Made by a program: the position numbers and the translations under genes
Shown: positions 1-64,000 of the stretch, piece by piece
How the letters are laid out: every line of letters begins with the position of its first letter
Numbering within the stretch: position 1 is the first letter of the stretch
Notes under the pieces: model-generated
The model's database searches: none
Seen by the model: only the letters and a program-made list of their open reading frames with translations
What the model was told of the DNA's origin: nothing
From: Aotearoamyces nothofagi
Taxonomy: Eukaryota; Ascomycota; Leotiomycetes; Leotiales; Tympanidaceae
Direction: 5' to 3'
Assembly: GCA_015345905.1 (NCBI GenBank)
Contig: JADDTR010000002.1
Coordinates: 1,302,001-1,366,000, forward strand
DNA: 64,000 nt

Positions 1-621
1 TCACATCCTTTCAATTGCCTGTCCTGATGAAGAGGCAACTCTCTCCCCGTCCTCCACCATTCCATCGCTTTCTAGTAAAAAATAATGATTTCTTCAGCTC
101 TTCTCATCGGGTTCCACCATATCCGTTGAACATTCGATGTTTGATCTGTCAGACATTTAAATCGGATGATTAGAGACGATACACGAAGATCCATATCTGG
201 TGTTTCGCCTGTTTCATTCCTGATTTGGACGTCGGTACACCGTGCTGAAGCCTATATCGAGGTGCAAGCCGAATATATCACTGTTTTGCTTGTCATTGTG
301 TGGAAAGTACGCATCTAATAAGGCAACTAATGCGAAAAATTGGGGCTGTGTGGATGCTCGATTTCGCGGTTTCATCTGCTGGTCCCATCTTTGATGATCA
401 TACATTAGGGATGCTTGTCACGAACGTCTGTTCAACGGCAATCACCAAAACCTAGGATTTCAACGATAGATATAATCAGATACAGCCTCGATTCTTGACT
501 AGGCACTTTGAATCTTCAACTATCCGCCGTACGAAATAGTTACGGGCGCTTCAATGATCTAAACAGCGACGTTTGTTGCCTCGATCTTGAACGATTGTCA
601 AGATAAGATATTATCCTCAAA
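1..621. other. Gene-free left edge, 5' region of the ORP1-like gene
   Basis: No reading frame here has protein-like composition and no exon of a gene further left is visible. The stretch is the presumed promoter and 5' leader of the gene starting at 622. I see no RNA gene or repeat in it. Confidence 0.5.
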
Positions 622-3052
622 ATGGATGTTACATCGATGCTCAATGACACTCCCGTGGCTGCTGGGCAGCCTCAGAGTCCATCCAGTACACTGACTCGGA
701 GTCGTACTCCATGGGATGCTGGAGGCTATTCACTTCCGATTCACCCACGGTCCAGTGCGGCAGTCAACTCCGACATTCACTACGTCGAGTCACCGGTTGA
801 GTGTCTCATTGAATCATTCCCGGGACATAGGCAATCAGAGAGTCGGAGCAGTTTCTCTTCATTTGCTTCATCCAACTCAACAACACACTCCAGACTTTCA
901 TCCACCTCAACTGTTTCAAGCTTCTATCCTTTAAGCAGTATCACAGTAGACGGGAAATTTAAAGACCCTCCAGGGGATGCCCATTTGATACCGAACGGAG
1001 GATCGCTTTCTCCTACTGTGATCAAGAATCCCGCAGACGCTTGCTCCCAACATCTACAGTCAATCAACACATTAGCCATCATCGCAGAACAGAATCTAAG
1101 TGAAAGTCCTCAAGGGAACGAATCTCAACTTACGCTCCTAGGAGACAGAATGGTCAGGACCAAGACATCTGCGGGGGTGGAAAGACGCGGACGAAGAGTA
1201 CCTCCGGAATCCTCTAGGCCAGCATCCCCGAGCGACGCTATTATGATCAAGCGAACGGTTCCTTCTACGACCCAAACCATTTTAGAGCCGTCTGACTATC
1301 AAGTTTTAGACTCTTTCGAAAGAGAACAAATGTGAGTATAGAGTCTTACCAATCTCGTCAAAACTAATATAGGTCTCTAGGAGATATGCTCCTGAAGTGA
1401 ACGACCGACAAGATTTTCAGACACACGCCAGGAGGCTTTCTGAACAGAGTAGAAGTCACAAAAGAGCCGTCTCAGCTCCTAATTTCCAGGGGTCTATGGG
1501 TACTTCTCAGCAAGGTTATGGTTCACCAATATCTATGCGTCCCGCCACTGAGCCAACACCGCCACTACGACGGCATTCGGAGCATGATTCACCTGGAAAG
1601 TTGGTTCTTTACAGAAGCCCAGATACCCCTCCTGCAGACTCACCTCCTCGAGACAATGGACCAACATGTATGTTTATGGACAATTGTAATTTGGACTCTC
1701 CGTTTCGAAAAGCAATATCTCATATCTTTGGCCGGAATAAGATGTGTACTCGCATCATCCCTCCTCACGTTTGGGTTTACTTGTGCCGAAAGCATTATCA
1801 ACGAGGTCGGTACAGGGATCAATTTGGGTTTGCAAGAAATACCCAGTGTTCTCTTCTCCAGAAGCAGATACAGCGGATCGCGGAATGGAGTGATGAAAAC
1901 GAGCGAAGGAAGGAAGGTGTAGTCGTGAAGGACTGGGGCATCGCTCTTAGGAAACGTGAGCAGATACGTATCGATGAGCTCGAAGAGGCAAATGCCAATG
2001 AATCTCGATGTGGCAACGCCACGCAAGTCGACACACTCGGAGCTGGAAGAGATTCAGCCCCAGCCACTGCAGTTCCAAAATGGCTTCGAGATCTATGTGG
2101 AAGGGGATACAGTACCTCAGAGATCCAAGAGATTATTGATCGTCTGCAGGAGGAAATGAAAACTGCCGTAAACCCTGACTTTCCAGACATTGAGCTCCTT
2201 CCGAATCTCATCATGGATCGCGGAGAATCTAGTTCACCCAAGGGATACGCGAAGAGAAAAGTAAATAAAGGTAATCATCAGAGATCACAGTCAATGGGCG
2301 AACAGTTGGGCAATCACGAAGATAGGAACGAGACTGCGATTCAGAAGCGGAAACGATATGCTCATATGGAAGATGAAGGCTATTTCTCCCCAATGCAGCG
2401 AAAGCTTCAACGCGTGCTTGTGAATGACCGAGGCGCAAATTCTAGAAGCCACAACCAAGAAGCAGCCCACCAGCCAATGTTTACAGGCATTCTCGAGGAG
2501 TTTGCGCGTGAGGGCATTTTTACCAGCCATATACCTGGTAATGATTACTCTCAGCTTATTCCTAACACTCATGGGCAGCCACCACCGCTACCTGCACCTA
2601 CGCCACAGAGGCAGAATGCGGAATCCATGGCTGCTCACCTCGACTCCGGACTGTCGATCACAGAGCAAATATATTCAGCAGCACGGCATCGTATGCATCG
2701 GCGTTCACAGTCCGATATAGGTGGTGATCAAGTCCGTGAACACGCTTCAGCGGAATTTGAAAGATATGTCAAATCTGAAGTGCGAGCAAATGCCGGATCT
2801 AGTCCTCAGCAGGACATCTCACGGCCAGAGGTGAATTTCATTCAACCAAATATCCGCCCCAAAAAACACACACGTCACCGGAGCTCTCCTATCGCACCTC
2901 GTTCAATCTTGAGTCTTAACATGGTATCTCAGTATTTTCGTCCAGGCGATATTCCTAGCTCGGTGCGTGCTCATCGGACTTCCCCAACCAGGTTTCCTCC
3001 GCCGACGGAGCCTCAACCCTTCCAGTCTCCGAATGCAACCTTAACGGATTAG
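622..3052 (+). CDS. ORP1-like fungal protein with a Cys/His-containing conserved core, function unknown
   Basis: Two exons, 622-1331 and 1381-3052, give about 793 residues. The 49-nt intron (1332-1380) has a GTGAGT donor, an ACTAAT branch site and a TAG acceptor; joining it reads EREQM-RYAPEVND without a break. The only globular part is roughly residues 330-445, which opens CMFMDNCN, continues KAISHIFGRNK and CTRIIPPHVWVYLCRKHYQR, then has a charged helical stretch. The rest is Ser/Pro-rich and probably disordered. I recognise this core as a fungus-restricted family sometimes labelled ORP1-like in genome annotation. It is not an oxysterol-binding protein. Cys and His spacing could bind metal or DNA, but that is inference; no function is claimed. 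Confidence 0.85.
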
Positions 3053-3645
3053 GCAAGACAATGATCATTCTCCATCTACTAGCCTTTGCCATTGTTAAAA
3101 CGTACGGAATTTGCCTTAGGAGCTTGTAATGAATATCCTGCCAGATCTTCTTTCGGCGAAAGCCATTTATTTCTAACCGACAAAAGCGATGATATTCTCG
3201 GTATCAAGTTTATAAATTACGATGATATTATTGTTATTACTATTGGTTCCTTTTATCCTACAGCGATGTTTTAGGGAGTCTGGAATATTGGGTGATGAAG
3301 CTGGAGGAGCGGTCCCATAAAATGTCCCTGGTGGATCGGGCTGGAAAGGATAACTTGATGGACCATGCGAGCATTAGCAACACCAGAATTGGGAGGTATC
3401 GGGTACAAAATGCGCTGATTTCTATGCAGCTAGACGTCCTGTATTACAATAGAACGATGATCTTCAAAATAGACAGTCTACCTAAATGTGTTCAGCCGTA
3501 AACAATCATTATCCATGTCTACCCATCCCCCTTGTATACACTGCTCACAATGATAGGGGTGCATTAAAATATCTAGGAATCTGGGTATCCTCTTTTTCTC
3601 TTTTCTTTTATTTCCCTCCCATCTTTATATCCTCGATATTTTACT
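3053..3645. other. Convergent intergenic region
   Basis: AT-rich DNA between the stop codons of the ORP1-like gene (+) and GET3 (-), expected to hold both 3' UTRs. Short open frames here have no recognisable protein content. Confidence 0.5.
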
Positions 3646-4730
3646 TTACGCGCTACCCTCAGGCGGTACATACGGTTTAATCAGCATCTCACTAAACTTC
3701 TCTAGCCTCTCTCTTCCTCTAACCTCGTCGACGAGCAACGGCATCTTCACGACATTAAATTCGTCATACAGCTCCTCGATTTGCTCAAGATATTTCTTCT
3801 GCATCTTCCGTCTTGCAGTACACTGCTCACACTGGCTGCCTTTCTTAGGAAACAGTAGCTGATTCACCACAATGCAGTGGGTGTCGATGTGATAGCTCGC
3901 CAGCTCCTGGATCATACGCTCGGTTTCATAGAGGGACAAGAATTCCGGGATACACACACACACGAACGTCGTCATCGTGTCGTCCTTAAACTGCGTATTC
4001 ACCTCGCTAATGGTCTCACGGAGCGACTCGAGCTTCTGCATCATTTCTGGCAGGTTCGCACCGTTTGGTAGACCGCCCTGAGCACCGAGGATGCCGTTTA
4101 GCATCGGACCAAATTGAGTTGAGAGTTGTGAGATCTTTGCCAGAGCCTTCTCGAGCACGGTGGGGAATTGCAAGAAGCGCAGTGTATGGCCTGTGGGTGC
4201 GGTGTCGAAGATGATGGTTTCATAGGAGAGCGATTTGACTTGTTTAAGCACCTCGGCGAAGGACATTGCTTCGTCAATACCGGGAATCTATGATGTATTG
4301 TTAGACTTATGCGCCTTTCCTAGAGACTATAGACTGGGGAACTTACAGCGAATGCAAGGTCCTGCATCATTCCACCAACACCACCAGCTGCAGCCTCCCC
4401 TCCTTCATCGCCTTGTCCAGCCAATAACTCCTGAATGCTGCCATTAGGGTCAATCTCCATAGCACTCAAGTTGGTGAAGCCCTCAACCAGACGCGCCTCC
4501 TTTCCGAATTTCTGCGAGAAAGCATCGGACAGGTTGTGTGCGGGATCGGTCGAGATGAGCAGCACCGAGCGACGGACCTTAGCCAGCTGGATAGCAAGCG
4601 AACATGAGGTTGTAGTCTTCCCTACGCCACCTTTGCCGCCGACGAAGATCCACCGGAGGGTTTTCTGGTCGAGTATCGATTGTAGAGTCGGCTCGAGGAC
4701 GTCATCGTCTGCGTTTATGAGAGCGGACAT
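3646..4730 (-). CDS. GET3: GET3, ATPase of the tail-anchored protein insertion pathway
   Basis: Exons 4347-4730 and 3646-4287 encode 341 residues; the 59-nt intron (4288-4346) has a GTAAGT donor and TAG acceptor and joins in phase 0. Get3 is a cytosolic homodimeric ATPase that takes tail-anchored membrane proteins from Sgt2/Get4-Get5 and delivers them to Get1/Get2 at the ER. Seen here: the deviant Walker [12 protein letters not shown] at residues 31-41, the switch motif [10 protein letters not shown], and the zinc CxxC pair at about Cys281 and Cys284 (CEQC) that bridges the dimer. Length matches the family (yeast about 354). The start is the ATG at 4730, since the frame upstream lacks conserved residues. 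Confidence 0.97.
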
Positions 4731-5375
4731 GGTCGTGAGAGATATAACAACACACAACGGGGAACAGAGTCGTGAAGCAGCTTCTTAATGTGAGGCCGCA
4801 AAGGTGTGTACTGTTGTGTCTACAAGTTGCTGTGATAAGGGCCCTGAGATAAAGCTTGAGAGCTTCTGCAACGTTCGAGAAGCTGCTCTCACTAGCGTCG
4901 CATCATGGTAGGTAGAAGCCAGATGGCATTTCATTGAAACCACATGGTTATGGGTCGCATCTCGTGTAAATTAGACCGTATACCGTAAAAGTAATTCAGC
5001 TTGTATTCATCCTGTCTTTAATATTGATATTACTTTTTCCAGCATTGTAAAAACCTCCTTGTGTTATGAGCTTGAGAAAGGCATATATCCCTGCACGAGG
5101 CTGAGAGCGGCGACCTCCGGGTTGCGGGCTGTTATCGATAGCTGTAGCCTCGAGTTTTAATGGACTCCAATATCCCATGCAAAGACTTTCTCCCCCATCC
5201 TTTTACCTGAGCACCGAATACCATAGATCAATATTGGAATTGGCTCAATTGTGACTTTCTGCAATTGAGAAAAGCCAGAAATCAGTGCGCTCTGTTTCTT
5301 AGCTCTTGTCTACATCCTCTTCGCCCGTCCACACCAAACAGCTCTCAATTTATTGCTCAGGTCCCACCGTCCACC
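4731..5375. promoter_or_regulatory. Divergent promoter region GET3 / HIU hydrolase
   Basis: About 645 bp between the divergent starts of GET3 (-) and the transthyretin-like gene (+). No additional gene is visible. The frame of the downstream gene stays open upstream of its ATG, but that part shows no family similarity. Confidence 0.5.
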
Positions 5376-5762
5376 ATGGTCGCTACGCCTCCCATCTCCT
5401 GTCATGTCCTTGACACGATAATAGGCCGGCCGGGACCGAATATCAGTGTAAAGCTCTTCCCTACCGTGCCATCCAATGCCGGCGTTAAATCCACGGTTTT
5501 TACTGCAATCACGAACTCGGATGGGCGGATCAAGGAATGGAGTACTGCGGACGATGCTGAGACAGTAGAGAAGCTACTGGCTGGAGTTTTTAAGGATGGG
5601 CTGAGCACTTGGACTTTGCAATTCGATACAGGAGCTTATTATGGAGTGGAGAATACTTTCTGGCCGAGCGTATCGTTGACCTTCTTTGTCAAGAAAGGAG
5701 AGCATTACCATGTCCCGTTATTGTTGGGACCGTATAGCTACACTACTTATCGAGGAAGTTAA
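5376..5762 (+). CDS. 5-hydroxyisourate hydrolase (transthyretin-like)
   Basis: A single exon of 128 residues. The enzyme hydrolyses 5-hydroxyisourate to OHCU after urate oxidase, in purine catabolism leading to allantoin. The family signatures are at both ends: the N-terminal HVLDTIIGRPGPN (residues 10-22) and the obligatory C-terminal YRGS tetrapeptide at 125-128, which separates these hydrolases from true transthyretins. The start at 5376 (CCACCATGG, a strong context) places the HVLD motif at the usual distance from the N terminus; the 37 open codons upstream are not family-like. No peroxisomal PTS1 is present, as the protein ends in RGS. Confidence 0.95.
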   Translation: MVATPPISCHVLDTIIGRPGPNISVKLFPTVPSNAGVKSTVFTAITNSDGRIKEWSTADDAETVEKLLAGVFKDGLSTWTLQFDTGAYYGVENTFWPSVSLTFFVKKGEHYHVPLLLGPYSYTTYRGS

Positions 5763-5944
5763 GGAAGTTCTAGATAAAGGATGGTGTCACTGGAACTTAC
5801 AGCCCAGTCAGTTTACCACGGCTGCATGCCAAATTTTCAGAACGGTTGGCAGTATGATGGCAGTGAAGATATGCATTTGAAACTGCTATCATCTGTTCAT
5901 TACATTACTTAATCAGACACGTTCGTATCCAGTCATTTTGGACT

Positions 5945-6475
5945 TTAAACATTCCCAAGAACCTTCTGGACCTTCGGTTTCTCCACGGAGATCACGTAGC
6001 CTGGTTGCACATAGCCGTCTTCCTCGACAATTGCCATCACCCCAACATTCCTTCTTGCCACCTCTCCTTTCTCATTTTTTATTGCACATCGCTCCAGAAG
6101 TCCTTTCGGCCATTCATCAAGTCGCTTCTTGGGATTCCTGAGCCCGGTAACCCTGATGACCGCATGTCCATCATGGTCCCCAAAATGCAGCTTTGTGCCC
6201 TCCGGGAGATCAACCAGATCAATGCCTCTTGTTGTGATATTCTCACCGAGTGCACCTGGTGAAATGATATATGCTCGGCCTTTACTGTCTTTCTTTGCTA
6301 GCTCGGTGAAAAGCTCAGAGGCAATCAGGTGGACCTGACGACGGTTGGATGGCGATGGGTTCACACCACAATGTATGTCTCCTTCAACCCCACATCCACT
6401 TAGGAGATAGATAGTGCTTGAAGTAGCTTTGGAAAAGCTATGAACTGCAGATGCGGACACTGATAAGACGGACAT
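5945..6475 (-). CDS. Stand-alone MOSC domain protein
   Basis: An intronless frame of 176 residues, tail-to-tail with the HIU hydrolase and 183 bp away. MOSC domains bind molybdenum cofactor or sulfur in Moco sulfurases and YiiM-like proteins. Seen here are GVEGDIHCG (the domain's glycine-aspartate-histidine motif), RQVHLIASELFTEL, PGALGENITTRGIDL and a late VGVMAIVEEDG. The ATG at 6475 is chosen because the only upstream extension begins at a TTG. The substrate is unknown. Proximity to a purine-catabolism gene is probably chance, although xanthine dehydrogenase in the same pathway is a Moco enzyme. Confidence 0.9.
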   Translation of the reverse strand: MSVLSVSASAVHSFSKATSSTIYLLSGCGVEGDIHCGVNPSPSNRRQVHLIASELFTELAKKDSKGRAYIISPGALGENITTRGIDLVDLPEGTKLHFGDHDGHAVIRVTGLRNPKKRLDEWPKGLLERCAIKNEKGEVARRNVGVMAIVEEDGYVQPGYVISVEKPKVQKVLGNV

Positions 6476-7412
6476 ACTGGAGATGCTTCTCAACAGAATG
6501 GTTCAAGAATATCGTAACGGTCTACTTTAACTTTGAATGGGCTAAAGAGAACTAGTCGCATATGACAGTAGGTGAAACACATAACATAAGGAGAATGTAC
6601 TTCTGTAAAATACATGTGCTTGACCTACTCGACGACATTGAACTGGAGAGCCACGTTGCAAGCCGCCCAAATATCATAGCAATCCACATACGGTAATGCG
6701 CAACACAGCCTCGAAGCCGATGCAGAGGCATCCCTACACGGATTCTGCGATCCAGTATGATGAGTTGTATATGAGCGTGTGATCCCATTTGATGTGCATA
6801 ACCGTGCATTGTTGGTGTGTGGTGCCCACCAACCAGAAAGGAGTAGAAAATCTTGAAAGTTGGAAGGCTTCGGAGTCTGCAGAACCTGGAAGAAATGCAC
6901 GTTCGCATGCTCCAAAGAATGGCCCTGGATGCTTTAAATGAAAAATCTGCACTACTAATTTTTCGACAATATTTCCAAGGGAGCTGAGAAGTTACAGCGA
7001 TGGAAGTCTCGCAGAGCTAGTCCTAGGAATGCGCGAAATTGGGAACTACCTCCAAGGCAAGAAAAAGATAACAGCGATAGGGACACTTCATATATCGTGC
7101 CCTCATATATAAGCACAATGAACATCCAATAAAGCGGAAGAGGCTTCTACCGCAAAATTCTCTACTTCATCTGGTTGCGACCTCGAACGTGGTTGGGAGT
7201 TGCTAGACAATGAAGCGGAGCCTGCTGCCGAGACCACTTTACGCGCTTGATACAAAATCGCGTTCCAGTCGCGTAAACCCGAACGCGACTTGTCAGCCTC
7301 CTCCATTTTTGGATATACCTCAAGAACATTGTCAGGAACGCCCAATGAATCCCTCCTACCTTACAATTAAACAATTACAGCATTGTTCCTGCGTTGTAAA
7401 TATTACCCCAAG
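6476..7412. promoter_or_regulatory. Divergent region MOSC gene / CDT1-like, with MCB-like motifs
   Basis: About 940 bp with no supported gene; the open frames at 6.55-6.95 kb are overlapping short ones without family features. Four CGCG-core hexamers lie within 48 bp: ACGCGC 7241-7246, TCGCGT 7258-7263, TCGCGT 7269-7274 and ACGCGA 7283-7288, about 125-170 bp before the CDT1-like ATG. Confidence 0.5.
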
Positions 7413-8942
7413 ATGTCGACCGCAAAAAGAAGGAAGGTGACAACCACAGCCCCGAGAACCGCGTCTTCCTCAACGAGGGGCATCGCTGCCTACACGAAGG
7501 TTTCGAAGTCCCAAATCGTTTCTAAACCCATATACGATAAAACTGTATTAATAGACTCATGCGCGACTACTCAATTAGTCAATACTGTTGATTCGGATAG
7601 GAAGAGAAAGCTTATTCTCGTGAATGAGTTCGCGGCGGGCGCAACAGTGTCACAGGCATCAGACATTCTTCCTGAAGTGATAAATCAATCAGTGAGGGAC
7701 ATTAAGCCTCTGCGTCAAAGAAAGTCAGACGAATCTCAGAGACAGCTACGGACTCCGCAGAAACCTACCTCGCCCTTCCCCTCTCCAAATACTCCGACGA
7801 AGGGGGCCATCGCCATTCTCGACCGGCTTCTACTATCGTCATCGTCCTCCCAAACCGAGCAATTGTCACCATTACGATCAGAAGCATCGATTATTACAGA
7901 AATTGAACACACACAGTGTCAATCATGTATTGAGAAGATTGCGGACAACAAAACAGACGAACTACCAGCAGAACTTCTTGACCTTATCAATTTACATTCG
8001 TCATTTCTCACAGCGCTCTCCCTACACTATGCACACAATGGCACGAATTCGCCGGCGGACCTTCGTCTTTTATGCCCAGACGTGGCCCGGGCGTGGGGAA
8101 AGCGGAAGGTCATGCTCGATGATATTAGAAGGACTCTAGCAATACTGAACAATACCTTAGTGAAGGATAATGCACGCCAAGATCGCGCATTGTCAGAACT
8201 TACTCTATCAGATTATGGGCATGGAAAGATTTGCGTTGAAATCAAAACTGGCATAGGGAGAAGTGGGAGGATAGCACGGCCGCTCGACGAGAACCGACTG
8301 AACGATGTATTCATTTGCAACCTACATAATTTATGGAAGGATCAGAAGGAAACCGAAATTCTTTCTTCTGAAACATTCATCAAAGAGCTTGCCCTCGAGC
8401 CCATTGCCATTTGCTCATCCTTGACAAAGATGTCACCTCTCCTGGCAAAAGGACAGCGAAGACTTGAGGATTTGAGGGCGGGCATAATACTGAGAAAGGA
8501 GGCAGAACAAGTTGAGAAAACTCCGAAAACAATCTCGGAACAGAAAGGGCAAAGGCCAAGTCTGCTCGAAAGGCTCAAGGCAAAGCAGCTTTATCAATCA
8601 ACATTACCAGCACCGCCCTCAAAAGAACAATGCGCTCGAAAGGCAGCTTTGCATCGACTTGAAGAAGTGGTTGCTGTATTGACTTTGCTTACCACTTCGA
8701 CTTCAATCGGGCAATCTCGAGTCTCCTTCACTCTCCCCACAGTCTTGGGCAAGTTGAAGGACTCATTCAAAACGCCGATATCAAGAGAGGAAGGAGAAAA
8801 CTGTGTCAGATTACTGGCTTCGGACATTGCCCCGGAGTGGTTGAGGGTGGTCAGGATGGGAAAAGTAGATGCGATCGTAGTCATCCGCGAGAATCGCCCG
8901 TCGGATATTGATATAAAGGAGCGAGTTAAGCGTTCTGCATGA
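7413..8942 (+). CDS. DNA replication licensing factor Cdt1-like
   Basis: Single exon, 509 residues. Cdt1 loads MCM2-7 onto origins with ORC and Cdc6 in G1. The central part (about residues 190-330) has the helical, winged-helix-like region ending in VARAWGKRKVMLDDIRRTLAIL. The C terminus (about 405-500) resembles the MCM-binding winged helix of Cdt1, including LLASDIAPEWLRVVR. The N terminus is basic and Ser/Thr-rich. Near residue 22 it carries TRGIAAYTK, which loosely recalls a PIP-box but lacks the usual glutamine. The start is the ATG in AAGATGTCGACC at 7413. Assignment rests on fold-level resemblance because Cdt1 sequences diverge strongly. Confidence 0.75.
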   Translation: MSTAKRRKVTTTAPRTASSSTRGIAAYTKVSKSQIVSKPIYDKTVLIDSCATTQLVNTVDSDRKRKLILVNEFAAGATVSQASDILPEVINQSVRDIKPLRQRKSDESQRQLRTPQKPTSPFPSPNTPTKGAIAILDRLLLSSSSSQTEQLSPLRSEASIITEIEHTQCQSCIEKIADNKTDELPAELLDLINLHSSFLTALSLHYAHNGTNSPADLRLLCPDVARAWGKRKVMLDDIRRTLAILNNTLVKDNARQDRALSELTLSDYGHGKICVEIKTGIGRSGRIARPLDENRLNDVFICNLHNLWKDQKETEILSSETFIKELALEPIAICSSLTKMSPLLAKGQRRLEDLRAGIILRKEAEQVEKTPKTISEQKGQRPSLLERLKAKQLYQSTLPAPPSKEQCARKAALHRLEEVVAVLTLLTTSTSIGQSRVSFTLPTVLGKLKDSFKTPISREEGENCVRLLASDIAPEWLRVVRMGKVDAIVVIRENRPSDIDIKERVKRSA

Positions 8943-9174
8943 TACTGTTTTGCATAGCGATGGGGTTACTGGCACATGAGACTGTCATAGGAGTTGTTTT
9001 GAGGATTGGATACCGGAGCCAAAAGGCCACGAATTGAATGAATGCCATGATCTCATCTATGCTTTTCAGTGCACCTAGAATTGTGACCACATAATCTCAA
9101 ACGCTAATCATGCCCAACCAGAGACCCCTTCGCAAACCTCGGAAATAGTAGAAGCCAGCCACCAGAAACTTCAT

Positions 9175-9736
9175 CTACTTCTTCTTAGGTCCAAACCGGG
9201 GAGCACCGATATCAGTTCCCCGCAGCTTAACACCCAGAACCCTCTCCATTGCACCCAAAATCTTCTGATCCGGTACTGCTGTGCCTCTCTCAAATTCTGC
9301 GACGATACTTTGTGTGGTGTTGCACTTAGTGGCAAGATCCTTCTGGGTCATCTTTGGCTCCATCTTCTGCCTCTGCTCCGATATAACACCTCCAACCTTC
9401 GTACCGATAGTGTTAGGCTTGACGATATCGTCGCTGCGATCGACTTTCGTTAGATGCTGGCCTTCAACAGCTGGTTTTGAAGACTGTGAGTGAAAGGTTA
9501 GTGGGGCTGACCAGCAATAGCGGGGTACGCAACGCTGCGAAAGAGGTAGCTGGGCACGCAGAGGTTGTAGGGACACATACAGAGTTACCAGCGCCAAACT
9601 TCTTCTCGGTGCCAATGACGGAACCACTGCGTTGGGCAGCGTTGAGAGCTGTCTTGCCGCGCACAACAGTCTCACGGGGTGCACCGCCACCGCGGGTCTT
9701 GCTGCCGATCTTCGTAACGGTGTCCCAGTCGTCCAT
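9175..9736 (-). CDS. MBF1: MBF1, multiprotein-bridging transcriptional coactivator
   Basis: Exons 9581-9736 and 9175-9483 encode 154 residues, against 151 in yeast. The 97-nt intron (GTATGT donor, CTAAC branch, CAG acceptor) joins in phase 0. Mbf1 bridges bZIP activators such as Gcn4 to TBP and also limits frameshifting on collided ribosomes. The N-terminal MBF1 domain begins [11 protein letters not shown] and continues to the conserved [19 protein letters not shown] Cro/C1-type helix-turn-helix follows ([21 protein letters not shown]), then the basic C-terminal tail RFGPKKK. It is convergent with CDT1 and divergent from the DUF1365 gene. Confidence 0.97.
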
Positions 9737-10140
9737 TGTAACTGATAAGATGAGATAGATCGACTATGTGTGGTTTTGAATGTCTTGATTACTGTTGACA
9801 AGGAGGGCTTATGTTGTACTTGTTTGTGATGAGAAGGTGTACTGTGGTATATTTGTGTGAAGACGTATCATGTGACGACGGGAAGGCTGTGGCACGCCGG
9901 CATGAATTATACGCTAGTGGGGAAGCGAGTCCCTCCCGTCCCCTGCCATCTCCAATGGCTTCCTAGGGATTCCATTCCACCTTATCAAGAGATCAGATCC
10001 AGAATTGCACAGACGTCAAATATTATACAGATAATATCTGGTAGTAATGTGAATTTCAGTACGATATTTAACGTCTGGAATAATGCTAGAAACTCTTTCT
10101 CGAAGGCCTTCATGATCCTGTGAAATATACAGCACTCGTT
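9737..10140. promoter_or_regulatory. Divergent promoter region MBF1 / DUF1365 gene
   Basis: About 400 bp between divergent starts. An open frame at 9857-10123 has no protein-family features and is probably 5' leader sequence of the DUF1365 gene. Confidence 0.45.
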
Positions 10141-12058
10141 ATGTTACCATTAGGAATCGCATTTGATGCTGCAGGCAGAACAGATATTGCTCTTCTCGTT
10201 CTCTTCATCATCTTCAGGAATTTGAAATGCCTACTATCCACTCTCCAACTCTATGGGCGTCACCATGTTCTCGACCTCGCAGCTGCCGTGATAGCTGTGG
10301 TACTAGTGCTGAGCTATTTGGGGTGGTTTTGGAGAAAGAGATCTGCAATGATAGACGTAGCGAAGGATGACAGGCCGCTACCAATGTTATTTCCTTGCCG
10401 GACTAGCCATACTAGGTTCTTCCCAAAGAAGCATTCCTTTTCTTACTCATATCTACTGGCTGGGATTCCAGTAGGATGGCACGGATCTGCAGGAGGCATG
10501 CTTTCTGCAGATATGATAGCTAATAGTTGTCGAGGGATCTTTCAGAACTGTTTAGGCAGTGGCTGGTACACTGTTGATGCCGGGGATTATCTTGACCGTG
10601 GAAACGCCCATCTTGGACTAGATGGCAAGCTCCGGGCATATTTACAGAGCCAGGTTTGTTAAATGATGTTCCATTGCAAGCTATAACATTGACAACGCTC
10701 AGGGAATTTTTGGTGAAGACTATCCGTATGCATATCTTATGACAGCACCCAAATTTTTAGGCTATTCATTCAACCCAGTTTCATTCTGGTATCTCTATTC
10801 GGTAGACAGAGAATTGACAGCCATGATTTTAGAGGTCAACAACACCTTTGATGAACGACACCTGTACTTTCTTACACCGGCCGATGACAAGGGCAGTATT
10901 GCTAGCACCACGGAGGAGGTAGAAACTGGTTTGGTGGACGCGCTAGCTCAAGGAGATATCTCTGAGCCTTCCAAGATTTCTGGATCTCTGAGGAAACCGA
11001 CCAGATTTACGACCAAATGGTCCAAGGAGTTTCATGTATCACCATTCAACTCTAGAAAAGGTTCATATTCACTGGTCACATATGATACCTTGTTCCCGTC
11101 AATGACTGGACGAGGGCCAGTGGATAACACCATCACATTGAAATCCTCAAAAGCACACTCAAAGCTCGTAGCTCGTATTTTCTCCGATGGTGTGGCTATC
11201 GATCCGGCAGCTATGAATTCATGGCAGAAATTCCGATTTTTGGCTTCTTGGTGGTGGGTCGGGCTTGTCACGTTTCCTCGTATCGTTAGGGAGGCTGCAA
11301 AGCTATTCTTCAAAAGAAAGTTGCATGTCTGGTTCAGGCCGGAGCCACTCAAAGATAGTATGAGCAGGCATGCTGATGAAACTGAACAAATTCTAGAGAA
11401 TACGTTCCGAAAGTATCTTCGCCATCTCGTCGATTCCGCCAGATCAAATCTCATTGTTAGATATACTGCAGCTGGGATTCTCAATGATTCAGAAGAGCTC
11501 ATGGTATCACCTTTGGCAGAAGATAATCTAGAAGTCGCAGAATCTCTCAGCTTTAAGGTTCTCACCCCATTGTTCTACTCTCGCTTTGTCCACTACGCCC
11601 ACGATCTCGAAGCTCTTTTTAGTGAGTTTAATGAGAACGGCACGATTTGGCTCTCGAGGCCTGAATTGCTTCCCAAGTTAGTTTTCAAGAAGCCTTTGCC
11701 TCTTCAAGAGACGCTAGAATGGGTGAATTACATCGATTTTCGAACCATACAGAAGCTTCGCCGGCGGCCAGCTCCTCTCGAAGAGCCTAAGATAAGCGCG
11801 AATCGTTCCAAGGTGAATAGTGATGTGACCACACATAAGTCAGATATCAGAAATTTTCGTCTTTCCGCAATGGATGGGTATGTCCTATCATACTGCGCAC
11901 CTACCGAGCAGAAAGTGTATCGTAGGCAGGTTCTAAAGTTATTTGCAAGTAACTATATTGCCTTTGGAAGTATGCATGTTCTTAGAGCGGAAATATTCTT
12001 ATTTAGATGTTTGACTGCATGGGTTATTGCTGGCAGCCTAAAAAGCCTCATGGAATAG
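10141..12058 (+). CDS. DUF1365 family membrane protein
   Basis: Exons 10141-10653 and 10703-12058 give about 622 residues; the 49-nt intron (GTTTGT donor, CAG acceptor) joins LQSQ to GIFGED in phase 0. Two hydrophobic segments at the N terminus suggest a membrane anchor. The DUF1365 domain follows, with RFFPKKHSFSYSYLL, then FLGYSFNPVSFWYLYS and ILEVNNTFDERH, and a distal FHVSPFNSRKGSYSL. In bacteria DUF1365 genes lie beside cyclopropane-fatty-acid synthase and a flavin amine oxidase, hinting at lipid modification; no such neighbour occurs here. The start is uncertain: 10141 is the first ATG in frame, but an upstream exon is possible. Confidence 0.85.
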
Positions 12059-13576
12059 AAGAGTTCCCATCTAGTGGTTTTCAGAAGAGCCCTACGTTAG
12101 GTCAAGTAATTTCAGAGTAGTTCAAGATCCAGTGCACAAGGCTACATAGATGCTAGTTGTAGCAGAAAGCCCCTTTCTATAAGCTTATGGTAGAATGATA
12201 TCAGCTCCGTCAGCTTCTGACGATGATTCTACATTCACAACCCTATGACGATTTGACCGTGACAGAGGGTCAGGCAGTGCATGAAGAGGAACGACAAGTG
12301 CCGGAAACCGTTTTGATGTAGCAAATTTCCAGGGTTGAAATTGGCACCTACAAAGGCTCATGAGTTATCACTCAACGCGGCGTTGGTGACCGAAAGATAC
12401 TCGAAGGGCCCACAGGATACTGTATATAGATGTTGCGTTGCAAGGTAGTAGACAGTGGTGATATTTAGGGACAGCAACACGCATCCTTCACTTTGTAGGA
12501 TTCCTGCAATAAGTGCTAAGTAGTTGCCCACGCCTTGGGAGTGCAACAATGATGAAAGGTTGGCCGTTGCCGCTGCCCATGTCAGGTCAGGTCAGCAATG
12601 GTGGTGCGGAGAGGTGGCGGGCATTGCCAAGGCTTGCTTGCCAAGCAGCGGTATACCGGTATACAGTAAGCAGCGGTATACAGTAGGGGTGCCCTGCCGA
12701 CTGCTGACTTCGCTCGGGGCGCAGGGTAGCCTACAGTGCCATACAGGTGGCTCATCCCGCCCACACCTGCACTGCATGCAGTCCCAGCACTTCGGCCAGG
12801 ACGCGCAAGGCTGACCAGGAATCCGAGGCAGTGCAGGTCGTTATTTTAGGCTCTGGCTATCTTACTACAGCATTGAGCATGTATCCATACGACTGTCCAG
12901 GGCATACGTACGTACAGTACGGACAGTGCAGGGCAGCGCAGTGCGGATTCCCCTCCACCACCACCATCCCAGGGTCCTACGGCCGGGCTACAGGCGACTG
13001 ACGACAGGCGGCAGGCGGCAGGCGGCAGGCGGCTTCCTGACTCTGCGTGCATGCTGCTGATTATATCACCAGATGCTATCAGCAACCGTGGATCCCTACG
13101 CCGACAGCACGACTGCACAACACTCGACTTCTGGGGAGGTAGGTGTAGAGGTATTTGCTAGTAGAGTTGACGGCTTTTGCTCTGCGGGAGAGAGTCGTGA
13201 ACCGCATCCAGCGATCTGGGCACGTAGCGTTTTACTGGCGTGCGACCCTGCAGCAGCCTGCTCGCTTTGGTGCGTGTCGATTGTTAGTGGCCGACAGGCA
13301 AAGCTACGTATAGGCGTGGCTCGGGCAGGCTTCAAAACAAAGCTCCGAAAACACAAGGCAGCGCGGATACACGGGGCAAGCCAACTCTGCAGGACACGCA
13401 GATATCTGCACGTCACGTCTGCGACGCAATGAATTGAGCCCTCCAGCTTTCACACAGTCGTTCATCTTGATGCTTCTAGGCGGATACCGTCAGTAACCAC
13501 TGATCGGAGCCCAGAGCGGAGCCCAGAGTCTCGCGAATGCGACACTTGTCAACACTCTGCCTGCCAAGACGTCGCA
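12059..13576. other. Intergenic region with short repeats
   Basis: About 1.5 kb upstream of the OSH3-like gene. Open frames on both strands overlap each other and have biased, non-family composition. It holds a duplicated AAGCAGCGGTATAC (12643 and 12668) and a CAGGCGG run at 13005-13033. I see no gene. Confidence 0.45.
13005..13033. repeat. CAGGCGG microsatellite
   Basis: Four perfect head-to-tail copies of the heptamer CAGGCGG in the GC-rich leader region before the OSH3-like gene. Confidence 0.85.
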
Positions 13577-16500
13577 ATGGCGGGAATGGAGCAGCTCGAG
13601 ATTCACAGCAAGGTACACGCAATTCTGCTCGATCATACACTGTGATGTGCTAACGAAGGCCCTGCAGTCTTACATTGTGCGCTGGGTCAAGGTCGGCGAA
13701 GGAAATACAATATCGTGGAGCATCCAGCCGCACAAGAAGTCCATGTAAGCCAGAGTTGCCTTTGAAGACGAGATAGGCACTAACCAAGGGCCAGTAACTT
13801 TGGCATTGTGAAGCACCCGGGCACTGGGAGTAGCACCTCTCTTTTTGTAAAACCAGGGACACTTCATCCCGAAGACCACACTTCCTTCCAGCAGACTACT
13901 AGCGCGCCGGCGTCTATACGGCACCGCCGACCTTCGAGTGTTCGAAATGATGCTTCAGCGGCTTCTACAGCAGAGGAACAGTTGAAGTCTAAAGGTTTCC
14001 TACCCATAGCTTGGTATGGCAAGTATGAGGCAGACAAAGTAACCATGGGCACCTATGTGGTCGGTGCAGGCCAAGGGGGGATGTACGGACTGGTCTTCGA
14101 CAACACATTCTCAAAGCAGTTATCAAAGACTGCGACTTTTGTCTTGCTTACGTATCCTACGGTAGCGCCACCGAACTCGACGCAGTATATACATAATTTG
14201 GCACCAGGCTCTATGACCAGCGCAATGAGCATTGGAAGCAAGGCACAAAGTCCTAATCTAGGTGCTACTGCGTCCGATTCTGTGGATAGCTTGCATAGTA
14301 ATTTGGCTGGTGGCTCAGCTAGCAGAGATACTTCAATTCATGGGCCTGGTGACAGCGAGAAAGGCTTACCCACGTACCATGTGGGTACTTTATTGAAACG
14401 AAGAAGGAGGAAGGGCCAGGGTTATGCTCGACGTTACTTTTCCTTGGATCTTGTGTCATGTACACTGTCCTACTACTACAACCGGAACTCCTCTGCACTA
14501 CGTGGTGCTATACCTCTAAGCTTAGCAGCGATTGCTGCAGATGAGCGGCGAAGGGAGATCAGCATTGACTCAGGCGCTGAAGTGTGGCATTTGAAAGCAG
14601 GCAGTGCTAAAGATTTCAAAGAATGGACGGCTGCTCTTGAAGCGGCCAGTAATACTGCCCGTGGTATAACACCGGAAGAAGACTCGATTGTTGGGGGGTT
14701 AAAAATCAGGACCAGTGGCTTACACCATCGCCTTTCGCAAATGAACTCTGAGGAGGAGGGAGAATGGGAGCAGATCGAGTCTCTAGTCAGTAGAGTTGCT
14801 GGTATTCGTGATGCAGTACGCAGATTGACCAAAGATACGGGGTCTTCCCGCAGGCAGTCGAGGGTCGGATTAGGCCTATCTTCTGGTAGTCCTAATATGC
14901 CAGAGGACAACAGCGACTATTTTTCCATGAATGACAAGAGACCCTTCTGGAAACGAAAGACCAGTTCGGGTACTCAAAAGTCAACTGAGAGGAACGTCTC
15001 ATCTCAGTTATCTATGCCTGCGCCTACTACAGTCACTACCGTGATTTCAAATGGGTCCATACCGAGCCCGTCGAGACAGCCGAAGTGTCACTCACAAGAA
15101 GAAAACGGCATACACGATCACTGTGCTGCCCTACTAAAAGATCTCGATACGGTTCTCTCGGACTTTTCGACTCTGCTTGCAAACAGGAAACGGAGACGGG
15201 CATCTGTCCATATACCAGCTAGCCCACGAAGAAGTATGGATTCTGTATCGAGCGAGGAATTCTATGATGCCGAAGGGGGAGACGTAGAAACGTCTCAGCT
15301 TTTGGTCATGAACCGTCAGAGCGACGAGGATACTCCCGACTCGGGCAGGGATGACGAATATGTCAGTGATGATACTACGTCTATCTCATCCTCAGGGGAG
15401 ACCGGCCAGTCCAACGGATCTGCACCTTCCTTCCCACCAAAGCCAAAGTCGTTTTCGCCACTTCCGATCAGAAAGCCGATTAACCGCCGCACCACAGTCA
15501 AAGCTCCCACTATCCTTCCACCTAGCCTTATTTCTTTTCTACGCAAAAACGTGGGCAAAGACTATAGTACTATTAGCATGCCTGTATCTGCGAACGAACC
15601 TACGTCTCTTCTCATGCGTCTCGCTGAGAACCTCGAATATTCAGAACTCTTAGATACCGCTGCTAAACACCCTAATCAATCTCAACGACTCCTTCATGTG
15701 GCGGCTTTTGCCATCTCGCAATTTGCCAATGGACGCTCACGCGAACGTGCTATACGCAAGCCATTTAATCCCATGCTCGGCGAAACATTTGAGCTAGTCC
15801 GTGGCGAGGCAGAGACACCTGGCAATTTCCGTTTCGTCGCGGAGAAAGTCTGCCACAGGCCTGTTAAACTAGCCTGTCAAGCCGAGTCACCGAATTGGAG
15901 CTTTTCACATGCCCCTGTTCCTACTCAGAAATTTTGGGGAAAGTCTGCAGAGATCATTACAGAAGGACGTCAATACGTTGTATTACGCCTCAAAGATGGC
16001 ATAGATGAGTGCTACAGCTGGAATGTTGCAACCGTATTCCTCCGCAATGTTGTCATGGGCGAGAAATATGTCGAGCCCGTAGGCAGCATCAATGTAGCCA
16101 ACGAATCCTCGGGATCTCTTGCAACGGTCGAGTTCAAATCCAAAGGTATGTTTGGTGGACGCTCTGAAGATGTCGTTGTCGATCTACGGGATGCCACTGG
16201 GACTGCCATTGGCCTTGGTCTTACGGGGACATGGACTTCCTCTCTTCGCATTGTCGAAGCTGGAAAACCAGGACCCGAGATCTGGCGGGTAGGCAAACTA
16301 ATTGCTGGCTCAGAAGCAAGATATGGTTTTACAGAGTTCGCAGCGACGTTGAACGAGATTACCGAATTAGATACAAAAGCCGCAATAACGGATAGTCGCA
16401 GAAGGAAGGATCAAAGAGCTGTCGAGGAGGGAGATCTGGAGACTGCAGAGCGAGTGAAAGCTCGGCTTGAAGAGGCACAGCGAACTAGGAGGAAGGAGAT

Positions 16501-16708
16501 GGAAGCCAGGGGCATGGAGTGGAAACCTAGGTGGTTCTCGCAAGTCGAGAGCGGGAGAGAAAGCCATGGCACAGACATATGGCGGTTGAAGAGCGGGAAA
16601 GACGGGTATTGGGAAGAGAGGGCAAAAGGGACATGGACTGCCGTTGAGGATGTTTTGTTGGTCGGTACTGCCCACCATCGTGATTTGAGCGTTGTAGGCA
16701 AGTTTTGA
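13577..16708 (+). CDS. Osh3-type oxysterol-binding-related protein (GOLD-PH-ORD)
   Basis: Three exons, 13577-13612, 13668-13744 and 13795-16708, give 1008 residues; yeast Osh3 is about 996. The first exon codes only 12 residues (MAGMEQLEIHSK), and both introns have clear TAAC branch sites and CAG acceptors. Domains in order: an N-terminal GOLD-like region; a PH domain at about 230-325 (YHVGTLLKRRRRKGQG to FKEWTAALEAA); an FFAT-like motif at about 525 (EEFYDAEGG) for binding VAP proteins at the ER; and the lipid-transfer ORD from about 625 with NPMLGETFE near 695. The ORP signature EQVSHHPP is EKVCHRPV here. It likely works at ER-plasma membrane contacts in PI4P handling. Confidence 0.95.
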
Positions 16709-17134
16709 GTTGCCTTGTGTGTGATTAATTTATGAGGGGGGCGTTGTCTTGGCTTGAAGTTTCTGTACTTGGATGCGTGGTTGTTTCGATGGATGGGGGT
16801 GGATGCATGAGTGGATGGGAAAATACAAGATACCACATAGAAAGGGTTCACAGCTTAAACATATAGCTGTCTTGATTTGGTCGTCGAAGCTTTATGTCGA
16901 GGAAATGCCATTAAGGCCCACCTAGCATTTTTATACCAGATGATATATCTCAACTATCCATGAAGTAAATTCGAATTAAAGGCACTGCTACTATACTAAG
17001 CTATGCGGCCTTGCTAGAGTACTGAGGTTCGAACTGAATGATACATATACAGCGCCATTCGTATTTTTAATGTAGATACTACTGAACTTGAAATAGATAA
17101 GAATTGCTCGACCCCTACGAAGATATGACGGCAA
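16709..17134. other. Convergent intergenic region
   Basis: About 425 bp between the stop codons of the OSH3-like gene (+) and the aldehyde dehydrogenase (-). Presumed 3' UTRs; nothing else seen. Confidence 0.45.
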
Positions 17135-18782
17135 TCACGTCCGCTGCTCCAAATATCGTCTTATACCTAACACAATAGCAATCAGCGCCGCCCATCTCGT
17201 GAAGCAGGGCGTCGTGCTCTCGGCGCCTAGACTGAAAATAAGACGAACCCAGTATGAGAGGCCACGGATCGTCTTGCCCGAGCGATCAAAGTCCGGTTTA
17301 AGATTCAGGCGCTGGATCTGTGATAGCTGGACGAGTGTTAGTTGCACGGTATTAGATGGAGCATTTAGGGAGGATGTGTAGCCGTACCTTGCCAGCATAG
17401 GGGGGATACCGAACGGCGATCAACCTGTCTACCCAGCCGGGTGTTGTGGTGATCGATCGACGATGAGTGAAGGCCTCGAAGGAAGCTTTGCCACGATAGG
17501 AGCCTTGGCCAGAGCTTCCCACGCCGCCGAAAGCAAGAGTAGTGATAGAGCCGTGGAAGTATGCATCATTTACGCTTGCACCGCCACTCGCGACTTCTTG
17601 CAGGATACGGTCTGTTTCTTCCTTGGAGCCGAACGGGTACAATCCTAATGGAGTTGAGTGAACCGAGTTCGCAATGCGGATGGCATCGTCAAGATCCTGG
17701 AATGGTAAAATTGGAAATAGAGGACCAAAACTTTCGTCTTTTACTGTTGAATCATTTTCGGAATCAACTAGTATAACGGTGGGCTCGATATAGTTATCTG
17801 CCTCATCTGTATCTCCACCAATAAGGATCTTGCCGTGCGAGTCATCGATCATCTTCTTAATGCGAAGGAAATGGCGATGGTTAACGATGCGGGCAAAATC
17901 AGGGCTTGCTTTTGCGCCATTAGGATAGAATTCCCTCATGACAATTCTCAGCTCCTCCACGAAGCCATCAACCACATCCTTTTCAACTAATATGTAGTTC
18001 TGGCTAATGCAGACTTGCCCTGCATTCATGAACTTCCCCCATAGGAGCCTACGCGCAGCAAGCCTCAGATCGGCATGCTTAGTGATTATGGCAGGGTTAC
18101 GGCCACCGAGTTCAAGCAGAACGGGTGTGAGTGTCTCAGCAGCCTTCTTTGCGATGATAGTTCCGACAACTTCATTACCAGTATAGCATATCTTATCCCA
18201 CTTCTCATTGAGCAACGCTGTCGTCTCCTCTACACCACCATTGACAACTGCATATGAGTCGGGGTCAAGCGACTCTTCAACAATCTTCTTCAAGGCCATT
18301 GCAGAATGCGGGCTGACTTCACTCGGCTTGAGAACCGCCGTGTTGCCAGCAGCAATAGCACCAATCAATGGGCCAAGACTCAATTGGTATGGGAAATTCC
18401 AACACCCAATAACCAGCACCGTACCCAGCGGATCTTTTCTTATCTTCGGGCTCAACGCCTTGTATGCGAAAGGGATATCAGGTGCAGGCTCATCTTTAGC
18501 CCATTTAGCAAGATTCTGGGTGACGAAGACGATGTCGTTCTTGCACCAGTCTATCTCGGTCATTCGAGTTTCATAGCTCGATTTCTTTAAGTCGAGCCGG
18601 GCGGCTTCAATAATGACATCGGTGTTGTCATGGATTGCCCAGTACAGCTTGCGAAGTTGTGAAATGCGGTATGTGACGGGCTTGGTCTTCTGGGTTTTGA
18701 AGGTCTTGCGCAAGCGGGATGCCGTCGCGGCGAGGGACTCAATTGTCGTGCTTTCGAAAGGCGGAGTCTTTGTGTCGGCCAT
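17135..18782 (-). CDS. Tail-anchored fatty aldehyde dehydrogenase (Hfd1/ALDH3-like)
   Basis: Exons 17388-18782 and 17135-17326 encode 528 residues; the 61-nt intron has a GTACGG donor, CTAAC branch and CAG acceptor, phase 0. Class 3 aldehyde dehydrogenases oxidise long-chain fatty aldehydes with NAD(P), for example hexadecenal from sphingolipid breakdown. Seen: CWNFPYQLSLGPL with Asn129, the catalytic base Glu224 in LLELGGRNP, the nucleophile Cys258 in GQVCIS, and the late ESFGPLFP motif. The short second exon supplies a hydrophobic tail (WAALIAIVLGIRRYL, about 510-524), as in membrane-anchored Hfd1 and mammalian FALDH. A second acceptor 9 nt downstream would remove only three residues. Confidence 0.95.
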
Positions 18783-19496
18783 TATGAACAGTAGATGTTG
18801 AGCGCGCTGTATAGAAAGGAATTGAGGTAAAGGTTGCCCTGCCCTTGGGTTGGTATTGTAAGTAGGGAAGCTGCCGTGTTGTCGAATGCTTTACTGTTGA
18901 TGAATCAGCATGAATCCCATGATGAATCAATCGGTAATAAAAGGGTCCTGTCGCCACAGAGTGTGAGAGGCCTGGTCATTTATTGTTGTTATTCGAAGCA
19001 GCAGGCAACTTTGCAAGATGTCTGCCAAGCATAGCTTCCCCGCCGCACATGGTGTTCTTACTACTGTACTAAGGTATATTGTTGCTACTTGCTAGTGAGC
19101 CGAGGTTTGGCTGGCGATTGACCGCTAACGTTAAACAAGGTTTCCGCGCAACAGTGCGATGGTCGCCCGACGGCTTCTGCTTCCTTTTTGAACATTAATT
19201 ATGATTCCAAATCGAGCTATATAATACCCCAATCAAACCTTGAGCCGAGTATCTTATACTAAGTAAACTTGGCAAACTTTAACTACTAAATAGGGCACGG
19301 AGCAGTTCGAGATCCACGTCTCCGTAGTAGTAAACGGCCAGCCCGTTTAACATGTGTTGGGGTGGGGGGATGTTGATTTTGATGATTCAGGAACCTCAAA
19401 GCTGTATTGATATAATGCGGCATATTTAATACATGGTCTTCATGTTATATACAATATCTTACAAACATAGCGCGCACCATGTCGCCTCGGAGCCCT
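18783..19496. other. Region between ALDH start and RSM24 stop
   Basis: About 710 bp holding the ALDH promoter and the RSM24 3' UTR, both genes being on the minus strand. No gene or RNA is apparent. Confidence 0.45.
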
Positions 19497-20707
19497 TTAT
19501 CTTCTCATTGAAACCTTCTTTCCCTTTCCCTTTGAAGCTACTACCGTTTCTGGAATCTGCTCGATCTTCACAGCCGCTGACTTTGCAAGAGCCGCTTCAA
19601 TTTGTCTCGCTCCATCCACAATGGCATTTTGAAAAGCTTTCTGCTGATCTCTAATCAGCGCACCTTTCCGTGCTTCTTCAAGCTCTGCTCGTCGTTGATC
19701 TGTCATCCGCCATTCGACTGGGAATTTGGGCTTGACCTTAATAGGATGGTGTCTCGTATCAAGAGGGACATCCTCAAATGTGTCGATTGGATCCTAGACT
19801 TAAAGTTAGCATTTTTGTTGCTGTTACTTGATAAGGGGGGAAGGCATACTCTAGCTTCACGGAGTAGTGTATCTACCAGATCTCCTAAATAGCGCTTGTT
19901 CTGCGCCTGGCTCTCAAACATCTCGCTGCTCATCTTGATAATATCCGTCTCCGGATTATATCTTACACCAGCAAGCTTCTTGAGCTTCTCTTTTTGCACT
20001 GGGGTTAAATCTGGCATATCACCAGGGCAGAACTCCAGCACAACCTTCTTCTCGGCGGGGTGTTCCTCCCCCATGTAAGTCGTGTATCTGAATCGCAAAA
20101 CCTGGTTCTGCGTTGGGGGTTCGAAGGGTTTGGCCATCTCTAGGACGGATATTAGCATATAATAGAGGTGTGTGGTTGCACATATATACTTACTACTCAG
20201 CAGTGGCATCTCCCACGCCGCTATCCGTGCGTATTCTCTAAACTCTCTATGCTGATCCAATTGACCATGTGCCAAACTACTGACATCATCCTCCTCAAAT
20301 TCCGGGTCTTCTTCAGAGTTCTCGCCCGGTTTCTCGCCCATGTTGAAAAAGCCCGGCTTCTGTTTCCCTAACCTAATCTCTTTAAAATTTGGCGCATCTC
20401 TCAGGCCTCCTTCAGTTCTCTGAACAATATTTCGCATGAGTTGTTGGCTTGGCGGGCTTTCCATCACAGCGCGGAACATCTTCTCATGGCGAGTTGCTTC
20501 AGCCTCGTGCGGCAAATTGGTGTGCAGGCCTTCAGATACTTTATCTGCGGCACCAGCCTTGCCAGTCTCTTCCTCTTCTCTTCTTGAGGACGATGTGTTG
20601 AACATCCTGCGAGTTGCGATTGACTTTGCGAGATAGTTCTGTGATGCTATTCGACATTGTTGACAACTTCTCGCCGCGAAGCGCAGCCTTGACGTCGCCA
20701 CAGTCAT
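19497..20707 (-). CDS. RSM24: Mitochondrial small-subunit ribosomal protein mS35 (Rsm24)
   Basis: Three exons, 20194-20707, 19850-20139 and 19497-19793, give 366 residues. Introns are 54 and 56 nt with GTAAGT and GTATGC donors. The first joins MPLLS-K-MAKPFEPP and the second LLREAR-DPIDTFEDVPL; both keep frame. The N terminus is rich in Arg, Ser and Ala (MTVATSRLRFAARSC), fitting a mitochondrial presequence. The conserved body includes LRFRYTTYMGEEHPAEKKV, FCPGDMPDLT and LAGVRYNPETDIIKMS, and ends in a charged tail. mS35 is a mitochondria-specific component of the 37S subunit. Confidence 0.93.
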
Positions 20708-21126
20708 GATGAACAGAAGCGCTTTACCAGCAGGCAAGAATTAAATCTTCCTCACTTTCAACCAGCGTCGAACAACAATCTCGGTCAGCTGGTCTATCCT
20801 CGGGTACGATGTCGTTCGAGTATCGCTTCCATCTACTATTTAATTATATCTTTGCCTAGTATACCAGGCCATAGAGCGCCAGAGTAAGGCACTGATATTT
20901 CCACCGCCTTTGTGAATTGCTGGCAAAATCATTACTCACCGCTTCTGTCTAGCCATCTCAAGGTGACGATGTAGACCGTCTGTCATTATTTGCCTTTCGC
21001 AATCATAGATTTCACATAGATGATATCAGGGAATTGAATCTGCCTTATATCCCCTATATCTATTACAAAGTACAGTACGGTTATCAATAATTGATGCTAC
21101 TCGTTTGAATATTTAAAGAGCTCAAC
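20708..21126. promoter_or_regulatory. Divergent promoter region RSM24 / ALG13
   Basis: About 420 bp between divergent starts. No further gene is visible; no specific control motif is claimed. Confidence 0.45.
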
Positions 21127-21937
21127 ATGGGCACCGAATTTATATCCGCTAGATCCTCCACAACCCTGGCAGCTACAGGGGCCATACCATTACAAGTACT
21201 CAGAGAATGCTTCATTACCATCGGAGCTACGGCTTCTTTCAGAAGTTTGTTGGACGAGGTCATGGCACAACCCTTTATCGAAACACTCCGCGACTTTGGT
21301 TTCACCCATTTGACCGTTCAATGTGGACCCGAACTGGCATACTTTAACCAGAAGATAAAGGGTCTGACTCTGCAAGGACTCAAAGTTAGAACATTTGATT
21401 TCAATAAATTCGGCCTAGGCGAGGAAATGCGGGGTTGTAAAGAAAGGAAAGGGAGGGCAAGGGAAGGTGTTGTGATCTGCCATGCTGGTATGTACTTGGG
21501 TTCAATTTATTCACATATTGTGGCAATGAACACGGGGGAGCATTCCCTACGAGCTATGGCTAATTCATTGACTGTGTAGGAGCAGGGACGATTCTTGATG
21601 CGATGAGAATTGATGTTCCTATTATTGTCGTACCCAATCCGTCATTGTTGGACAATCATCAGGTGGAACTTGCAGAGGAATTAGAGAGGCAGGGCTATGT
21701 TACCTATGGGAATTTGAAGTAATTCGGACCTCACTAGTGCCAATAGATCAAGAATTAATGCTAATCAGTTGATATAGCGACTTGCCCACAGCGTTGAGAG
21801 AGTCGGAGGCAAAAAGCCGAGCAAGGGTTGCGTGGCCACCTGTTAACAGCGGTTTGGATCCGACTGAAAGAGATATCATGGGAGTGGTAGACGAGGAACT
21901 GGGATACGAATCGAGAGTAAGGGAAACACTTGATTAA
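21127..21937 (+). CDS. ALG13: ALG13, catalytic subunit of UDP-GlcNAc transferase
   Basis: Three exons, 21127-21487, 21580-21718 and 21778-21937, give 219 residues (yeast 202). Alg13 with the membrane partner Alg14 adds the second GlcNAc to dolichol-PP-GlcNAc on the cytosolic face of the ER. Seen: [17 protein letters not shown] at about residues 35-51, the glycosyltransferase-28 type [13 protein letters not shown], which is assembled across the first intron, then [19 protein letters not shown] with its donor-binding NxxxxDNHQ segment. The second intron has a non-ideal donor (GTAATT) but joins [12 protein letters not shown] in frame. The N terminus is about 30 residues longer than in yeast. Confidence 0.93.
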
Positions 21938-22406
21938 CGACAAATACATTCCGCGCAATAGTAGCACAAAGCATTAAAATGGAGTTTTGAATCACGGACA
22001 AGGAACAGCAAAGGATCATCAGTATAAATATAGTTTATTGGAGTTTTTGAGAATACCAGCATGTTGATGACGAAAGCATTAATAGATGTTCTAAATTCAT
22101 GAACTGCACGATTTAGACTTTACATCTCATTACACTCCACGGTAGATGTCGATTAAATTACCACTTCTATGTTGGGTAGCTTATCAAAGACTCGTATAGC
22201 TTAACAAAAAGGGGGAAGCTATCGACTGAGCCTCGATTTATACACGAATGGAAGAGGCGTCCACGAAAGGTTTCGCTGCGCCCCCCGTGAACTGATGCCT
22301 TTGCCAACTTCAAGTAGACTGAAATCGATGCGGGCCCAGGTAACGCCACGCTAAATAAAGCAGGTTTCGTAATCTCATTATTTGAAGCATTGTGATCCCG
22401 TGGTAC
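21938..22406. other. Convergent intergenic region
   Basis: About 470 bp between the stops of ALG13 (+) and SUB1 (-), AT-rich, with no gene seen. Confidence 0.45.
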
Positions 22407-23088
22407 CTAGTCCTCGTTCTCGTCGCTAGTAGCCTCGATATTCGACTTCGTAGATTTAGGTCTGACTCTCTTCTTTGGCGCTTCCAGCTCGTCCTCATTG
22501 CCACTGTGCTGATCGCTAGACCCTTCAACGGCCTCACCCTTCGCAATGAGTGCAGCATTGATCTGAGGGATTACTTTCAATAGTTTATTGTACTGATCAA
22601 TATTGAGAGCAATCCCCTAGAAATATTAAGTGTCAGCGACCATTGCACAGTCCGAGTAAATGCCGAGAAAACTTGAGTAGTGTTCCATACCTTTCCAGGG
22701 TTCATCTTCCCATCTTTTTCATAGTACTCTCGGATATTGACATAGTATTTACCCTTAAACAATGAGACAGTTGCCCTTTTAGAATTCTTGCCACCAGAAG
22801 ACACCTAGGGTCATAGATATATTAGTACTCAAGTACCTTACTGCTCAATATTATCACGACCGCTAAGGGCCCTTAATTCATACTGTAATGGGCATATTTA
22901 CTGACCTCCCAGTACGTTTCATCACCACTGCTAGCACCGGTACCCCTGGTAGATGGCTTGGCAGAAGCTTTTGCCTTCTTCTTTCTGGGTCCTTCATCAT
23001 CTTCTTCAACAAATCCTCCATCGCTTACATAGTCCTCGTTATCGTCGATAAAGTCATCCTCAGTACGCGCTCGTTTTGACTTTGGCAT
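22407..23088 (-). CDS. SUB1: SUB1/PC4 transcriptional coactivator
   Basis: Three exons, 22906-23088, 22691-22804 and 22407-22616, give 168 residues. Donors are GTCAGT and GTATGG, with TAG acceptors; all joins are phase 0. The N terminus is charged ([15 protein letters not shown]) with a lysine-rich stretch GPRKKKAK. The PC4 single-strand DNA-binding fold spans the exons: [21 protein letters not shown], then [21 protein letters not shown]. Sub1 acts with TFIIB and RNA polymerase II at initiation and in the response to oxidative DNA damage. The acidic tail ends SDENED. Confidence 0.95.
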
Positions 23089-23794
23089 TTTATGGAGGAT
23101 GGTAACAGATACCGGATTTTCGAGGTCTATTCTTTGGGTTGCAGTAGTAGTCTGAAGTCTCTGTAGATAGTGGTTCTGGAATCGATGGATTGTCCACAGT
23201 GGGAGGATTTCCACACGATTGCAATTTGCTTATTTGTCACTTGCTAGCGGTACACTGGGTCGGCCAGGTCTTGAACTGAACCCAAACTGAAATCCTTGTA
23301 TCGTCTTTGTCCAGTCTGTTTAAGGCTGTCAGTGCTTGGCTAACTCGAAGTTTAGATTTGGAGCTATGGGTGTACTTGTACATATATACATCTATATACA
23401 TATGAAACAGGCGTACAAACAAAGAGAGATATGCTTACAGAAAAAGACTTCGATGATTGGGGGAAGTGGTTCCAACACAGCAACGAACAAGACACCCAAA
23501 TGATTCGTCGTTTGACAGAAGGAGCAGACGCGATATTAGACGCGACCCTTTGGTATTTATTTAAGCTTTGCGCCTTGACGGCAAATCTGTCATTTGGTCC
23601 GTGCATATCTATTTAAGGAGCATGTAACGCATTGATCTGTCAACCAGACACGTACAGCAATTGCATATGGCTCCTTACTTCGTACTTCTTACAGACTTCC
23701 AACTACAAGCGCATTACGACTTCTGATACGATGGCTTTCTGGCACAAGGCATCTGAACTTGTTACATAGTAATCGCCTGCTGTCTTTACGAATA
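23089..23794. promoter_or_regulatory. Divergent promoter region SUB1 / sorting nexin
   Basis: About 700 bp between divergent starts, including AT-rich ATATATACATCTATATAC near 23382 and the short upstream open frame at 23731-23769. No other gene is apparent. Confidence 0.5.
23731..23769 (+). promoter_or_regulatory. Candidate upstream ORF of the sorting nexin gene
   Basis: ATG to TAG coding MAFWHKASELVT, ending 25 nt before the main ATG at 23795. If the transcript starts upstream of 23731, scanning ribosomes meet it first. Whether it lies in the mRNA is not shown. Confidence 0.35.
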
Positions 23795-26700
23795 ATGGCT
23801 ACACTGAAGGGTGAACTGGATAATGCGCCCACGCTTGCCAACTCTGTGGACACGGTTCAAAATGCGCAATTTAGTATCAATGGCTCTGCGAATCCAGACG
23901 CGCCTGACGTGCAGACGCAGCCATCATCGAAGCCAATTTCTACAAATTCTGAAGACTTTACCTCACAGCTTCTTCGGTTCCTTTCTACGGCTTCAAATGA
24001 GACACTCGCTGGCGTTGCGCTTGCGCTTGCAACTTGCACATACTTCATATTGGGCCGTCTTGGTCTGGTGTTGATAGGTGTGCTAGGAGGAATTGTTCTA
24101 CATGCGACCTGGGAAAGCCAGGTGGCTCTCACTGGCGCCGCGGAAAATGCTCGCAGAGAGAAAGGGCTTGATGTTGTCAAAAGAGTCCTTGACTGGCGAG
24201 AAGGGAAACTGAAGTGTGAAGATGAGGATGAGGACAGACAGGAACATGAGGACCTTCAAGAATCAGCACTTTCAGGCGATGGCTTTAGTGACTTTAAACC
24301 AGAAACGGGCGCAGCACTGAGTGAGCTGGTGGAAGCAGTTGTCAGAGAGTATGTCAACTGGTGGTATCATCCTATTATTCCCGCCGAACAATCCTTTCCA
24401 GCAGCTTGCCGCCAGACCTTAATTTCTTTCCTTCGATCAATCTCAACACATCTCTCAAGAAAACGGCCAGCCGATACATTTCTCGACTTTCTGACAAACT
24501 CCTCCTCAGTCATTATAGTCTTTCTTAACGAACTTTCAGGTGCGATAACAGCTTCGCAGGGCACACCTATATCAACCTCAGAGGCAGTCCAGGATTATCT
24601 TTCATCAAATCCAGAATCAAGTCTTGCCAATGTCTTGAACCAGAATCAGCAGAAGAAAAAGTTCCACATGGTCGCGGAAGACTTGCTACAGAACTTTTTG
24701 GAAAAATCAGTATACGGATGCAGTCCGGCAAGGACTTTTATGAGGGAGATATTCAGTGAGGTGATAATGGAAATGAGTTTGAAATCCTGCTCGAAGCCAG
24801 AGTGGATAAATGGCTGGATAGTGCATCTGCTCGAAGAAGGCGATCCAGAACTTATCCAAGCCATCGATTCTGGCGTGGGTATAGCACCTTCAGATGGTGC
24901 TGACGGAAATGTGGATGATTTGATACTTGAAAGTTCACAGCGGACGGAAGAAAAAAAGCATCAAACACGCGTAGACAAGGCAGAGGCAGCTATGCAAGAG
25001 GCAATGGAAGAAGCAAAGAGACTCAGTGAGCTTATAGCCGAAGAAGACAGGAAGAGACAGGAAGGACTTCAATCTTCTGACAATACGCAACCCGACGAAG
25101 ACATTTCTGCCTCTCCTAGAAGGACACCTAAATCTGAAGAACTACCCAAATCACCAGTTGAAGATGCGCCTAAAATTGAGGATAATGCTCAATCAATAAT
25201 GCCGCCTTCCTCGGCCCCTGCCTCACCCGAGAGACCCGCAGCAGTATTAGTTCCATCCTTCACTGACTTTGATCAAATTGTACCTCAACCGCAGTCTACT
25301 ACCCTCCAACCAGAATTCTCAAGTCCTCGAAGGCCCAGTGTAGCTTTAACTCTTCATAATGCTAACATCATCATCGATGATGACTCGACCCCTAAAGATA
25401 AGAGTCGCCTACGCAGTAAGCCAACAGGTGACTACCTTGTGCAAATCGAGCCAGAAGCATCTCAACACCCTGGATGGATGATTGTGCGCAAATATCCTGA
25501 CTTCGAAACACTACATGAAGTCTTGAGGCGCATTGCAGCGATATCGGGTGTTGCAGCTTTCGCCGAACAACATAATGGGCTGCCCAGCTGGAAGTCTAAC
25601 ACCAAAGCATCATTACGTGGCGAGCTCGAGTGCTATCTACGTGATGCTTGTCGTCACCAGCCATTGGCCGAAAGCGAGGGCATGAAACGATTCCTAGAAA
25701 AGGAACAAACTCAAGCACAGGTGTCCTCTGGGAAAGGAAATTTTTCCAGCCTTGGCTGGCCAACGCCGGCTGCCTTTGAAACTATGGGCAAAGGTATGCT
25801 TGATGCTCTCACAAGTGCCCCAAAAGGCGCTGCAGAAGGTGGTAAGGCTGTATTTGGAGGAGTTACGGGTGTACTTGGGAACATTGGTTCTCTTGGCCAG
25901 AAAAAGAGAGAGAGCACTACTAATTTAGGGACACAACATCCAACGGGGCGGTCATCGGTCTCTACTTTGCCGAAACTGGATAGTAGTAGTACTTTTAGTG
26001 TTTCTCAAATGGACATGGAGAGTGCGGAAAGTCTCGGGGCACCAACTACTTCTCCCTCGGAGTCAATTAAGACCTCTTCCATAGAGCGTACGACTAGTTT
26101 TGCATTCGAAATTAATCCAGAAAATGAAACTGGAGATATCGCTCACGCTAGTACTCCACCAAGAGCATCATTGGCCAGTCTAGAAAGTACCAATAGCAAC
26201 AGAGAACCCCTTCAAGTGTTAGCCCAACAAGACGAGCTCAGCAACATCATTCTACCGCCTCCGCCAAGCGATATACCTGACGACTATGGATCTCCTAAAC
26301 CTCCTTTTTCGCCAAATCTCTCTCTGACTGAGAGTAGTGCTCCTACAGTCAAGACGTCTACTAGTACTGTGCCACTACTGCAATCTCCCAGTAGAATATC
26401 TATTTCAGCCTTACCAAATCTATCTAGTTCGTTAACAGAATCGCCAGTTAAGAAACCTCGTAAAGAGATACAGCCTCTCAGTGAGGAGGAAACTCGTGTG
26501 GCAGTTGAACTACTCTTCGCTGTCATCAATGAGCTGTATACACTGTCATCGGCATGGAATATTCGCCGAACGCTCCTTACAGCAGCCAAGACCTTCCTTC
26601 TACGTCCTGGCAACCCGTCTCTATCCTCAATACAAGCATTAATTCAAGATTCAATCATTGTATCACATACTTCTGATGCTGGAATTGCGACCAATCTACG

Positions 26701-26968
26701 AAAACTACGCGAGAACGCCATACCAACTGAAGAAGAACTCCAAGCGTGGCCGGCAGATATGACTGCCGAAGATAAGGAGAGGCTCAAAGTTAAGGCACGG
26801 AGACTGCTTGTTGAAAGAGGTATCCCGGTTGCCTTAACTGGCGTAATGGGTCAGGCGGCAACGAGCGAAGCTATGGGAAGGATTTTTGATTGCTTGCAGA
26901 TTGAGCAGGTGGCACGGGGTTTAATGTTTGGGATGCTGTTGCAGGGTATAAAGGCAGTAACACATTAA
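23795..26968 (+). CDS. PXA-PX-nexin C domain sorting nexin (Mdm1/SNX13-14 type)
   Basis: Single exon, 1057 residues. Domains in order: a hydrophobic hairpin at about 70-103 (VALALATCTYFILGRLGLVL); a PXA domain at about 165-355 (LVEAVVREYVNWWYHPIIP onward); a coiled coil near 390-430 (AEAAMQEAMEEAKRLSELIA); a PX phosphoinositide-binding domain at about 540-660, including VRKYPDFETLHEVLRRI; a long Ser-rich linker; and a nexin C region at about 880-1000 (VAVELLFAVINELYTL). There is no clear RGS domain between PXA and PX. The family tethers ER to vacuole or lipid droplets (Mdm1) or sorts endosomes. The first ATG in frame is 23795; the codons before it begin at TTG. Confidence 0.93.
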   Translation: MATLKGELDNAPTLANSVDTVQNAQFSINGSANPDAPDVQTQPSSKPISTNSEDFTSQLLRFLSTASNETLAGVALALATCTYFILGRLGLVLIGVLGGIVLHATWESQVALTGAAENARREKGLDVVKRVLDWREGKLKCEDEDEDRQEHEDLQESALSGDGFSDFKPETGAALSELVEAVVREYVNWWYHPIIPAEQSFPAACRQTLISFLRSISTHLSRKRPADTFLDFLTNSSSVIIVFLNELSGAITASQGTPISTSEAVQDYLSSNPESSLANVLNQNQQKKKFHMVAEDLLQNFLEKSVYGCSPARTFMREIFSEVIMEMSLKSCSKPEWINGWIVHLLEEGDPELIQAIDSGVGIAPSDGADGNVDDLILESSQRTEEKKHQTRVDKAEAAMQEAMEEAKRLSELIAEEDRKRQEGLQSSDNTQPDEDISASPRRTPKSEELPKSPVEDAPKIEDNAQSIMPPSSAPASPERPAAVLVPSFTDFDQIVPQPQSTTLQPEFSSPRRPSVALTLHNANIIIDDDSTPKDKSRLRSKPTGDYLVQIEPEASQHPGWMIVRKYPDFETLHEVLRRIAAISGVAAFAEQHNGLPSWKSNTKASLRGELECYLRDACRHQPLAESEGMKRFLEKEQTQAQVSSGKGNFSSLGWPTPAAFETMGKGMLDALTSAPKGAAEGGKAVFGGVTGVLGNIGSLGQKKRESTTNLGTQHPTGRSSVSTLPKLDSSSTFSVSQMDMESAESLGAPTTSPSESIKTSSIERTTSFAFEINPENETGDIAHASTPPRASLASLESTNSNREPLQVLAQQDELSNIILPPPPSDIPDDYGSPKPPFSPNLSLTESSAPTVKTSTSTVPLLQSPSRISISALPNLSSSLTESPVKKPRKEIQPLSEEETRVAVELLFAVINELYTLSSAWNIRRTLLTAAKTFLLRPGNPSLSSIQALIQDSIIVSHTSDAGIATNLRKLRENAIPTEEELQAWPADMTAEDKERLKVKARRLLVERGIPVALTGVMGQAATSEAMGRIFDCLQIEQVARGLMFGMLLQGIKAVTH

Positions 26969-27447
26969 GATTTTGTATTAGTGCCTAGCCGGAGTATAGT
27001 CGGTTTGGCTTATGCCTTGTACGAATAGAGGATTGCACTGTAAAGTTATAGCATATGTAGCTGTGTTCGACTCCTGTGAGTCTAGTCAGTATGGACGTTT
27101 TGATTAAGGCATCTACAGGTACGCCTATCATTTAAGGAAAATATATTTGTCACCTATGTTTAGTGTGCTCAATCATCGAAGCTAGAGTCCAAGAGAGTGA
27201 TACTCAAAAGTTGCTATACCCCTGACATGGTTGAATGATGCATATTGCTTGGAGAGAACGCTTTAAAACTGAGTAGTTTAACATGGATTATAATGAGGCT
27301 GCCTATGCACGCACCATTACGCCTCTCACGAATCGTTACGACCAGCTGCGCTCAGCTTGAAACGCCTTATCCAACCCAAACAAAACCCATCGCATCGTTA
27401 TGACTACTCGTAACATCGTGGAAACCAATCGCAACTCATGGAACCCA
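26969..27447. other. Convergent intergenic region
   Basis: About 480 bp between the stops of the sorting nexin (+) and ATG7 (-). No gene seen. Confidence 0.45.
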
Positions 27448-29686
27448 TCATAGCAGCTCGCCCTCCCCCTCGTCCATATCACCCTCTTCACTGTCCCACT
27501 CCACATCACCAGCCGCAGCTTCCGCAGCTCTCTGCACATCGGCCAAGCCACTTAGTTCAGCAACGTAGTCCTTCTCAGTCAAAGCTCTCTTCACAAATTC
27601 CCAACCATCTTGCTTATACGCATTCACAACTTTTGCCGAGCATGCTGAACAACAATCATATGATTGCCCGCTTATCACCATATTCTGAAAGGTTGCGAGG
27701 AAACCACGGATCTGATGTGGTACGATTCCTAATGCGTGGTCTGAAGGATCGCGATCGTAAGAAACCGAGTTCGAGGACTGAGAAACGGATTGCTTAGGGG
27801 CGGGTGCGAGACCTCCGAGGGGGTGTTGTAAAATGGATGTGAGAAGCTCGACAAGTAGGGCGGAAGCAATCGCGGCGATTCCTGGACGCGTCACGGTACA
27901 TTGCTGGTCCAGAGTCTGGTCCTTGACCGAGTCTGCGGGAGCTACTACGTCGTTGCAGAAGTAGCATCCTAGAGCTGCTTCTCCACCGTCAGGGGGAGCG
28001 ATACCATGCCTCATGACCACATAAGTGTCGAATCCTAAAGCAGCATTCATGACAATTTTACCTGCTGCTTTGCCCATCAACGTTGGCAGCCACCTGCTTT
28101 CCCGTGTATCCATAAGAAGGAATATGGCATCGTGGTCCTCAATGAGCTTTTGTAAAACCTCGAAATCCGCTTTCGTCTTTGCTTCATCCATTATTTGATG
28201 GCCGAGCATGGGCACTGACATGACATGCCCTGTGCTATCAACTCCCGGATAAATCTCTTGTAAAGCCTCGGCTGCTCGATGCGCTTTCTCAGCTCCACCT
28301 TCAAGACAATCCTTGTAATCAAACAATGGTTGGCGGACGGGGTTGGAGAATGAAACGCTCGCATTATCAATGAAAGTAATCTTTCTCACACCCCAGCCCA
28401 TCAGATTCCGTGATACATAGCTTCCAAGCGTCCCTGCCCCAAGGAGAAGGCATTTGGTATTTTTTATCTTCTCGAGATTAAGATTCGGTGATATTCGCCA
28501 TTTCATGAGCTTTAAATTTAGATCAACGGACTGGTCTGCGAGTTGTCTAGGATCCATATATTGTGACAAGTTAGTTAGTTTTGCCACCAGCTTGCCCTGG
28601 CTGTTTCGTTCCCACCCCGTCACCTTAGGCATCTTAGGACTTGCTGAGTTGGAGCTGTCAGATATTGCCGGCGAGTCGGCAGAGCTCCCCATCTCTAGGT
28701 TCAGGATAATACTCCGAGCTTCATGCCTTTTAGACTGTACGTCTCTGTAGCACAAGATCTGGACCTTTTTGAGCTTAAATCGTTGCCGAATCAATACCAG
28801 GAGGTTTCGAAGCATCCAGCCAGGGTTTTGGGGATATGTGGAGGGATCTGCAAACGCAACATATTGATCTTCTGCGTTGATATTTGAAAAGAACCCATTT
28901 TCGAATTCCCGCAACGACGCGACCTCCCACCGATACCCTAATTCATCACCGGGGGTACCTGGAGTTGCTGGTCGTCCCTCGGCATCTTCTGGAGAGCCGC
29001 GTACCTTCTTTGCTAGGAAGAAGCCATGCTCCCTATTATCCACACTGTATCTCCAAGTGCCAACCCTGTCAACTAGCGCTGTTGATTCCTGCCCACCAAG
29101 ACGTTCTACAGGTTGCGATCGGGTCCATACAGGGTCTGAATGGAGCGCTGGAAACGCAAACCAGTAGATGAACTTGTATTTCTTCAAATCGGCAAACGAT
29201 AATATGGTAAATGACGCGAGGAGAGAGGGAACCGAGTAAATGGTACCATCGAGAATGGCTTCCCATATCTAAGATTATTAGCAATCGGCGCATTCACACA
29301 TTTCGCACAGTGAAAGTCTACCTGCTTCCCGGCAGTATGCAACATTGCAGTCTTGTCCGCATTCTTGAATTCTTCGACAGTGTTGACATTTCTGATTATG
29401 CCCTCTGCACGCACACAGCCTGCTGGGACTCTGAAAGGACGGGTGTCAGCAAGGTAGCTCAAAGCAAGGATGCGCGCATGACTACTTACGAGCTGTTTGT
29501 CAACGCGTTGCCCAAAATTTGCATTTGGCAGCTCGAATGGGAGGAGGGAGTAATAGGTGCTTCGTAAAGTCCGATAATATGGTGTGCAGAGACGTCTAGG
29601 CGGTCGTGATCGATCTTCAAGGTTGACAGCGCCGAGTAGAAAGGAAGCTCGATTTGCGACTCAAACGGTGCATATTGCAGGGCCAT
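27448..29686 (-). CDS. ATG7: ATG7, E1-like enzyme of autophagy
   Basis: Three exons, 29490-29686, 29322-29430 and 27448-29268, give 708 residues. Donors GTAAGT and GTAGAC with CAG and TAG acceptors keep frame. Atg7 activates the ubiquitin-like proteins Atg8 and Atg12 and passes them to Atg3 and Atg10. The N-terminal domain begins [19 protein letters not shown]. The adenylation domain has the nucleotide loop [17 protein letters not shown] (near 378), then [18 protein letters not shown]. The catalytic cysteine is about Cys559 in QQCTVTRPG. Zinc ligands are CYFC and the distal CCSAC. The protein ends in an acidic tail, DEGEGELL, typical of fungal Atg7. Confidence 0.97.
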
Positions 29687-31376
29687 CTTGTCGCAGAAAT
29701 ACTTTCTCTCTGTTTTGCCACTATGCAAAACAACAGTCAACGGGTGAGGCAATGGCTTATAACTATAGGAAGATACTGTATTGCACTGCAGCCAGCCATG
29801 TGCCCATCAGATCGAAGCGATGTCTATGTTGCAGTCAACGGCGAATATCCGGGCGGAGTGCTCATGGGGTCGTTTTGGAGGACCCACCGGGCCATTTTCG
29901 CTTAGAGTTTAGAGTTCACCCGCGATTGTTGTTCCTAGGCACCCGCTGGTAAGAGTAATAATAGCCAAAAGCGAAGTTCGCGAGCCAAAGTTGCTGCCTG
30001 AGTATGTATATACACTGTTTATCGAGGGCCAGGCCACTACAACGAGCCTGTGGTTCTCTGATGAGATGTCCAGCATACGTCGATATGGGCGGCGGCTCAC
30101 AGGTATTGAGCATTGGTTAGTTCTTATGCAGCAGGGGAAGACGCATCGAAAATGCAAAGCTACTTAATCGCCGCTGAATTCATGAGACTTGATGAATGAT
30201 AGAAGCTCCTACACAACTATTGTATGAAAATCTTAGAGCCATGCAGTTTTTCATCTGTGATGAAGCCAGTCGGGATAGAATGATCATGTACATTGTATTG
30301 AGTGCTTGTTATCCAGTTTGTGAAATACTATATAGAATCCCTTCCAGGACATATCGAAATGGGTCAATACATGTGCCTTATATATTGGGACAGCATTAGT
30401 CAGCACCCCGCCGTGCCGTGGCCGCTCAGCCAGGTAACGCCGTATTTGGTATAGCGCAAGCTGGTAATCTGTTACGCGAGAGGAGTTCTTCTAAGTCTAC
30501 GTTCCTTTGGCCACGACCTCTCTTCCTTTCACAACCTCACCCGACTTCACAACAACCACTTCACCCCTTTTCCTTGTCACGCTTTACGTATTCGCAGAAA
30601 CGATAGCACTGACAGACAGCAGATTGCAACAGCTTCTTGATACCCTTCATTTCTTTCCTACGGTGTTCCTTCCAGATCCTCGGCCCATCGGGATACCCGA
30701 CCGGTGCTGACGACAGCACAATCAACTCTTACATTTCAGAACGAACGCATCATTCACAATAGGTGGTTGAGATTGAAAGCCTTTGTACACAGTAAATACG
30801 TGGGAGGTAGTAGATTCAGGTGTTTGGGAAGCTTTCAGAGCTATTGTGGTGGTTGCTATTGTTGTTGGTGAAGGAAACCCTGCCATTTCAGAACAGTCAT
30901 CGCGGCCTCACCGCTGCCTTTGTACATCATTTCATTTTCTCTACTCTTCTGTGTCACCAGAGGTACTCGGCTGTTTCCGAGCGATCGCAATCAGAACTTG
31001 AATTTCCATCGTTCACAGAACGAAAGAAAGAATCTTGATCTTCTCACGATTGCATTTGCACAGCACAAGCTTTGTCATACCTAACTCAACTTGCTGATTT
31101 CTGAGCTTTAAGCACATTGAATATTGAGTACTGCGATACATCATTCATCGATCTCCCCTCTTGTCTCTTGAGGAGCCTCTTGGCGAAGGACACACTTCCT
31201 TATTGCCGCCATCAACTGTTCGCCACCAATCAGTTCAGCATCAATCTCGCCAGAATCTCTACAATATCATCCTTCCCTGAGCCCTGGACAGGTCTAGCCA
31301 TTGATCCAAGAGCACCTGAGTGTATTGTACCTTCGTCAAATAATAGATCCGAGGATCCCCTCGAGACTCAAACAGG
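29687..31376. promoter_or_regulatory. Long divergent region ATG7 / MPE1
   Basis: About 1.7 kb without a supported gene. The stretch around 30495-30595 is pyrimidine-rich, as often seen near fungal transcription starts, so MPE1 may have a leader of several hundred nt. Short open frames show no family features. Confidence 0.45.
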
Positions 31377-33431
31377 ATGACGTCTTCTGTGTTCTTCAAG
31401 TTCAAATCTCAGAAGGAGCCCTCTAGAGTGGAATTCGATGGTACTGGTATCTCTGTATTCGAACTCAAACGTGATATCATCATCAAAAGTGGTCTAGGTG
31501 ATGGTACTGAATTCGATCTTGCTATATATAATGAGGATGGCAATGAAGGTAGGTCCTAGAGTGCTATCTCTTTTTCTTTCTCTTAAATTAACTAATGCTT
31601 CACAGAGTATGATGACGATACAGCAATCATCCCACGATCGACATCAATCATTGCACGCCGTTTACCGCCATTGAAAGCCGGAGCTGGACGCGCCGCTCGC
31701 TATATGTCTGGGAAGATGCCTGTTAATGCTAAGAATTCATCACGCAAAGAAGTGCCGATGGTAAAGTCAAACGTGAAGCAGACATCGGCCACGAATGGCA
31801 TTGCGAAGATGAACAGTGCGATGACTGAGGAAGAAAGAATGGCAGCGATGTTCCAAGCACAAAGCGAACAATGGTCCGCACAGCAGGATGAGATGGCTCA
31901 GTAAGTTTGCTCCAGACTTCGAACGTGTTGCATAGTATACATTAATCTAACTTAAAGCAGTCAGACACCGGTGTTCAGACCCGGTGGAAACAAGAAAGGC
32001 GGTCCCCCTCCAAACGTTCCCGACCACGAGCCTCCAACTGGATACATATGCTACCGCTGCGGAGAAAAGGGACATTGGATCCAGGTGTGCCCGACCAATG
32101 ATGATCCCACTTTTGACAACAAGCCACGCGTAAAACGTACCACTGGTATCCCTAGATCATTCCTCAAGACTGTGGAGAAACCCGTTGCTCTTACTAGTGA
32201 TGGTACAACAGATGATACAAAGGCTCCGTCTGGTGTAATGGTCAATGCCGAGGGAGAGTTTGTTGTCGCAGAACCAGATAGAGCTTCATGGGAAAAGTTT
32301 CAGGCAAAGACAAAGTCATCAGCTGACGCACAGAAGGCTGCTGCATCTGGTGATAAAGAATTGCAAGACAGGGGGCTACAATGTCCTATCGACAAGCGAA
32401 TGTTCATAGACCCAATGAAGACGCCATGTTGTGAGAAGACGTATTGCAATGATTGCATAACTAATGCTCTCATCGAGAGCGACTTCACATGCCCAGGTTG
32501 TCAGACAGATGAAGTCCTGATTGACAACCTTAAGTCTGATGAAGAGATGTCAGTAAAGATCAAGACGTACCTTGACGAAAAGGATGCTGCGAAGAAGGAG
32601 AAAGAGAGGTCTAAGAGTCCAAGTGTGAAAGCAGAAAACCCTGAACCTGAAGCCGTAACCAGCAAAGAGAAGACAAAGTCGCCCTCGCCCTCTTTATCGT
32701 CTAAATCGCCGATCAAGTCTCCTGCTAACCCTCCGGTGAAACCTGCTAGCCCAACCAGCAGGGCCGGAACCCCAGTAGTGAATGAAACCGATGTTCCCAT
32801 CGCACCCAAGAAGCGCCCTGCTGATGAACTTCTCGAGAACACTAGAATTCCAAAAGGCCCAAAGGCAATGCAACAACAGGAAGCCCAGAGACAAGCCAAA
32901 CTCCAGCAGCAAACTATGATGAATGGAATGAATGGAATGGGCGGATTCCCAAATATGCCATTTGACATGTCCGCAATGGGCATGAACGGGTATGGCATGG
33001 GCATGCCAAACATGAACATGTTGAACAACTATGGAATGGGTATGAGTATGCCGCCCATGATGGGAATGGGCAACGGCGGTATGATGAACCCTATGATGGG
33101 GATGAGTGGCTTCCCGAACATGAACATGAACATGAACATGAATATGAACGGCGGAGGGTTCTCGAATATGAACGGCATGGGTATGTACGGCAATGGCATG
33201 GGGTTTGGAGGAAACACAGCTGGCATGGCCATGGGCTCGAATAGTGCAGGAGTAGGAGCTGTGGTTAACGGAGCAACTGCCGCAGGTGGATTCCCAGATC
33301 AACAGAAGACCGTATTTGCAGCACCACTACAAAATGAAGAAGACAACGCCTACTTTCGAAAGCCTGTAAATCCTCACCGTCACCAAGGACGAGCACGAAG
33401 AGCGAGGCCGAGCGATTACAGAGAAGTATGA
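31377..33431 (+). CDS. MPE1: MPE1/RBBP6-type DWNN-RING protein of the cleavage and polyadenylation factor
   Basis: Three exons, 31377-31548, 31606-31900 and 31961-33431, give 645 residues. Donors are GTAGGT and GTAAGT; joins read NEDGNE-EYDDDT and MAH-QTPVFRPGG. Mpe1 is a core subunit of CPF needed for pre-mRNA 3' end processing, and an E3 ligase candidate. In order: the ubiquitin-like DWNN domain at 4-77 (SSVFFKFKSQKEPSRVEFDG); a CCHC zinc knuckle at 186-199 (CYRCGEKGHWIQVC); and a RING/U-box near 296-345 (CPIDKRMFIDP, then CCEKTYCNDC, FTCPGC). A Ser/Pro/Lys-rich linker precedes a methionine-, glycine- and asparagine-rich tail, and the C terminus is basic. Confidence 0.96.
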
Positions 33432-34142
33432 TCACCGGCTTCCTCTCCGCTTCACATTCACTCCATACTTTGTTCAACAACTTAGTATTTTGTGTCGGAC
33501 TCGAACCCATGGACAACATGCTTCCTTTCGTCATTGTATGGTACAGCTAGTATATATCCACGCAGCGTTGTGATGGAGTTTAGCATTGGGAATTGGGCGT
33601 TAATGGGCGTTTTGAGAAGACTTCTGGAAAGCACAGATTAGGGATTGTGACTGGCCTCTATGGGGGCCAGCATTGTGGACAAAGCGCAATAGTCTCTTCT
33701 AACACAACAAACTATAAATAGAGGTGGTATCAGCCTATACACGGTATAGTGCCATCTTATGTAACATAATTGAATCGATAAGCATTAAGCCAGTTTGCCT
33801 TTGTGAAATGTGCAGTGATCACTATCCCGTATACTAAAGTATCAAGGTACGTCTACAAAAGTGACAAAGTATAGTGTTGCATGCAAATAATTGGAATGTG
33901 ACACTTTCTAGGTACGCAGGTAGACTAGCCAAACACGGGTCAAACATAAATAGGATGATCGCTGTTAACTCGATGATTTGCATGCTATAACTATATATGA
34001 ACTAATGTATTGCCAAAACCCCATATCGAGAAATAAAAGAAATCAATAGTTTGCTCGGACGCCCGTGGTGCCGATTAATGAAGGCAATGGCGTAAGGTTC
34101 AAGACTCCATAATCCTTTTTCCCAGTAAATAACGCAACCATA
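33432..34142. other. Convergent intergenic region
   Basis: About 710 bp between the stops of MPE1 (+) and the antizyme gene (-), AT-rich, nothing else recognised. Confidence 0.45.
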
Positions 34143-35077
34143 TTAAAGTTCCATGCCCAAGAACAACCATTTTTTGCTCGTTACTCCTTTTTCCTTCGCC
34201 CACATATCCAGAGTTATCAGCTCGAAGCCAACCCATCGAAGGCTTTTGAGCAAACATCTGCTTTCTTCTGGTTCGACCGACCGATCAAGACAGACGACCA
34301 CTTGCGAGCAATTGAAAGAGCCTGCCAGCTCAATTAATGCCATAAGACTATTAAAGTTAGCAGTTACTACACGAAAGATCATGTGGGGAACATACCCTTT
34401 TTTAAGATCCCGTCCAACAACAGAAGAATCGAAGAAAGCAAAAAGGCACTTCTCGTCTCCTGTTCCTGTAACAAAGCCTCTAAAGCTGCAACCACCAGCG
34501 TAGTCCCAAACCTCAAACCACGAGTTTACTCGGTTGGCGTTTCGGTTGTCGAAATAATTGTACGAATCCACACTTTCGTCAGGAGGTGAATACGCGTTCG
34601 TACCCATGTCGATAGAGCCAATCGCAACTGAATCCCTCTCACCAAGGAATACGGTCTTCATGGTCTCGCAGAAGAGTCTCTCACACTCTTCCCGAATGGT
34701 GCACGCTGCCCCCTCTCTACGGTTCTTTCTCATACCATCTCTGTCGCGCTTCCTTGAGTTGGACTTGGGACTGAGCGCGAGCTCATTGGCGGAGGCCGGT
34801 ACCGCGAGAGGGGGACTTGACGGGGGGGATGGGAGTCCTGAGGAAGGGACCTCAGGAATACCACTGGGCCCCTATAGATAACAAGTTAGTTCGTATAGTA
34901 TGAAAGAGAAACCATTGAGAAAGACTTGCCGTCGGCCCCGGTAGTGGAGTAATGAAAGCCCTTCAGCATCGCCGAAGAGTCAACCACGTAGCAACTGGCG
35001 AGGACATTGGCTTGACGCGCGACGGCCTCGCCGTCACGATTACTACTACTAAAATTGATTGTTTTGCTGGGAGCCAT
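34143..35077 (-). CDS. OAZ1: Ornithine decarboxylase antizyme, decoded by +1 ribosomal frameshift
   Basis: Antizyme binds ornithine decarboxylase and sends it to the proteasome without ubiquitin, limiting polyamine synthesis. Exon 1 is 34930-35077; a 58-nt intron (34872-34929) with a GC donor (GCAAGT), ACTAAC branch and TAG acceptor follows; exon 2 is 34143-34871. Splicing gives a 55-codon first frame ending G-A-Q-W-Y-S then TGA at 34852-34854. Skipping the T of TGA gives EVPSSGLPSPP and 236 codons, for 291 residues. The antizyme domain is clear: VTANFNSLMALIELAGSF, VVVCLDRS and LLKSLRWVGFELITLD. W-Y-S before TCC-TGA is the layout known from animal and fungal antizymes. That polyamines stimulate the shift is family knowledge, not seen here. 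Confidence 0.93.
34836..34857 (-). promoter_or_regulatory. Antizyme +1 frameshift site with overlapping 8-bp inverted repeat
   Basis: On the minus strand TCCTGAGG (34857-34850) contains the shift codons TCC TGA. It is perfectly complementary to CCTCAGGA (34843-34836) across a 6-nt loop TCCCTT. The shift motif matches the UCC-UGA used by most antizymes. Whether the hairpin acts in recoding is unknown. Confidence 0.8.
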
Positions 35078-36319
35078 TGCTAATGGATAATGCCAGCGTT
35101 GTTACGTCGAAGATTGGATTGAGGGACGGGTTTGCCGAGAGTGTATTTTGTAGAGTCGTTGAAGAAGTGGCGGTAAAGTGTGAGAAGGTGGGGGTGGTTG
35201 TCTTTCGGAGAGCTGGGAGTTGAGTTGGAGCGTGATGCGTTGATAGGAAGGATTATTGGATTGTTAGAGATGAGTGAGAGATGGAGTTCAAAGCGAGCCG
35301 GTAATTGTTGGTGGTCAGTTCAGTTCTGGTAATCAATCACTTAAGTACAGGCTGCGAAAGTTCTGGATTGACTAACGCCGAAATTGGAAAGGGTGAGGGG
35401 TAAGCGAACGAGAGCCTCACGTGATCTCGCACGCCAGCCACGCCAATCAGCTCGGATGGTTTGACTCGAGAATGGGGACCAGCAAACGCCGCCCTGGACT
35501 TGGCAAATTGGCCAGCGTAAGGGACGGACGAGCACTGCACTCTCCAGCGGTCGTTCTATCCCATTCCAAGCTGCCTCCGGCAAGTTCGGGCCAGCATCCT
35601 TTGTTTTGACCGCGACGGGAGATGCTTTCAGCCTCTCATACTTGTGATTATGGCCTCTGCGAGCAAGGCAGCAACAGTGCCGGACTCGCGGTGGAACTGT
35701 AGCCGCAGCATAGCATAGAACCAAATGCAACTTCAGGATATACTGGCATACATACACGGCCCAGGTGCTTGTGTGCCTCCTTGCTTCGTATGCCACCTGT
35801 CAAATGCCCACTCGGCCATTCTGCAAGCATACTATCATGCTAACCTGCATCTTATCATCCCTATCGATTAGGCGATAAGCCCGGAACCCGGATGGATCAT
35901 GGGCTGTGAGCTGTGCGTGACCTCCACCCAGCTCGGAGTCGAGCGATCACCCACCAGCCGCGGGGACACCGCCGCACCATCAAACAAACAACACTGAAGG
36001 CGAGACAGCAGTAAACCACCATAGCTCATCACCGACGTAGTCTCCGCTCCTCTGACGCCAATACGAATACGCTGGTTCATTTCTACAGCATATAGTTCTA
36101 TGTAGGTCTCTGCTTGGAGGATTCTTCCGTTCGTGCATAGCATCATGAAAATGCACTGAGTGATGATCGGTTCTGCAAGCTTTACATCTTGCGCCACTGC
36201 ATATCCACACCCTCCAGCAACCCTGGCTTTTTATAGAGTCAACTCGACGGCTGTTTGCCGCGACCATTTCTAGATACTATTCCTTTTTGACTGTGCCTTA
36301 CAACTCGTTCGCATTCGAC
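35078..36319. promoter_or_regulatory. Divergent region antizyme / yippee-like gene
   Basis: About 1.24 kb with no supported gene. It contains the palindrome TCACGTGA at 35417-35424, about 340 bp upstream of the antizyme ATG; CACGTG is the classic basic helix-loop-helix site (Cbf1, SREBP types). Overlapping open frames at 35.3-36.2 kb on the minus strand lack family features. Confidence 0.45.
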
Positions 36320-37222
36320 ATGAGCGGCGTTCTCGAAGCATATAAAGCGTTGAAGGTGCCTTCCGAGGCCACCGTCTCGCGGCCGCCCTTCCCGACTTAC
36401 CTTCTCCCAAGCTTCTCCTTCCCATTGCCTAGGCACTTCAGACGGCGGCACTCATCCACGACCAGTGTCAACTCCTTGAATCGAAACTCTGCGATATTCT
36501 CTCTGGTCGCATCACCAACATCGTCTGCGAGCACAACGCCGAGTTCATCGCCGCCGCAAACGAGCTATTTTAGCCGGCGAATCTCTACATATACTACGTT
36601 CAGTGAAACTCTTGAAGAAGAAGAAGAACCTGAGCAGGAGGTGCCGCTCAAGCTTCAACGCACACAGCCCGACACTCTCAAGTGCTCCACATGTTCAACA
36701 GACATTGCGTTCGCAGATCAAATTGTCAGCAAAGGCTTTACTGGACGACATGGTCGGGCAATCCTGGTTTCCCCTCCCCCATTACGAGGTGCCTTGTCTA
36801 AAAGCCCTTCGAAACGAGGTGGTGGGAAGGACAAAGATCGAGACTTGATCAATACCCGGATCGGTCGCTCTGTCACCCGCCAGCTGGTTACTGGCACTCA
36901 TGTTGTGGCAGATCTAAGCTGTAGCATTTGTGGTACAGTTTTGGGATGGAAATATGTGGATGCTAAAGAGCAAGCACAAAAATACAAAATCGGAAAGTTT
37001 ATTTTGGAAACAAAGAGAGTTGTTAAAGGAAAGTGCTGGGAGGAGGTGGTGGATGGGCCCTTTGTGGAAGAGTGGAACGATACCCCGAAGACAGAAAATG
37101 GAGATGACAAGGAGACAGAGTTTGATTCGGAAGATGAAGACGAGTGTGAGGACTTGTTTGCTGGAGTTTGGGATCCAGATGTTGTCGCAAAGAGAAGGAC
37201 GAAGAAAGTGGGAGTGAAATAA
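36320..37222 (+). CDS. Yippee/Mis18-type zinc-binding domain protein
   Basis: Single exon, 300 residues. The N-terminal third is Ser/Thr/Pro-rich. The yippee-like domain (about 120-240) has two paired CxxC motifs expected to bind one zinc: CSTCSTDIAF at about 124 and CSICGTVLGWKYV at about 201. Between them are FTGRHGRA and the segment RQLVTGTHVVADLSC; the domain closes with YKIGKFILETKRVV. The C terminus is acidic, then basic. The fold is shared with cereblon and Mis18; no specific role is known for fungal yippee proteins. The ATG at 36320 is the first in frame; the frame upstream begins only at a TTG. Confidence 0.9.
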   Translation: MSGVLEAYKALKVPSEATVSRPPFPTYLLPSFSFPLPRHFRRRHSSTTSVNSLNRNSAIFSLVASPTSSASTTPSSSPPQTSYFSRRISTYTTFSETLEEEEEPEQEVPLKLQRTQPDTLKCSTCSTDIAFADQIVSKGFTGRHGRAILVSPPPLRGALSKSPSKRGGGKDKDRDLINTRIGRSVTRQLVTGTHVVADLSCSICGTVLGWKYVDAKEQAQKYKIGKFILETKRVVKGKCWEEVVDGPFVEEWNDTPKTENGDDKETEFDSEDEDECEDLFAGVWDPDVVAKRRTKKVGVK

Positions 37223-37620
37223 ACAGCAGATATTGATTGATGACACCGGCTTAGGGATTGCATGATTATGATGGATATGAAATGTGTTCGAGACAGCTGT
37301 TAATCTTGGGTATCAAGTTTCTAAGGAGTTTGACGGATTGCACAGCACTAGCGATATCAGTTAAATACCCTCTCTATTAGTGTTTAGTTAATATATGATA
37401 CCCAAGTTTGCATGAGATACATCATATGTATAATGCCTTCCGTTCTTCTATCATTTTCAAGCTTCTAAACCGTTAGGAAATTTTTTTTTTTTTTTGACTC
37501 CTGGCATCACTCACAACCCGGAAGGAACACGGGAAGCTCATAAAATTTTTAATTCCCGCTACCGATTTACATCTCTGCACAGCTACTTGGAGAGTTGTGA
37601 GCAGCATGCCCGGATTATAG

Positions 37621-37683
37621 CTATTGGTATCTCGTGCAATTTTTTTTTGTTCAACCTTTGAGCGGGCTCCACAGTAGAGTGCA
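37621..37683 (+). repeat. Repeat block X, left copy
   Basis: Starts CTATTGGTATCTCGTG and ends ACAGTAGAGTGCA. The reverse complement of 38441-38500 is clearly related (CTATTGGTATCTCATA ... TCAGTAGAGTGTA), with about 80 percent identity by eye and a few indels. Confidence 0.75.
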
Positions 37684-37840
37684 TCCATAGCTGCAGCGCC
37701 AACTCACACCACTCCTCTGCAGGCGGATGGCCGGATCCGAATTAAATGCAAGCTCAAACACATGTAATGTTATCCGCCTATTAAATACTCCGTAGGAACT
37801 CCTTCAATATATAGCTAATTAAGACATAGTTAAGCCACCT

Positions 37841-37910
37841 CTCTACCGCTGTTTCCACTTGCTCTGAGCAACAGCTTCAATTAGACGTCGGCCACGAAGT
37901 CGCCCACCAG
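37841..37910 (+). repeat. Repeat block Y, left copy
   Basis: CTCTACCGCTGTTTCC through GTCGCCCACCAG. The reverse complement of 38501-38570 is related, with shared AGCTTCAAT, GAAGTC and CCCACCAG. On the minus strand it covers the end of an open frame closing WWATSWPTSN. Confidence 0.75.
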
Positions 37911-38122
37911 TTGGAGACTTCGATGAACAATGTCACAGCATGGATGACGATCACATTCGTTGGAGGCCCAGGCACTGTCCCCAGCTCCATCGTAGTAGCA
38001 AAGTATAACAGTGCAAGATAAAGAGCCGTATACAGAGCATAACCCTTATACACCTCCTTCAAAGTTGATTTTATCTCAGAAAGCCAGAACTCATCTTCTG
38101 CAGGAATCCGATTGTAAACCAC
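37877..38122 (-). pseudogene. Possible remnant of a membrane protein gene
   Basis: An 81-codon open stretch that opens with GTG, not ATG. It contains ALYTALYLALLYFATTMELG, a plausible membrane segment, and ends FIEVSNWWATSWPTSN. Upstream on the same strand, hydrophobic coding-like pieces (YFTAWFTIGFLQ, YYWFTSLLILCF) occur in other frames, separated by stops. Its 3' end is repeated in the inverted block at 38501-38570. I do not recognise the family. Either this is a decayed gene or its coding look is chance. Confidence 0.3.
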
Positions 38123-38440
38123 GCGGTGAAGTACACCGACCGCAAGTAGTAGACCGGATGCTGGTCATCTGCACCGAGATTCTAAAGGGGGATACTACAC
38201 TCCTCGTCATCGCTGTTATTGAAGCAGAGTATAAGCAGCGAAGTGAACCAATAATAGTGGTAGATAGATAAGCTAGGGAAGCAGGCTAAGTATTAGCTTT
38301 AGGCCAAAAGCTGTTGCTAATAAATGACAACAGCTTAGAGCTTTGATATCTTCTCATTGAACATAGGATTATCTTCCAATGATTCTTCTAATACAGCTAG
38401 TTCTAAGTTGCATATCTTAAAAGGTAGACTCCTTGGACTT

Positions 38441-38500
38441 ATACACTCTACTGAGGAGCCCGCCCAAAGGTTGAAAAACAATAGTATGAGATACCAATAG
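38441..38500 (-). repeat. Repeat block X, right copy
   Basis: Inverted, diverged copy of 37621-37683. It abuts block Y directly at 38500/38501, whereas the left copies are about 157 bp apart. Confidence 0.75.
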
Positions 38501-38570
38501 CTGGTGGGTGACTTCGAGGCCGAGGCCTGATTGAAGCTGATGCTCATAGCAAGCGGAAGCAGCGGCAGAG
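38501..38570 (-). repeat. Repeat block Y, right copy
   Basis: Inverted, diverged copy of 37841-37910. On the plus strand it reads SWWVTSRPRPD then stop, matching the closing residues NWWATSWPTSN of the minus-strand frame at the left copy. Confidence 0.75.
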
Positions 38571-38916
38571 GTAGATAGACTATGTGTCAAGTCATATTAT
38601 GTAGCAATGTGGAAATTAATATGATCCGTAATTCGTATTTCCAATCATGACTTTCTTTTCTTAGACAAAATGCCCGGTTTACAGCACCCTTCAAACAAGA
38701 GATTGGGAGAGTTAGGTAACCCGTTAATATTAAACTGTGAATGCTTCACCTTGGTGGACATATAAACAAGTAATCGAGGGCTTAGTTGATCGAGACGCAA
38801 ATAGATGTTATACAAAACTAAGCTCCTGCAAAAACCAAGACACCGCTATTTTAAAACTACAAGACACGCTCAGTAGAGCAGCCGCCAGTCACCATCATTT
38901 CTCAGGCCTTGTGTAA

Positions 38917-39593
38917 CTATCTTCTCTTGAATAACCGCTTTTTCCTTTCCCTAACTCGATCCCCGTGCTCATCATTCTGGTCGACGACAATAGCCTCATC
39001 TTCCACGCTCTCACCCTCGGAAGGGCCATCTTTCGTGACCCTAATCGGTGCCTTGATCTCCTTGCTGCCATCTGCGTATTGGATGTTATCGTACATATGC
39101 TCTTCAGCCTTCATGTCGGCCTTCGATCTTGCATCAAGTGATTTGCTGGTACGATTCCTGAAGCCTGGCATGCGGATTCGGGACGTGGTGCGGGAGAGGG
39201 GTACGTCTTGTGCGGAGATTGAGGCGCCGGGGGAGGTGTCAGCGTCAGGGTGGGAAAGGGTGGTGTTGCGGTCTAGGGCAGTGTCGAGTTAGTACGGCAG
39301 TGCTTAGGTGGGATGGAAGAGATAAAGCAACTAAGAGAGTAAAACTAATTTCAAAGTAATCGTCAGATTCTGACAACCTTCAGTGAGGTGGTAAGAATCT
39401 ACCGATTAGTAATTGCTGCACGGCAGACATTGGCACCCTCACCGCCAGTCGCACCACAGAAAGCGTAAACTCAAAAACTCAACACCACAAAAAAAAAGGA
39501 CTTACCCATACTCAACGGCTCCGGAAATCCGGTATACCTATTCGACACTCTGCTCCGTTCCGGCTTTGGAGGTTCCTGTACATTCGCGCTCAT
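38917..39593 (-). CDS. Small basic protein of unknown function
   Basis: Two exons, 39506-39593 and 38917-39272, give about 147 residues. The 233-nt intron (GTAAGT donor, CTAAC branch, TAG acceptor) is long for this window, so a small middle exon may have been missed. The protein begins MSANVQEPPKPERSRVSNRY. It contains VPLSRTTSRIRMPGFRNRTS, then KSLDARSKADMKAEEHMYDN, and ends in KKRLFKRR. Low hydrophobicity and many charged residues suggest a soluble or largely disordered protein. I do not recognise a domain. The composition of the second exon and the frame-keeping join support a real gene. Confidence 0.6.
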
Positions 39594-40689
39594 CTTGAAC
39601 CGTACTGTGTCTATCTCGCCCGTGCTCAACGTTCCTGACGCCGTAATTCCTCGTATCTAACTTCTCACTCGCAAATCTTCGTGCCCACTTCGAATTCCAA
39701 GCACAGCTGTCTATTGCTTCTCGTCACAACGTAGACAGTCTCGCTGTCGCCACGCAACGTCTTCCCGTCAGGGAATTGTTATGTTTGGGAAACCGATTGG
39801 CTCTCAAGTGAATCAAAATGTTTCCTTAAGCGCCAACAACAGCGGCAGTACTCCTTGTTCTCTATCCCAGAGCCCAGAGTCGATTTGAGTCTTGATAGAA
39901 TATATATATTCGAATATATATAGAAGAAGACCGGAGAGGACAAGAAGATGAATAAATACCTTGGCAAGGCGGAAGGCACCAGGAAAAGACGGAAAGAAAG
40001 CAGGGAAGCAGGGAAGCACAGAAGCCAGGGCTGTGTCATCCCCGCCCCGGGTAAACGAGCGAGCGAGGCGCGGCTGAGCATGACTGTACTGTGTATAGCA
40101 TTATTTATCGGAGGCAGTTACGCAGTTATGCACTCGCCCTCGTGCAGCTGCGAATCACTCGACTACCATGCAAGACATCTATCAAGCCCCATTTGATGAC
40201 GTACGATCGTCCTCACGTGGGTGAGCCTCGCCTGCGTACGTGCGTATGGCCCGTGCTGCTGTTGTGTCACGTGCGGACGCGTTGCTTCTGTGGAAGGCTC
40301 AGGCTCCCAGGCATCGTCCGCCATGTCTTAGTCTCGAGTGTCTCTGGCATTACTTCTTCCGTAGAAAGCAGTCTTCTTAAGGATAACAACGCCAGTTTGC
40401 AGCTCAAGTTCCCTGTCATCTGAGACCTCACGAGATCCAGCAGCCGCATAATTTCTCGTGCTGCACAAGACTCGACCAGCCAGCAGGAGGGAGCCATCCG
40501 CACAGGTACGTACTTCTAGCCTTGCCTTGGCGTGCTTGGCATTCTCCCCAGTCACGTGATAACCAGACCGAGGAACACGCGAGAACGCGAATCCCTGTAG
40601 GCCACTCTAAACCATTCTCTCCTTTCACCTCGACATACTCTCGCCGTATTGCAGACGTGGTCTGACGTAGGTCCAATACAGCATAAGCA
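39594..40689. promoter_or_regulatory. Divergent region unknown gene / DCD1
   Basis: About 1.1 kb with no supported gene. It holds three CACGTG hexamers (40214-40219, 40268-40273, 40553-40558) and two ACGCGA motifs (40577-40582, 40585-40590), the latter about 100 bp before the DCD1 ATG. A TATATATATTCGAATATATATA-like AT palindrome lies near 39899-39922. Confidence 0.5.
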
Positions 40690-41736
40690 ATGTTCATAGG
40701 CTTATGCGGCGGTATTTGCTCGGGGAAGCGTACTATCGCCCAGTATCTCGTTGAACATCACGGGTTCACCCAACTTTTCCTCAAGGAGTCGGCCACTGCA
40801 TCTTCCGACCCTCACATATTTCACAGTGTAGGCGCACTTGTCGACTTTGTCACCACACGCTGGCTGGACCGCTGGGTCACGACAGATATCTACACCGAGG
40901 CCGTCCTCGATATCCTCGTTCGCCGGCCCTTTTTCATTCTTATAAGTGTCGATGCGCCAGTTAGCATACGGTGGAAACGGTATCGGCAGCGAGTAAACGA
41001 CGCAAATTCCGCAAGCTCGTTATCTACAGACGCTGGCCTAGAGGATTTTCTGCTCAGGTCAGATGAGCATCTGTATAGCCCAACAACAGGGTTGTTGCCT
41101 CTCATTTCTCGTGCTACAATACGCCTACTCAACACTTCTTCTGATCTAGCACATCTATATGCCACTCTGGGAAAGCTTGATTTGACCAACGAGGATCGCT
41201 TACGACCAAGCTGGGACCAGTACTTCATGCAACTGGCATCTCTCGCTGCCCAACGATGCAATTGCATGAAGCGAAGAGTTGGTTGCGTTCTGGTTCGAGA
41301 GAAGCGGGTCATCAGCACAGGCTACAATGGCACCCCAAGAGGCCTTAAGAACTGTGGAGAAGGTGGGTGTCCGAGGTGCAATGGTGGTCAGGGCTCCGGA
41401 GTGGGTCTGGTTACCTGCCTATGCCTGCATGCCGAGGAGAATGCCCTCTTAGAAGCAGGCAGGGAAAGGATCCGAGAAGGTGCAATATTATATTGTGATA
41501 CTTGTCCCTGCCTAACATGCAGCATTAAGATCGCCCAGGTAGGAATCAGCGAAGTCGTCTACAGCCAGGCGTATAGCATGGACATAGAAACAGCTGCCGT
41601 GTTTAAGGAGGCTGGAGTACAACTGCGGCAATTCTCGCCGGTGAGCACCTTTGCTTGCATTTGACACATGAGAGTGCTGACAGTGATTTAGCCTACTAAT
41701 GGCCTTGTACATCTCGAAAAACAAGCTTTCCGCTGA
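40690..41736 (+). CDS. DCD1: Deoxycytidylate (dCMP) deaminase
   Basis: Exons 40690-41640 and 41692-41736 give 331 residues. The 51-nt intron (GTGAGC donor, TAG acceptor) replaces an early stop and yields QFSPPTNGLVHLEKQAFR at the C terminus. The enzyme deaminates dCMP to dUMP for thymidylate synthesis. An N-terminal part with a P-loop-like GLCGGICSGKRT (residues 4-15) is shared with yeast Dcd1. The zinc deaminase domain shows WDQYFMQLASLAAQRCNCMKR, GYNGTPRG, the catalytic HAEENAL at about 247 and the zinc pair C274/C277 in PCLTC. The extra cysteines CGEGGCPRC probably bind a second zinc, as in the family. Confidence 0.96.
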
Positions 41737-42443
41737 GACCAAAATACATGCGGATAAAACATACGTTTGGTTGATACAATAAGGTATCATTGTTTGGAAT
41801 CTACAGTAGATCAGATTTTGTGTAGATTGCCATTCATATTTGGTCGAGACTGTGAATTAGCTATGTAACTTACTACCGTATGTAAGCAATCTGTAGGGTT
41901 CCACGGATCTTGGCTGCCGAGTGAGCCGTACAGGCATCGGGCCACTGTGGGTTAGGTAGTATGAGGTCAATTAATATTAACACGCACCGACAGACAGAAT
42001 CCACATGGAGTGACACTTGATGTAATCATGTAACTTTACTACATGTGAATCTTGATTACAGACGACCTGGACGCCACCCAACCACCGCTACCCGAATATT
42101 CCCATTTGGGACGCCGATAGGATGTGGTGGATACGGTCAAAATATACAGTAAAGAGATGTTGATCAATATGTACCAACCAACATAACAATAAAGGAACGG
42201 GCATCCGGTATTTTACAGAAAATCCTCCAAAACCAGAGCGCCTCGAAAAGGCGGGCATATTAATGCGCCTCTCTAAACGCCAAAAACGAGCCCAAATCCG
42301 TTTGTATAGCCGAAGGACCAGGTGTACTTGTAACCGCCCTAGTTACTATTTTCCAAACACTTGACTTTTGATTACGACCATGCCTACCTATCTGTATCAC
42401 ACATCGTCCTTCCCCAGCCGAAGGGCTATGTCCTAGGCGTGTG
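41737..42443. other. Convergent intergenic region
   Basis: About 700 bp between the stops of DCD1 (+) and the bZIP gene (-), with no gene or repeat recognised. Confidence 0.45.
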
Positions 42444-44163
42444 TCATGAGAAGCGCCTTTGCATGCCGCCCTGGCCAGCCATTACTTGTTGGTTATTTAT
42501 CGCCAGCCCATAAGGATTTTGCATCTGGTTCCCATAGTCTGCCATGATCTGTCCCATATAGTTATTGTTGAGACCCTGTGACTGTGTAACGGGACAGTCC
42601 TTATGTGCGAGAAGAAGCGTTTTAAGATTGACGACTTCTTCGCGTAATTGTGAGATTTGCGAGCTAAGAATATCGTTCTCATTGCTAAACATCTCCACCT
42701 TCTGCTGAAGGTTGGCAAGCCACTGCTTCTTGCGTTGTCTGCACTTCAATGCGGCGACACTGGCCGAATTAGTATAAAGTGGGAAGTCGGAAGATACATA
42801 AACTTACCGATTACGCTCGAGGAAGTTCTTCCGCTTCTCTTCGTCAGTCATCTTCTTTCCATTGGCATTGTATTCGTCTTGCTTCATGTCGGGCTCTTCA
42901 TCAGAAGGAGGCTCAGGCTCCATAAACGACATGGAGTTTGAGTTTCCGTTATTAGTTTTGGACTTCTTTGAGGCGGGTCCCTTCGAAGGTGTGTCTTCAG
43001 CCTTCCTTCTGTTGTTGCCTTGGCCGGAAGCTCCACCCTTCTTACCCTTCCCACGGGTAGTCGGACGAGCATCATCATCATCTGAGTGGCCACCACTCAT
43101 CTCGCTAACGCCACGGCCAGAAGTTGTGCTTGTGGAACCATTGGGGCGGTTACCTGATGTGTCCACTTGTCCTCTTTGATGATTTGGCTGTGGGTGTGCA
43201 TGAACCGTCTGAGGCTGTGCCACAGCATATTGGCCAGGCACACCTTGTGAGCTATTGCGGGACTGTGACGCAAGCATAAATAGGCCGTTAGCCGCATCAT
43301 TGGCATCATGCTGGGCAAATAGCTCAGACGCAGGCTGGTTCTGCGTCGGTTTCATATCAACACCGTTTTGAAAGTCCTGAGGTTGGGAAGTAATATGGTT
43401 CTGTTGTTGTTGCTGCTGTTGTTGATGTTGTTGTAATTGATCGCTCCTCTTCTGCGCCGCAGCAGCGCTTAACGCCGTGCGATGGAAATCTAGAGTACCA
43501 GGTGTAGCACCTCCGCTAGCAAGGGAATTGAAGATGGCTTGGGAATTTGGACTTGGCGCAGGGAACATAGAGCCGCCTCCACCTGGTGTCAAACCTGTCC
43601 TTAAGGACGACTCGTTAGGCGTAAAGGCTCCTCGAAGGTGATGAGCGTCTCCAAAGTAGTCGCCTTGTGGCCCTGATAGCATGGCCGGACTCAAAGGCCC
43701 AGTCCTTAATGAACCTCCAGCCCAATTGAAGGGTGTGTTTCCAGTCCCGGGAAGAAGAGAAGCTGGCGACGTGAGGGCAGCGACCGAGGGTAGTTTAGTT
43801 CCTCCTGGTGTTTCTGCACCACCTGTCGCAAAGGAATGCTCGAAGGGATTCGGTTCGAAGGAGAGATGCGAAGGGACACTGCTAGGATGGGCTGCCGAGA
43901 AGTAATCAGGCGTGTTCTCTACACCTTGAGTAGGTCGAGGTGGAGGGGCCAAACCTTTCTGCCCGTCAACACTGGTTGATGGTTCGCCTTTTACTGCGTC
44001 TGCGTCTCCCATAAGTTAGCACTACTAGTATATGTATATGGGATGCGAGTCATGCAAGACCATCGCGATCAATGTGCGTACCTGGTTTTGGCGGAGTAGA
44101 CTTGCTTGGCTGTATAGGCGACGTTGAGGCATCTTTCTTGGGATCCGTCGGAGAGTTACCCAT
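42444..44163 (-). CDS. AtfA/Atf1-type bZIP stress transcription factor
   Basis: Three exons, 44082-44163, 42808-44005 and 42444-42759, give 531 residues with the outermost acceptor. Atf1-type factors are targets of the Hog1/Sty1/SakA MAP kinase and bind CRE sites in stress, spore and virulence genes. Seen: an N-terminal part rich in Ser-Pro and Thr-Pro, with GDYFGDAHHLRGAFTPNESS as in the Aft1 osmotic-stress domains; a glutamine run near 240; and the bZIP basic region ERNRVAALKCRQRKK assembled exactly across the second intron, followed by the leucine zipper LQQKVEMFSNENDILSSQIS. Acceptor choice at the first intron is ambiguous (see findings). Confidence 0.95.
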
Positions 44164-44332
44164 GGTTGAGATCAGGCGCGCGAGTGGGAGATGAATTGCG
44201 ATGTCTCAATGACGAGTTGCTAGGGGGAGCGCGATGACGATTGAAATTACAGAGGATCGACGAAAAGGCTTGGACTGAATTCGGGATATGGCTTGATCTG
44301 TGTGGAAGGGTAAGAAGGTTAAAGAACTCTCC

Positions 44333-44340
44333 TGACGTCA
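44333..44340. promoter_or_regulatory. CRE palindrome TGACGTCA
   Basis: Perfect 8-bp cAMP response element 170 bp upstream of the AtfA-type ATG. Family members bind this sequence, so autoregulation is plausible. Confidence 0.6.
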
Positions 44341-45499
44341 CGCCTTGAAAGTAGCGAGCGAGGACTTGGGATCTGTGAATTACTGATTGTCGAACGTTCA
44401 GTTAGCGAATGTGATTACCCGCACGTTACAATAAGGTCGCGAGTAGTGGGCTTGTCCGCAACCAGCACGTTTCAAACTTACCCATATAAATATAACGGAT
44501 GATCTGGGAGTTCGACACTCAATCGAGTTTTCCGATGGCCGCCTATCTGCATACACTCGAGTGCTGTGTCGGTTCGATGCTTCGGGCTGCCTTTTGCCGC
44601 GTGCGTGAGTCGACTTGTTGATCGTGTGCGAGGCGGGCCCCTTACAAATACAGGCCAATTGTCCTAGGCTACGTATGCCGCGCAACCGCCGGTGAACGGG
44701 TGTTTTTCCTTTTTTAGGGGGGAGAAGGGAATATTATAAAATATCGAGTATCGCGGTGTTAACGGCGACGGCGGCTGGAGGATGTCGTCCGGCTCAAGCT
44801 GATTGATGGGTTGAGCTGGTCGTCGGTGCAGGCTGTGACGTAGTCGTGGAATCAGATAGGAATTGGCGATGCGACAAAATTAATCTGCACAGGACTGCGA
44901 GCAGCGTCGACTCTGCCGTGCACACACCAATCTCGACTCGACAATAGCTAAATGAATAGGACCGTCTACGGCGTCTAGCGCAGGCCGAATGCTGGCAGCG
45001 ACAGTCGGGTGCAGATGTAGCAGGTAATGCGGCTCTGCGCGCAGGTCGGGCAGGCTCGTTCGCGGGGATTTCGAGGGCGTCTGGTTGTTGTTTCGTGGCC
45101 GTGATCTTTTTTTTTGCGAAGGCAGCGATGACGACGAAGAGCGTTTGAGCGTTCTGGAGTATGACGCAGGAGGGAGGAATCGAAATCCCTTTTAAACGCT
45201 GCCAGCACGCCTGGTCCATGGGCCTGCCTAGCCCGCGAGGGCCTAGCGCGCCAGTCGCCCCAGGCCTAGCGCCGGTTGGCACGCGAGATCTGGCCAGTCG
45301 CCGTGCGCCGCGGGGCCTGGCTGCCCCGCCCAGGCCTCGAAGGGGCTAGCGCACGAATACTGCCAGTATGCCACCCACGCTGTGCAGAAATGCCCAGAAA
45401 TCGCTGAGGCGGCGGGAGCTGGCGCTGTAGCTGGCGCTGTAGCTGGCGCTGCTACAGGCGCTGCTCCAGGCGCTGCTACAGAGGAGGCAGCGCACGCCG

Positions 45500-45563
45500 A
45501 CACCAGACACCAGACACAAGACACCAGACAGTAGACACCAGACACCAGACACCAGACACCAGC
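45500..45563. repeat. ACACCAG minisatellite
   Basis: About nine head-to-tail copies of the heptamer ACACCAG or close variants (ACACAAG, ACAGTAG). Confidence 0.85.
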
Positions 45564-46066
45564 AAGCACCTTAGATATCTAGCCACCACCCGTCCACGCC
45601 CACGACTGCCGGTTCTGTGAGATCCCACCGCGGCCGTCGCTGCTGGATCTTGCCGCCGGCTTGATTCCAACAAGCCCTTTATCCTTCCAGCAGCAGGCGC
45701 TGCCCGTGGAGCTAGTCCACCATGGGCGCTGCCGACCCACCCTGCGAGCTCGAGTTTCTGGATCTGACGGTTTTGCAGTGGCCTGTCCTCATTGTCGGAC
45801 GGTCTCCTGTTGCTAGAGGTGTACAGCTTGCCTCACTCAGTTACATCAGTACGCCACACCGCGCAATACAAATAGGCCCGTCCTCATCTGTGATGCTGGC
45901 CTAGAGGACCGCGTCGTAAAGATCGTCGAGCCATCTCGGTGCATCTGGCGACCGACGCATTATTGCACCCGCATTATTCATCCTCTGAAACTAAGTATAA
46001 AGTGTAAAATAAAAGTGTAAAATAAAAGGCCCGTTGCGCCTATATCAATTACTGTTGCTACGGCAT

Positions 46067-47208
46067 CTACAATTTCGACGTCTGCTCGGCACTTGCTGCA
46101 CGGATCCGGAATCCGTGCCTGGGAGCGTGCACTCTTATCGTTTTGCCCTCACTCGTCTTTGTCTCGATGACAATCTCAGTACTGGCTAGGCCAAGTAGAG
46201 TACCTTTGTCCTTGTTTTGGGACCCAGTGTCGACCGGCCATACTTCAACCTGCTGTCCCTTCTCCAGCCTGGTTGGATCCTTGGGATCAACACTCGCTTC
46301 CTTTTCAGCAAATTCAGACGAACCAATCTGATTGACTGCTTCTGCTCCTTTGACGGTCTTTGGCTTACCAATAGCTTTTGCCGCTTCAGATGTCGTCTTT
46401 TGGAATCGATCGATCCAAGCAAATGCTTTGGGATACTGTGTTGCTGAAATCTGGTCGGGCGGAAGTGCACCTTTCAGACCCTGAAGCCAGTGAAACGGCC
46501 ATACAGCTATACCATGATGTCAGTACAGGAATTGGTAAACCAGGTAGGTAGTTAGCAGTTAGGAATTGCTCGAAATACCTTGAATATCAGCTAACGACGG
46601 CCTATCCGTCTTCAACACCCACTCCCTCCCATCTGCCAACAACGTTTCTTCTAAAAACACAAATGCACTCTGAATCTCTATAATTGCCTCTGGTCTGCCC
46701 TTGGCAATTGAATCCTTGGCCCAGCTCCTACCAGAATATTGTTCGCGATCCTTTGTAAACCTCTCATCTTTCAACAGCGGCATCGAAGTCGGGATGAGCT
46801 GTGATGCTCTTGCGAAAACTCCCCCATCAATCGTCCAGTAGTCTAGCAATGCTTCTAGGGCTATTTGGTCTGGAGAGGAAGCTGAGATCGAAGGGTGCGC
46901 AGAGCTGGCTGGGAACAGTTCTTCGAGCTTGCGTATGATAAGCCGGGTGTCATGATAGAGATCGCGCCCGATGGCTAGCAGTGGGATACGCCTATATTGC
47001 ACCCCGAGCGAGTTCACATCTGGCCGTGGCAGGGTAGGCGGTTGTAGCTATCACATCCTGAATGAGGAAAACCTTCCATCTCGAAGCTGAAAGCAAGACT
47101 TACACATTGAGTATACAGGATACTCCTCAAATTAAGATACCAAACGACCCGCCGAGCATACGGACTAAAAGTGTAATGATAAAGAATGATATCTCTTCCC
47201 GGTGCCAT
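46067..47208 (-). CDS. Glutathione S-transferase-fold protein with C-terminal extension
   Basis: Three exons, 47104-47208, 46579-47047 and 46067-46506, give 337 residues. The first intron has a GTAAGT donor and joins ILYTQC-LQPPTLPRPDVNSLG; the second has a GTATTT donor and joins ADIQ-AVWPFHWL. The N-terminal thioredoxin fold begins IILYHYTFSPYARRVVWYL and continues RIPLLAIGRDLYHDTRLII, as in the GST_N_3 type. A helical GST C domain follows, including REWVLKTDRPSLADIQ. A beta-rich extension (GQQVEVWPVDTG, VIETKTSEGKTIRVHAPR) completes it. Tyr-Ser near the N terminus may act on glutathione, but the substrate is unknown. The last exon is easy to miss because a longer shadow frame overlaps it. 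Confidence 0.88.
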
Positions 47209-48835
47209 ATTGCAATTGTGGCAATGGCCTGTGCTATCCTGTGCTATCCTGTCCCTTGGCTGAATAGGTTTGCCAAACCAGAAGATGGCAGAAGTCGAGC
47301 AGTCGATTATTTCCAGGTAGCATCTCGGCAGTCAGGATGCCTACCACCTCCAATTGCGGAGTATGGAGAGCCGAGGCTGGCGTCATTGGCCCCCGCACGG
47401 CGGAAGTTCACGCACACGCCGCTCTCCACATCGCGCTACGAGCTGCTTTGGCCTGCAACGCGCTTCCGACATCGACGGCTCTTACTAGTCGTCAAAGACG
47501 AGCGAGGTTCGGGCTTTATCTAAGTGTCGGGTGGCTTCGAACCGGCCGCGTACCAGCCCAGACCGTTGCTTCTCTTACATGTCCACCGTCCTCGGACGCC
47601 AGCAAGACAGAAGGATTTTCACTTACAATCCTCAGCACATTGCCACTTCGGTGCTTGGGAACACTAGAGATGTTTTCGTCTCTATCGGGCCTTCGAAAGG
47701 GGAACTCCTATCGTAAGTGAAGATGTTATTGCTTATCAATCATCAAGCAAGATACAACGACCTCCTTTCCTCCCACTTCGTTGAACCAGTCTTTCTAGCC
47801 AATGATATGCTTGTCATGCCAGTACTACTCCGAGAGCTTCTCGATGCAGAAACCTTGCATAGGCTTATTATACTCCTTTTTCGGTTCAGAAGCTTCTAGT
47901 TTCCCGTGTACATACCTGCTGCATTTTCCGGGTTTGTATATTTTCAGTCATTAGATGATAGAGAGTGTAGAAAGACTCTGGTATTCGATTCTGCCGTACT
48001 TAATAACCTTGCCCTTTTTTACAGACGATTTCGAGGCCTACCAGTAGAGTTCCAATATTCATGCTGCTGCATTTCATCATCTGGCTTAATTAATGACGGT
48101 GGCAAGTTTGCTATAAAAGGGTTCTTCTGTATCTTGAATCTCAGGCAGTTCAAATCTTCAACAAGGAGTTGATCCCTAGGCCCTGGAATCTCCTCGGCAT
48201 AGTTCAAAGCAGTTACGATGTGCTTCTAGAACATGGAATATATATCATCTCTATACTGTAAGACTGTTCGTCGTCGTTTCGGTTTTTGCTGTCATCGCTC
48301 AAATCGCCTCGGAGCTACCTTACCTACCATCGTCACAGTAACATAGAGCAACATAGAGCAGACAAGCCCAGACAAGCGAATGATATAGCAATAGATCATG
48401 ACTTGAAGATATATGTTATGATATGATGATACAACAAGACCATATGTCCGAATGAAAACTCCAACGTCGCCGTCCACCTTTCTTAAAATCAGCAGTACGC
48501 CAGCGTGTTTTTCTTTTCGGAACCATAAATATACAAAAAAAAACTCCTCACAGACCTTGTTCGACATACCCTTCGGCATTAGAGCGATTGACGCCATCAC
48601 AAAACACAAGCTTGTCTTTTCTTCACCTTTATGCACCGCAAGAGGGAGCACCATCAAGCCGATGCATCAAAGTAAGGTACATCACCACACCTATTCCACA
48701 TCCCAGTTTCCATCCCCAACACGAAATGTATCGGCCGTTAACGCAACAAATCCCCAAACATGGCCATCACATATCTCAAACCTGAAACTCCCATAGAACT
48801 CCCAATCCGTCCGTCTGCTCTCCACACGCACTCGT
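47209..48835. other. Intergenic region containing one doubtful gene
   Basis: About 1.6 kb. Apart from the candidate at 47579-47899, nothing is recognised. Open frames between 48.29 and 48.80 kb on both strands have no family features. Confidence 0.4.
47579..47899 (+). CDS. Possible small two-exon gene, unknown
   Basis: Exon 47579-47712 reads MSTVLGRQQDRRIFTYNPQH, then LGNTRDVFVSIGPSKGELLS. It is followed by a GTAAGT donor. Splicing to 47752 (39-nt intron) gives YNDLLSSHFVEPVFL and ends RFRSF, for about 93 residues. The first exon has globular-protein composition and a perfect donor. Against it are the very short intron and the absence of a recognised family. The true second exon may lie elsewhere. 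Confidence 0.3.
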
Positions 48836-49063
48836 CTAATTCCTCAAAGCAGTGCTCCAGCTTTCACTAGGAAAGTTGACAGGACTTGGTGGCGGAGCAG
48901 CAGGTGGAGCATAGTCGTTGTCCTGACCAAAGTCATATTGGTTCGTCTTGGTGAATTTGGTGTCAAGACGGAGCGTGACGTCCTCACTGAGGTTGGTGAG
49001 GAGAGTTAAGGGCCGGCGAGGCGTTGGGATGGGCGAAAGGATGGCTTGGGATTTTGTTGGCAT
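48836..49063 (-). CDS. Small hypothetical protein, 75 residues
   Basis: An ATG-initiated intronless frame beginning MPTKSQAILSPIPTPRRPLT. It continues LLTNLSEDVTLRLDTKFTKT and ends VNFPSESWSTALRN. The composition (a beta-like middle segment, Pro-rich flanks) looks coded rather than random. No domain is recognised. Confidence 0.45.
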   Translation of the reverse strand: MPTKSQAILSPIPTPRRPLTLLTNLSEDVTLRLDTKFTKTNQYDFGQDNDYAPPAAPPPSPVNFPSESWSTALRN

Positions 49064-49740
49064 TTTGGAGAGTTGATGGTTGGTATAAGTTGATGGGGTG
49101 GTTTTGGTAGTATTGATAGATTCTCGAGAGACTATCTGAAGGTGGAAGGAACCGAGGGTTTTGTAGAGGTGTATGTGCTGATGCAGGTGTATTGTAGATG
49201 TAGGACCGTAATAAGGCCGTAGTAGGATCGTAGCAGTCAGACCGGAAGCTAAAGTCTCGTTACCTCTATAAGAGCCGTCATATTAGCATTTGTACAACAC
49301 TGCAGATACGAGGCGGTATCGTCCGAGGAGCTCTCTCACCTAGCACAAGCCAAGCAGACAGAACAAGATCAGCAATCAGCAAACGAAGTTTTCTCCCCGA
49401 CAAAGAGAGTAGCAGTTGCAAATAATGGGCTGCTTGTGACGATCGCAGTAGGCAAGGAAGTAAGGCAGTTAGTTGCTGTAGAGAATCAACAGAGGAGAGT
49501 GCAAAGGCCCAGGGGGTTACCAGGCCTTTAATAAAATTGTGCCGTCTCTCCTCTGTGTGTTGGTTGAGTGTCTGCCACCTCCACCTCCACGGCCACTGCC
49601 GCCTGGTCGGCATGTAAGGAGACATGTACCAGGTACCACAAGCAAGCAGGCTGCGGGCGGGCAATCTGTCTCACAGCCCCGTGGGCCCCCACGCGAGACA
49701 AGCCATTCCCCATTGCAATGCTAATGGCAATCAATGCCGT

Positions 49741-49773
49741 CCAGCATCCAGCATCCAGCATCCAGCATCCAGC
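49741..49773. repeat. CCAGCAT microsatellite
   Basis: Four perfect copies of CCAGCAT plus a partial copy. Confidence 0.85.
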
Positions 49774-52554
49774 GGCCACGTCCATGTCCAGCGTCTACGC
49801 CCAGCGCCCTCGTCCACTATCCAGCGCCCAGCATCCCCTATCCACCGCCGCCCAAGCCACCCAAGCCACCCAAGCCAGCGTCCGGACGCAATTCTGATGC
49901 AGGCATCCATCCCATCTCGCCTCCGCATTCCCGGCTGCCTGTCTCATCGCCTGCACATCCCGGCAGCACCAGCAGCCACTAGCCCACGGGTCAGCCCTTT
50001 TCTGTTTCTCCATTCTATGGAATCTCTCCATCTCTCTCTCTCTTTCTCTCTCTCCTCCATTCATTTTATCTGCATATTCCTCAATAATAAAGCCCTGTAT
50101 TAAGGCCATGTCTAGCTAAGACTGCAATAGCCACGAAACAGTAAGCAATCTTCAAGCCAAACAAAGACATCAGCACAGGCAAGGTCAGACAGGCAGATGG
50201 GTTGGTACAGTAAGTAGACACCTAGATGCTGCTGGAAGGAAGCCAGGCCTACGGAGCATAGTGCTGTACAGTTGGTTGCAGGGTAGCTACAGGGCAACCC
50301 GAATATCCGCCTGAGACAAGACAGCCGATTCCCGACTCCCGCGGCATCCCAGACCTTGTCAAGGCAACGCAAAGCAACAGCCAGAACCCCCAGCACGCCT
50401 TACTTTTCTGACCTTCCTCGGGGAAAAAAGAGAAAAGGACATGCGGTGTCTCCGTGGGGTTGGCATTTTCACCTCCCTTCTCTCTATCCTATCCTATCCT
50501 ATCCTGTTCTGTTCTATCCTCTCCTCACCGGCAGGGGACATAAAGCGAGATTCAACAAAAACAGGGTGGAGACAGATCGTGGGCGGGATGGGGAACAAAG
50601 TGTGGAATTCCAGGGCAGGCAAGGCGGGCAGACAGGAATGGAGCAGGATGTGGGTGAGGAAGGGAGCGGAGGAAAGAAGGCTTCGGATGCACAGCCAGCC
50701 TCGATCCCGCCGGAGCTTAACAGCACACACTTTACTCACACACTGCCTTACTCGTACATATTACTGGATTCATTGCTTGCTTGATTCATGACGGTAATTG
50801 CGACAATTGTCGATTGAAGACTTGGTTCGTTAGCTGTCACGTATCGATCGATCTGCGTATGCTCGCCTCCCGACAGCACATAGTCGCCCGAAGTTATTCT
50901 TCGCCTTCCACTCCATTGCAGGTGCCTAATTATGCAACATCATCACTTACTTTTATTGCCTCCCAAAGCTCGTGCGGTGTGTATACTGCGACACCGATAA
51001 TATGGGGAAACCGGGATGAGGTAAGCCAAGTCCAGAAATCCAACCTAACACACCTTCTGTACTCCGGATTCTGGATTCTGGACCCCAGACTCTAGACTCG
51101 GGTAGCTAGAGCCAAGTTGCGGTGAGCGGAATGCATTAGTATGCTTGCTTGATAGCTTGATAGCAAGAAGAAAACAAGCCATGGGAGACAAACAGATGAT
51201 GTCTTTTGCATCTTATTCGCTTGGTAAGATGTCGTTGGTGTTGCACTTGGGCTTTGTTGGCTCGAAACTTACAGTACCTTCCTAGATTTGGAGTCGAGGA
51301 TGGGATGGGATGGGGATATTGAGCTGACGGGATAAGGCGTGGGGGTTACTGCAGCGTTTGGCTCTGGGGCATTACGGGGTTGGATCTCGGATGTGGGAAG
51401 GAAGGAAAGGATTGGCACGGGAGGTGAGCGACTGCAGATACGAAGTATAGTATCGTATCGTAATGTATTACACAGTCCCTCGGTCTTGAATGGCGAGCTT
51501 CTGCTGGCTGTCTGTCCGTCTATCCTGCTTCTTTGGATTCGCATGTACTTGTACAGCGCTGACTGGTTTCATGAACAGAGCTGACGACGAGGACACGCCG
51601 ATACGACACCGACAAATCTTGACGAGCCGAAACCCATCCGCCGATGAAAATTCGAAGCTGTTCCTATTTGATCGACTGTACTCGTACGGGTAGCCATCTC
51701 CGCGACCCGCTGAGGGCCTACTTCCCGAAAGTCTGATTATTGATTGTCGCTATTAGTATCGTTATCATATTTACATTCATACTCTCCGTGTTAATATTGC
51801 CTGAAATGGTGGGAATGCCCCAGCAGGGTATGCTGGAAAAGCCAATCTCGCCAGCGACGATGGGCCGGCCCATCGCACCAAGCCAGCGAGCTTCAGTAAT
51901 GCAGGAATTGATAGCCCCGGAAAGAGCAGGGGAGGGCAGGAGAAACCGGCACGGTAATACTGTACGGATAATAACAGAGACAAGGCATTATCAATCAATC
52001 ACCCCATGCCCCATAGCAGGCAAGCAAATCAAAGCGCCAAACGACACTCAATCACCTTACAGCAGGACATGTTACAGAATCAATCAGCTCACTCCAGCAA
52101 ATAGTTGGAGGTGTGCTCTGCTCAGTATACTTCGATTGCATCTTCCACCCTGCATAGAAGCTTAATGCCACACAAAAGCCCCACCCCCGGACTTTTGTTG
52201 CAATGTGTCATATCTCGACTCGATCGCCCCTTTCCGACCGACACCTGCAGCGGAAACACATGTACTGTATGCAAGATATGCAGATTGCTTGATTGTCCTT
52301 ACATCCTACCCCGACTTCTTCTCCGACTCTGACGCCTCGAATTGCACTATAATTGCTCTATATGATAATTCATAGCTTACGTGGCTTTCTGTATTTATCC
52401 TGTACATGTCTATCTTACGCTCCGGCTTGATGCTTGCTTGCTCTACCCGGGGATTCGGGTCGAGATTTGCATTGTCGCAGTCGCAGTTGCAGAAGCTTAG
52501 CATGCCTAGACACCCTGTTTATACCCCAGAACATCAGACAAACATCTACAGTTT

Positions 52555-52720
52555 ACTTCACTCAAATCCCTACGTCGCGTAATGACAGCGGTAGCAGGAT
52601 TGCTCTCAGCTGCAAAAACTGCAACCGCGGAGTGCTGAACAGCGACTACCCTAGCGACAAAGCAATCCTTTATTTTATTACTTATTATTCGATGTCTATG
52701 TGGAACCGCGGGCCAATAAA
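52555..52720 (+). repeat. Repeat family copy A (most diverged)
   Basis: Contains GCTGCAAAAACTGCAACCGC, GCTGAACAGCGAC, CGACAAAGCAATCC and a T-rich tail. These align in order with the two better copies downstream. Membership is less certain than for copies B and C. Confidence 0.45.
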
Positions 52721-52804
52721 AAAGGAAGCTTCATGAAATTTACTGGTCCATCCGCTGCTAATTTTTAGCCAATATATGCAAGAGATACAGTTCACTATAT
52801 TTCC

Positions 52805-53045
52805 TACATTGTGTCGTGACTCATGTCACGACAGCAACGTTGCTTTCGGTAGCAAAGGCTACGACGACTACAACGGCTGAACAACGACAAGAACCCAAGA
52901 CGACAAAACGATCTTCATCGTTCAAGTGAAAATAAATTTCCTTTGTTTTATTATCATTTGGTATTATCCATCGTGACTCGTCTCTATAGGTCAGAAAATA
53001 TAGAGGATGATAACTATACAGAGGACTATAATTAGAGTACATCTA
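52805..53045 (+). repeat. Repeat family copy B
   Basis: Opens with the hairpin TGTCGTGAC-TCAT-GTCACGACA (52812-52833), then the palindrome GCAACGTTGC and TTGCT-TTCGGT-AGCAA. TCGGTAGCAAAGG, GACGACAAAACGATC, CAGAAAATATAGAGGATG and CTATACAGAGGA follow in the same order as in copy C. Confidence 0.8.
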
Positions 53046-53176
53046 AATATATATAGTAGAAAAAATTTACCGAAACAGATATAGATATTCACTTGTTATA
53101 TATCTAAGCTAATATGATTTATTTTGTCATTTTATGACAATACAATAATATTATATATATGTGTCTTATAATAACT

Positions 53177-53290
53177 AGTATCCTTTCGCCATTTCACGAC
53201 GAAATAACAACATATATATCTCAGCTAGCAAGTATCCTTTCGCCATTTCGTGACAAAATAACGACATATATATCTCAGCTAGCAAGTATC
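53177..53290 (+). repeat. 54-bp tandem repeat
   Basis: Two full units, 53177-53230 and 53231-53284, begin AGTATCCTTTCGCCATTTC and end TCTCAGCTAGCA. They differ at about four positions. A third unit starts at 53285 and runs into copy C. A more decayed unit with TTTTGTCATTTTATGACAA may precede at about 53095-53176. Confidence 0.9.
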
Positions 53291-53293
53291 CTC

Positions 53294-53520
53294 TCGTCAT
53301 ATCACGGCACTACACCGACGACTGTACTCCTGTCGGTAGCAAAAGTTGCAGCGACCGCAAAGGGCCACGACGACGACAGGAACCTGCAACGACAAAACGA
53401 TCCTTACTGTATCGGCAAGGGACATTTCTTTGTTCTTGTTTTTGTCTTATTGGATGTCATCCGCCGTCTGTCTCCATGGATCGGAAAATATAGATGATGT
53501 TTACTGTACAGAGGATGTGT
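53294..53520 (+). repeat. Repeat family copy C
   Basis: Shares with copy B, in order, TCGGTAGCAAAAG, ACGACAAAACGATCC, a TTTCTTTGTT tract, a ..ATCC.. segment, CGGAAAATATAGATGATG and CTGTACAGAGGA. Confidence 0.8.
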
Positions 53521-53870
53521 GACTGAAGGAGATCTATTTATACTATGCTATAATTTGCTATGGAGATCAACGAAAGCAAACAAACTGCAATCACGCTGAT
53601 GCACCGAAATAGATCAAGCATAAGTTAGTAACATCCAATCTATGTGCTCATTCGAGGCTGCCAGACACGAAATCTTAAAACTGATTCTTATACAAGTTAC
53701 ATCTAATAGGTGTAGACCAAAGTCCCCTCCTTCGTGGGCAAGGATCGCTCGATACTTTTATTCCCAATTTATGATGCAGCCTGATGTGAAAACGCTGTAT
53801 GCCTTTAATACACAAGTCGTAAAAAGAAAATGCCATCTCACCAACCAACTCCGTCCCATCGTGTCAATGC

Positions 53871-56800
53871 TTATCCCCTCTTCCTGTTCATTTCACTTGC
53901 GTGCCTCAATTTAAACCCGTTACACAATGCTCTCATGTCGGGATATGGGCTCTTCATCAATTCAAAAGCATGAGGAATGACCCTTACAGCCCATGAATTA
54001 ACCTTGGCGTTTTGACCAGCTTTAAAGCAGAGATAGAAGTACCCAGGATGCTTAGGGTCGATGCAGAAAGCGTAAACCGACCGCTTGGGGTTTGCTTCCG
54101 TATAAGTAGTCAACCAACGTTCTATAATTTAATTAGCATTATGTCCAAGTGCTTCTGGAATGACAACTTACCAGTATCAGACTTGCTACCGGATTGATAC
54201 TTCTCGTGCTGCATCATTTCATCCACCTTTCTAGCCATCGCTTTGACGTGGTCTACGATCAATTCATCAAGATCACTGTATGTATATTTGCCACCAATGC
54301 GAAGTGTTCTACCCACCGAGAACTCATTCTCTTTCTGAAGTTCTAGCACATCAATGTGTTGATAGACACCATCTGCCACTTTCCAAGTGATGGCTAGATG
54401 GTCGTTTCCCTTAGAAGAAGGTCGGATGACCGCATCTCCGGGACCTTGCGATCCCAGGTATTCTTCGGCTTGTGTAGAATTGAATGGCCGGAAAAGAGGA
54501 TGCTTGATGACTCTTTGGGTACGGCCAGTTGCTTTGTCTTTTTCTCGAAGCTCCTCCTTATCCTTGTGCTCCTGAACGACGTCCCATTGATCGTCGAGAT
54601 GGTCAAAGCGTCTTCTGAACGGATGCTTCGTTTGCTCTTCCCGCAATGAAAGCTTGGCAGAGAATTCTTGGCGATCGAGCGAAAGAAGCTTGGCTTGTGC
54701 AGTCTGCCCAACAGAAAAGAGACGGGTGATTGGCACATCATTGTTGTCCGTGGCTTCAAACGACTCCACTCTTCCTTCCAAGCCAGAGTCAAGCTTCGCA
54801 ATGATGAAATCATCCTTTACAACCCGGATATTGACTGATACGATCATGCCCTCGCACAAGGAGTCACGAGTCTCTCCAGTAAGCATGGTAAAGGTTTCAT
54901 CTTCCGAGAGAATGGCAAAGTTGCGTCGAAGTTCTTCGTAAGGCTGTTGAAGTTCGGCACGAATGGTTTCCAATGTTGCTCGCTTTCGCTGATTATAGTT
55001 TCGCTCAAGTTGTTCAGCATATTCTTCTAAAATGAGATCATTAACCTTCTCCTGTTCATCATCCTTTATAAGCTTTCGGACAATAGCACCAGGACCACCC
55101 TCATCAACTTCGGCCTTGACATCTTCCTCATCAAGCTCGAGAGCGTCTGCAGCCATCTTTCGGCCAAGTTCGTAATCTTCAGGATGTACTCGGGTATTGT
55201 CGAGATAATCAGACGTTGACATTGTTGGGTCATATTCGATACTTAGGAAACTGGCGCAGTTGTTCCACACCCGTGGGCCCACGACAGGTAATTTGCCACT
55301 GTCAGGGTCTCCAACGAGTTCATCTCGGGTGTTGACTATGCCCCCATTGATATTAATAGCTTTGATCACGCTAGAAGCCTTTCGCGGTCCTAAACCACAG
55401 ATATATGGAAGGAGATTCGCGGTGTAAGCGTCACCGACAGCTTCGTTAATATCTACTCCACAAAGGTTAACCATGTCGACCATCGCCGTCTCAAGTTGTC
55501 TTCGGAGCTTGTCTTCAGGGACAAGCTGTTGGCTCGGGTGGAATGACAGCGATATAATATCATTCCCAAGCGCAGCATATTCCTTCATAGGGTTCTGAAG
55601 GTACCTCGCCAATGCAACACAATACCTAAGCAATGGATGTAGACTTGGGTGGTCGACCGCAGCACGAGGACTGTCTTTGTACAGTCGTGCCACCTCATCA
55701 TTGACAACCACTACTTCCAAGGGTTCGCTACGCATTTCATCGGTCTCCGGATCGTCAAAATCGGCTCCTCGTAAACCTCTGTCAGAAACGAGGTCCTTAA
55801 TGTCTTTGATAAGCTTATTAGTCTCAACCGAGAATCCGCCAATACCCAGGACATCTGGTTTCCTTCTCTGAACAAGTTCCACGAAAGCTTCCCGTGCTGT
55901 TTCATCTCGGGATAAGTTAAGAAATTTGCCGTGCTCTAGAACTCGACCATCTTCCTCTACCCAAGTCCAATAAACGGCATCTCGACTTGGATCACTACTT
56001 CCATTTGACAATGTAAGGACTCGCGGAATGGTGCCTAAGACCATTCCTTTCGGCTTATATGGCGCTTGATCTAGCTTTCTTGAGTATTCTTCACGGCAAG
56101 CCTTCAAAACCTCGGATTCACATTCCGTTCTCATGTTTTCCTTGACGCTCTTGATCATGATCCTCTCCAGCTTAGCAAAGGCAATATCAAGCACTTTTAA
56201 ACGCTCATCGTTCCATGCATCAGCAAGTTCACTGTAGTTGTCGGATGTGAATTCGGAGAGTAGTTGTCTTCGGAATTCTCTTTCTTGCTGTAGGGTGACC
56301 TTAACCTCTATGAGGCCCTCCTCCTCGGCTTTCAACATCTTTAGGAAGAGATCCGGTTTTCGCGCTAGATCAGGGATTGTCAAATTCTTTAGGTATTTCA
56401 ATTCGTAATATTGATGTTGGTCGTCGATTTTCCGTAAACCTTTCTCCGTTCTGTGACAACTAACTGTCCCCATTCCGAAGTAGTTCATTCGGAAATGCTT
56501 TCGCATCCTCGGGCTCATGACCATCTCCTCTGCGAACATTTGTCTTGCTGCCAGCAGCACTTGATCACCTGTGCTGAACTCTCCTTCACTTGTTAATGTG
56601 TCAGCTAGATCGATAGGACTGGTCGAGGGATCCTCAGTATATTGCTTTCGTCCCTCGCGTAGAGCGTTTTGAGCGACCTGATCGGCTGTTATACCGTAGG
56701 CTTTAACGAGGCTGTAAGCGACTCCTTTGCGAACCCGCTCGAATATTGATGATCTACCCCCAGGTCGGCGTTGAGTTTCCTTCGTATTACCATCGGTAGC

Positions 56801-58299
56801 AGCAAGATCCTTAATCTGTGAAGAATAAGTAAAGTAAAGGTAATCTTGAATGTCTTGCAGTTCCTCCATCGTTGCAGCCACCGGTAGCATCTCTTCGAAC
56901 ATTTCGTCTTCAATACCAGTAACAACCTTCAAATTATCGAATGTCTTTTCCAATGTGTTGCGCTTGTCGATAAGAGCTCGGAATTTCAAATCGAGTTCTA
57001 GAATGCGCCATAGATCATCCTGATTCAAAAGTTTTTCTGCACTGACGTAGTACTCTGGCTGGTCTGGGTTGTCTGGATCAGGTGCAACTCTCGTCTTCTT
57101 AGCATGGATAAGATAATCCTTGCGGTGTTGGAAAACGTATGGTACCTCGACCTCGTCCACAACAAAGAATTCTAGAACTTTGCCAATAGCCCGCTGAAAT
57201 GGTCCTTGTAAGTCGCTTCCTGGTAGCTGTTGACGTTTCTTTGGCCAGATGAGCTTGGTAATCCAATGTGCTTCCTCCCTGAACTGGTCGTCACTGATTT
57301 GTACGTGCTTGTATGGTTTCCGGTCGAGTTGGAAGCGCTCTGGTTCATCAGCCCAGCGAATCTGATTATCTTCGTCGGTGAGGAGCTTTTCTGCCAACTG
57401 TGATGGTTCAAAGACATCTTTCAGTTCCAATTGCTGCTCTCCAGTCTCATGCATTTCTGCTTCCTCCTCCAACGCAAGAGCCCAATCATATTCTTCTCCG
57501 TTACCAAAAATGGCTTCCATGTCATCCAATGCATCCTTATCCAGACCGCTAGCTTCTGCACCTCCAGAGCCAATATATGCGCGCTCTCGTGGCCGAGCAA
57601 CTTCCATTTCCTCCTGATGGCGTAGCCGCTCGTCTTCATCTTCGAGGTCGTCTTCCTCGATGAAATCCGCGAATTCATCGAGATTTCGATGATCAGGTCG
57701 AAGCGGGTGGCGTGGCCCTTCATCGAACTTGGGGGTGTCGGCATCTTCATCTGAAAATATTTCATCTAGCCCACGCTCTCTGTCCCGGTCGTCCTCATCT
57801 CTGTGCCCACGCTTAAGACGCTTGAGCTTAGGCTACATTTGTTAGAATATTCCACCAGCAATTGTATCATAGGTGCATACCTGAGTAGTAGTCTTGCGCT
57901 CCCACTCTGGATTCGCCTCTCCGATAAGGTCAAGATCCTCTTCATCGAGCACAGCTTCTTCCTCCTCCCGTTCGGCTCTCCGACGTTTCTTGTCCTTCTT
58001 GCGGCGCCGCTCTCGCTCTTCTGGCTCTTCATCTTCGTCGTCAATGATGAACCCTTCTCGAACCTGGCCTGTGAGTCAGTAGCTGCAAGCCCAAACTCAA
58101 AGCTATATACTGGATTGAGACATACCGCACGAGCTGCTTCCTCGTCATCATCATCCTCTTCTTCTTCACTAGAATCATCCAGGTCGCCATTGTCAATGTC
58201 CTTCCTAGGCCGCACTTCGCCGGTCTCTTCATCGAAGGAGTCATCGTTCTCTTCGTCGTCCAACTCGGCCTCCCCTTGGATCAGGTCTTGCATGCTCAT
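53871..58299 (-). CDS. SPT6: SPT6, transcription elongation factor and histone chaperone
   Basis: Four exons, 58126-58299, 57881-58063, 54172-57832 and 53871-54121, give 1422 residues (yeast 1451). Introns are 48-62 nt with GTATGT, GTATGC and GTAAGT donors, all in frame. Spt6 travels with RNA polymerase II, keeps nucleosomes in place and binds Spn1 and the polymerase linker. In order: a strongly acidic N terminus ([14 protein letters not shown], then [11 protein letters not shown]); the helix-turn-helix/death-like and YqgF (RNase H-like) core with [15 protein letters not shown]; HhH motifs ([21 protein letters not shown]); an S1 RNA-binding domain ([20 protein letters not shown]); and tandem SH2 domains, the second completed by the last exon ([10 protein letters not shown]). 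Confidence 0.97.
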
Positions 58300-59359
58300 G
58301 ATGGGCAACTTTGCAAGATGACTGATGTAAAAGAAGAGGAGAAATCTGGCGGCTAAGAGAAGATGAACTAAGAAGGTTTGATGCGCGACAGCGATGTGGA
58401 GGTAAGAAAGTGACTGCCTGCTGCCTCGCCCATGAAATAATTGGCGCGACGTTCAGTATTCACCAAAAGCTTGTCGCGATTTGGCGAGTAGGTCACGTGC
58501 GAGCTCACAGCTGCTGCAATTCAGCCATTGCTACCGAGTGCCTTAAGGTACCAACGGTCAAGCCGGCCAGGGTCAAAGGGCACTAAAAGCTGGCGTGAGA
58601 GTCTAATCGGCACCCCACCAAGACTACCTGAAATCCACGTTGCTGCCCAAGAGCTCGACGTCGACCTCAGGGCAGGTCAGGAACCTTCAGCGTGAAGGAA
58701 ATTCATAAAGATACATGTATTCTTGTGGGAGACCATCAGTCCATTATTATTCTACTGAAACCGCGATCGGCTTCTAGGGCTTGTAGTCTGAAGGTCAAGT
58801 TCTGATCTATCCGCCAATCATGCCCGTTTCTCCGTAAAGCTAAAACAACTGAGACGTAGAGCTTGGTCCCAGTGGTTTTCAATGTAAAGACTACAGTGGT
58901 GATTCGTAATTCATGCCCCTTTCTACGCGTCTTCATCTTCACTTGATATTGAGAGTGTCTGGCTTTATAAGGCGACATTCCCCTTAGACGCCCGCATCTG
59001 CACGCTCTATTTATGCACGAGGCTGCCATTCGCATATTCGTTCACCTAAGCGCCATCGCCAATCTGCGGCCACCCAGCAAGCAACCTCAAACCATATCAG
59101 GAGCTACATCAGCGAAGTCGAAGAAGCTGCCAAAGTGTGCTCACTGTGACATATACGACAACACACAATCGGCATCTTGCATTAAAAACAAGTTCTAGCT
59201 GCGCGACTTGAAAGCACGGTGCTCCGATCTAACACGGTGTTACTGACCTGATTCTCGATAACGCTCGATCTTCTGCTGAATTACAGGAAGCGGGGTTAGC
59301 ATTCTGCGAGTTTATACCGAGCGTCTGCTCGTCGCCATCTTCGCAGCGGACTAGTTGTC
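58300..59359. promoter_or_regulatory. Divergent promoter region SPT6 / MAPKK
   Basis: About 1.06 kb. A CACGTG lies at 58494-58499, about 195 bp upstream of the SPT6 ATG. No additional gene is supported; open frames at 58.7-59.2 kb lack family features. Confidence 0.5.
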
Positions 59360-61148
59360 ATGTCGGAAGGCTTTGGTGCGCGTACGCTCAAGCGGAAGAA
59401 CGTGAAAGGTCTTGCCCTGAACGCACCATCCCCGCGAAATCTTGCACCTTTAGACAGCGACCAACAAATACCCGGTGGCCCAGACGGCTCCGATGGGCCT
59501 CACGGTCGGACGGCACAACTAGAGATCGGAATTGAATACAAGCTCGACTTAAAGCGGGAGGATCTAGAGGTTCTCAAAGAGCTCGGCAGTGGGAATGGAG
59601 GGACCGTTAGCAAAGTGAGGCATGTTGCGACGGGGACAATAATGGCTAGAAAGGTATTTATTGACCTAACTGTGGAGTACTACTATTGGATCTGACATTC
59701 CTTTCTGTAGGTCATTCACGTGGAAGCCAAGAAGGAGATCCGGCGAAGGATTGTTCGAGAGCTACACATCATGCACGAATGCAACTCTGACTACATAGTC
59801 AACTTCTACGGCGCTTTCCTCAGCGACAATAACGATGTCATAATGTGCATGGAATACATGGATGTTGGGTAAGTCAATATAGCCTTGACATTCTATTCAC
59901 AACTGACACTCGAGGCAGCGCTTTAGATAGAGTCTCCCGCGATTTCGGTCCTGTCCGAGTCGATGTTCTTGGAAAGATTGCAGAGGCAACACTTGGCGGA
60001 CTCACATACCTTTATACCAAGCATCATATCATGCATCGTGATATCAAACCATCTAATATCCTTGTCAATTCAAGGGGCTTTATCAAGCTTTGCGATTTCG
60101 GTGTTTCAGGGGAGCTGGTCAACTCGGTTGCAGATACCTTCGTAGGAACTTCAACATACATGGCACCGGAAAGAATTCAGGGCGAGAAATATACCGTCAA
60201 GTCAGATGTTTGGAGTTTCGGACTGTCAATCATGGAGTTAGCAATTGGCAAATTTCCGTTTGATGCTAGTGAGCATCTGTCAGACGGGGATGGAGCTCCT
60301 GCAGGCATCTTGGATCTTTTACAACAGATCGTGCATGAGCCAGCTCCAAGACTTCCGAAAAGTGACGCATTTCCCCAAATATTGGAGGATATGATTCAAA
60401 AGTGCATGGCTAAGCAGCCGGCTGAGCGCCCTACGCCTCAAGAGCTATTCGTAAGTAGATTCGTTTTTCAAACTGTATCATATACTGATATCATATATAG
60501 GAGCGTGAACCATTTGTTCAGGCCGCCAAGAGGACACCAGTTGACCTTCAGGAGTGGGCCGTAGGCCTTATGGAGAAGCACAATCGGAAATCTCATTTGG
60601 CACCTCAACTGTCTCCAGGAACGCAAGACCTACTCCGCAGTAGTGACTCACCCACAGCCAGAAATCCTTCGTCTCCAGAGATTCTAAGGACACCAACATC
60701 AAGCACTGGCGATATTCCTATCAGCGGTGGTGATGTCCGGTCTGCTATCATTTCTCCACGCGAGCAAGTCGTCAACAGTATCAATGCTGCCAGATCCCCA
60801 ACAAAGAATGGTACTAGCAGTCTTGGTCGAGCTGGTGGCGCCGCCTTCCACCCTGGAATTGCTCGAGTCGTGACAACAAATTCGATTCCGAAAGTCACCA
60901 CTGTCAATGCCCCAGACCATAGTGGCACCGGCGGATCCTCAAGTGCGAATGCTGCAACCTTCAGTCACACATTACCGATACGACCAGCCCCCCCTGCAGG
61001 ACCTTTACAACCTCCACCAGTACCAAGAAAGGAAGTTGGCACAGGAGAGAGCCGTAGACAAGCCACATTTGGATTGCCCCCACCGGTGTCTAACTCATCC
61101 TATGGTTCACAATACCCTTCTAATACTAGCGGTCCAGGGGCATATTGA
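59360..61148 (+). CDS. MAP kinase kinase of the pheromone/invasive growth type (Ste7-like)
   Basis: Four exons, 59360-59653, 59711-59868, 59919-60450 and 60501-61148, give 543 residues. The introns are about 50-57 nt, all in frame. The N terminus has a basic-hydrophobic docking site, LKRKNVKGLAL (residues 10-20), as used by MAPKKs to hold their MAPK. Kinase domain from about 65: LGSGNGGTVSKV, the lysine in ARKVIHVEAKKE, IMHRDIKPSNILVN, DFGVSGELVNSVADTFVGTS with the activating S-x-x-x-T, and GTSTYMAPER. A Ser/Pro-rich tail of about 190 residues follows, with polyproline PPPVPRK. By similarity it acts between a Ste11-type MAPKKK and a Fus3/Kss1-type MAPK; the pathway placement is inferred. Confidence 0.95.
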
Positions 61149-63814
61149 ACTGCTCCCGCCATAAAACCATCATAACATATCTACTAGCGTTAATGCTCCG
61201 AAAACAAGCCCCTCCATCCAGCATCTTTCGGCGCGATCCCGTACTTTCACTCATTTCCTCATCTCGCAGGCCTCTCGTGGGACCCATGCAACCCCCTAAG
61301 GCGATATGGACCTCGATTCCGTTATGTGTGTGTAGTTAAGCAACTTTGGGCGTTTCAGTCAGTAGATAGAGCAGTACCAACCAAGGCTTCAAGTCTACAA
61401 TGGAATTATTTCAATCATGGACGCCTTCCAATGAGGCTTTCCAATGCTGGCGTTTACGCAAATAATGGACCCGGTAATATGACTGAAGTTGATACCTTTT
61501 TCTAAAGTAAATGCTGTTGGTTGGAACTATAATATACCAAATCACACATAACCATGGCAGTTCAGAATTTCCTTGACCGTGCTGTCATCGTGCTCAACAC
61601 TAATGGGCGTGGTGAAGTAGTCAGGTAACTAGCATAGACAGATTCTCACTTTACCTTTCCAGCCGGCATGGGTCAGAGAAAGTAAACGAAGCGGCAGGGC
61701 ATTGTACAGTGAGATGGAGTTGAACGGCACTACACACATGGGGAAGTTTCTTTCGTCAAGTTCGTGCTGTCATATTACATTACTGACGAGATGGATGGGT
61801 GGGCTTCTTTTTGCTTGATTCTGACGGCCTTGTTGTTGTTGTTGTTGTGTTCTGGCCTCGGCTCTTTTAGACGACACGGATGACAGCTCGCTTGTTGAAG
61901 CAGAGCAGAGCGCAGATGAGGAGAGATTGATATATCTCGGAATCTCCGGCCGGGACGATGGCTGGTCGTGCGTTGCGTGCTTTGGGGAGGGCTATATTTA
62001 CCTCTTCTCCCTACTCTAAACGCGAAGACACAAAGCCAAAGTGGCATTCTGCGGGCTGCCAGCCGCCCACATTCCGGACTTGCATAATCGATAAAGACTT
62101 TTACGGAGTGCTAGTGAAGACAGACCCGAGCTCATCGTGTAAATGGAGCCGATGCTTCACAGCGCTGAAACTACTGTAGATTTGTGGTCGCGGGCCGGAT
62201 GCTTCGTCGCGACGGGCCATATATGTGCTGCGCCGCAGCAGAGATTTGCCTGTCTACCTGTCTGTCTACCTGTCTGTCTACCTGTCTGTCTACCTGTCTG
62301 TCTGTCTGGATGAAATCACCACAGCAACGTGATGTTTTCCCGAAGCTATCGTGAGCTCCCCTGGCGACGGCCCTGCTGCACCGAGCCGCTGCGGCAGCAA
62401 CCAGCTAGCCTACCGAAAACGCAGCCTTGGTATTGGGGCGGGTCGTCCGCTGCTGCTCGTTAGCACGCATGCAAACCTGGTCGCATGGCCGATTGCCCCA
62501 GGGACCCGAAAACAAGCACGGAAGAACAAGGGCGGGAGCAGCTATGCACTGTATGTATTTGCACCCAAGCTTCTTATAGAGCCCTGCGCGCGGCTGGAGT
62601 CGAGACGACAGAGATGTAATATACAGTAATATACAGTCATATACAGGAAAACTGGCTCGCCGTCGCCGTCGAGAGGTGTGCAGTAGCGGGGGCTGCAGGA
62701 CGCAGGACCAGGACGCAGGACCAGGACAGAGAGGCCGCAGGATGCAGGAAGAGGCACGGCGAGTCGGCTGCGCAGTCCAGCACCTGGATTGCCCGACTGG
62801 CTGGCCGAGGCGTGCGAGGGGACGAATGCCGTGCGAACACGCAGCGCCATGCCCATGCCCATGCCCGCAGCCGCAGCCGCCACTCTCGCTGCGCATCGTA
62901 AGATCCTCGAGCGCTGTGCGTGTCTGCTGGCGTGCCTGCTGGAGCGTCTGCTGGGGAGGCTGTTGGAGTGCTGTGCACCACTGCCATGGGCGGCAGACGG
63001 CTGCGACAGTGCGACCTCCAGCACCAGAGATACCGTACAGCACTGCACCGTACGTGCCGTGCAGCCGCCTGTGCTCGCCTCTGCTCCGTTTGGAGCTGGC
63101 CGGCGGCGGCTGGAGCTGTTACCATGGCTTTGTGAGTTAGTGGCCGCCGATAGCCAGCAAGTGGAGAGGCGCTCCCGGAGCTCTATATCGGGTCCACAAA
63201 GTAAACATTGAGCTGCACAGGTACCGCACTGTATGTACTGTACTGCACTCTATATGCCAGGTTGCACTGCACGCACAGAGACACCCCGACGCTGACATGG
63301 GAGCAAGACCAAGACTCGCACCCCTCTGAATTCACCCGAGCCTTTTGTGATATTCCATTCCAGCTGCAGCCAAGTCGCTCAATTGGCTGTCCTGTCCGTC
63401 CCGTCGCAGCACCCGCGCTTCTGCCCACTGATTCGCTCCCACAATCAACAACTTGGACAACGCAGCACTCCGGCAGCCACACGCAACAGCAATTCATAAC
63501 AACCGCCAGAGCTCGTTGTGTCCGTTGTATACGGCATCCTGGACGGCCGCCTGCAATACAATCCCCTGATACTCTATCTACCTGCTACGATCCTCTCGCG
63601 GTCTTTCCGGCGCAGCCATACGGCGCCCTGTAGAGAGGCTGGGAACCCGCAATCCTCCACCCCGGCATTCCTCGATCTGTCCGTGGGCCTCCGTTCGCAG
63701 TAGCCAAATTCCAGCCTTTGCAACGGCCAGGTCTCTCTCATTGGCCTGTGGGATTCTATCATCTCACTGATGTATCTCCCGACTCTCTAATACATTCTTG
63801 AGCTGTCCAGCGCC
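61149..63814. other. Long intergenic or leader region with microsatellites
   Basis: About 2.7 kb without a supported gene. GC-rich, repeat-driven open frames overlap on both strands at 62.3-63.6 kb. It may contain a long 5' leader of the gene starting at 63815. Confidence 0.45.
62249..62308. repeat. CTGTCTAC/CTGT microsatellite
   Basis: Interleaved TGTCTACC and TGTC units, about 60 bp of nearly perfect tandem repeat. Confidence 0.9.
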
Positions 63815-64000
63815 ATGGGTGTGGAGTCGAGGAAAGCACCGCCTTTACCAGCGCCAACCGACACCGACACCTTATCCAGCCCAGGCACCGAGCTTGCGAC
63901 CGAGGTCTCCAGAGTCACAGACAAGACGTCCTACTCGCTGCCGGAAGACGGCAGTCCGGTTACGATATCGACGAGGCGGAAGAAGGAGGGCGAGAGTCTT
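63815..64000 (+). CDS. N-terminal part of an unrecognised gene, cut by the window edge
   Basis: An ATG in a strong context (GCGCCATGG) opens a frame of 62 codons to the end of the window. It reads MGVESRKAPPLPAPTDTDTL, then VTDKTSYSLPEDGSPVTIST and RRKKEGESL. The Pro/Thr-rich, charged composition suggests a disordered N terminus. I cannot assign a family. The frame is open with no stop or clear donor before the edge. Confidence 0.65.
   Translation, partial: MGVESRKAPPLPAPTDTDTLSSPGTELATEVSRVTDKTSYSLPEDGSPVTISTRRKKEGESL

What the first reader, a model, noticed from the sequence alone, without database searches (positions are those of the whole stretch)
34143..35077. Antizyme gene needs both a GC-AG intron and a +1 ribosomal frameshift
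On the minus strand the only splice that yields the antizyme shift context (W-Y-S, TCC TGA) uses a GCAAGT donor at 34929 with an ACTAAC branch and TAG acceptor at 34872. The first frame then ends at TGA 34852-34854. Skipping one base opens 236 codons containing the antizyme domain (VVVCLDRS, LRWVGFELITLD). Antizyme frameshifting is established for animals and fungi. The pairing with a GC-AG intron just upstream of the shift site is the unusual part, and standard gene callers will mis-model this locus.
Basis: partly seen in the sequence, partly recalled or inferred. Interest (0 to 1): 0.8.

Follow-up and report, generated by a model that had tools for sequence, protein, structure and literature searches.

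The report
Fungal antizyme gene with programmed frameshift
This is an ordinary fungal antizyme gene, the polyamine-level brake that needs ribosomes to skip one base, and it very probably also carries one of the roughly 1% of introns that start with GC instead of GT; this is an uncommon combination, but not a new mechanism.

Summary
The observation largely holds: an antizyme gene lies on the minus strand at 35077-34143. A GCAAGT...ACTAAC...TAG intron (34929-34872) joins exon 1 in phase to TGG TAT TCC TGA; a +1 shift there opens the antizyme frame (PF02100, 148 bits). One PF02100 match was found in the genome, which also encodes ornithine decarboxylase.

Three corrections. (1) GC-AG is not "the only splice" giving WYS-TGA: 14 of 48 listed GT/GC-AG pairs do, and 10 of 48 give one continuous frame with no shift. 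GC-AG is the best-scoring donor and uses the first AG after the branch point. (3) It puts the ORF1 stop 456 nt before an exon junction, so unshifted transcripts may be NMD targets (inferred).

The shift site sits in an 8-bp hairpin of unknown function. No RNA data or fungal relatives were available. Fungal antizyme frameshifting is well known; GC-AG introns are about 1% of fungal introns. New member of a known kind, low-to-moderate interest.

The parts
34930..35077 (-). Exon 1 (coding part) with ATG at 35077: most of ORF1 (49 codons plus 1 base)
   Evidence: in-frame TAA at 35104-35102 just upstream and no ATG in the 300 nt upstream
34872..34929 (-). Intron 1 (inferred), GC-AG, 58 nt: donor G|GCAAGT, branch ACTAAC (A at 34886), TAG acceptor 14 nt on
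   Evidence: length and branch spacing lie within those of 29 strong-consensus GT introns of the same genome
34396..34871 (-). Exon 2: end of ORF1, shift site, start of ORF2
34852..34863 (-). Shift cassette TGG TAT TCC TGA (W-Y-S-stop); a +1 shift gives W-Y-S-E-V-P
   Evidence: UCC_UGA and the UGG two codons 5' of it match the described antizyme cassette (PMC5009743, passages)
34836..34857 (-). 8-bp perfect hairpin TCCTGAGG-TCCCTT-CCTCAGGA that encloses the shift site (function unknown)
   Evidence: three stretches holding it: z -2.00, -3.72, -3.10; a fourth that begins 3' of the shift site: z -2.92; an 8-bp stem embracing TCCTGA in 93 of 20000 shuffles
34348..34395 (-).
   Evidence: removal raises PF02100 from 132.9 to 148.1 bits; donor score +7.75
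34143..34347 (-). Exon 3: rest of the antizyme domain, stop TAA 34145-34143

Best explanation
It is the ornithine decarboxylase antizyme gene of a fungal genome, probably a filamentous ascomycete. The pre-mRNA loses two introns: first a GC-AG intron (34929-34872), then a 3n stop-free GT-AG intron (34395-34348). Ribosomes translate a 55-codon ORF1 ending W-Y-S-UGA. Some shift +1 at UCC-UGA and make a 275-residue antizyme that binds ODC; the rest terminate. More polyamine should mean more shifting and less ODC. Shown here: the gene, its frames, the cassette, the domain, one match in the genome, an ODC gene in the same genome. Inferred: both splices, the shift itself, polyamine control. The unshifted stop lies 456 nt before the second exon junction, so unshifted transcripts may also feed NMD (inferred).
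For: PF02100 match 1.2e-43, 148.1 bits, full profile 1-114, on the spliced and shifted protein. One PF02100 match in 25.5 Mb and one ODC match, 3.7e-75. The TGG-N3-TCC-TGA cassette lies where ORF1 meets the antizyme frame in +1. The GC donor is the best of 13 donors. Among the 14 pairs that give WYS-TGA, three put Gly at codon -6; the other two have donors at -9.51 and -13.98 bits. Under GC-AG, codons -8 to -5 read A-D-G-A; by my reading of the review's table S. pombe has A-G-G-A. The 58-nt length and the 14 nt from branch A to acceptor lie within 29 introns of this genome (44-122 nt, 6-18 nt). UCC_UGA use agrees with the published majority of antizymes (PMC5009743), and the ORF arrangement with PMC2375905.
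Against: No RNA-seq, footprint or peptide evidence. No orthologue found: one scan each of viral contigs and genome contigs gave 0 relatives; neither is a fungal collection. Ten of 48 splice pairs give a continuous frame, among them two with GT donors near the GC donor. In 264 kb of this genome GC donors (8) did not exceed the GA (12) and GG (5) controls under the same filter, so GC-AG splicing in this genome is not shown independently; the antizyme intron itself cannot pass that filter, because its exon 2 meets the UGA after 17 nt. Gly at -6 is not universal in the review's table (C. elegans and antizyme 3 lack it; the S. cerevisiae row is ambiguous).
Confidence: 0.86

Rival explanations
1. 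A GT-AG splice removes the need for frameshifting: GT at 34925 (GTCTTT) with the second acceptor CAG at 34864 (62 nt) gives one continuous frame of 290 codons (intron 2 not yet removed); or GT 34912 (GTTTCT) with TAG 34872 (41 nt) gives 297.
For: Both keep the frame open to the antizyme stop and use the canonical GT.
Against: Donors score -3.24 and -2.42 bits against +2.05 for the GC donor. The first skips the nearest AG after the branch point. The second intron, 41 nt, is shorter than all 29 introns (44 or more; filter from 36) and than the 42-nt minimum in PMC5677156. The TGG-N3-TCC-TGA cassette at the right place would then be a coincidence.
Confidence: 0.07
2. WYS-TGA is reached by another splice, such as GT 34912 with CAG 34864 (49 nt): still a frameshifted antizyme, but with a GT-AG intron and a different ORF1 tail (S-F-S-M-W-Y-S).
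For: It gives the same shift site with a canonical GT, and 49 nt is a normal length.
Against: Weak donor (-2.42 bits), skips the first AG after the branch point, and puts Phe in place of Gly at codon -6.
Confidence: 0.05
3. Pseudogene or sequencing error: the frame change is damage, not recoding.
For: Two frames are needed for one protein.
Against: The break lies at the known antizyme cassette, the domain matches the full profile, and it is the one copy found in a genome with an ODC gene.
Confidence: 0.02

Closest known systems
Fungal and animal ornithine decarboxylase antizymes with +1 frameshifting (S. pombe, mammalian OAZ1; OAF cluster F2 with Hypocrea virens, PMC2375905)
   Same: Short ORF1 ending UCC_UGA, UGG two codons upstream of the shift codon, longer ORF2 in +1 with the ODC_AZ domain, a single copy as reported for fungi
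   Different: ORF1 appears to be completed by a GC-AG intron whose acceptor is 17 nt before the stop; a hairpin encloses the shift site; whether relatives share either is unknown
GC-AG introns of fungi
   Same: GCAAGT donor with strong +3 to +6 match, CTAAC branch, TAG acceptor; 1.009% of fungal introns (PMC7072748)
   Different: Nothing beyond its position just upstream of a recoding site
Drosophila oda (antizyme) mRNA as NMD target (PMC1756896, passages)
   Same: The unshifted stop is early in the mRNA; here it also lies 456 nt before an inferred exon junction
   Different: NMD of this fungal mRNA is untested; EJC-linked NMD of mRNAs with introns near the stop or in the 3' UTR is stated for Neurospora (PMC7746235, passages)

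Membership tests
ODC antizyme (PF02100) | ODC_AZ domain above the curated cut-off | tested here: met
   148.1 bits against a cut-off of 24.2, profile 1-114
ODC antizyme (PF02100) | Smaller upstream ORF and larger downstream ORF in +1 phase (criterion from PMC2375905) | tested here: met
   ORF1 55 codons, ORF2 220 codons in +1 under the GC-AG model; rests on the inferred splices
ODC antizyme (PF02100) | UCC_UGA shift site with UGG two codons 5' (criterion from PMC5009743; UCC_UGA is the majority form, not universal) | tested here: met
   TGG TAT TCC TGA at 34863-34852
ODC antizyme (PF02100) | Binds and inactivates ODC; shift rises with polyamines | not testable with these tools
   Only the presence of an ODC gene could be shown
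GC-AG U2-type intron | GC donor with strong consensus at +3 to +6, branch point and YAG acceptor at normal spacing | tested here: met
   GCAAGT, ACTAAC, TAG, 58 nt, 14 nt spacing
GC-AG U2-type intron | Spliced in RNA | not testable with these tools
   No RNA-seq held
Rfam antizyme frameshift element (that Rfam holds one is recalled) | Match to such a family at the shift site | tested here: not met
   Over 33900-35600 the one match at E up to 5 was a snoRNA model on the other strand, far below its cut-off; 0 matches at gathering score in the window. A missing match does not exclude other stimulators
EJC-dependent NMD target | Stop codon well upstream of an exon junction | tested here: met
   456 nt, resting on the inferred intron 2; Mago found in the genome; decay itself not testable

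The most novel reading that the evidence does not exclude
Donor choice and frameshifting form two layers of one switch. The GC donor (34929) and the GT four bases downstream (34925) compete: GC-AG makes the frameshift-dependent mRNA, GT-AG to the second acceptor (34864) makes a mRNA that gives antizyme without any shift. Splicing could then bypass the polyamine sensor. The hairpin enclosing the shift site and the 3n stop-free intron 2 would be further control points.
Probability: 0.05. Interest if true: 0.8.

Novelty: new member of a known kind. Interest (0 to 1): 0.27.

Why it matters
It is a clean case where two uncommon steps, a GC-AG splice and a +1 frameshift, must both be modelled to recover a core polyamine regulator, so automatic annotation is likely to get it wrong. 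If the intron and hairpin prove conserved across related fungi, a link between splicing and recoding would become testable; as it stands I found no sign of such a link.

Tried and rejected
Comparative test: the search for related loci with the 275-aa protein in viral contigs and genome contigs (one scan each; a second genome-contig scan and seven viral ones were left unused) gave no relative (3 and 11 pattern matches, none confirmed). The PDB sequence search gave one chance-level hit (E 0.46).

Genome-wide GC-AG rate: three ab initio passes over 264 kb (the window plus 20 stretches of 10 kb, about 1% of the genome) were too noisy to use. The strict pass gave 29 GT, 8 GC, 12 GA and 5 GG candidates, some of the latter sharing an acceptor with a GT intron, so GC is not above the controls and no own-genome GC-AG rate can be given. 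The 29 GT introns were selected by a GTRNGT donor, length 36-130 and branch distance 5-24, so they inform length and spacing only within those limits and say nothing of donor frequencies. The donor matrix used is that of Fusarium (PMC5677156, passages); that text gives the -1 C value twice (1 and 17%) and I used 17%.

Hairpin as a classical stimulator: not adopted, because stem and shift site overlap and a ribosome sitting on UCC-UGA would have melted it (inference). Rfam gave nothing relevant (one snoRNA match on the other strand, 18.3 bits against a cut-off of 50).

Literature: Ivanov and Atkins 2007 (antizyme survey) and Ivanov 2000 are not held; what they say of filamentous fungi I could not read. 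A search for antizyme with GC-AG gave 1 paper, whose passages treat the two in separate sections. Passages of PMC9604110, PMC3777964 and PMC9656687 bore on nothing decisive.

Full report
What is there. On the minus strand, ATG 35077 opens a frame that runs into a 58-nt stretch with GCAAGT at 34929, ACTAAC at 34890-34885 and TAG ending at 34872. Removing it puts exon 1 in phase with TGG TAT TCC TGA (34863-34852). Skipping the T of TGA opens the antizyme frame to TAA 34145-34143.

A missed intron. GTATGT...GCTAAC...TAG at 34395-34348 is 48 nt, a multiple of three and without a stop, so it is invisible to a frame check. Without it the PF02100 match rises from 132.9 to 148.1 bits, and the stretch matched to the 114-position profile falls from 128 to 112 residues. 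Such introns are not rare in fungi: 9.2% of GT-AG introns in PMC7072748 (passages and tables). The product is then 275 aa.

How good is the GC-AG call? Of the 48 GT/GC-AG pairs in 35017-34852, 14 give WYS-TGA, 10 give a continuous frame and 24 end elsewhere. The GC model wins on quality. With the Fusarium donor frequencies (PMC5677156, passages), including the 1% for C at +2, GCAAGT scores +2.05 bits; GTTTCT (34912) scores -2.42 and GTCTTT (34925) -3.24; the other ten donors are lower. It uses the first AG after the branch point, 14 nt on. Its length and spacing lie within those of 29 strong-consensus introns of the same genome (44-122 nt; branch A to acceptor 6-18 nt), whereas the 41-nt rival is shorter than all of them. 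Three of the 14 WYS pairs place Gly at codon -6 (counting the serine codon as -1); the other two have donors at -9.51 and -13.98 bits.

That glycine. In the review table (PMC5009743, passages) I read Gly at -6 in S. pombe, Coprinopsis, Drosophila and the listed vertebrate antizymes 1 and 2 and the fish forms, but not in C. elegans (Val) or mammalian antizyme 3 (Ser); the S. cerevisiae row is ambiguous. The table's columns are uneven, and I settled the numbering with the human sequence recalled from memory. S. pombe reads A-G-G-A at -8 to -5, this gene A-D-G-A. The glycine codon is the one split by the intron.

Limits of the own-genome test. In 264 kb the strict filter gave 8 GC candidates against 12 GA and 5 GG controls, so it shows no GC-AG excess. 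The antizyme intron cannot enter that count, because its exon 2 meets the UGA after 17 nt. For rarity I rely on the published 1.009% of fungal introns.

How likely is the cassette by chance? TGGNNNTCCTGA occurs 3 times in the window (0.85 expected; 4 of 100 shuffles had as many), and TGGTAYTCCTGA 6 times in 25.5 Mb against 2 for the reversed pattern. The weight comes from its position and phase at the antizyme frame, not from rarity of the letters. One of the three window matches (34830-34841, plus strand) is the other arm of the inverted repeat described below.

Setting. One antizyme match was found in the genome, with an ODC gene (255.9 bits; one stop inside the matched stretch, where an intron is likely) and Mago, a core exon-junction protein, matched in three pieces.

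Mechanism. Standard antizyme autoregulation is the best explanation: termination competes with a +1 shift at UCC-UGA, and polyamines favour the shift. Under the inferred splices the unshifted stop lies 456 nt before the exon 2-exon 3 junction. Drosophila oda is an NMD target (its level rose in Upf2 mutants, not significantly in Smg1 mutants; PMC1756896, passages) and Neurospora is stated to have EJC-linked NMD (PMC7746235, passages), so frameshifting may also spare the mRNA. This is inference.

Hairpin. TCCTGAGG-TCCCTT-CCTCAGGA encloses the shift site, with pairing of TGG and CCA outside a 3x3 internal loop. The three stretches that hold it folded with z -2.00 (92 nt), -3.72 (63 nt) and -3.10 (33 nt); a fourth, which begins 3' of the shift site and keeps only four of its pairs, gave -2.92. 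An 8-bp stem embracing TCCTGA arose in 93 of 20000 shuffles of the downstream 60 nt. It was noticed after the fact, and a ribosome at the shift site would have melted it, so I give it no role without conservation data.

Novelty. +1 frameshifting of fungal antizymes is established (PMC5009743, passages; PMC2375905, first two of four parts of the text, which lists a Hypocrea virens member and says that standard pipelines cannot recognise such shift sites; PMC3982577, passages). GC-AG introns are a minor normal class. I found no evidence that the two depend on each other. In the held library a search for antizyme with GC-AG found one paper, which treats them separately, but most papers, including the main 2007 survey, are not held, so I claim no absence from print.

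Noticed in passing
34395-34348: Second intron, multiple of three and stop-free; retention would add 16 residues inside the antizyme domain.
   Followed up: yes
34857-34836: Perfect 8-bp inverted repeat enclosing the shift site, extended by TGG/CCA outside a 3x3 internal loop.
   Followed up: partly
L022 (G000:C6:296802-297440): ODC gene of the same genome; the antizyme's expected target. Its frame is broken where an intron is likely.
   Followed up: partly
31971-33431: Plus-strand ORF convergent with the antizyme gene, with zinc-knuckle-like and RING-like cysteine spacing and a Met/Asn/Gly-rich tail; resembles Mpe1 (recalled, not searched). Two introns called just upstream.
   Followed up: no
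36287-37222: Plus-strand ORF with CxxC pairs that resembles a Yippee-type domain (recalled, not searched).
   Followed up: no
G000:C5:362733, C19:406512, C1:568471: Three U1 snRNA candidates at 46-52 bits, below the Rfam cut-off of 69.5.
   Followed up: no
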